Shown here in pieces: positions 1 through 35,822 of a stretch of 35,822 bases of DNA. The stretch is taken from positions 1 to 35,822 of the forward strand of contig JAENWD010000124.1 in the NCBI GenBank assembly GCA_016650245.1. The letters run 5' to 3'. This DNA is from Vicinamibacteria bacterium. GTDB taxonomy: Bacteria > Acidobacteriota > Vicinamibacteria > Vicinamibacterales > JAENWD01. The notes below the pieces were generated by a model. It worked only from the letters and a program-made list of their open reading frames with translations, had not been told where the DNA came from and made no database searches. The translations under genes were made by a program, and so were the position numbers. How positions within the stretch are numbered: the first letter of the stretch is position 1; every line of letters starts with the position of its first letter.

Positions 1-508
1 CGCCGAGCAGGAGCTGTTGGCCGGTCTGGCCCCGCGCGTAGAACGTGCGCGATACCTGCGCCCCGCCGAACGAGCGGTTGTCGAGCAGGCCGCCGTATTC
101 ACGCGCGAAGGGAACGCCCTGCGCGACGCACTGGTCGATGATGTTCACCGACAGTTGCGCCAGCCGGTGCACGTTGGCTTCCCGCGCGCGATAGTCGCCG
201 CCCTTGATCGTGTCGTAGAACAGGCGATAGACGCTGTCGCCGTCGTTCTTGTAGTTCTTGGCCGCGTTGATGCCGCCCTGCGCGGCGATGCTGTGAGCGC
301 GGCGCGGGCTGTCGTGGATGCAGAGGCTGAGCACGTTGTAGCCCAGCTCGCCCAGACTGGCCGCCGCCGAGGCGCCCGCCAGCCCCGTCCCGACCACGAT
401 GACGGTGAACTTGCGCTTGTTGGCGGGGTTGACCAGCTTCATTTCGAACTTGTGCCGGTCCCACTTGTCGGCCAGCGGCCCGCCCGGGATCTTCGAATCG
501 AGCCTCAT
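1..508 (-). CDS. sdhA: Succinate dehydrogenase/fumarate reductase flavoprotein subunit, N-terminal part (runs off window start)
   Basis: Minus-strand reading from 508: [59 protein letters not shown]...[46 protein letters not shown], with FAD-binding motif and HSIAAQGG. Overlaps the sdhC stop (TCAT). Not in the ORF list because it is open at the window edge. Confidence 0.93.
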
Positions 509-1179
509 AACCGCGCTCCGAGGAAGTAGACGTAGAGCGGGATGCTGAGGAAGCCGACGGCCAGCACTGCGGCAACGGTCCACCCGATCCGGCGCAGCGC
601 CGGCGACCAGCCCAGCCGATCGATCCCCAGCGACTGCAGCGCGCTCGACACCCCGTGCCAGAGGTGGAAGCCGATGATGGTCATGCCGGCGACGTAGAAG
701 ACGACGTACCCGGGACGGCTGAAGACCTCGGCGACCGTCCGCCACAGGTCGCGCACGCCGGGTTCGGAGGATTCGTAATGCGATCCGTACTTGAACGTCT
801 GCAGGTGCAACGGCACGAACAACAGCAGAAACGTCCCCGACAGGATCATCGTCGTCGAGGCCCAACTCTTCCGGCTGGTGTGCCCGGCGCGCGCCTTTTT
901 CTGGTAGCCGACCGGCCGCGCGTCGTTGGCGCCAAGGAACATGCGCACGGCCTTATAGGCGTGGAGCAGGAAGAGCGCGATCAGGCCCAGTTCCGCCGGA
1001 ATGACCAGCGGGTTCTTGATCAGTGTGTCGCCGTAGTGGTTGAAGGCATCGGGCGAGACGTAGACCAGCAGGTTGCCCGCCAGGTGTCCGACGAGGAATC
1101 CGACCAGAGACAGGCCCGTGAAGGCGATGAGGAACTTGGAGCCGACGGAGGACGAGAAGAAGGACGGTCGAGAGGGCAT
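505..1179 (-). CDS. sdhC: Succinate dehydrogenase cytochrome b subunit (b558-like)
   Basis: 224 aa with multiple TM helices ([32 protein letters not shown]...[14 protein letters not shown]), directly upstream of sdhA. Confidence 0.9.
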
Positions 1180-1255
1180 GGGCAGACGGCGTCCCGAGAC
1201 GCCGCCGGAATTCTATCAGGAGCGCGCCCGCGCCGCTCCCAACCCCTTCTTCTGC

Positions 1256-3694
1256 CTATTCGCACCGGAGCGCGGAGATCGGATCCACCCGCGCCGCCCG
1301 TCGCGCTGGCACGTAGCTGGCCACCAGCGCCACGCCGATCAACAGCAGCGACGCGGCACCGAGGACCAACGGGTCGGCCGGTTCCACGTCGTAGAGCATC
1401 GTGCGCATCAACCTGAGCAGCGCGACGGATGCGACCAGTCCTGCTGCCACGCCTATCAGGGCCCACCTCATGTTGTGCCGCACCATCAGACGCTGCACCT
1501 CGGTCGGCCGCGCGCCAAGCGCCATCCTCAGGCCGATTTCCTGCGTGCGCTGGACGACCGAGTAGCCGACCACACCGGCAATGCCCACGGCAGCCAGCAC
1601 CAGCGCGAGCAGCGAGAACCCGCTGAGCAGGAGCATCGGAAAACGCCTCGATGACACCGACGCCCCCAGCACCTCCTCCATCGTCCGCACGCCGGCAACC
1701 GGTTGATTCGGCTCGATCGCGGCGAGCGCCTTCTTCACGGGCGCGACAAACGCGCCGGGCGCCGATGTCGTCTTCGTCACGATGGTCATGTCGGGCCAGC
1801 CTGCCTGGCTGTAGGGTCGATAGAACAGCGGCGGCGGCTCATTGGCGAGGCCGAACTGCCGGATATCCCGGAACACGCCAACGACGGTGAGCCAGGGGCC
1901 ATCGGCGTCGACACGCCCGATCTTGAACCGCTGGCCGATCGGATCCTGATTGGGCCACTCCCGCCGCGCCATGCGCTCGTTCACCAGCGCGACCCCGGGC
2001 GCGCCGACGGTGTCCTGGTGGGTGAACTCGCGGCCCGCCATCAGCGGGATGCCGAGCGTCTGCAGCACGTTCGGGCAGGCCACGCTATACGCGGCGTCCG
2101 GCTGAATCCCGCGTCCAGGGTCCGGGCGCTCCTGGACCGAGTAGTTCCGGCCGGCGCCGGCCCCGCTGAGCGGCAGGTGAGCGATGGCGCTTGCCGACAT
2201 GACGCCGGGTATGTTCCCGACCCGCTCGTCGAGTTCCCGACAGAACTGGAGGTTGTCCGGCGGACCGTAGAAGAGATCCTCCTGTGGGAGCGACATGGAC
2301 ATCACGAGCACATTGCGCGAATCGAGCCCTGGGTCAACACCCAGCAGCCGCATCATGCTCAGGATCAGGACGCCCGCTCCGGCCAGCGCCACCAGCGTCA
2401 GCGCCACTTCTGATGCCACTAGCGCGTGCCGCAGTCGGCTCTTCCCTCCCGTCGATCCGCGGGCGTTCCTTTTCAGGGGGTTGTTCAGATCGCTGCGGAA
2501 CGCTGCCAGCGCCGGCACCAGCCCGAACAGCACGCCGCTCAGCACCGACACCAGAAGGGTGAACCCAAGCACCGACGTGTCGATCTCGATGCGATCGAGC
2601 GGGCGCAGCGGCATGAACCTGATCGAGTTCGGCAGCAGCGGCAGCAGCAGGCTCGTCCCCCAGAGGGCGAGCAGGAGACCGGCGCCCCCGCCCAGCACGC
2701 CCAGCAGAACGCTCTCTGTGAGCAACTGCCGCAGGATGCGCCCGCGGCCCGCGCCCAGCGCGCACCGGATGGCCAGCTCACGCTGGCGTGTCGCCGCGCG
2801 CGCCAGCATGAGGTTTGCGACGTTCACGCACGCGATCAGCAGGACGAAGGCGACGACGCCGAGGATCGCGAGCAGCGTCCTTTGCAGATCCCGCATGCCG
2901 ACCTCGCTCATCGGGACGACCCGGGCCGTCCAGTTCGCGTAATCCTCGCCGTCGTGCGCCTCCGCGGGCCCGATGCCCGTCAGCTCGCTGCCAAGCTCGG
3001 CGAGATGCGCGCCGGCCTTCAGCCGGCCGATGGCCGTGAACGAGTTCGAGCCACCCGCCAGATCGCCTCTGGTCCAGCCTGCCGGCACCCACAGCTGGCG
3101 TGGCCCGCTGAAGTACTGGAAACGGAAGTGCGCCGGCATCACGCCGATCACCGTCCGCGGCTGCCCGTCGATCTGAATGGCCCGGCCGACCAGCGTCGGA
3201 TCCGCGCCGTAGCGACCGGTCCATAGACCGTGGCTCAGGACGACCACGTCGTCTCTGCCCTGCTGTTCCTCCTCCGGCAGGAACGTCCGTCCAAGCATCG
3301 GCCGCACGCCGAGCACGTCGAAGAAGCTGGCGGTGACGCGAATCCCGGAGACCTGCTCGGGCTCTCCGTGCCCAGTGAGGTTGTATCCGCGTCCGGCCGA
3401 GTCCAGCACTGCCAGCGTCTCGAGGCTGTGGGTGCGCTCGAGCCAGTAGCGATAGTCCTGGAGGGAGACGATGTTGAATTGCTCCGGGTCGTCGATCCGC
3501 CCCTTCCAGATGCTCATGAGGCGGTCGGGCTCTGGGAACGGCAGTGGCGCGAGGAGCGTGGCATTGACCACGCTGAACATCGTGGTGTTGGCCCCGATGC
3601 CGAGCGCGAGGGTCAGCACCGCCACGGCGGTGAAGCCGGGGCGCCGGGCCCACATGCGAATCGTGTAGCGTGCGTCGCGCAGTATGGCTGCCAT
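1256..3694 (-). CDS. ADOP-type (acidobacterial duplicated orphan permease) MacB/FtsX-like ABC permease
   Basis: 812 aa; N-terminus [54 protein letters not shown], MacB periplasmic core, FtsX repeats, C-terminal [22 protein letters not shown]. Confidence 0.93.
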
Positions 3695-3974
3695 GAATGA
3701 AGCTCCTTCGCGTCGCTTGCGCCACGCCCTGGCGCGCCCTCATCGCAATCGATGTGCCATCCGGGGTGATGCGTCGAAGCCGGCCATACGACGAAGTGGA
3801 GCGCGACTTTCGAGTCCGGGTGACAAGCGGAGTGTCCGCTCGTGGGAACTGGACGTCCCACGAGCGCGCGCCGGGGACGCGTCTGGACGGCCTGGCGAAG
3901 ATGGAGCCCGCGTGGACATCGCCGATCTAGGGTCCCGGCTCGGACAGCCCTCACTCGTCGGACAAGAACGGGCT

Positions 3975-4018
3975 GGGCCTGCAGGTTCGATTCTGATGAG
4001 CCGGAACCGCCCAGGCCC
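3975..4018. terminator. Terminator-like inverted repeat 3' of the 4043..4564 gene
   Basis: GGGCCTGCAGGTTC...GAACCGCCCAGGCCC, imperfect arms, just beyond the minus-strand stop at 4043. Confidence 0.45.
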
Positions 4019-4042
4019 TGAGGCGCCTGCCTTTCGCTGGCG

Positions 4043-4564
4043 TCAGCGCAGCGCCGTGAGGAGATCGTCGGGACGCGCATCGAGCGCCTTCAAGTAGCGC
4101 AGCGCGACCACACTGTCTACCCGCTGGTCGCGCACGAACGTGGTCCACAGCGCCTGCTCGCGCTGTCGGGCCTCGCGTTCGTCGGCGCCATCGACGTCGG
4201 CCATCTCGTGCCAGATGGCCACAGCCAGGGCATGCGTGTGGGTCGCGGACCCGGCGCGAGCGCCCTGCAGCAGCGCGCTCTGCCTCACGATGTAGACGAC
4301 CGGGCTGCCGACGGTGACAAACGCGTCCAAGCTGAGCAGGGTCGGCTGCACCTCGGGCCTGGCCTCTGTGGCATCGATGACTGCGACTCGCGCCGGCAAC
4401 CTGGGCAGCAGTCGCAGGGCCTTCACCAGCGCCCCTCGCTCTGACTCGGCCCCCGGGCCGTCGGTGACGATCAGCCATCGCCAATCGGGGTTGCTTCCCG
4501 CCGCGCCGACTACGTCGCCGAACAACCCCACCGTGACCAGGAGAAGGGTGCAGATCCGTCGCAT
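4043..4564 (-). CDS. Hypothetical secreted protein
   Basis: 173 aa with N-terminal signal-like MRRICTLLLVTVGLFGDVVGAAG; no family recognised. Confidence 0.55.
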   Translation of the reverse strand: MRRICTLLLVTVGLFGDVVGAAGSNPDWRWLIVTDGPGAESERGALVKALRLLPRLPARVAVIDATEARPEVQPTLLSLDAFVTVGSPVVYIVRQSALLQGARAGSATHTHALAVAIWHEMADVDGADEREARQREQALWTTFVRDQRVDSVVALRYLKALDARPDDLLTALR

Positions 4565-4657
4565 GTCTCGCCTCCTTAGGGCGCGACAGTGCGGCCGGGT
4601 CGCTGCTACCTCAATGCCGGCACGGTACCGGGAGGGTGAAATCGACGTACCCGGAAG

Positions 4658-5102
4658 GTGACCGAGCTAATCTCGCCCATGGCGCGCCAGGACGAACCGA
4701 GAGCGCTCGATCAGGCCCTGGGCTGGCATCCACATGGCCAGCTGGTGTGGTTACGCGGCACCGGCGCCGACATCTCGATGGTGTCGAGGCGTCTCGCCGC
4801 CGATTCGCCCCACGCGCTCCTCATTCCAGATGATGTCTCACGGGACGACAAGCCCCGGTGGTCCTCCGATGGCCGGCTGCTGTATTTCCTGTCCCTGCGC
4901 GATCGGCGGTCTCAACGTGTGGGCGGTCACGGTCGATCCCCTCCGTGGCATCGCGATCGGACCGCCGTTTCGCGTGACGCGCTACGAGGGACCGGCCGAG
5001 ACGATTGCGGACGACATCGGGTCGGCCGAGCTGAGTGTCGGGGGATCGCGGATGGCGTTGCTCGTGCAGCGGCTCGCCGGTGGCATCTGGGTCTTGCGCT
5101 AA
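4658..5102 (+). pseudogene. C-terminal remnant of a WD40-like (PD40/TolB-type) beta-propeller protein with one frameshift
   Basis: Frame starting 4658 gives DDKPRWSSDGRLLYFLSLRD; skipping base 4904 continues in the other frame as GGLNVWAVTVDPLRGIAIGPPFRVTRYEGPAETIADDIGSAELSVGGSRMALLVQRLAGGIWVLR*. Confidence 0.65.
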
Positions 5103-5113
5103 GTTCGCAAACG

Positions 5114-5170
5114 CTCCAACCCGACCGAACCCGACCCAACATGGCCGAACCTGATCAACCCGACCGAACC
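5114..5170. repeat. Degenerate 9/10-bp repeat array (AACC-type)
   Basis: CTCCAACC CGACCGAACC CGACCCAACA TGGCCGAACC TGATCAACC CGACCGAACC. Confidence 0.8.
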
Positions 5171-5175
5171 CGTTC

Positions 5176-5205
5176 TTGACCTGTCGTCGGTCGGCCCGCT
5201 ACCAT
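5176..5205 (+). promoter_or_regulatory. Candidate sigma70-like promoter for sucCD
   Basis: TTGACC (5176-5181), 18-bp spacer, TACCAT (5200-5205), upstream of the sucC start. Confidence 0.4.
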
Positions 5206-5257
5206 CGTCGGTCGCGGCCATGACCGCCACAGCTCCCAGCTGCCCCGGACATACCCT

Positions 5258-6424
5258 GTGAAAATCCACGAATATCAGGCCAAGACCATCCTCGCGCGAT
5301 ACGGCGTGCCCATTCCCAAAGGCGAGGTGGCGTTCAACCCGGCCGAGGCCGGCGAGATTGCCAAGCGGCTTGGCGGCGGCGCCGTCGTCGTCAAGGCGCA
5401 GATCCACGCGGGCGGCCGCGGCAAGGCCGGTGGCGTGAAACTGGCCAAGAACGCCGAGGAGGCCGAGCACATCGCGCGCGACATGATCGGCATGACACTG
5501 AAGACGCACCAGACCGGGCCGGAAGGCCGCCTGGTGTCGCGCGTCTTTGTCGAGGAGGGCCTGGGCATTGCCCGGGAGCTGTATCTGGCGCTGATCCTCG
5601 ACCGGACGGCCGCGCGCCCCATCCTGATGGCCAGCCCCGACGGCGGCATGGACATCGAAGAGGTCGCGGCGAAGACGCCGGACCGGATCTTCAAGGAGTA
5701 CATCAGCCCTGGCGCCGGCCTGGTGCCGTTTCAGGGTCGAAAGCTGTCGTTTGCCCTGGGGCTTGACGCCGCGCAGGCCATCAAGGCGACCAAACTGATG
5801 CTCGCGCTTTACGAGGCATTCAAGGGCACCGACGCCTCGATGGTCGAGATCAACCCGCTGGTGGTGACCACCGGCGGCGACCTGCTGGCGCTGGACGCGA
5901 AGATGAACTTCGACGACAACGCGCTCTACCGGCACCCTGACATCCGCGAGCTGCGCGATTTGGGCGAAGAAGATCCGCTCGAGATCGAAGCCTCGAAGTT
6001 CTCGTTGAACTACATCCGTCTGGACGGCTCGATCGGGTGCATGGTCAACGGCGCCGGCCTGGCCATGGCGACGATGGACATCATCAAGCTGGCGGGAGGC
6101 GAGCCGGCCAACTTCCTCGACGTGGGCGGCGGCGCCAATGCCGAGCAGATCCGGAACGCCTTCAAGATCCTGATGGCCGACAAGAACGTGAAGGCGGTGC
6201 TGATCAACATCTTCGGCGGCATCCTGCGCTGCGATGTGCTGGCGGCCGGCGTGATTGCCGCCGTCAAGGAACTCGACGTCAAGGTGCCCATCGTCGTGCG
6301 AATGGAAGGCACCAACGTGGAGCAGGGCAAACTGATGCTCAAGGACAGCGGTCTGAATTTCGCGGCCGCCGACGGGATGGGCGATGCGGCCACGAAAGTC
6401 GTGACCCTGGCGAAAGCGCACTGA
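5258..6424 (+). CDS. sucC: Succinyl-CoA ligase (ADP-forming) subunit beta
   Basis: GTG start; [26 protein letters not shown]...ATP-grasp, C-terminal [16 protein letters not shown]. Confidence 0.97.
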
Positions 6425-7293
6425 TGGCCATTCTTCTGGACAAGTCCACGCGTTTGCTCGTGCAGGGCCTCACTGGCCGCGAGGGGACGTTTCACGCCAA
6501 GCAGGCCGCTGCCTACGGCACGACGGTGGTCGGCGGCGTGACGCCCGGCAAGGGCGGCACCCAACACGAAGGCTGGCCGATCTTCAACACGTGCCAGAAC
6601 GCAGTGAAGGCCACCGGCGCCAACGCGTCGGTGATCTTTGTGCCGCCGGCCGGCGCCGCCGACGCGATCATGGAAGCGGCCGACGCTGGCATTCCGCTCG
6701 TGGTCTGCATCACCGAGGGCATCCCGACGCTGGACATGATGCGCGTGTTGACGTTCCTGAAGGACAGGCCCACGCGGCTGGTCGGGCCCAACTGCCCCGG
6801 CGTGATCTCGCCGGGCAAGAGCAAGGCGGGCATCATCCCGGGGCACATCTGCAAGGAAGGCCGGATCGGGATCGTGTCCAAGAGCGGCACGCTGACCTAC
6901 GAAGCCATCCACCAGCTCTCCGGCCTGGGCCTGGGGCAGTCCACGTGCGTGGGCATCGGCGGCGACCCGCTCATCGGCACGTCCTTCATCGACGTGCTGG
7001 GCTTGTTTGCGGGCGACCCGGACACCGACGCGGTCATCCTGATCGGCGAGATCGGCGGCAGCGCCGAGGAGGAAGCCGCGGCGTGGATCAAGTCGCACTT
7101 CAAGAAGCCCGTCGTCGGGTTCATCGCCGGGCAGACGGCGCCGCCCGGGCGCCGGATGGGCCACGCCGGAGCGATCATCGCCGGAGGACAGGGCACGGCC
7201 GACGAGAAGATGCAGGCGCTCGCCGCCGCCGGCGTGACCGTGGTGAAGAGCCCGGCGGACATGGGTAAGGCGCTCGCGGGGCGGCTCAAGTAG
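6424..7293 (+). CDS. sucD: Succinyl-CoA ligase subunit alpha
   Basis: ATG at 6424 overlapping the sucC stop; [27 protein letters not shown]...[21 protein letters not shown]. Confidence 0.97.
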
Positions 7294-7460
7294 GGCGCAT
7301 TCGCTTCGCTCGCCGCGATCTCGGAGCCCCCAGGCGAGCGATAGCAAGCCTGCCCCCGCCGAGCGCAGCGAGGCACCCCCTCGGCGCCGGAGGCGCCGGG
7401 CCCCCGCGGGAGCGAAGCGACCGCGCCCCTGTCGCCGAAGGCGACGCCCCTGCCGCCCCT
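7294..7460. repeat. Cluster of five distinct mini-hairpins separated by C4-5 runs
   Basis: GGCGAGCGATAGCAAGCC-TG-CCCCC-GCCGAGCGCAGCGAGGC-A-CCCCC-TCGGCGCCGGAGGCGCCGGG-CCCCC-GCGGGAGCGAAGCGACCGCG-CCCC-T-GTCGCCGAAGGCGAC-G-CCCC. Confidence 0.8.
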
Positions 7461-7536
7461 CTTGTATACTCAGTAAGTTAGGCGCGCGACTCGCCCCGAG
7501 ATGGAGCGCTGTGACGTTCGCGCCCCCTGTTGCTCA

Positions 7537-9429
7537 ATGGCCACGACCGACCCCGCGCTACAACCTACCGCCCCGACGACCGGCCGCACGATCAACGAGT
7601 TCAGCATTCAGGTCGCCACCGTCAACGGTTCGGGGAGCCAGACGGCCAACCTCATCCTCATCCGGTCGTTGTTCCAGATGGGGATTCCGGTGTCTGGCAA
7701 GAACCTGTTTCCGTCGAACATCGCCGGGCTGCCGACCTGGTACACCATCCGCGCCAACAAGCACGGCTACGTCGCACGCAAGAAGGAGATCGACTTTCTC
7801 GTCGCGATGAACGCCGAGACGGCGCGCGAGGACGTGCAGACGCTCGAACCTGGCGCCGGGGTGGTGTACGACGAGCCGTTGAACCTGAAGGCGCTTCGGC
7901 CGGACCTGTCGTTCTACCCGGTGCCGTTTGACAAGCTGGTCGCTGCCGTGTGTCCCGACGCCAAGCTGCGCCGTCTGGTGCGCAACACCATCTACGACGG
8001 CGTCCTCTCGTACCTGCTCGACATAGAGCTGGGCGAAATGGAGAAGGCGCTCACCAAGCAGTTGGCGAAGAAGCAGAAGGCCCTGGTACTCAACATGGCC
8101 GCGCTCAAGGCCGGATTCGACTACGCCGAGGCGACGTTCGGGCAGAAGGCCAGCTTCGGCGCCGAGCGGATGAACACCACGGCCGGCAAGATCCTCATCG
8201 AGGGCAACCAGGCGGCCGCCATCGGCTGTCTGATGGCGGGGGTGACCGTCGTCGCGTGGTATCCAATTACGCCGTCCTCGTCGCTGTGCGAGTCGCTCAT
8301 CGACCTGATGCGCAAGTACCGCATCGACAAGGCGACCGGCAAGGCCACCTTCGCCATCGTCCAGGCCGAGGACGAGATCGCGGCCGTCGGCATGGTGATT
8401 GGCGCAAGCTGGGTGGGCGCGCGTGCGATGACGTCCACCTCGGGCCCCGGCATCTCGCTGATGGGCGAGTTCACGGGCCTGGGCTATTACGCCGAGGTGC
8501 CGGCTGTGATCTTCGACATCCAGCGTGTCGGGCCGTCCACTGGGCTGCCCACACGCACCGCGCAGGGCGACCTGCTGTCGACGGCCTTGCTCTCTCATGG
8601 CGACACGCGGCACCCGATGCTGCTTCCTTCGTCGATGCGCGAGTGCTACTCGATGGCGATGGATGCCTTCGATCTGTCCGAGCGCCTGCAGACGCCGGTG
8701 TTCGTGATGTCGGATCTCGATCTGGGCATGAACATCTGGATGTCCGAGCCGTTCCCCTATCCCGAGCAGCCGCTGGATCGCGGCAAGGTGCTCGACAAGG
8801 CCACGCTCGAGCGCCTGGGCGCATGGGGCCGCTACAAGGACGTGGACGGCGACGGCATCCCGTGGCGCACACTGCCGGACACCGACATGCCGGCGTACTT
8901 CACGCGCGGGTCGGGTCACAACGAGATGGGCCAGTACAGCGAGCGCGGCGACGACTATCAGCGCAACCTCGACCGGCTGGCGAGGAAGTTCGACACGGCG
9001 CGGACGCTGGTGCCCAAGCCCGAGGTCGACGTCGTCGCCGACGCACGCATCGGACTGATTGCCTTCGGGACGACGCACTGGGCCATCGTCGAGGGCCGCG
9101 ACCAGCTCTGGCAGGAGGCCGGGTTGGCCACGTCGTATCTTCGGCTGAAGGCGTACCCGTTCACCGACGACCTGGCCGCCTTCATCGATCGCCACGACCG
9201 TGTGTACGTGGTGGAGCAGAACCGCGACGCGCAGATGGTCGCGCTGATGCGCATGGAGCTCGACCCGGTGCGGATTGCCAAGGTGCGCAGCGTACTGCAC
9301 TACAGCGGCCTGCCCATCGATGCACGGAGCATCACCGATGCCGTGCTGGCGCAGGAAGGCCTGGCGGTGGCGCGCGCAGCCGCGAGAGCCGCCGATGCAC
9401 CCAACGCCGCCGGCGTGGGAGGGGAATAG
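7537..9429 (+). CDS. korA: 2-oxoglutarate/2-oxoacid:ferredoxin oxidoreductase subunit alpha (fused gamma-alpha)
   Basis: MATTDPALQPTAPTTGRTINEFSIQVATVNGSGSQTANLILIRSLFQMGIPVSGKNLFPSNIAGLPTWY...TSTSGPGISLMGEF; start placed at the internal ATG 7537. Confidence 0.93.
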   Translation: MATTDPALQPTAPTTGRTINEFSIQVATVNGSGSQTANLILIRSLFQMGIPVSGKNLFPSNIAGLPTWYTIRANKHGYVARKKEIDFLVAMNAETAREDVQTLEPGAGVVYDEPLNLKALRPDLSFYPVPFDKLVAAVCPDAKLRRLVRNTIYDGVLSYLLDIELGEMEKALTKQLAKKQKALVLNMAALKAGFDYAEATFGQKASFGAERMNTTAGKILIEGNQAAAIGCLMAGVTVVAWYPITPSSSLCESLIDLMRKYRIDKATGKATFAIVQAEDEIAAVGMVIGASWVGARAMTSTSGPGISLMGEFTGLGYYAEVPAVIFDIQRVGPSTGLPTRTAQGDLLSTALLSHGDTRHPMLLPSSMRECYSMAMDAFDLSERLQTPVFVMSDLDLGMNIWMSEPFPYPEQPLDRGKVLDKATLERLGAWGRYKDVDGDGIPWRTLPDTDMPAYFTRGSGHNEMGQYSERGDDYQRNLDRLARKFDTARTLVPKPEVDVVADARIGLIAFGTTHWAIVEGRDQLWQEAGLATSYLRLKAYPFTDDLAAFIDRHDRVYVVEQNRDAQMVALMRMELDPVRIAKVRSVLHYSGLPIDARSITDAVLAQEGLAVARAAARAADAPNAAGVGGE

Positions 9430-10482
9430 ATGACGACATCCACAGGCGCCGCGCCTTCGCCGGGCAGGAAACTGAACCGCATCGGTCTGGACGTGTCGCA
9501 GTACCGCGGCGGCAAGACGACGCTGTGTGCTGGCTGCGGCCACAACGCGATCTCCGAACGCATTATTGAGGCGTGCTTCGACCTGGGCGTGGACGCCAAG
9601 AAGGTACTGAAGCTGTCGGGCATCGGCTGCTCGAGCAAGAGTCCGGCGTACTTTCTGAGCCAGTCGCACGGCTTCAACTCGGTGCACGGCCGGATGCCAT
9701 CGGTGGCCACCGGCGCGCTGCTGGCCAACAAGACGATGGCCGCCATCGGCATCAGCGGCGACGGCGACACCGGCGCGATCGGCATCGGCCAGTTCGTGCA
9801 CCTGATGCGGCGCAACCTGCCGATGGTCTACATCATCGAGGACAACGGCTGCTACGGGCTCACCAAGGGCCAGTTCTCGCCGACCGCCGATGTGGGCTCG
9901 ACGCTCAAGAACGGCGTCGTCAACGACCTGCCGCCCATCGACACCTGCATCATGGCCATCGAGCTGGGCGCGACGTTCGTCGCCCGGTCGTTCTCGGGCG
10001 ACAAGAAGCAGCTCTCGGCGCTGCTCAAGGCGGCGATGTCGCACAAGGGCACGGCGATGCTCGACGTGCTGTCGCCTTGCGTGACCTTCAACGACCACGA
10101 AGGGTCGACCAAGAGCTACAGCTACGTGAAGGACCACGAAGAGCCTCTGGCCGATCTCAGCTTCGTGCCGTATTTCGAGGACATCGCGATCGAGCACGAG
10201 GAAGGCACGACGCGTGAAGTGGTCCTGCACGACGGCTCGACGATCGTGCTCAGGAAGCTGGACCACGACTACGACCCAACCAACAAGGCCGAAGCATTGC
10301 GCGTGGTTCGCGAAACCGCCGGTCGCGGCGAGTACGCGACGGGCTTGCTCTTCATCGACCAGCACAAGAGAGACTTCTGCACGACACTCAACCTGGTGGA
10401 CGAGCCGCTGGCGGCGTTGCCCGTGGAGCGCACGCGCCCGTCGCGCGCCGTCCTGGAGCTGCTCATGGACCATCAGCGGTAA
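9430..10482 (+). CDS. korB: 2-oxoacid:ferredoxin oxidoreductase subunit beta
   Basis: TTLCAGCGHNAISERI...GISGDGDTGAIGIGQFVHLMRRNLPMVYIIEDNGCYGLTKGQFSPT (TPP-binding). Confidence 0.95.
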   Translation: MTTSTGAAPSPGRKLNRIGLDVSQYRGGKTTLCAGCGHNAISERIIEACFDLGVDAKKVLKLSGIGCSSKSPAYFLSQSHGFNSVHGRMPSVATGALLANKTMAAIGISGDGDTGAIGIGQFVHLMRRNLPMVYIIEDNGCYGLTKGQFSPTADVGSTLKNGVVNDLPPIDTCIMAIELGATFVARSFSGDKKQLSALLKAAMSHKGTAMLDVLSPCVTFNDHEGSTKSYSYVKDHEEPLADLSFVPYFEDIAIEHEEGTTREVVLHDGSTIVLRKLDHDYDPTNKAEALRVVRETAGRGEYATGLLFIDQHKRDFCTTLNLVDEPLAALPVERTRPSRAVLELLMDHQR

Positions 10483-10483
10483 G

Positions 10484-10546
10484 CAACCCGATCAACCCGA
10501 CCAACCCGACCAACCTGACCAACCCGACCAACCCGATCAACCTGTC
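10484..10546. repeat. Seven tandem 9-bp repeats CAACCYGAY filling the korB-ndk gap
   Basis: CAACCCGAT CAACCCGAC CAACCCGAC CAACCTGAC CAACCCGAC CAACCCGAT CAACCTGTC, then AT-ATG of ndk. Confidence 0.95.
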
Positions 10547-10548
10547 AT

Positions 10549-10962
10549 ATGGAACGCACGTTCGCCATCATCAAGCCCGACGCCGTCACCGCCGCACGCG
10601 CCGGCGCGATCCTGTCCCGTATCGAGCAAGCCGGCTTCCGCGTCGTCGCGATGCGGTTGCAGCACCTGACCAGAGCCCAAGCCGAGGGCTTCTACGCCGT
10701 CCACGCCGCGCGGCCGTTTTTCAGTTCGCTCACCGACTTCATGTCGTCGGGCCCATGCGTGCTGCTCGCGCTCGAAGCGCCCGACGCGATCAAGAGGTGG
10801 CGCGCCCTGATGGGCGCGACCGATCCCGCCAAGGCCGACGCCGGCACGTTGCGCAAGGACTTCGGCCAGTCCATCGAGTTCAACGCGACGCACGGATCGG
10901 ATGCGCCTGAGACCGCGGCGTTTGAGCTGGGTTACTTTTTCCGCGGTCTGGAGTTGCGGTGA
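10549..10962 (+). CDS. ndk: Nucleoside diphosphate kinase
   Basis: [37 protein letters not shown]...[18 protein letters not shown]. Confidence 0.96.
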
Positions 10963-11060
10963 CATTGACGATTGCCGATTGACGAGTGACGATTACGCGT
11001 GGCCCGGCACCTGTGCTAATCCGCGTATAATCTGCAATCGTCAATCTACAATCTGCAATG
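10963..11060. repeat. Inverted array of 7-bp units (GATTGNN / NNCAATC) filling the ndk-DUF2905 gap
   Basis: Left CATTGACGATTGCCGATTGACGAGTGACGATTACGCG; reverse complement of right arm CATTGCAGATTGTAGATTGACGATTGCAGATTATACGCG. Confidence 0.95.
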
Positions 11061-11252
11061 GGCAAGTCCCTGGTCATCCTCGGCCTCCTCATCGCCGGCC
11101 TTGGCCTGCTGATGATGGCTGGCGTCCCGTTGGGCCGCTTGCCTGGTGACTTCTCGATTCGCCGCGGCGCGTTCACGTTCTACTTTCCGCTGGCGAGCTC
11201 GATTCTGGTCAGCGTCGTCCTGACGGGCGTGATGTATCTGCTCCGGCGCTAA
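11058..11252 (+). CDS. DUF2905 family small membrane protein
   Basis: MGKSLVILGLLIAGLGLLMMAGVPLGRLPGDFSIRRGAFTFYFPLASSILVSVVLTGVMYLLRR. Confidence 0.88.
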   Translation: MGKSLVILGLLIAGLGLLMMAGVPLGRLPGDFSIRRGAFTFYFPLASSILVSVVLTGVMYLLRR

Positions 11253-11256
11253 CGAG

Positions 11257-11286
11257 CAACCTGTCCCAACCTGACCCAACCCGTTC
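11257..11286. repeat. Three 10-bp repeats in the dcd leader
   Basis: CAACCTGTCC CAACCTGACC CAACCCGTTC, then CC-ATG. Confidence 0.85.
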
Positions 11287-11288
11287 CC

Positions 11289-11843
11289 ATGGCCATCAAA
11301 GCTGACCGCTGGATCAAACGCATGGCGCTCGAGCACGGCATGATCGAGCCGTTTGTCGAAGGCCAGGTCCGCGAGAATGTCGTGTCGTACGGGCTGTCGT
11401 CGTATGGCTACGACATCCGCGTGGCCGACGAGTTCAAAGTGTTCACCAACGTCTACGGCAGTGTCATCGACCCGAAGTCGTTCGATCCGCGGTCGTTCGT
11501 GGACATGAAGGCGGATGTCTGCATCATCCCGCCCAACTCGTTTGCCCTGGCGCGCACCATCGAGTATTTCCGGGTGCCACGCGACGTCCTCACGGTCTGC
11601 CTGGGCAAGTCCACGTACGCGCGCTGCGGGATCATCGTCAACGTCACGCCGTTCGAGCCCGAGTGGGAAGGACACGTGACGATCGAGATCTCGAATTCGA
11701 CGCCGCTGCCGGCCAAGATCTACGCCAACGAAGGCATCGCGCAGGTCTTGTTCTTCCAAAGCGACGAGGTGTGCGAGATCTCGTACAAGGACAAGAAGGG
11801 CAAGTACCAGGCGCAGCGTGGAGTGACCCTGCCGAAAATCTGA
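11289..11843 (+). CDS. dcd: dCTP deaminase
   Basis: [36 protein letters not shown]...[52 protein letters not shown]. Confidence 0.96.
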
Positions 11844-11878
11844 ATTGACGACTGCAGAGTGACGAGTGCAGATTGGGA
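11844..11878. repeat. Five 7-bp units after dcd
   Basis: ATTGACG ACTGCAG AGTGACG AGTGCAG ATTGGGA starting immediately after the dcd TGA. Confidence 0.8.
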
Positions 11879-11924
11879 TGGTCGGCGGACAACTACGTGC
11901 AGTACCGGCTGGACTATCTCTGAC

Positions 11925-11962
11925 ATCAACCAGCCCCAACCAGCCCCAACCAGTCCAAACCA
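11925..11962. repeat. 10-bp repeats in the hisS leader
   Basis: CATCAACCAG CCCCAACCAG CCCCAACCAG TCCAAACCAG, then TTTC-ATG. Confidence 0.85.
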
Positions 11963-11967
11963 GTTTC

Positions 11968-13314
11968 ATGTCTACGTCCACCCAACCTGCACGCGGCATG
12001 CGCGACTTCCTCCCGGAGGACGTGCGCCGTCGCGCCTATGTGCTCGACGTCGTCACCGACGTCTACGAGCGGTACGGGTTCGAGCCCCTCGAGACACCGG
12101 CGGTGGAGAACATCGAAACTCTGCTCGGTAAGTACGGCGACGAGGGCAACCGCCTCATCTTCAAGATCCTCAAGCGCGGCGAGCACGAGCAGACAGGCCA
12201 GGCCGATCTCGCGCTGCGGTACGACCTGACGGTGCCCCTGGCTCGCGTCGTCGCCGAGTACCGCGGCACGCTGCCGAAGTTCTTCAAGCGGTACCAGATT
12301 CAGCCGGTGTGGCGGGCCGATCGCCCAGCGCGTGGGCGGTTCCGCGAGTTCTATCAATGTGACGTGGACGCCATCGGCTCGACCTCGCCGGTTGTCGAGG
12401 TCGAGGTGTGCGCGGCGGTGAGCGACGTCCTCGAGCGTCTGGGTTTTGGTGACTTCACGATCCGGCTGAACCATCGCGAGGTGTTACGTGGGCTGCTCGA
12501 CGGCGCCGGCGTGCCCGAGACCCTGCACGACACGGCGCTGGTCGCCATCGACAAGCTGGACAAGATCGGCGCCTCCGGCGTTGTCGAGGAACTGGTGGCG
12601 CGCGGCGTTGGTCCAGGGGCCGCTCGTCAGGCGCTCGAGGCCTTCACCGCCACGGGAGATGCGTCCAACGAAGCCGTGCTGGCGCGCCTGTCGACGCAGA
12701 TCGGCAGCCACGCCAGCGCGACCGACGGGCTGCACACCCTGCGGGCAATTCTGCAGTTGTCCCAGGCGACCTCTGCGGGCCCGCTGCTGCGACTGGATCC
12801 CTCCCTCGCACGCGGCCTGTCGTACTACACCGGCGCGATCTTCGAAGTCGCGGTGGACGGTATCGGGAGCCTCGGCGGTGGCGGGCGATACGACAACCTG
12901 GTGGGGATGTTCTCCAGCGGGTCGGTGCCGGCCTGCGGCTTCTCGCTGGGCCTCGAGCGTATCCTCGTGGTGATGTCCGAGCGCGGGATGTTCCCTGCGT
13001 CGGTCACCCGCTCCAGCGCCGACGTGCTTGCGACAGTCTGGAACGCCGATGCTTTGACCGACACCCTGGCGCTGGCCCGTCTGCTTCGTGCCGCGGGCCT
13101 GCGCGTCGAGGTGTACCCCGACGCCGACAAGATCGGCAAGCAGATGAAGTACGCTTCCAGCCGCGGCGTCCGCTTCGCGACCATTGTCGGCGACGATGAG
13201 CAGGCCGCCGGAACCGTGATGGTGAAAGACCTTACCACCGGCGGGCAGACGCCCGTGCCGCGCGGCGAAGTCGCCGCCTGGCTCTCGCGACGCCTTCAGT
13301 CTCAATCCGCATAA
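11968..13314 (+). CDS. hisS: Histidyl-tRNA synthetase
   Basis: ARGMRDFLPEDVRRRAYVLDVVTDVYERYGFEPLETPAVEN...GLSYYTGAIFEVAV...GGGGRYDNLVGMF. Confidence 0.96.
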   Translation: MSTSTQPARGMRDFLPEDVRRRAYVLDVVTDVYERYGFEPLETPAVENIETLLGKYGDEGNRLIFKILKRGEHEQTGQADLALRYDLTVPLARVVAEYRGTLPKFFKRYQIQPVWRADRPARGRFREFYQCDVDAIGSTSPVVEVEVCAAVSDVLERLGFGDFTIRLNHREVLRGLLDGAGVPETLHDTALVAIDKLDKIGASGVVEELVARGVGPGAARQALEAFTATGDASNEAVLARLSTQIGSHASATDGLHTLRAILQLSQATSAGPLLRLDPSLARGLSYYTGAIFEVAVDGIGSLGGGGRYDNLVGMFSSGSVPACGFSLGLERILVVMSERGMFPASVTRSSADVLATVWNADALTDTLALARLLRAAGLRVEVYPDADKIGKQMKYASSRGVRFATIVGDDEQAAGTVMVKDLTTGGQTPVPRGEVAAWLSRRLQSQSA

Positions 13315-13323
13315 TTTCGTTGT

Positions 13324-13351
13324 AATCGTCAATCCGCAATCTGCAATCGTC
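13324..13351. repeat. Four exact-phase 7-bp repeats directly before the aspS start
   Basis: AATCGTC AATCCGC AATCTGC AATCGTC AAT-ATG; a related AATCCGC overlaps the hisS 3' end. Confidence 0.93.
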
Positions 13352-13354
13352 AAT

Positions 13355-15136
13355 ATGTCCGATCCTCTTGGTTCCCTCTCCCGCACCCACACCTGCGGCG
13401 CGCTGCGGCTGTCCGATGTCGGCAGCCACGTCGTGCTCCTTGGCTGGATCCATCGCGTCCGCGATCTCGGCGGCCTGCTGTTCCTCGACGTGCGCGACCG
13501 CCACGGCCTCACGCAGGTGATGGTCCCCAACGACAGCCCGCTGATGGCCGAGGCCAAGAAGCTCCGCTCCGAGTACGTCGTCGCGGTGCTGGGGCCTGTG
13601 CGGCGGCGGGATGTCGACACGGTGAACGCGAAGCTCGACACCGGCGAAGTGGAAGTGGTGGCGCAGGAGATTCGGCTGTTGAACGAGGCGAAGACGCCGG
13701 CGTTTTCCATCACCGACGACTCGCCGGTGAGTGAAGACGTGCGGTTGCGCTATCGCTATCTCGATTTGCGCCGGCCGCGCCTGCAGAACAATCTGGGCCT
13801 GCGGCACCGCGTGACGATGGCGATCCGGAAGTATTTCGACGCGAACGGCTTCTGGGAAATCGAGACGCCGATTCTCGGCAAGTCCACACCAGAAGGCGCG
13901 CGCGACTACCTGGTGCCCAGTCGCGTGCACCCGGGCCAGTTCTTCGCGCTGCCGCAGTCGCCGCAGTTGTTCAAGCAGATCCTGATGATCGCCGGCACCG
14001 ACCGCTACTTCCAGATCGTGAAGTGCTTTCGCGACGAGGACCTGCGGGCCGACCGCCAACCTGAGTTCACACAGGTGGACGTCGAGATCTCGTTCGCGCA
14101 CGTGGACCTGGTGTTCGGCCTCATCGAGCCGCTGATCGTCGAGGTGTTCAAGGAGATTGGCGTCCACGTGCCGACGCCGTTCCGCCGGATGCCGTACGGC
14201 GAGGCCATAGCGAAGTACGGATCGGACAAACCCGACCTGCGCGTTGCCCTGGAGATCGCGGACGTGTCGCTCGTCTGGACCGACGCCGCGTTCAACGCCT
14301 TCCGCACGATTGTCGCCGACGGGGGTGTCGTCCGGGCGCTGGTGATTCCTGGCGCCGCGCGGTACTCGCGGTCCGAGCTCGACGCGCTGGTGGACCAGGC
14401 CAAGCAACTGGGCGCGGTCGGGATCATGTGGGCGCGCAAGGTGGATGGCGCCATCAACACCAACGTCAAAGCGGCAGGGGAAGGCACGCTGCTTGCCAGC
14501 ATGGCCGCTGCCGGCTGCGGCGACCAGGATCTGATCCTGCTCGCGGGCGGCAAGGCCGACGACGCGTCGAGGCTGCTCGGGGCGTTCCGGCTGTCGCTGG
14601 CGAAGAAGGAGAACCTGATCCCGGCCGACCGGTTCGAGTTTGCCTGGATCGTCGACTTCCCGATGTTCGACTGGGACGCCCAGGACAAGCGCTGGGTGGC
14701 GATGCACCACCCGTTCACCGCGCCGCTCGACGAGGACCGTGCGATGCTCGACGGCGATCCGTCGAAGGCGCGTGCGAAAGCCTACGACCTCGTGCTCAAC
14801 GGCAGCGAGATCGGCGGCGGCAGCATCCGTATCCACGACTCGGCGATGCAGAGCCGCATCTTCCAGTTGCTGAACATCAGCGACGAGGACGCGAGGCTGC
14901 GCTTCGGCTTCTTCGTCGACGCGCTGCAGTACGGCACGCCGCCGCACGGCGGCATCGCGCTGGGCCTGGACCGCATGGTCGCGATTCTGGCGGGGGAGAA
15001 CTCCATCCGCGAAGTGATCGCGTTCCCGAAGACCGCAGCCGCCGTGGACCTGATGACCGGCGCGCCGTCGCCCGTGGACCAGAAACAGCTCGACGAGTTG
15101 AAGCTTCGTCTGGCCGCCCCCAAGCCTCCGCAGTAG
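13355..15136 (+). CDS. aspS: Aspartyl-tRNA synthetase
   Basis: RTHTCGALRLSDVGSHVVLLGWIHRVRDLGGLLFLDVRDRHGLTQVM...PQSPQLFKQILMIAG...GIALGLDRMVAILAGENSIREVIAFPKTAAAVDLMTGAPS. Confidence 0.97.
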   Translation: MSDPLGSLSRTHTCGALRLSDVGSHVVLLGWIHRVRDLGGLLFLDVRDRHGLTQVMVPNDSPLMAEAKKLRSEYVVAVLGPVRRRDVDTVNAKLDTGEVEVVAQEIRLLNEAKTPAFSITDDSPVSEDVRLRYRYLDLRRPRLQNNLGLRHRVTMAIRKYFDANGFWEIETPILGKSTPEGARDYLVPSRVHPGQFFALPQSPQLFKQILMIAGTDRYFQIVKCFRDEDLRADRQPEFTQVDVEISFAHVDLVFGLIEPLIVEVFKEIGVHVPTPFRRMPYGEAIAKYGSDKPDLRVALEIADVSLVWTDAAFNAFRTIVADGGVVRALVIPGAARYSRSELDALVDQAKQLGAVGIMWARKVDGAINTNVKAAGEGTLLASMAAAGCGDQDLILLAGGKADDASRLLGAFRLSLAKKENLIPADRFEFAWIVDFPMFDWDAQDKRWVAMHHPFTAPLDEDRAMLDGDPSKARAKAYDLVLNGSEIGGGSIRIHDSAMQSRIFQLLNISDEDARLRFGFFVDALQYGTPPHGGIALGLDRMVAILAGENSIREVIAFPKTAAAVDLMTGAPSPVDQKQLDELKLRLAAPKPPQ

Positions 15137-15172
15137 CGCTCGGTCGGTCCACGTCGGCTCGCCACGGAAAGT

Positions 15173-15415
15173 ATCCGCAGATGACGCCGATTCGATCATC
15201 ACCGGAACCCGAGTGACCCGCGGCGAAGCCGCGGCAGTGAGACGAGACGAGCCGTCACGATGAGGCCTTCTTGATCGAGCGGGCTTCGTCGTCACGGGTC
15301 GTCTCGTCTCATCGACCGGCCGCTGCGCGGCCGGTGTCGCTCGGGTTTCCGCGTTGTGGGTCGGCCGCGTTGTCATGTGTTCAGGCATCTGGGGCATCTG
15401 CGAAATCTGCGGTTG
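15173..15415. repeat. Nested large inverted repeat (REPIN/MITE-like) between aspS and phoH
   Basis: Core 15204-15350: GGAACCCGAGTGACC...GTGAGACGAGACGAGCCGTCACGA / TCGTCACGGGTCGTCTCGTCTCATCG...GGTGTCGCTCGGGTTTCC; each arm holds its own hairpin (CCGCGGCGAAGCCGCGG; CCGGCCGCTGCGCGGCCGG). Outer CCGCAGAT/ATCTGCGG. Confidence 0.9.
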
Positions 15416-15472
15416 GATTCGTTTGCATCGGTCCCCCAATGCAGCCAAGTTGGTCCGCTTCAGGCAGCCCGT

Positions 15473-15501
15473 TTGACCGGCCGTGGCTGCTATGGTACAA
15501 T
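15473..15501 (+). promoter_or_regulatory. Candidate sigma70 promoter for phoH
   Basis: TTGACC (15473-15478), 17-bp spacer, TACAAT (15496-15501). Confidence 0.65.
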
Positions 15502-15542
15502 CGCTGTCTAACTCTCACTGATTGAAGGAGTTACGAGCGGCA

Positions 15543-16517
<975 letters not shown>

Positions 16518-16522
16518 TCGTC

Positions 16523-17044
16523 ATGCCAGCCGGCGGCCAACGTCCCTCCAAAGTCATTGTCTCTGTCGTCGATGGACAGGGCCGGCCGTTTTGCGCGCCC
16601 GGGCTCGGGCGCTGGCTTGCCCGCGTCGCGCCGGCGCGCGCGCACGGCGAGGTCACGGCGGCCTTTGCGTCCGATGCCCGCGTGCGAGCGCTCAACCGCA
16701 CGTACCGCGGAGTCGATGCGGCGACTGACGTGTTGTCGTTTCCGGGGCCTGGCCCCCGCGATGCGTACGGGGGCCAGGCCCCTCCTTTTCTCGGAGACAT
16801 CGTCATCGCCCGGGGCGTCGCGCGGCGTCAGGCCAGGGCGCAAGGGCACGCCGAGTCCACCGAGTGGCGCGTGCTCGCGCTGCACGGCCTGCTGCACCTG
16901 CTCGGCTACGACCACGAGGCTGACAACGGCGCGATGCGGCGACTCGAGGAACGCCTGCGGCAGCGTGGCGGCCTCGACCGCGGCCTTATCGAACGCGAGC
17001 CGCGTCCGCCAAGGCTTCGGCGCCCGAGGGGAGCCGCGCGATGA
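16523..17044 (+). CDS. ybeY: Endoribonuclease YbeY
   Basis: Metal-binding HGLLHLLGYDH; TDVLSFP and LGDIVI strands present. Confidence 0.93.
   Translation: MPAGGQRPSKVIVSVVDGQGRPFCAPGLGRWLARVAPARAHGEVTAAFASDARVRALNRTYRGVDAATDVLSFPGPGPRDAYGGQAPPFLGDIVIARGVARRQARAQGHAESTEWRVLALHGLLHLLGYDHEADNGAMRRLEERLRQRGGLDRGLIEREPRPPRLRRPRGAAR
16744..16782. repeat. Perfect 15-bp-arm palindrome inside ybeY
   Basis: GGGGCCTGGCCCCCG-CGATGCGTA-CGGGGGCCAGGCCCC, 39 bp (13 codons). Confidence 0.96.
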
Positions 17045-18321
17045 CGCTTGCGGTGCTCCTGGTCCTGGCGCTGGCCACCACGTACGTGGGGACGATCGAG
17101 GCCGCATTCAGCGCCTTGATGCGGCTGTCGCTGCGCCTCACCGTCGAGCGCAACGGCCGCGCGGCCGGCCTCGGGCCGTACCTTGACGACCCTGTGCTGC
17201 TGTTTGTGCCGGTCCGCCTGCTCCTTGGCCTGATCATCGCGATTACCGCAATCACTTTCGCGACGCTCACCGGCGTAGACGACGCGAAGGACCCCGGTGT
17301 GCTGCTGCTCTCGATGGCCGGGTTCTTCCTCGTGTTCGAGCACCTGTTGCCGCTGCTGATCGTCAGGCGCGACCCCGAGCAGGTGCTGATCCGGCTGCTG
17401 CCCACCTTCAAGGTCTTCGAACGGCCGATCCGCCCGATCACGCTGGCCCTGGTTGGCCTCATCGCGACCCTGCGTCCGGCACGCCACACCGGCGCCGTGG
17501 AGACCGCACAGTCGCAGGACGGCCAGGACGACACGGGCGAGGCGGCGAATGCCTACCTCGAAGCCGGCGAGCAGGAAGGCCTCATCGAGCGCGAGGACCG
17601 GCGGCTCATTCAGTCGATCGTGGACTTTGGCGATACGCAGGTCCGCGACGTCATGACGCCGCGGCCCGATGTGGTGGCCGTGCCGCTTGACGCGACCCTG
17701 GCCGAGGTGCGGCAGGTGTTTCTCGAGCAGCAGTACTCGCGGGTGCCCGTGTACAAGGACACGCTCGACCACATCCAGGGCTTCGTCTTCATCAAGGACC
17801 TGATCCGGATGACCGACGCCCAGGCCGGCGATCAGGTCGTGCCCAAGCTGCTGCGGCCGGCCTACTTCGTCCCCGAGACCAAGCGTGTCTCGGACCTGCT
17901 CAAGGAGTTTCAGCGCCAGCAGGTGCAGTCGGCGGTGGTCGTCGACGAGTACGGCGGCACCGCCGGGCTGGTCACGCTCGAGGATCTGCTCGAGGAGATC
18001 GTGGGCGAGATTCGAGACGAGTACGACGTCGAGGCCGAACCAGTGCTCGATGAGGGCAACGGCGCGTTCATCTTCAGCGGCAAGGTGGACATCGACGAAC
18101 TGGCCGAGCGGCTGGGCGTCGAGATCCCGCGCGACGGCTTCGGCACCGTCGGTGGCTACCTGATGTCGCACCTTGGACGCGTCCCGGCGGTGGGGGAGAC
18201 CTTTGAGGTCGGCGGCCTGCGCGTCCAGGTGCTCGAAGCCGAGCGGCGGCGAGTGGGCCGCGTTCGAGTGCAGCGCGTGGCCGAAACGCCCGCGCACGAG
18301 ACGGCCGGGGAACCAGCGTGA
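17041..18321 (+). CDS. CNNM/CBS/CorC_HlyC transporter-associated domain protein (hemolysin C/CorC-like)
   Basis: N-terminal TM domain, two CBS motifs (VRDVMTPRPDVVAVPLDATLAEV; PVYKDTLDHIQGFVFIKDLI), VDEYGGTAGLVTLEDLLEEIVGEIRDEYD, C-terminal GETFEVGGLRVQVLEAERRRVGRVRVQRV. Confidence 0.93.
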   Translation: MTLAVLLVLALATTYVGTIEAAFSALMRLSLRLTVERNGRAAGLGPYLDDPVLLFVPVRLLLGLIIAITAITFATLTGVDDAKDPGVLLLSMAGFFLVFEHLLPLLIVRRDPEQVLIRLLPTFKVFERPIRPITLALVGLIATLRPARHTGAVETAQSQDGQDDTGEAANAYLEAGEQEGLIEREDRRLIQSIVDFGDTQVRDVMTPRPDVVAVPLDATLAEVRQVFLEQQYSRVPVYKDTLDHIQGFVFIKDLIRMTDAQAGDQVVPKLLRPAYFVPETKRVSDLLKEFQRQQVQSAVVVDEYGGTAGLVTLEDLLEEIVGEIRDEYDVEAEPVLDEGNGAFIFSGKVDIDELAERLGVEIPRDGFGTVGGYLMSHLGRVPAVGETFEVGGLRVQVLEAERRRVGRVRVQRVAETPAHETAGEPA

Positions 18322-19208
18322 AGGCCGGACTGGTCTCGCTGGTCGGGCTGCCCAACGCCGGCAAGTCCACGCTGCTCAACCGGCTCGTCGGCACCAAGCT
18401 GGCGATCGTCTCCGACAAGCCGCAGACCACACGCACGCGGATTCTCGGCGTGCGCACCTACCCCGAGGGACAGGTCGTCTACGTCGATACCCCCGGGATC
18501 CATCGACCCACGCATCGCATGAACGTGCGGATGCTCGACACCGCGCGCGACGCCATGCGCGACGTGGATGTCGTCGGCGTGGTGCTCGATGTGAGCCAGA
18601 AACCGGGCGGTGGACAGCAGCACCTGTTCGAGATGGTGCGCCACGTGCCCACACCGGTCGTGCTGGTGCTGAACAAGGTGGACCTGGTCGCGAAGATGAA
18701 GCTGCTGCCCATCATCGACCGGCTGCGGCAGGAGCGCGAGTTTGCCGACATTGTCCCCGTGTCGGCGCTCTCCGGTCACAACGTCGAGCGGCTCGAGCAG
18801 GTGTTCCTGTCGCACCTGCCCGAGGGCGAGCCCCTCTATCCGGCGGACTACCTCACCGATCAGCCCGAGCGCGTCTTCGTCGCCGAGATCGTGCGCGAGC
18901 AGGTGCTGCAGCACACGCACGCCGAGTTGCCGTTTTCCACGGCGGTCATCGTCGACAAGTTCGAGGAACCGGAGCGCGAGAAGGGGCTGATGCGGCTCTA
19001 CTGCTCGATCCTGGTCGAGCGCGAGTCGCAAAAGCCGATCATCATCGGCCGTCACGGGGAGATGATCAAGACCATTGGTACGGCCGCTCGCGAGCAGCTC
19101 GAACGGTTCTTCGACACCAAGGTGTTCCTCGACCTGCACGTCAAGGTGAAGTCGGCGTGGCGCGAAGACGAGCGCATCCTCGACGAGCTGTTCAACAAGC
19201 CGTTGTAG
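18318..19208 (+). CDS. era: GTPase Era
   Basis: GTG start; GLPNAGKSTLLNRLVGTKLAIVSDKPQTTRTRILG, DTPG, NKVD, KH domain QKPIIIGRHGEMIKTIGTAAREQLERFF. Confidence 0.97.
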   Translation: MKAGLVSLVGLPNAGKSTLLNRLVGTKLAIVSDKPQTTRTRILGVRTYPEGQVVYVDTPGIHRPTHRMNVRMLDTARDAMRDVDVVGVVLDVSQKPGGGQQHLFEMVRHVPTPVVLVLNKVDLVAKMKLLPIIDRLRQEREFADIVPVSALSGHNVERLEQVFLSHLPEGEPLYPADYLTDQPERVFVAEIVREQVLQHTHAELPFSTAVIVDKFEEPEREKGLMRLYCSILVERESQKPIIIGRHGEMIKTIGTAAREQLERFFDTKVFLDLHVKVKSAWREDERILDELFNKPL

Positions 19209-19258
19209 CCCCTCTGCCAATCGCGAAGGCGCGAAGGCCTCAGGAGCCGCGCCCAGCT

Positions 19259-19352
19259 GCCTAACGGCGCTCAGCCGCGAGCCGCGCGCGACGCCTTCCG
19301 CAATGGAGCCTTGCGTTTCGCACGGCTTACCGGCTGCAGCGCCCGGTTAGGC
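19259..19352 (-). mobile_element. Integron attC-like recombination site
   Basis: GCCTAAC (RYYYAAC) at 19259-19265 and GTTAGGC (GTTRRRY) at 19346-19352, with inner arms GGCGCTCAGCCG / CGGCTGCAGCGCC differing by an unpaired base; 94 bp; sits at the 3' end of the minus-strand TA pair. Confidence 0.75.
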
Positions 19353-19579
19353 AGCCCGCCTGTGCTCCTCACAGCTCGTGTCGTGTTGAGCACGCCTTTG
19401 AGTGCCTCATTCACCGCTTCTTCAGTCGGAAACGCCTCGGCGACCTCTGGCTGAATCAACACGATGTTGGTGCCCTCACGCACTCGTCGCGCATACTTGC
19501 CGCGAACGCCGCCCTTCATGGACGCAAAGTCGTACTCGGGGCGCAAGCCGTCAGCTGGGATCGGATTAGCCTTCTTCAT
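19271..19579 (-). CDS. Antitoxin partner of BrnT-type toxin
   Basis: 102 aa MKKANPIPADGLRPEYDFASMKGGVRGKYARRVREGTNIVLIQPEVAEAFPTEEAVNEALKGVL; overlaps the toxin 3' end; C-terminus encoded inside the attC-like site. Confidence 0.8.
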   Translation of the reverse strand: MKKANPIPADGLRPEYDFASMKGGVRGKYARRVREGTNIVLIQPEVAEAFPTEEAVNEALKGVLNTTRAVRSTGGLPNRALQPVSRAKRKAPLRKASRAARG

Positions 19580-19835
19580 AGAATGTTCGCTCGTGCCGTG
19601 TCGCGGTCCTGGTACTGATGATACGGATGTTATCGGTGGCTTCGGTGTGTGACACCACGAGGATGCGGCCTCGAGCAGACACTCCGATGATCAGGAATCG
19701 TTGCTCGCCGGAGTGATCGTCGTCCGGAAAGGTCATCGAGAGCGAATCGTCGAACACTGTCGCCGCCTCACGGAAGTCAACGCGGTGCTTCTTGAGATTC
19801 GCATCCGCCTTTGTCGGATCCCACGTAAACGTCAC
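19566..19835 (-). CDS. BrnT family toxin
   Basis: 89 aa MTFTWDPTKADANLKKHRVDFREAATVFDDSLSMTFPDDDHSGEQRFLIIGVSARGRILVVSHTEATDNIRIISTRTATRHERTFYEEG. Confidence 0.9.
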   Translation of the reverse strand: MTFTWDPTKADANLKKHRVDFREAATVFDDSLSMTFPDDDHSGEQRFLIIGVSARGRILVVSHTEATDNIRIISTRTATRHERTFYEEG

Positions 19836-19966
19836 TGGATCAGTGTACGCGTTGTTTGAAGGCGGCGTCAGGTCGCCTGCGCCCGGGTGCCCGCCGCAGC
19901 GGCGATGAACGCACCAGCCGCCGACCGCTAAAACGCTGGTCAGACGGACAACGTCTCCTGAGTACG

Positions 19967-20258
19967 TCAGATCCGCCGTTTCGAAAGCGCTTCTTGAACG
20001 TACTCATTGAACGATACTGCAAGCAGCTCACGCCTGGACTCCCAGAACGACTCGGCCCGGTCGATCCTCCACAAGGCGTTGTCGGTCGGTATGCACTGGC
20101 TCTCAAGTACGCGAGTCTTGCGCTATCGCTAGATAGACCTCTGGGCCAGCCTGCCCAATGGATTTGTTCACATCACCCGCGATAAACGCCATGTTTGCGA
20201 TGTTGTCGGCCGTCGGCCGCACGTCCTCGGAGAACCGCGCGCGAGGAAGGATATGATG
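19967..20258 (-). pseudogene. C-terminal remnant of a DUF262/DUF1524 (GmrSD-like, HNH) nuclease, frameshifted
   Basis: Minus-strand HHILPRARFSEDVRPTADNIANMAFIAGDVNKSIGQAGPEVYLAIAQDSR / frameshift / VLESQCIPTDNALWRIDRAESFWESRRELLAVSFNEYVQEALSKRRI*. Confidence 0.65.
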
Positions 20259-20356
20259 CCGACAACTCGGTTCCCGGAGGCTTCAATCGCGGCTGCAGTC
20301 TGTCGCGGCGATGGCGTGGATTCAATGTGTGCGGATGTCGGGTCATCGCAATCGCC

Positions 20357-20404
20357 TGCTCGAAGCCGAACGGCGCGCGCGTGGGCCGCGTTCGAGTGCA
20401 GCGC
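20357..20404. repeat. Near-identical copy of the 3' end of the CorC/HlyC gene (18230-18276)
   Basis: TGCTCGAAGCCGA[A/G]CGGCG...TGGGCCGCGTTCGAGTGCAGCGC shared; 23 bp identical at the 3' side. Confidence 0.8.
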
Positions 20405-20451
20405 CCCTGACGCCCTCGGTTGCGGCCCGAGTTCGGTCGAGGGCTGGGAGG

Positions 20452-21256
20452 CTAGCTGAAGTGCCCGGCGAGCAGCTGGTTGATCTGGTCGGCGCACTGA
20501 ATCGGCACGGCGTGACCGGCCTCCGCGATCTCGATGTAGCGCGCCCCGGGGATGGCGGCGGCGAGCTGCCGTCCGAACGCCGGCAGCGCGATGCGGTCCT
20601 GCGCCGCGCTCACGACCAGTGTCGGAATCGACGCGAGGGAGGCAAGGCGGTCCAGCGCGTCGTAGCGGCCCATGGCCTTGAGCTGCGCCATGACGATCGG
20701 CGGCTGATCGGCCAGGTCGCGACCGAACAGGTCGGCAAGTGTCGCCTCGAGGGCGCCCCAGATCCGCGCGCACGAGGTACTCGCGCGTCATCACCAGTTC
20801 GACAAACGCGCGCCGCCGCGCCGATCGCGGTCCGATGCGCGAACGGAGGCCGGCCACCAGCAGGTCCCACGACAATCGCGCGCCTTGCGCGCCTCGCGCG
20901 AACGTGCAGAGCAGCGACAGCGACCGTACCCTCGAGGGCGCTGACAGGGCGACCTGTTGCGCGATGACCCCGCCCATCGAGTGGCCGACGACGTCAAGAC
21001 GGGCAGCGCCTGCCGCGTCGGCGACCGCCAGCGCATCGGCCGCCATGGCCTCGATGGACAGGGGCACCGCGCCTGGCGAGCTGGCGCCGATGCCGCGGTT
21101 GTCAAAGGCGAGGACCGCATGGTCCGAGGCCGGTGCCTCGATTTGCGGCTGCCAGGCGCGACCGATGGCGCCCACGCCTTGGATGAGCAGCACCGGAGGC
21201 CCTGCGCCTGCCATCGTGTAGTGGATCGTCGCGCCCGCACGACTGGTCGTTGGCAT
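20452..21256 (-). pseudogene. Alpha/beta hydrolase, frameshifted near 20750-20765
   Basis: N-terminal part MPTTSRAGATIHYTMAGAGPPVLLIQGVG...VVGHSMGGVIAQQVALSAP in one frame; C-terminal GALEATLADLFGRDLADQPPIVMAQLKAMGRYDALDRLASLASIPTLVVSAAQDRIALPAFGRQLAAAIPGARYIEIAEAGHAVPIQ in another. Confidence 0.8.
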
Positions 21257-21377
21257 CGAACCAGTGTGTCCCGTCGGGCGCGGCGTTGTCACGACGTTCA
21301 GGCTCGCCGCGTCCAGAGTGGCAGGCCGGCCGCGGGACCGGCTACACTGCTTTCAGCGCCTCCTGCGCGAGGATCTC

Positions 21378-22664
21378 ATGACCTACGTGCGTCTCCGTCT
21401 GGTGATCGTCGCGGTGGCACTGGCGATCTGGCTGGCGCCCGGTTCAGTCGCTGCCCAGACGACAGCGCCCGGCCAGGCCGAGGTTCAGGCGCTCAAGGTG
21501 GAGCTCGACAAGACACGCGTGGAGTTCGAGGCCGTCCGCCAGCAGTACGACCAGCGTCTGTCCGCCCTCGAGCAGAAGCTGGCGCAGCTGACCGGCGCGC
21601 CGCAGCAGACCAACGCCGCGCCCTCGCCGCCGGTGCCCCCTGCTGAGCCGTCGCCGCCACCAGACCCGGTGCCCACCGGAGGCGGGTCGTCGGCCTTCGC
21701 CAAGATCTTCAACCCCGACATCGCCGTTGTCGGCAACATGCTTGGGGCCGCGGGTCACAATCCCGTCGAAGATAGCCCCGCGCTCCAGTTGAGCGAGGCC
21801 GAGGCGTCCTTCCAGGCGATCGTCGACCCCTACGCCAAGGCCGATTTCTTCATTGCCGTCGGACCCGATGGCGCGGAACTCGAAGAAGGCTTCATCACGT
21901 TCAACACGCTGCCCGGCCGCTTCCTGCTCAAGGCCGGCAAGCTGCGCGCAAACTTCGGGAAGGTCAACACGCAGCACACGCACGCGCTGGCCTGGACGGA
22001 CCGCCCGTTGGTGACCCGCAACCTGGTGGGCGGAGAGGAGGGGCTTGCCGACGGGGGCCTGTCGCTGTCGCGCCTGGTGCTGAACCCCTGGTTCTTCCTG
22101 GAGGCGACCGGCGAAGTCTTCGGGGGACGCTCTGATTTGTTCGAAGGCAACCAGCGCTCGCAGCTCACCTATGTCGCGCGGCTGCGCGGGTATCGCGACC
22201 TCACCGAGGGCAGTAACCTCGACATCGGCACGTCGTTCGCCTACGGCCACACCGCCACCGGACCCGACACGACCGCGCAACTGGTCGGCGTCGACGCCAC
22301 ATTCCGGTACCGACCGCTGCGGCGCGCGATCTACAGCCGTTTCCAGGCGCGCACCGAGCTGGTCTGGAGCCGCCAGGATCTGGAAGACTTCGAGCGGTCC
22401 CGTGCCTTCGGGATGTACGGCAGCGCCGAGTACCAGTTCGCGCGGCGCTGGGTGGGCGGCGCGCGCTACGACCGGTCGGGCCGCGCGCTCAACGGCGATC
22501 TCATCGACAACGGCGGCGCGTTCACGCTCACGTTTTGGCCAAGTGAGTTCAGTCAGATCCGTGGCGAGTACCGCCTGACGCGGTACGCCGACGATGTGAC
22601 GGCCAACGAGTTCCTCTTCCAATTCCTCTTTGCCATTGGTGCCCACGGCGCGCACGTTTTCTAA
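21378..22664 (+). CDS. Outer-membrane porin-like beta-barrel protein with N-terminal coiled coil
   Basis: Signal peptide LRLVIVAVALAIWLAPGSVAAQ, coiled coil VQALKVELDKTRVEFEAVRQQYDQRLSALEQKLAQL, Pro-rich linker, barrel-like C-terminus EFLFQFLFAIGAHGAHVF. Confidence 0.75.
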   Translation: MTYVRLRLVIVAVALAIWLAPGSVAAQTTAPGQAEVQALKVELDKTRVEFEAVRQQYDQRLSALEQKLAQLTGAPQQTNAAPSPPVPPAEPSPPPDPVPTGGGSSAFAKIFNPDIAVVGNMLGAAGHNPVEDSPALQLSEAEASFQAIVDPYAKADFFIAVGPDGAELEEGFITFNTLPGRFLLKAGKLRANFGKVNTQHTHALAWTDRPLVTRNLVGGEEGLADGGLSLSRLVLNPWFFLEATGEVFGGRSDLFEGNQRSQLTYVARLRGYRDLTEGSNLDIGTSFAYGHTATGPDTTAQLVGVDATFRYRPLRRAIYSRFQARTELVWSRQDLEDFERSRAFGMYGSAEYQFARRWVGGARYDRSGRALNGDLIDNGGAFTLTFWPSEFSQIRGEYRLTRYADDVTANEFLFQFLFAIGAHGAHVF

Positions 22665-22680
22665 CTACGAGGGAACTGGT

Positions 22681-23607
22681 ATGCGATTGCTGGTGCGTTG
22701 CGCATCGCTCGGTCTACTCTGGCTTGCGGGTGTGACTCCAGCGGCCGCGGCGCTCAAGGTCGTCGCGACGACCGAGGATCTCGCGGCCATCATCAGCGAG
22801 GTGGGCGGCGACAAGGTGAGCGTCGAGACGCTGGCGCGCGGGTATCAGGACCCGCACTTTGTCGAGCCCAAGCCCAGCTTCATCCTCAAGCTTCACGCCG
22901 CCGACCTGCTGGTCCTGGTCGGGCGCGAGTTGGAGATCGGGTGGCTGCCACCGCTGGTCCAGCAAAGCCGCAACGCCAGCATCCAGCCAGGCGCGCGCGG
23001 CTACTTGGACGCGTCGATGACGGTGAAGATCCTCGAGATCCCCACCGGGCAGATCACGCGCGCGATGGGCGACGTCCATCCGCAAGGCAACCCGCACTAC
23101 TGGCTGGATCCCGGCAATGGCCGTCGCGTCGCCCGGGCCCTGCAGGCGAAGCTCACCGAGCTGTCGCCGGCCGACGGCGCCTACTTCGCTCAGCGCTTCG
23201 CCGACTTCGACAAGCGCCTCACCGACGCCGAGAAGCGCTGGGACGCGGCAATGGCGCCGTACAAAGGCGTCAAAGTCGTCACCTACCACCGCTCGTGGCC
23301 CAACTTCGCCGACCGCTTCGGCCTCGACGTGGTCGGTTACGTCGAGCCAAAGCCGGGCATCCCGCCGTCGCCCGGGCACACGCTCGACCTGGTGAACGAG
23401 ATGAAGCGCCAGAACATCAAGGTCATCGCCGTGGAGCCGTACTTCGATCTGAAAACGCCCAACGCCGTCGCGCGCGACACCGGCGCTGTGGTGTTGGTGC
23501 TGGCGCCCTCGGTCAACGGCGTGAAGGAGGCGACCGACTACCTGCGCCTGTTCGACTACAACGTCAACCTGCTGGTCCAGACGTTTACCAAGCTCGGTGT
23601 GAAGTAG
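22681..23607 (+). CDS. Metal (Zn/Mn) ABC transporter substrate-binding protein, ZnuA/TroA family
   Basis: Signal peptide; LKVVATTEDLAAIISEVGGDKVSVETLARGYQDPHFVEPKPSFILKL...VHPQGNPHYWLDPGNG...KVVTYHRSWPNFADRFGLDVVG. Confidence 0.93.
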   Translation: MRLLVRCASLGLLWLAGVTPAAAALKVVATTEDLAAIISEVGGDKVSVETLARGYQDPHFVEPKPSFILKLHAADLLVLVGRELEIGWLPPLVQQSRNASIQPGARGYLDASMTVKILEIPTGQITRAMGDVHPQGNPHYWLDPGNGRRVARALQAKLTELSPADGAYFAQRFADFDKRLTDAEKRWDAAMAPYKGVKVVTYHRSWPNFADRFGLDVVGYVEPKPGIPPSPGHTLDLVNEMKRQNIKVIAVEPYFDLKTPNAVARDTGAVVLVLAPSVNGVKEATDYLRLFDYNVNLLVQTFTKLGVK

Positions 23608-23610
23608 GCC

Positions 23611-24450
23611 ATGGACACGACTGTCCTGCAGTTTCTTGCGGCGCCCTTTGCCGCCAGCCTCATCCTGACCGGGATTCACGCGTACCTGGGCGTGCACGTC
23701 GTGGAGCGCGGCGTGATCTTCGTGGACCTCTCGCTGGCGCAGATCGCGGCGCTGGGCGCCACGATGGCCGTGCTGATGCCGTTCACCGGCGGCGATCCCC
23801 ATCACCCGGGCGTGTACTGGGTGAGCCTCGGCTTCACGTTCATGGGGGCGGCGGTGTTTTCGCTCCTGCACAGCCAGAAGGCACGCATCCCGCAAGAGGC
23901 CATCATCGGCATCTGCTACGCCGTGGCCTCGGCGGCCTCGATCGTCGCGATGAGCTCGTCGGCCTCGCAGGCCGAGCACCTGCAGCACATGCTGGTGGGC
24001 AACATCCTCGCGGTCTCGTGGCCGGAAGTGCTGAAGACGGCGGCGCTCTACGGCGTCGTGGGCGTGTTCCACTACGTCTTCCGGCACAAGTTCCTGCTGA
24101 TCTCGATGGACCGCAGCCGCGCGGCCGCTGAAGGCGTGTCGGTGCGCTCCTGGGATTTCCTGTTCTACGCGTCGTTTGGCTTCGTGGTCACCTCGTCGGT
24201 GTCGATCGCCGGTGTGCTGCTGGTGTTCTGCTATCTGATCGTCCCGTCAGTGGCGGCCATGCTGTACGCCGACCGTGTGGGGCCGCGGCTGGCCATCGGC
24301 TGGACCATGGGCACGGTCGTGTCGGCGCTTGGCGTGTTTCTGTCATTGCAGCTCGATCTGCCGACCGGCGCGACGATCGTCTGCACGTTCGGCATCGTGT
24401 TGCTGCTGATGGCGGCCCTCAAGCCGCTGATCCGAAGGAACGAGGTCTAG
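23611..24450 (+). CDS. Metal ABC transporter permease (ZnuB/TroC family)
   Basis: MDTTVLQFLAAPFAASLILTGIHAYLGVHVVERGVIFVDLSLAQIAALGATMAVLM; multi-TM; DFLFYASFGFVVTSSVSIAGVLLVFCYLIVPSVAA. Confidence 0.93.
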   Translation: MDTTVLQFLAAPFAASLILTGIHAYLGVHVVERGVIFVDLSLAQIAALGATMAVLMPFTGGDPHHPGVYWVSLGFTFMGAAVFSLLHSQKARIPQEAIIGICYAVASAASIVAMSSSASQAEHLQHMLVGNILAVSWPEVLKTAALYGVVGVFHYVFRHKFLLISMDRSRAAAEGVSVRSWDFLFYASFGFVVTSSVSIAGVLLVFCYLIVPSVAAMLYADRVGPRLAIGWTMGTVVSALGVFLSLQLDLPTGATIVCTFGIVLLLMAALKPLIRRNEV

Positions 24451-24473
24451 CGCAGGCCTTCAGGCATGCGCTA
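24448..24473. terminator. Bidirectional hairpin between convergent genes
   Basis: TAGCGCAGGCCTTCAGGCATGCGCTA; the two ends are the stop codons of both genes. Confidence 0.6.
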
Positions 24474-25337
24474 CTGCACCAACCGCGCGCCGGTCTGGAA
24501 CCGGCGATAGTTGCTGTACGTCGCGGTGCCCTCCACGACGACGCCATCGGGAGACTCGTAGCGTTCGTCGAGGCGGACGGGGAGCACGAGGTCCATCGCG
24601 GCGACGCGTTCGAACCGGGTGGTGAGCGCGTAGTCGACGCGCTCGAACTCCAACTCGAGGTCGGTGCGGAGGATGGCGCCCGTGGCGGCCTCGATCCACA
24701 CGCGTCCGCGTGAGAAGACCGGCCGGCCGTCGCCCCGGCGGACCAGCGTCGGCCGGCTGCGCTCGCGAAACGCCAACTCCCACACCGGCGCGTTCGCCGC
24801 TGACCGGCGCTTCCAACTGAATCGCGCCTGCCGTTCGGGATGCAGGAAGAACACCGCGACGGTGGGCAGGTTGAAGTTGCGCGAGCCCGGCGCCAGATTG
24901 TGGCGTGCACCTTCCTCGAGAATGGCGCGCGCGTGTGACCAGCTGGCCTCGCGTGAGCCGTGCAGCAGCTCGACCAGACGCCTGCGCTCGGGTCCGACCG
25001 GCTGACCGTCGACCTCGATCACGTCGCGAAAGCCAATCGCCTCGGACTCGCCGGGCAGCGTCACCCACGCAAACTCCGCCACCAAACGCCGCGCGGCCGA
25101 CCGCCCGCTCTTATTGTCCGGGTCCGGCGTCAGTTCCTGCGAGAGCGTCTCGGTCGCCACCAGGCGTGGCAGCTCGTCGGCGTAGCGAGCCACGAACGTG
25201 CCGGCGCGCGCCATCACCGCCTTCTGCGAAAGCGTCGATGCTTGGTCGGGCATCGCGCCGGACACCAGCCACGCAAGCAGCCACACGACGCGCACGCCAG
25301 TGACGGTACCACGCCCATGACGCAGTACTCGCGCCAA
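24471..25337 (-). CDS. Hypothetical secreted protein (real start possibly the internal GTG near 25295)
   Basis: 288 aa; signal-like VRVVWLLAWLVSGAM; TETLSQEL...FSWKRRSAANAPVWELAFRERSRPTLVRR...RVWIEAATGAILRTDLELEFERVDYALTTRFERVAAMDLVLPVRLDERYES. Confidence 0.7.
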   Translation of the reverse strand: MARVLRHGRGTVTGVRVVWLLAWLVSGAMPDQASTLSQKAVMARAGTFVARYADELPRLVATETLSQELTPDPDNKSGRSAARRLVAEFAWVTLPGESEAIGFRDVIEVDGQPVGPERRRLVELLHGSREASWSHARAILEEGARHNLAPGSRNFNLPTVAVFFLHPERQARFSWKRRSAANAPVWELAFRERSRPTLVRRGDGRPVFSRGRVWIEAATGAILRTDLELEFERVDYALTTRFERVAAMDLVLPVRLDERYESPDGVVVEGTATYSNYRRFQTGARLVQ

Positions 25338-25423
25338 TTAGAGGTATCCCGGAACCCATAGCGTGTGTTACCTTTAGGAGTTTTCAGCAACCGCGGCACT
25401 CCGCGCATACACCCGTCGCTGAA

Positions 25424-25461
25424 GTCCGTAGTCCGAAAGTCGGTAATCCGAAGTCCGTACC
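25424..25461. repeat. 7-bp AGTCCGW repeats in the mgtE leader
   Basis: AGTCCGT AGTCCGA AAGTCGGT AATCCGA AGTCCGT A before the ATG at 25474. Confidence 0.8.
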
Positions 25462-25473
25462 AAGGTCTCTCAA

Positions 25474-26844
25474 ATGGCGCAGCCGCGAAGAATCGATGTC
25501 GTGCTCGACTCGGTCAGACGACTGTTGCGCATTGGTGCGACCGCCAACCTCTTCAATCTGCTCCAGAAGCAGCATCCGGCCGACCTGGCGGCCGTCTTCG
25601 GCGAACTGCAGGAGCGCGACCGCAAGGCCGCCTTCGCCGTCGTCGTCGAGCGCAGTCCCAAGCTGGCGATGGAGTCGGCGGCCGAACTCGGGCCCGAGAT
25701 GGCGGCGCAACTGCTCGCCGACCGGCCTGCCGAAGAGGTCGCCAAGCTGATTCAGGAAATCCCTTCCGACGACGCGGCCGCGCTGGTGGACTACCTGCCA
25801 GAGGAGCTGTCGACGGCGGTGCTCGAGTTGATGCGCCAGAAGGAGTCCGGGCAGGTGGGCAACCTGCTCGAGTTCCCCGAGAAGACCGCCGGGCGCATCA
25901 TGAACCCGAACGTCTTCGCGCTCAACGAAGACCTGACGGTGGCCGAGGGGATCACGCAGCTTCAGGCGTCGCGCGACGTGGAGATGGTGTTCTATCTCTA
26001 CATCGTCGACTCGCGGCGGCATCTGGTGGGCGTCACCTCGCTGCGGCGTCTGCTGCTGGTGTCGCCCGAGACGCCGCTGAAGCGGATCATGACGCCGGAC
26101 CTGATCAGCGTCCGCGTGGATACCGATCAGGAGGAAGCGGCTCGCCTGGTCGCGTCGTACAACCTCCTCGCCATCCCGGTCGTCGACGAAGAGAACAAGC
26201 TCATTGGCGTCATCACGGTCGACGACGTCATCGACGTCATCAAGGACGAGGCGACCGAAGACATCTATCGCCTCGCCGGTGTCACCTCCGACGAGCGAGT
26301 GTTCACTCCGCCGGGCGAGTCGCTCACCAAGCGCCTGCCGTGGCTGGCGGTGAACCTCGTCACGGCGTTCATCGCGGCCAGCGTCGTCAGCCTGTTCGAG
26401 CAGACAATCGATCAGGTCGTGGCGCTGGCCGTGTTCATGCCGATCGTGGCGGGCATGGGCGGCAATGCCGGGACGCAGACGCTGACCGTGATCGTCCGCG
26501 GCATCGCGCTGGGCGAGTTGAACTGGGGCAACACCCGCAAGGCGCTGCTCAAGGAAGCGCTGGTCGGCCTGGGCAACGGCCTGGTGCTCGGCACGCTTGG
26601 GGCCCTGATCGTCTGGCTGATGAAGGGCAACCCGGTGCTGGGCGGGGTCCTTGGGATGGCGATGGTGATCAACATGTTCATTGGCGCCACCGCCGGAACG
26701 CTGATTCCGCTGGGATTGCGGGCGATGAAGGTCGATCCCGCCCTGGCCAGCTCCGTGTTCATCACGACGTTCACGGACGTGGCGGGTTTCGCCTCGTTTC
26801 TGGGGCTGGCGACGGTGTTCCTGAAGTACCTCAAGACCGGGTAA
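25474..26844 (+). CDS. mgtE: Magnesium transporter MgtE
   Basis: MgtE N domain, CBS pair, TM region GGNAGTQTLTVIVRGIALGELNWGNTRKALLKE. Confidence 0.96.
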   Translation: MAQPRRIDVVLDSVRRLLRIGATANLFNLLQKQHPADLAAVFGELQERDRKAAFAVVVERSPKLAMESAAELGPEMAAQLLADRPAEEVAKLIQEIPSDDAAALVDYLPEELSTAVLELMRQKESGQVGNLLEFPEKTAGRIMNPNVFALNEDLTVAEGITQLQASRDVEMVFYLYIVDSRRHLVGVTSLRRLLLVSPETPLKRIMTPDLISVRVDTDQEEAARLVASYNLLAIPVVDEENKLIGVITVDDVIDVIKDEATEDIYRLAGVTSDERVFTPPGESLTKRLPWLAVNLVTAFIAASVVSLFEQTIDQVVALAVFMPIVAGMGGNAGTQTLTVIVRGIALGELNWGNTRKALLKEALVGLGNGLVLGTLGALIVWLMKGNPVLGGVLGMAMVINMFIGATAGTLIPLGLRAMKVDPALASSVFITTFTDVAGFASFLGLATVFLKYLKTG

Positions 26845-26870
26845 AATGGGGGGATCTTGCCCTCAGGGCC

Positions 26871-27641
26871 ATGCCACTCTACACAGCCGACGCGCTGGTG
26901 CTGCGCACCTACAAGCTTGGCGAGGCCGACCGGATTGTCGTCTTCCTGACCTCGGATCGGGGCAAGAAGCGTGGCGTGGCCAAGAGCGCGAGGCGGCCCA
27001 GGTCGCGCTTTGTCGGGGCACTCGAGCCGCTGACGCACGTGCGGGTGGCGTACTTCGAGAAGGAGACCCGCGAGCTGGTGGGGCTCAACTACGCCGAGCC
27101 GGTGCGGTCGCCGCTGTCGGGACCGGGCGAATCGGTGAGCCACGCCAGCTACTTCGCCGAGTTGCTCGACGAGTGGGCGCAGGCCGACGACCCCAACGAG
27201 ACGCTGTTCCGGTTGGGGGCCTCGGTGCTCGACGCGCTGGCCGAGGGAGTGGACATCGAGGGCCTGGCGCGGTATTTCGAGTACTGGCTGCTGCGCCTGC
27301 AGGGCGTGTATCCGCCGCACCTGGTGTGTCATCGGTGCGGCCAGCGGTTCACCGGCGTGCCCGAGGCGGGCGCCTGGTTGTCGCCGCTGGACGGGGTGCT
27401 CACGTGCGCGACGTGTGCCGATGGCCTGGCGGGTCACCGCATGGGCACGCCGCTGTCGCCAGGGGCGCTGGCGTTTCTGGCGCACGCACGGGCGCGCGGC
27501 CCGCTCGAGCTGGGGGATCTGTCGAGGTCCAGCGGCGTGCTGGCCGAACTGGAGACACTGCACCGCGCGCTGATGGTGCGGCACCTCGAGCGGGAGTTGC
27601 GATCGACTCGTGTGTTACAGGCGATTAAGCGTGGACACTGA
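26871..27641 (+). CDS. recO: DNA repair protein RecO
   Basis: MPLYTADALVLRTYKLGEADRIVVFLTSDRGKKRGVAKSARRPRSRFVGALEPLTHVRVAYFE; Cys pairs CHRCG / CATC. Confidence 0.95.
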   Translation: MPLYTADALVLRTYKLGEADRIVVFLTSDRGKKRGVAKSARRPRSRFVGALEPLTHVRVAYFEKETRELVGLNYAEPVRSPLSGPGESVSHASYFAELLDEWAQADDPNETLFRLGASVLDALAEGVDIEGLARYFEYWLLRLQGVYPPHLVCHRCGQRFTGVPEAGAWLSPLDGVLTCATCADGLAGHRMGTPLSPGALAFLAHARARGPLELGDLSRSSGVLAELETLHRALMVRHLERELRSTRVLQAIKRGH

Positions 27642-27647
27642 TTCCCT

Positions 27648-28532
27648 TTGACCTTCCAGGACCTCATCTTCAAGCTGCAGCAGTTCTGGGCCGCCAACGG
27701 CTGCTTGATCCAGCAGCCTCTGGACCTCGAAGTCGGCGCCGGCACCTCGCATCCCGAGACGCTGTTACGCGTGCTCGGTCCGGCGCATTGGAATGTCGCC
27801 TACGTGCAGCCGTCGCGGCGCCCCGACGACGGGCGATTTGGCGAGAACCCGAACCGGCTGTTCAAGCACCACCAGTTCCAGGTGATTCTCAAGCCCTCGC
27901 CCGACGAGGTGCAGGACCTCTATCTGCAATCGCTCGAGGCCTGCGGCATCAACCCGCGTCAGCACGACATTCGCTTCGAGGAGGACAACTGGGAGTCGCC
28001 GACGCTGGGCGCGTGGGGCATCGGCTGGCAGGTGCTCTTCGACGGCCTCGAGATCACGCAGTTCACCTATTTCCAGCAGGTCGGCGGCATCGACCTGTCG
28101 CCCATCGCGTGCGAGATCACCTACGGGCTCGAGCGCATCGCGATGGCGCTGCAGAAAGTGGACAACGTCTACGACCTGGAGTGGGCGCCTGGCGTGACGT
28201 ATCGGGAGGTACGGCTGCGCGAGGAGATCGAGCAGTCCAAGTACGTGTTCGGGCACGTCGACGGCGTCAGCGGCGAAGAGTTCGCGACACACCATCGTGA
28301 CCTCTTCGAGCGACACTATGTGTTTGGCCAGAAGCTGCTCGGATCGGTGCTGGTGTGGCCGGCACTGGAGGAGTGCCTCAAGTGCTCGCACCTGTTCAAC
28401 ATCCTCGACAGCAGCGGCAGTATCGGCGTCACAGAGCGGACGGCGTACATCCTGCGGGTGCGGCACCTGGCGGTGGCGATCGCCAGGGCCTACTACGAGA
28501 GCATCAAGCCGGTGGAAGTGGAGCAGGCGTGA
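27648..28532 (+). CDS. glyQ: Glycyl-tRNA synthetase alpha subunit
   Basis: TTG start; [69 protein letters not shown]. Confidence 0.97.
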
Positions 28533-28549
28533 CGGTGAGCCTGTAGACA

Positions 28550-30790
28550 ATGGATCGAGAGCTTCTCATCGAGATCGGCGTCGAGGAAGTCCCCGCGAGC
28601 TGGCTGCCGTCGCTGACGACGCAGTTGGCCGACGTGGCGTCGGCGCAATTGAGGGCGGCGCGCCTGAACGTAGATGGCCCGGTCGAGTCGTGGACGACGC
28701 CGCGGAGGTTGACCGTGCGCGTCCACCGGGTGGCCGAGCGGCAGACCGACCTGGAAGAAGTCCTGAACGGCCCGCCGGTCTCGGCGGCGCGCGGCGCCGA
28801 CGGCCAGTTCACGCCGTCGGCCATCGGCTTTGCCAGGAAGAACGGCGTCGATCCCGAGGCTCTCGAGGAGATCGACACGCCCAAGGGCCGGTACCTCGCG
28901 GTGCGCAAGCGTCAGCGTGGGAAAGCGTCAGTCGATGCGTTGCCTGACGTGATGACGGGGTTACTGCGCGGCCTGGCGTTCCCGAAATCGATGAACTGGG
29001 ATGCGTGGCTCGACGACGGCAAGGGCGACTTCCGGTTCGGCCGGCCCGTGCGATGGCTGCTGTTCCTCTACGGCGGCCGCGTTGTCCCCTACGACATCCG
29101 CCGTGCCGAGAGTGCGCAGTCGCCGCTGGTGCAGGACGTGCGGTCGGGCGCGACGACGTACGGACACCGCTTCCTCACCACGAGCGGGCGGGCCGGCCGC
29201 GCCGTCAAAGTCAAGACCTTCGACGACTACAAGGCGCGCTTGCTCGAGCACTTCGTCGTCCTCGAGCGGGAGGATCGACGCGAGCGAATCGCCCGTGATC
29301 TGGAAGTGCACGCCGTCCGTCTCGGCGGACGCGTGCACCGCGCGGCGGCCGGTCAGGCCGGGCTGCTCGACGAGGTGCCGGACCTGGTGGAGTGGCCGTC
29401 GGTGGTCGCCGGCGTGTTTCCAGCCGAGTTCCTCGCGCTGCCCGAAGAAGTGCTGACGACGACGATGATCCATCACCAGCACTACTTCCCCGTAGTGGAC
29501 GATCAGGGCAGGCTGAAGGCGGCTTTTCTCGCGGTGACCAACGTCGAGGTCGAGAAGCCGGAGCTCATCAGCCGCAACTCGGAGCGGGTGTTGACGGCGC
29601 GGTTGCGCGATGCGCAGTTTTTCTGGAACGCCGATCGTAAGGTGACCCTCGAAGACCGTATCGGCCGGCTGGACACGATCCTGTTCCACAAGAAGCTGGG
29701 CAGCTACAAAGCCAAGGCCGAGCGCGTCGAGCGGCTGGCCGAGTGGATTGCCCGTGAGGCACTCGCGAAGCCCGCCGAAGCCGCGTCAGCGGCGAAGGCG
29801 GGTCGTCTTGCGAAAGCCGATCTGGGCACGGATCTGGTGCGCGAGTTCACCGAGCTGCAGGGCACGATGGGCGGCATCTACGCGCGTGAGGAAGGCCTGC
29901 CCGAGGCGGTGTGGAAGGCCATCTACTACCACTACCTGCCCGTGGCGGTGGAGCCGGAGGCGCCTCCGACGCGCGCGCAGTTGGGCGCCGGCGCGATCTG
30001 TTGGGCTGCGGTGTCGATTGCGGACAAGCTCGACACGCTGGTCGGGCTGTTTTCCGCCGGGGAGCGCCCGACCGGGTCGCGCGACCCGTACGGGCTACGG
30101 CGTCAGGCGCACGGCCTGTTCCGTACGCTGGTGGATCTGCCCGATCTCACGGGCCTGTCGGTGCGACCGACGGTGGGCGCGCTCATCGCGGCCGTCCAAC
30201 GCGAGCTGCCGCTCGACGAGGTGGCGCGCACGGCGCTCACCGCGTTTCTCGCCGAGCGATTGACCTACGTCCTCGAGCAGCGCGGGTATGACGTGCGCAA
30301 CGTGCGCGCGGTGCTGGCGGGCCGGCCGCTGGGCCAGATCAGCCCGCTTGAAGCGCGGCGCATGCTGGAGGTGCTGCCCGAGTTCACCGGCACGCCCGAG
30401 TTCCAGCAACTGGCGACCGCGTTCAAGCGGGTGAAGAACATCGCGTCGGGGGAGTTGGGGCCTGGCCCCGGCGCGATCACAACGGGGCCAGGCCCCGTCA
30501 GCGACCCCTATTCGGTTCTTCACGAACCCGCAGAGCTCGCCCTGGTGGCCGAGCTCACGCGGCGGCAGCCGGTCATCGAGCGCGTGCTCGACTCCGGCGA
30601 CCACTACCGGCAGGCCTTTGCCGAGGCCGCCGCCTTCGGTCCCTTCGTGGACCGCTTCTTCGCGGATGTGTTCGTGATGGTGGAGGACCCCGCGCTGCGG
30701 CAGGCGCGGCTTCACCTGATGGCGTCGCTGTCGCGGCTCATCCTTCGGCTCGCGGATATCTCGGAGATCGTCCCTCAATCGGAGTCCTAA
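28550..30790 (+). CDS. glyS: Glycyl-tRNA synthetase beta subunit
   Basis: MDRELLIEIGVEEVPASWLPSL...FPKSMNWDAWLDDGKGDFRFGRPVRWLLFLYGG...GIYAREEGLPEAVWKAIYYHYLP. Confidence 0.96.
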   Translation: MDRELLIEIGVEEVPASWLPSLTTQLADVASAQLRAARLNVDGPVESWTTPRRLTVRVHRVAERQTDLEEVLNGPPVSAARGADGQFTPSAIGFARKNGVDPEALEEIDTPKGRYLAVRKRQRGKASVDALPDVMTGLLRGLAFPKSMNWDAWLDDGKGDFRFGRPVRWLLFLYGGRVVPYDIRRAESAQSPLVQDVRSGATTYGHRFLTTSGRAGRAVKVKTFDDYKARLLEHFVVLEREDRRERIARDLEVHAVRLGGRVHRAAAGQAGLLDEVPDLVEWPSVVAGVFPAEFLALPEEVLTTTMIHHQHYFPVVDDQGRLKAAFLAVTNVEVEKPELISRNSERVLTARLRDAQFFWNADRKVTLEDRIGRLDTILFHKKLGSYKAKAERVERLAEWIAREALAKPAEAASAAKAGRLAKADLGTDLVREFTELQGTMGGIYAREEGLPEAVWKAIYYHYLPVAVEPEAPPTRAQLGAGAICWAAVSIADKLDTLVGLFSAGERPTGSRDPYGLRRQAHGLFRTLVDLPDLTGLSVRPTVGALIAAVQRELPLDEVARTALTAFLAERLTYVLEQRGYDVRNVRAVLAGRPLGQISPLEARRMLEVLPEFTGTPEFQQLATAFKRVKNIASGELGPGPGAITTGPGPVSDPYSVLHEPAELALVAELTRRQPVIERVLDSGDHYRQAFAEAAAFGPFVDRFFADVFVMVEDPALRQARLHLMASLSRLILRLADISEIVPQSES
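30457..30496. repeat. 14-bp-arm palindrome inside glyS, same core as the ybeY copy
   Basis: GGGGCCTGGCCCCG-GCGCGATCACAA-CGGGGCCAGGCCCC. Confidence 0.96.
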
Positions 30791-30796
30791 TCGACC

Positions 30797-33571
30797 ATGG
30801 CAAAGAAGCTCGCGAAGAAGAAGGCAGTGAAGAAGGCAGTGAAGAAGACGACCAAAGCCAAGGCGAAGAAGTACGTGTACTTCTTCGGCGGCGCCAAGTC
30901 CGACGGCGATCGCAGCTTGCGCGACCTGCTCGGCGGCAAAGGCGCAAATCTCGCCGAGATGGCCAACGCCGGCTTGCCCGTCCCCCCGGGATTCACCATC
31001 ACGACGACCGCCTGCATGCTGTGGTACGACAACGGCCGCAAGTTGACGCCGGCGATTGAAGCCGAGATGGAGAGCCACGTCCGCAAGCTGGAGAGGACTG
31101 CCGGCCTCACGTTCGGCTCGACGAGCAACCCCTTGCTGGTGTCGGTGCGCTCGGGCGCGAAGTTCTCGATGCCCGGCATGATGGACACCATCCTCAACCT
31201 CGGGCTCAACGACCAGGCCGTCGAAGGGCTGAAGAAAAAGACCGGCAACGGCCGCTTCGCCTACGACAGCTACCGCCGCTTCATCCAGATGTTCGGCAGC
31301 GTCGTGCTCGAGATCGGCAAGGATCAGTTCGAGCACGCGTTCGAGGCGATCAAGCACGCCCACGGCGCGGCGACCGACACCGACCTGGGCGAGGACGGCT
31401 TGAAGGAGACCGTCCAACGCTACAAGGCGCTCGTCAAGAGCAAGACCGGCAAGCCGTTCCCGCAGGACCCGTTCATCCAGCTGCGGGGCGCGCGTGACGC
31501 GGTGTTCCGCTCCTGGAACAACGATCGCGCGAAGACGTACCGCCGCCTGTACGAGATTCCGGATCACATCGGCACGGCCGTCAACGTGCAGCAGATGGTG
31601 TTTGGCAACACGGGCGACCGGTCGGCCACCGGCGTTGGCTTCACGCGCAACCCGGCAACGGGCGCCAACGAGTTCTTCGGTGAGTTCCTCGTCAACGCCC
31701 AGGGCGAAGACGTCGTCGCCGGTGTCCGCACGCCGCTGCCGATCGCCGAGCTCGAGAAGGTGATGCCGAAGGCCTACAAGGAGCTGCGCACGATCACGTC
31801 GCGACTCGAGAGGACCTACCGCGACATCCAGGACTTCGAGTTCACGATCGAGGAAGAGAAGCTCTACATGCTGCAGACCCGGAACGGCAAGCGGACCGGG
31901 TATGCGTCGGTGGTCATCGCCACCGACTTCGTGAAGGAGAAGCTGCGCTCGCCCAAGGACGCGCTGCTGCTGGTGGAGCCGGCGGCGCTGTCGCAGCTTC
32001 TCTCGCCGGTCTTCGATCCGAAGGCGTGGAAGAGGCTGCCGACGGCCACCAAGGGCCTGCCGGCCTCGCCGGGCGCCGCGTCGGGTCAGGTCGTCTTCAC
32101 CGCGGACCACGCGGTCACGTGGGCGCAGAAGGGCAAGAAGGTGCTGCTGGTCCGCAAGGAGACGGTGCCCGATGACATCCACGGCATGGAAGTGGCTGAG
32201 GGCGTGCTCACGGCCACTGGCGGCATGACGTCGCACGCCGCGGTCGTCGGCCGCCAGATGGGCAAACCGTCCGTCGTGGGAGCCGGTGCGCTGGTGGTCA
32301 GTGAGAAGGACAAGTCGGTGACGGTCGGCGGCCACACGATCAAGGAGGGCGACTGGCTGTCGTTTGACGGCCTCACCGGCGAGGTGAAGCTGGGCCAGGT
32401 CGCGACCCACCCGAGCGAGATCCTCCAGGTGCTCGACGGCAAGATGAATCCGAAGGACTCGGACATCTACCAGCGCTTCCACCAGCTGCTGGGGTGGGCC
32501 GACAAGGTGCGCACGCTGGGCATCCGCGCCAACGCCGACCTGCCGGACCAGGCCGAGCTGGCCTACGCCTTCGGCGCGCGCGGCATCGGGCTGTGCCGTA
32601 CCGAGCACATGTTCTTCGGCGAGGGCCGCATCGAGAAGGTGCAGCAGATGATCCTCGCCGACAACGAGGCCGACCGCCGCAAGGCCCTCGACGCCCTGCT
32701 GCCGCTGCAGCGCGCCGACTTCTACGGCGTGTTCAAGGCGATGCACGGCGAGCCGGTGACGATCCGCACCATCGATCCGCCGCTCCACGAGTTCCTGCCC
32801 AAGCGCGAAGACCTCATGGTCGAGGTCGCCCGGCTCGAAACGGCTGGCAAGGGCGGCCACGAGCTTCAGGAGAAGAAGACCCTGCTGGCGCGCGTCGAGC
32901 AACTCCACGAGTTCAACCCGATGTTGGGCCACCGCGGCGTGCGTCTGGGCATCACGTATCCCGAGATCACCGAGATGCAGGCGCGCGCGATCTTCGAGGC
33001 GGCCGCGCAACTGAGCAAGGAAGGCCTGAAGGTCGTCCCCGAGGTCATGATCCCGCTGGTCGGACTGGTCAAGGAGCTCAGGGACCAGAAGGCCATCGTA
33101 GACCGTGTGGCCAGAGACGTCATGAGAGAGCAGGGCGTCAAGTTCAAGTACCTGGTCGGGACGATGATCGAGGTGCCGCGCGGCGCTGTCACCGCCGACC
33201 AGATCGCGACCGAGGCGCAGTTCTTCTCCTTCGGGACCAACGACCTCACGCAGCTCACATTCGGGTTCTCGCGTGACGACGCGGGCAAGTTCCTCGGCGT
33301 CTACCAGGAGCGCAAGATCCTGGAGCGCGATCCGTTCCAGTCGATCGACACGGTCGGCGTCGGACAGCTCGTGGCCATGGCGTGTGAAAAGGGCAGGAAG
33401 GTCCGGCCGGATCTGAAGCTCGGTATCTGCGGCGAGCACGGCGGCGACCCGTCGTCGGTGCACTTCTTCCACAAGGTGGGGCTCGACTACGTGAGCGCCT
33501 CGCCATACCGCGTGCCGGTGGCGCGACTTGCGGCCGCCCACGCAGCACTCAGCGTTAAAGTCGGCGACTAG
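30797..33571 (+). CDS. ppdK: Pyruvate, phosphate dikinase
   Basis: KYVYFFGGAKSDGDRSLRDLLGGKGANLAEMANAGLPVPPGFTITT...TGGMTSHAAVVGRQMGKPSVVG...GICGEHGGDPSSVHFFHKVGLDYVSASPYRVPVARLAAAHA. Confidence 0.97.
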   Translation: MAKKLAKKKAVKKAVKKTTKAKAKKYVYFFGGAKSDGDRSLRDLLGGKGANLAEMANAGLPVPPGFTITTTACMLWYDNGRKLTPAIEAEMESHVRKLERTAGLTFGSTSNPLLVSVRSGAKFSMPGMMDTILNLGLNDQAVEGLKKKTGNGRFAYDSYRRFIQMFGSVVLEIGKDQFEHAFEAIKHAHGAATDTDLGEDGLKETVQRYKALVKSKTGKPFPQDPFIQLRGARDAVFRSWNNDRAKTYRRLYEIPDHIGTAVNVQQMVFGNTGDRSATGVGFTRNPATGANEFFGEFLVNAQGEDVVAGVRTPLPIAELEKVMPKAYKELRTITSRLERTYRDIQDFEFTIEEEKLYMLQTRNGKRTGYASVVIATDFVKEKLRSPKDALLLVEPAALSQLLSPVFDPKAWKRLPTATKGLPASPGAASGQVVFTADHAVTWAQKGKKVLLVRKETVPDDIHGMEVAEGVLTATGGMTSHAAVVGRQMGKPSVVGAGALVVSEKDKSVTVGGHTIKEGDWLSFDGLTGEVKLGQVATHPSEILQVLDGKMNPKDSDIYQRFHQLLGWADKVRTLGIRANADLPDQAELAYAFGARGIGLCRTEHMFFGEGRIEKVQQMILADNEADRRKALDALLPLQRADFYGVFKAMHGEPVTIRTIDPPLHEFLPKREDLMVEVARLETAGKGGHELQEKKTLLARVEQLHEFNPMLGHRGVRLGITYPEITEMQARAIFEAAAQLSKEGLKVVPEVMIPLVGLVKELRDQKAIVDRVARDVMREQGVKFKYLVGTMIEVPRGAVTADQIATEAQFFSFGTNDLTQLTFGFSRDDAGKFLGVYQERKILERDPFQSIDTVGVGQLVAMACEKGRKVRPDLKLGICGEHGGDPSSVHFFHKVGLDYVSASPYRVPVARLAAAHAALSVKVGD

Positions 33572-33574
33572 CTA

Positions 33575-33690
33575 GGCTGGTTGGGTCTGGTTCGGTCGGG
33601 TTGGGTCTGGTTCGGTCAGGTTGCTTGCAACCTGTTCAACCGACTCCAACCCGGCCCAACCTGATCGAACCTGGCCCAACCGGGTCAACC
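33575..33690. repeat. Inverted array of ~10-bp AACC units filling the ppdK-corA gap
   Basis: Left GGCTGGTTGGGTCTGGTTCGGTCGGGTTGGGTCTGGTTCGGT, centre CAGGTTGC-TT-GCAACCTG (33617-33634), right CAACCGACTCCAACCCGGCCCAACCTGATCGAACCTGGCCCAACCGGGTCAACC. Confidence 0.93.
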
Positions 33691-33693
33691 TCA

Positions 33694-34668
33694 GTGATTA
33701 CTGTCTTCGTTCATCGTGATGGCAGAACCGAGTCGGGGTCGGAGCTCGATCCCGCGCTGCTGGATCCCGCCAGCGGGGCGAAGGTGTGGGTGGACCTGGC
33801 GGCCGCGACCGAGGCGGAGCTGCGGATCCTCCCGGACGTCTTTCACTTCCATGCGCTGGCGGTGGAGGACGCCGTCGCCTCGCTGCACCATCCAAAGATC
33901 GAGGCCTATGACGGCTATCTGTATCTGATACTGCACGGCATCGATTACCAGAAGTCGCGCGACCAGGAATCGTTCATCACGCACGACACCGACTTCTTCC
34001 TCGGACCCAATTACCTGGTCACGATCCACGACGGTCAGGGGCGCAGCATCACCGGCATCCAGGAGGTGTGCGGGCGCAACGACCACGTGCTCGGCGAAGG
34101 ACCTGGGGCGCTGATGCACCGGATCATCGACCGGATGGTCGACAACTACCGGCCCGAGATCGAGCAACTCGAGAAGTGGCTCGACGAGCTCGAACGGGAC
34201 GTCTTCGGCGTGCCGCGCAAGGAGACAGTGCGCGAGATTCTGTCGGTGAAGCAGGACGTCACGGCCTTGCGCCGCATCGCTACACCACAGCGCGATGCGA
34301 TCGGCCGCCTGGCGCGCCGCGAGTTCCCGATGATCGCCGAAGAGCTGACCTACCGCTTCCGCGATGTCTACGACAACCTTGTGCGGATCGCCGACGAGGG
34401 GCTGATCTTTCAGGACCGCATCACCAGTCTGCTCGACGCGCACTACTCGAACGTGTCGAACCGCCTCAACGAGATCATGAGGGTGCTCACGGTGATCACC
34501 GTGATCGTCTCGCCGCTCACGCTGGTGGCAGGCATCTACGGCATGAACATGAAGCTGGCGATGGTGGGGAGCGATAGCGATCCGCGCCCTTTCTGGTGGC
34601 TGCTCGGCGGCATGGTGGCCACCGTCGTCATCATGTTGGGATTCTTCCGGAAGAAGAACTGGCTCTGA
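33694..34668 (+). CDS. corA: Magnesium/cobalt transporter CorA
   Basis: GTG start; VITVFVHRDGRTESGSELD...C-terminal YGMNMK motif (GIYGMNMKLAMVGSDS). Confidence 0.95.
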   Translation: MITVFVHRDGRTESGSELDPALLDPASGAKVWVDLAAATEAELRILPDVFHFHALAVEDAVASLHHPKIEAYDGYLYLILHGIDYQKSRDQESFITHDTDFFLGPNYLVTIHDGQGRSITGIQEVCGRNDHVLGEGPGALMHRIIDRMVDNYRPEIEQLEKWLDELERDVFGVPRKETVREILSVKQDVTALRRIATPQRDAIGRLARREFPMIAEELTYRFRDVYDNLVRIADEGLIFQDRITSLLDAHYSNVSNRLNEIMRVLTVITVIVSPLTLVAGIYGMNMKLAMVGSDSDPRPFWWLLGGMVATVVIMLGFFRKKNWL

Positions 34669-34675
34669 CGGTCGT

Positions 34676-34818
34676 CACGTACGCCAACCACAGAGCCACT
34701 GAGAACACCGAGGCCTCACGGAGATCTTTGGTGGTTTGATACCTCCCAGGTCAGCCAGATCCAAGGAGCATTCTGTGCGTTCTCCGTGTCCTCGGTGTTT
34801 CCGTGGTTGGCGTACGTG
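34676..34818. repeat. Long inverted repeat built of ~9-bp CACNGAG units, corA-mutL gap
   Basis: Left CACGTACGCCAACCACAGAGCCACTGAGAACACCGAGGCCTCACGGAGATC; reverse complement of right CACGTACGCCAACCACGGAAACACCGAGGACACGGAGAAC. Confidence 0.93.
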
Positions 34819-34832
34819 ATTGTTTATCGCTG

Positions 34833-35822
34833 ATGCCGAAGATCCATCGTCTTTCCGTCGAGCTCGCCAACCAGATCGCGGCAGGCGAGGTCGTCGAGCG
34901 TCCGGCCTCCGTCGTCAAGGAGCTCGTCGAGAACGCCATCGACGCGGGCGCGCGGCGAGTGACCGTCACCGTCGAGTACGGCGGCAAGCGCCTGGTCAGA
35001 GTGGAAGATGACGGCGAGGGGATGGAGCCAGACGACGCGGAGCTGGCACTGGAGCGGCACGCGACGAGCAAGATCAGGACGAGCACCGACCTGGCGGCGA
35101 TCGCGACGCTGGGCTTCCGCGGCGAAGCGCTGCCGTCGATTGCGTCGGTGTCGCACGTGACGCTGCGAACCCGCGCCCGCGGGGCGATGAGCGGCACCGA
35201 GATCAAAGCCCACGGCGGCGTCATTGGGTCGATCACGGAAGTCGGTGCGCCGGAAGGAACGCGGATCGACGTCGAGGATCTGTTCTACAACCTGCCCGCC
35301 AGACGGAAGTTTCTCAAGTCGGACCAGGCCGAGTCCGCCCAAGTGTCACGCATCGTCACGCAACTGGCGCTGGGCGCGCACGACGTCGGGTTTTCCCTGG
35401 TGAGCGGCGGACGGCGCGTGCTCGAATGCCCACCCGCCGGCAGCCGGCGCGAGCGGCTGTTTCAGATTTACGGGGATTCCAGCGACCTGCTCGAGGCCTA
35501 CAAGGAGACGGCCGGCATCCGCGTGGTGGGCTACATCGCGCCGCTGGCCGAGACCGGCCCCAGGCGTGGCCCGCAGAACGTCTTCATCAACGGCCGGCTG
35601 GTGCGCGACAAGACGATCGCGCATGCCATCGGCGATGCCTACAGCGTCGCGTCGATAAAGGAACGCAGCCCGGAAGTGCATCTGTTCATCGAGATGCCGC
35701 TCGATGCGCTCGACGTCAACGTGCATCCGACCAAGGCCGAGGTGCGCTTCCGCGAGCAGTCGCTGATGCACGAGGTGATTCGCCGGGCCGTCGGTGATGC
35801 CCTCGGCCAGGGCCCCGCGCCG
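34833..35822 (+). CDS. mutL: DNA mismatch repair protein MutL, N-terminal part (runs off window end)
   Basis: MPKIHRLSVELANQIAAGEVVERPASVVKELVENAIDAGARRVTVTVEYGGKRLVRVEDDGEGM...HATSKIRTSTDLAAIATLGFRGEALPSIASVS...FYNLPARRKFLKS. Open at the window edge, hence missing from the ORF track. Confidence 0.96.
   Translation, partial: MPKIHRLSVELANQIAAGEVVERPASVVKELVENAIDAGARRVTVTVEYGGKRLVRVEDDGEGMEPDDAELALERHATSKIRTSTDLAAIATLGFRGEALPSIASVSHVTLRTRARGAMSGTEIKAHGGVIGSITEVGAPEGTRIDVEDLFYNLPARRKFLKSDQAESAQVSRIVTQLALGAHDVGFSLVSGGRRVLECPPAGSRRERLFQIYGDSSDLLEAYKETAGIRVVGYIAPLAETGPRRGPQNVFINGRLVRDKTIAHAIGDAYSVASIKERSPEVHLFIEMPLDALDVNVHPTKAEVRFREQSLMHEVIRRAVGDALGQGPAP

Follow-up and report, generated by a model that had tools for sequence, protein, structure and literature searches.

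In a Vicinamibacteria bacterium (genome G000; contig JAENWD010000124.1), the gap between ndk and the downstream DUF2905 gene is built of two inverted arrays of degenerate GATTGNN heptamers, and the reading that we favor on balance is that this feature is a member of a dispersed, non-autonomous class of intergenic hairpins located at gene 3′ ends. Many such hairpins are found throughout the genome, and the same gap in relatives contains other repeats or nothing; the array at this gap is therefore probably a swappable structural element rather than a switch for the neighboring gene. In the following, "the window" refers to the whole stretch of 35,822 nt that was analyzed.

Two inverted heptamer arrays join the ndk stop codon to the DUF2905 start codon

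The window contains, in this order, ndk, a gap of 95 nt, the DUF2905 gene, and the dCTP deaminase gene dcd. The gene for nucleoside diphosphate kinase, ndk (10549 to 10962, + strand; Pfam NDK, E value 2.3e-51), ends with a TGA stop codon at 10960 to 10962, while the DUF2905 gene (11058 to 11252, + strand; Pfam DUF2905, E value 2.6e-20) starts with the ATG at 11058 to 11060. The left arm (10963 to 11002, + strand) comprises five GATTGNN units and an inner cap, GATTACG, and is separated by an 18-nt loop (11003 to 11020, not assigned to a strand) from the right arm (11021 to 11060, − strand), which is an inverted GATTGNN array that reads NNCAATC on the + strand and overlaps the next ATG. Both arms are period-7 arrays. 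The original prediction that the array fills the distance from the ndk stop codon to the next ATG exactly was borne out, with the left arm starting at 10963 directly after the TGA. The right arm had also been described as an imperfect reverse complement of the left arm whose final three bases are the ATG, and indeed, the two arms are complementary at 75% of 40 nt, a level that was reached by 0 of 300 shuffles of the gap. As had been proposed for 7-mers with a constant GATTG and a variable dinucleotide, most of the 10 arm-arm mismatches read from the sequence fall in the variable dinucleotides (8 mismatches), while one is in the core and one lies past the last unit. Folding of the RNA from 10950 to 11080, suggested at the time as a check, predicted a hairpin with a minimum free energy of −51.6 kcal/mol (z = −3.9), and none of 200 shuffles was equally stable.

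The ATG at 11058 is very likely the true DUF2905 start codon because most of the DUF2905 proteins of relatives begin at the same position with Met-Gly-Lys or nearly so; the DUF2905 profile match begins at residue 2. The TATAAT hexamer that had been noticed in the right arm is present (11026 to 11031, + strand), but an internal promoter is not supported since no −35 partner, and hence no sigma-70-like hexamer pair, was found for it. The hexamer is a diverged version of the CGTAATC inner cap typical of the GATTG class. A rho-independent terminator was similarly rejected because the T-run is absent, and 0 terminator-like sites (GC-rich stem followed by a T-run) were identified between 10900 and 11130. 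A known RNA family was also rejected, as a search of Rfam with 10400 to 13500 gave no meaningful match and the single sub-threshold match falls inside ndk. The window contains two further GATTG-type arrays, of which one (11844 to 11875, + strand) is located directly 3′ of the dcd stop codon and the other (13323 to 13354, − strand) ends at the ATG of aspS (13355).

The GATTG hairpin is absent from the orthologous gap in relatives

Seventeen relatives have the same gene order, ndk-DUF2905-dcd. Comparison of the same gap in sister genomes, another check suggested with the original prediction, revealed gaps that are tight or contain other repeat languages, and the GATTG hairpin is absent in all 17. 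In 8 of the 17, including G103, which has a partial DUF2905 match only, the ndk-DUF2905 gap is 0 to 19 nt. Hairpins with other units occupy the gap in G098 and G017 (CACGGAGG), G005 (ACACCAAGG), and G056 (GGGCTGGTT), and in these 4/4 relatives with a repeat-armed hairpin, the G-rich strand is on the left. G006 and G002 have GC hairpins, and G088, G064, and G001 have single arrays. Because the orthologous gaps are empty or in other languages, the GATTG hairpin does not represent a conserved element that controls DUF2905, and we set aside a locus-specific riboregulator of DUF2905 as the main reading.

The idea that the hairpin would sequester the start codon agrees with calculation, in which the DUF2905 ATG is unpaired with a probability of 0.05; a regulatory role specific to this locus found no support. 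The stop and start codons are joined exactly by the arms, and a ribosome at the ndk stop codon that covers the first 8 to 15 nt downstream is predicted to raise the probability of an unpaired ATG to about 0.6 to 0.7. Both observations would fit translational coupling, in which the hairpin masks the DUF2905 start codon, ribosomes finishing ndk open the hairpin, and DUF2905 is made only together with ndk. However, not only is the hairpin missing from the orthologous gap in 17/17 relatives, with the genes nearly overlapping in several of them, but the same hairpins are also found between convergent genes; coupling can therefore not explain the hairpin class, and we regard it as a very unlikely account of the feature. 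At this one gap, coupling of ndk and DUF2905 is possible. The far arm covers the ATG because this gap is very short, and an effect of the hairpin on DUF2905 translation, if any, is probably a side effect. Altogether, the evidence does not support a DUF2905-specific switch.

GATTG arrays are dispersed and oriented relative to gene ends

The three-unit sequence GATTGNNGATTGNNGATTG has 211 exact matches in the window's genome, while the reversed control has 0. Within the order, it is present in 45 of 120 sampled genomes in very uneven counts, and the favored spacers differ, i.e., AC/CA in the window's genome, AG/GG in G020 and G031, and GC/CC in G053. The highest count (318) was observed in G035, yet few arrays were present in the 400 kb of this genome that were sampled (L091 to L110). 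Matches to a four-unit version occur in named genomes across several phyla, including Acidobacteria, Chloroflexi, Cyanobacteria, Planctomycetes, Verrucomicrobia, and Xanthomonadaceae.

For 1.05 Mb of the window's genome, genes were called by means of a simple script based on codon usage. Because part of these contigs were picked for containing matches, absolute array frequencies are biased upward, while comparisons inside the set are not obviously affected. Among 89 GATTG arrays, 78 fall in intergenic gaps. GATTG is oriented outward from the closest gene in 84 cases and toward it in 19, and paired arrays have GATTG first and CAATC second in 26 cases and the opposite order in 1. A general skew of the gaps was rejected as the cause of this polarity, as the outward G-over-C skew is 0.01 to 0.03 without GATTG arrays vs 0.09 to 0.11. 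Array ends lie within 6 nt of a gene edge in 55% of cases compared to 15% upon random placement in the same gaps, and outward arrays start at median distances of 0.5 nt (stop codons) and 8 nt (start codons). The stop codon lies inside the first array units in 19 of 42 near-stop cases, and here, the array itself provides the stop codon. Irrespective of the frame, the unit GATTGAC yields TGA, and it is the first unit in 34/45 arrays at 3′ edges vs 12/24 at 5′ edges; owing to the TGA in their outer units, arrays that adjoin a gene end can provide its stop codon. Selection for stop codons in every frame was rejected as a general cause because several other languages, by inspection, contain none.

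The arrays have a shared architecture. GATTGAC and GATTGCA alternate from the outer end (AC/CA spacers), the inner cap ATTACG is common to 20 of 26 array pairs, and 8 have GGATGCATCC-like interiors. This combination points to dispersal of copies rather than independent slippage at each site. Upon folding, gaps with two GATTG arms have a median z of −7.2, while gaps with one arm are the same as other gaps.

Many repeat languages share a mirrored layout

The GATTG heptamer is one of many gap repeats. Tandem Repeats Finder applied to the gaps returned 90 rows with a period of 7, which was the most frequent period, and many with periods of 8, 9, 10, and 14. Unrelated units include AGTTACG, AAGTGCG, AGTCCGA, GCCTTCA, GTGCCGG, the 10-mer CAACCCGACC, and the 8-mers CGAAGGCG and CACGGAGA. 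The two halves were strongly complementary in 68 of 364 gaps of 60 to 300 nt, compared to 7 after swapping of partners and 1 after shuffling, and each gap thus tends to own one language at both edges. This excess of mirrored gaps is absent in the 400 kb of G035, and the CAACCCGACC family has no polarity (9 vs 9); both observations count against the favored reading. In the window, the interval 33572 to 33693 between two genes has a 10-mer array of GGTTGGGTCT in its left part and the inverted partner, CCAACCTGGC, in its right part. The 9-/10-mer CAACCNGNC arrays at 10483 to 10548, 11257 to 11281, and 11927 to 11963 lie directly 5′ of start codons, on one strand and with no mirror arm.

A second dispersed class has CACGGAG arms. 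Its elements are 113 to 150 nt long, with ACGTACGCCAACCAC at the ends and a variable interior, and its 11 paired copies in the 1.05 Mb have clear terminal inverted repeats. Copies are found at 34681 to 34813 of the window, L077:16101-16234, L080:4880-4998, L088:8542-8683, and elsewhere; most start a few nucleotides 3′ of a stop codon, and TGATCACGT supplies the stop codon in several cases. Of 120 genomes, 29 contain the CACRGAGGN language, which dominates one genus (85 matches in G093 and 46 in G098), as GATTG dominates others. Interiors of both GATTG and CACGGAG elements (e.g., L051:12480-12609 and L088:8542-8683) hold similar GGATGCATCC-type palindromes, like nested hairpins.

REP/REPIN elements are short, dispersed, palindromic, extragenic sequences often located at gene 3′ ends. 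A REPIN- or MITE-type element mobilized by a Y1 (RAYT-like) transposase would account for the dispersed palindromic copies and for the conserved terminal inverted repeats in the 11 copies of the sister CACGGAG class, and Y1_Tnp genes are present in G000 and in 76/120 genomes of the order. Array-rich genomes appear to carry Y1 genes more often, a trend confounded by kinship. However, Y1 genes are also present in many array-free genomes, and no GATTG array was found within the fetched flanks of the three Y1 loci of G000; because arrays and Y1 genes are not linked in this genome, a RAYT/REPIN origin was rejected there. Moreover, different from REP/REPIN elements, the arms of the GATTG hairpins are degenerate tandem arrays, and a linked transposase was not found. 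Conserved ends beyond the heptamers were not seen in the GATTG class, nor, by eye, were target-site duplications. We consider such an element highly improbable as the source of the arrays.

Repeat-armed hairpins are biased toward gene 3′ ends

Repeat-armed hairpins were present in 18 of 50 convergent gaps (36%), 30 of 228 tandem gaps (13%), and 2 of 86 divergent gaps (2%), and all three comparisons are significant using Fisher's test (convergent vs divergent, p = 1.5e-7; convergent vs tandem, p = 3e-4; tandem vs divergent, p = 3e-3). Of the 51 hairpins located in tandem gaps, 42 are closer to the upstream stop codon than to the downstream start codon, while 9 are not, and the median distances are 7 nt to the stop codon and 30 nt to the start codon. 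This 3′-end bias is the best functional clue. The trend among gap types could instead reflect promoter avoidance.

Array content changes in whole units and in language between sister species

G020 and G031 share ~82 to 88% nucleotide identity over most aligned blocks and have array sites in common. The arrays at these sites differ by whole 7-nt units, and in one G031 gap, a variant unit occurs in both arms. At other orthologous gaps, the hairpins of the two genomes differ in language, or one genome has an array where the other has little. Examples of sister-species gaps with different-language hairpins, or with an array vs a T-run hairpin, are L267:13341-13427 vs L278 and L262:4697-4727 vs L281. 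Array columns of G020 and G031 have an identity of 0.90 vs 0.67 at third codon positions with only 156 nt compared, and this higher conservation could indicate sequence constraint, in one species pair and over these 156 nt.

These 7-nt steps, the variant unit shared by both arms of the G031 gap, and the rapid turnover of gap content are what would be expected if the arrays were a neutral by-product, i.e., if they arose by polymerase slippage, were mirrored by hairpin-templated copying, and survived without function where they are harmless, between genes and away from promoters. Arms within one locus are also more alike than arms between loci (p = 0.01), and the scarcity in divergent gaps fits promoter avoidance. 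(We rejected the idea that, in the inner register, the dinucleotides of the two arms pair strictly, since within-locus likeness is significant only in the best register.) On the other hand, many loci have the unit pair, its alternation, and the inner cap in common, which requires spread between loci; moreover, hairpins are more frequent in gaps with more gene 3′ ends and lie closer to stop than to start codons. We therefore judge a purely neutral origin to be unlikely. The best reading is that the hairpins are maintained more for shape than for sequence. More tentatively, and with considerable doubt, it may be that throughout the order hairpins at 3′ ends are kept by shape, with one language being swapped for an unrelated one at the same gap, even between sisters, via an as yet undescribed process that spreads and mirrors short tandem units.

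DISCUSSION

In the model that we favor, that of a dispersed hairpin class at gene 3′ ends, each arm consists of degenerate tandem copies of a short unit, the GATTGNN heptamer in the case of the ndk gap, and the hairpins adjoin gene 3′ ends, often filling the entire distance between the stop and start codons. Copies may spread as units, and slippage may lengthen and shorten their arms. Hairpins after a stop codon would persist as harmless or mildly useful at the 3′ end of the transcript, where they might stabilize the upstream mRNA or help transcription to end.

The nearest precedents are found in Xanthomonas, whose heptamer arrays have the same layout, and in the trnL intron of Nostoc. In Xanthomonas, degenerate GGGAATC heptamers are intergenic and dispersed with ~70 inverted pairs per genome, and GGGGA(C/T)T heptameric repeats are found in Nostoc (Rehm et al. 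2015, PMC4692102). The Xanthomonas repeats lie on the coding strand just 3′ of ORFs and on the non-coding strand just 5′ of them, overlap stop codons, and are scarce between divergent genes, and no function was found (PMC4692102). The GATTG arrays are likewise tandem, of 7-nt units, multi-copy, and mostly intergenic, and share with the Xanthomonas repeats the edge-hugging, outward orientation, and inverted pairing documented above. They differ from them in that GATTGAC and GATTGCA lack the G-tract of the quadruplex-forming GGGAATC, and in that many languages coexist and differ at orthologous gaps, whereas one main unit per genome was described in Xanthomonas.

The P6b stem of the Nostoc trnL group I intron contains heptanucleotide repeats (class I, TDNGATT); there, the NNTGAGT class replaces another while the stem is retained, and whole units are inserted or deleted (PMC4476775). 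Replacement of a repeat class while the stem persists is common to both systems, but P6b is a single intronic locus, whereas the GATTG-type hairpins lie in gaps between protein genes genome-wide. The TAACTGA direct repeats of Beggiatoaceae are intergenic heptamers that adjoin start codons, and some overlap upstream stop codons (MacGregor 2015, PMC4679880). They vary by insertion or deletion of 7-nt units, and were proposed to be start-codon binding sites (PMC4679880); unlike the GATTG arrays, they run in a single strand orientation and include hardly any inverted pairs. No report of such arrays in Acidobacteria or Vicinamibacter was found in literature searches. What is new here is the GATTG core, the presence of many languages in one genome, the measured 3′-end bias, and the exchange of languages at orthologous gaps.

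For the heptamer arrays reported from cyanobacteria, Xanthomonas, and other bacteria, neither an origin nor a function has been accepted. To these reports, our analysis adds testable facts: the frequency of hairpins tracks the number of 3′ ends in a gap, many languages obey one mirrored layout, and orthologous gaps change language yet keep a hairpin.

Follow-up and report, generated by a model that had tools for sequence, protein, structure and literature searches.

The entire gap between the pyruvate phosphate dikinase gene ppdK and the magnesium-transporter gene corA is occupied by an inverted pair of tandem short-unit arrays, as read directly from the 35,822-nucleotide stretch of Vicinamibacteria DNA analysed here (the window; contig C124 of a 4.26-Mb genome with kin in the Vicinamibacterales). 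The pair covers 112 bases (33579–33690), with five GGTT-sense units followed by seven AACC-sense units (Table 1). In our interpretation, a dispersed, non-coding tandem-array element is present here in inverted form and sits in an operon junction. The overall explanation we put forward, tentatively and with close to even confidence, is that this element folds into a hairpin in the read-through ppdK–corA mRNA and decouples the two genes; the decoupling hairpin as such we consider likely but unproven.

The ppdK stop codon (TAG, 33569–33571) is followed by CTAGGCT and then by the first full GGTT core, the left-arm cores lying at 33579, 33589, 33599, 33609 and 33619. The original prediction had the array begin 3 nt after the stop, which is correct only when a degenerate GGCT is counted, since the first full GGTT comes 7 nt after it. 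The predicted 3-nt distance to corA was confirmed: the right arm ends at 33690 and is followed by TCA and the GTG at 33694. The cores, the central palindrome (CAGGTTGC-TT-GCAACCTG) and the spacings were recovered on re-reading the sequence, and the gene identities given for ppdK and corA agree with their Pfam matches. The proposed 10-mer unit held in part, as ten-mers are present but nine-mers are intermixed. One clear internal 20-bp duplication is found within the left arm, and the second unit of the right arm is special (GACTCC; GGAGTC on the other strand), as is typical of inverted copies. No Shine–Dalgarno sequence was found for the corA start, and no Rfam family matched at the gathering score anywhere in the window. 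Downstream of corA lies a gene for a MutL-type mismatch-repair protein (34833–35822; Pfam).

Table 1. Coordinates of the junction array, its flanking genes and related arrays in the window
Feature	Position	Strand	Basis
Direct array; called stop 15 nt upstream, ATP-grasp/CoA-ligase gene (succinyl-CoA synthetase beta type) 87 nt downstream	5118–5170	+	Sequence, Pfam
Direct array, seven 9-mers; stop 2 nt upstream, ndk 6 nt downstream	10485–10542	+	Sequence, Pfam
Direct array, three units; DUF2905 gene stop 5 nt upstream, dCTP deaminase gene 7 nt downstream	11258–11281	+	Sequence, Pfam
Direct array of four units, before hisS	11928–11961	+	Sequence, Pfam
ATTGACG/ATTGCAG seven-mer arrays	10964–11059; 13330–13354; 11846–11872		
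ppdK (pyruvate phosphate dikinase), upstream gene	30797–33571	+	Pfam PPDK_N, PEP-utilizers, PEP-utilizers_C
Left arm, five GGTT-sense units of period 10 (AACC units on the minus strand)	33579–33622	−	Sequence
Central palindrome, meeting point of the arms	33617–33634	.	Sequence and fold
Right arm, seven AACC-sense units (spacings 9, 10, 10, 10, 10, 9)	33629–33690	+	Sequence
corA (Mg2+ transporter family), GTG start 3 nt past the array	33694–34668	+	Pfam CorA (E 2.6e-67), gene call

The junction array belongs to a family dispersed through the genome. A 27-mer array pattern matched 190 times, compared with 8 times in the control, and 55 arrays were detected in 457 kb of the genome versus 0–2 in Markov-simulated sequence. 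Gene context was established for 64 array loci in 778 kb, and the genome holds at least 17 inverted loci; all genome-wide statistics refer to these 778 kb, whose contigs were partly picked for containing arrays, and contigs C220, C245 and C270, which read as N, were excluded from all counts. The majority of copies are direct arrays lacking a hairpin partner, among them the four related arrays named in the original prediction, which are real and built from the common unit family. Written in GGTT sense, the unit is either GGTT[G/C]GGNCR (226 ten-mers) or GGTTGRTCR (74 nine-mers). Position 8 of the ten-mer is free, position 10 is mostly a purine with A and G equally frequent, and positions 6, 7 and 9 carry one base in 88–95% of cases, GGTT itself being required for detection. 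Neighbouring units are barely more alike than units elsewhere (0.58 versus 0.51), a small excess which indicates that the arrays were not freshly duplicated throughout. The core motifs of integron attC sites are GTTRRRY and RYYYAAC; a likeness to attC was dropped because the flanking genes are not cassettes.

Arrays of the GGTT/AACC family hug stop codons. Boundaries within 15 nt were found at 49 of 58 gene ends versus 16 of 48 gene starts (p = 9e-8), with genes called by a home-made hexamer finder whose single starts may be off, and the first unit often provides the stop codon of the gene (GGTTGA or CCTGA). The arrays are depleted between divergent genes and their inverted copies prefer convergent gaps (p < 0.01, gaps of at least 40 nt), the ppdK–corA copy, between co-oriented genes, being among the exceptions. 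Where neighbouring genes share an orientation, direct arrays are about equally sense and antisense, which rules out a strand-specific translation leader (CAACC before starts). Inverted copies always run GGTT then AACC (14:0 within 150 bp), and the reverse pattern had no match. Most of them also share a centre, in which a nine-mer beside the loop is followed by a special ten-mer that resembles GATGCT on one arm and GRNRTC on the other, and this conserved centre points to common descent as an element. No target-site duplication was seen by eye at a few inverted elements; insertion as such is suggested by comparison with distant relatives. On contig C58 (8513–8610), two AACC-array arms enclose an ordinary terminator-like hairpin (GGGCGGC...GCCGCCCTTTTGTTTT) as their loop, as though they had expanded on either side of an existing terminator.

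Arrays of other short units are common in this genome and across the order. Intergenic autocorrelation peaks at 7 and 10 bp in the window genome, at 7 bp in relatives G003 and G058 and at 8 bp in G031, and intergenic arrays with units of 7, 8 or 10 bp are present in several genera. In a part of the window genome unselected for arrays, short-unit blocks occur in 38 of 167 gaps, and in 11 of these gaps the block also has an inverted partner, compared with 0 in the control; the corresponding figures are 30 of 73 (5 inverted) for G003 and 28 of 129 (9 inverted) for G031, and a small control of 22 gaps from E. coli contained none. A second family, of ATTGACG/ATTGCAG seven-mers, is likewise stop-hugging and inverted, and it shares the layout and the fixed polarity (7:0); it has 126 pattern matches in the window genome and is thinly represented in 22 of the order's 86 genera. 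Further families in the window genome include TCAGCCT, GAAGGCT, AAGTGCA, CTCGTAA and AACCCGT, while G031 contains intergenic eight-mer arrays such as GTCCAGGG, GCCCACCC and GCAATGGG, some of them inverted between convergent genes. For annotators, this means that about one-fifth of sampled intergenic gaps in the window genome contain short-unit arrays, which can provide stop codons and occupy ribosome-binding positions.

The GGTT/AACC unit itself is narrowly distributed, occurring in 3 of 162 genomes of the order including this one; the two others (G031 and G020) are from one genus and have one inverted copy each, with the same polarity. A scan of 85k species genomes, a collection that may omit the window's own genome, revealed several loci in only one other genome, also of this order, and together these counts rule out a wide taxonomic spread. 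Gene order at the junction is far more widely shared, with corA directly after ppdK in 28 of the 29 relatives whose corA locus was read. The two genes overlap by 4 nt in 8 relatives and are separated by at most 8 nt in four more; the gap in G031 is 4 nt, which rules out an AACC array there. Five relatives carry inverted arrays of unrelated seven-mers in the gap (GGCTTCR in G056 and G028, GGCTCAR in G015, GTCTCAA in G003 and AGAAGTC in G058) and two carry direct seven-mer arrays (G002 and G037), in both cases significant against shuffles, and the remaining long gaps hold ordinary hairpins. The array of G015 is followed by TTTTTTT, and some arrays may thus double as intrinsic terminators. The junction has thus been filled more than once and with differing units, which suggests a recurring build-up of repeats at gene ends. 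Across the order the junction takes several forms: overlapping genes, a plain hairpin, a terminator-like hairpin with a T tail, or inverted arrays whose units differ. Such a natural series could be used to ask if arrays decouple adjacent genes and by what route inverted arrays originate.

The long hairpin proposed for the junction is well supported by folding. The wider segment folds at −80.7 kcal/mol, compared with −49.1 ± 3.9 for dinucleotide shuffles (z = −8.06, 0 of 200), and the array alone forms 45 pairs, 4 of them G-U, at −74.3 kcal/mol. The original prediction was to fall if the genome held no other inverted arrays and the junction no structure; this strong fold and the at least 17 inverted loci, which bear out the expectation of more inverted AACC arrays elsewhere, speak for it. 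Stop-codon hugging, the fixed inverted polarity, the conserved centre and the other inverted arrays at the relatives' junctions go beyond what it had claimed. Among inverted elements, the order of nine- and ten-mers is matched between arms, with reordering making the fold weaker in 10 of 11, and the arms also match in length, or spacing register (p = 0.02, 14 elements). No compensatory changes beyond the consensus were detected, as native arms pair no better than permuted ones (p = 0.44, 14 elements). Arm pairing stems from shared consensus and matched spacing, and selection for the hairpin is unsupported because compensatory changes are lacking.

Since the array fills the gap, it would be transcribed as part of a read-through ppdK–corA mRNA, unless corA is driven from within ppdK. 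In such an mRNA, a long stem would fold just before the corA start, where it could end translational coupling of the two genes, shield the ppdK mRNA end and damp corA, by analogy with REP/BIME hairpins near stop codons. Supporting this reading are the stability of the fold, the placement at gene ends and in convergent gaps, the fixed polarity, the conserved centre, the matched order of nine- and ten-mers, the state of the junction in relatives and the lack of promoter- and terminator-like sites; the missing compensatory changes and the predominance of direct arrays without a hairpin partner speak against it. The arms would grow by slippage and spread by copying or by fold-back template switching, and arrays would be kept mainly where the 3′ flanks of genes tolerate them.

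A serious rival to this decoupling explanation, and a realistic possibility if short of a probable one, is neutral or selfish build-up, in which slippage, fold-back copying and gene conversion act where sequence is free, mostly past stops, and leave a functionless hairpin. Strand-neutral placement of direct arrays, the frequent provision of stop codons by the repeat itself and the absence of compensatory changes are all consistent with it, as are the many units of 7, 8 or 10 bp within one order and their turnover at the ppdK–corA junction. Less easily accommodated are a unit whose conservation depends on position, just three being free, and the combination of fixed polarity, mirrored spacing and a conserved centre, which is more order than plain drift would give, although one ancestral element could supply some of it. 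A bolder proposal, which we regard as unlikely, is that an active, dedicated process in the Vicinamibacterales repeatedly builds inverted, lineage-specific arrays of 7–10-bp units at gene 3′ ends, their long hairpins replacing coupled operon junctions, independently in several families at ppdK–corA, with the unit recognised or written by a specific protein. If real, such a protein would explain both the conserved and free positions of the unit and its fixed polarity.

Transcription termination, which the original prediction had suggested looking for, was not borne out, in that neither a terminator-like site (stem plus T-run) nor a promoter-like site was detected at 33400–33900. An intrinsic (Rho-independent) terminator consists of a G+C-rich stem and then a T-run; here the stem is present and the T-run is missing, which rules out this class, and the array is not a classical terminator. 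A transcription terminator in a broader sense, possibly bidirectional, would fit the strong hairpin directly after the ppdK stop, the preference of inverted copies for convergent genes and the seven T that follow the inverted array of G015. However, with only 3 nt between the array and corA, a terminator here would switch corA off unless the gene had a promoter inside ppdK; as the array fills the gap, a corA promoter would have to sit inside ppdK or inside the array itself. As a T-tract is missing and the gap leaves no space for a corA promoter, the terminator reading is unsupported and improbable. The terminator-like hairpin at C58:8513, an ordinary one with T-runs, occupies the loop between two array arms, so the arms there are not the terminator. 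We considered it more improbable still that the GGTTSGGNCR strand acts through DNA or RNA quadruplexes at which polymerase or ribosome would pause, a mechanism proposed for the GGGNATC repeats of Xanthomonas. Motif counts do show a clear family-wide enrichment of predicted quadruplex potential, with three-tetrad motifs in 34 of 76 arms (10 expected after shuffling), two-tetrad motifs in 70 (41 expected) and 43 of the 81 three-tetrad motifs of the sample falling in arrays. Yet this potential is weak in the window copy, whose arms carry only two-tetrad motifs; the G pattern is interrupted by nine-mers, and conservation extends to the TT and to the C at position 9, which a quadruplex does not require. 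Nor can it explain the ATTGACG family, which shares the genome, layout and polarity and is devoid of G-runs.

Short-unit arrays dispersed near stop codons are on record for a few bacteria; among the papers searched, none dealt with such arrays in Vicinamibacterales. The TAACTGA repeats of marine Beggiatoaceae are similarly dispersed, short-unit and intergenic, some overlapping stops and abutting starts, but they mostly point to start codons, with no predicted fold and one inverted case (PMC4679880), whereas arrays in the window genome hug stops in a strand-neutral manner, with inverted pairs frequent among them. In enterobacteria and pseudomonads, REP/BIME elements are likewise dispersed, non-coding extragenic hairpins near stop codons that are transcribed by read-through (here, presumably so), and REP elements located no more than 15 nt from a stop codon are reported to reduce translation and to stall ribosomes (PMC12306157). 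With 64 loci read in 778 kb and no fewer than 17 inverted loci, the present arrays resemble them as multi-copy extragenic elements with paired inverted forms; in place of a palindromic 14–40-nt unit, however, they have tandem, non-palindromic 9–10-bp units that become palindromic only as paired arrays, with arms of 30–80 bp and often only one arm. REPs linked to a Y1 (RAYT-type) transposase gene were ruled out, as no arrays adjoin the three Y1_Tnp genes of the window genome, an incomplete assembly. The best precedent is the GGGNATC heptamer family of Xanthomonas, described together with GGGGAYT of Nostoc (Rehm et al. 2015, PMC4692102): its arrays are mostly intergenic, near or overlapping stop codons and rare between divergent genes, with quadruplexes proposed and with nearby arrays paired in convergent orientation as potential stem-loops (70 pairs in Xcc, 75 in Xac; PMC4692102). 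The arrays described here share the G-rich short units, the intergenic location within 50 bp of stops, the rarity in divergent gaps, the inverted pairs and the quadruplex potential. Unlike the Xanthomonas repeats, they are built from a 10- or 9-bp unit (GGTTSGGNCR rather than GGGNATC) with mainly two-tetrad potential, they belong to a different phylum, their inverted copies have a conserved centre, and their host carries further families without G-runs.
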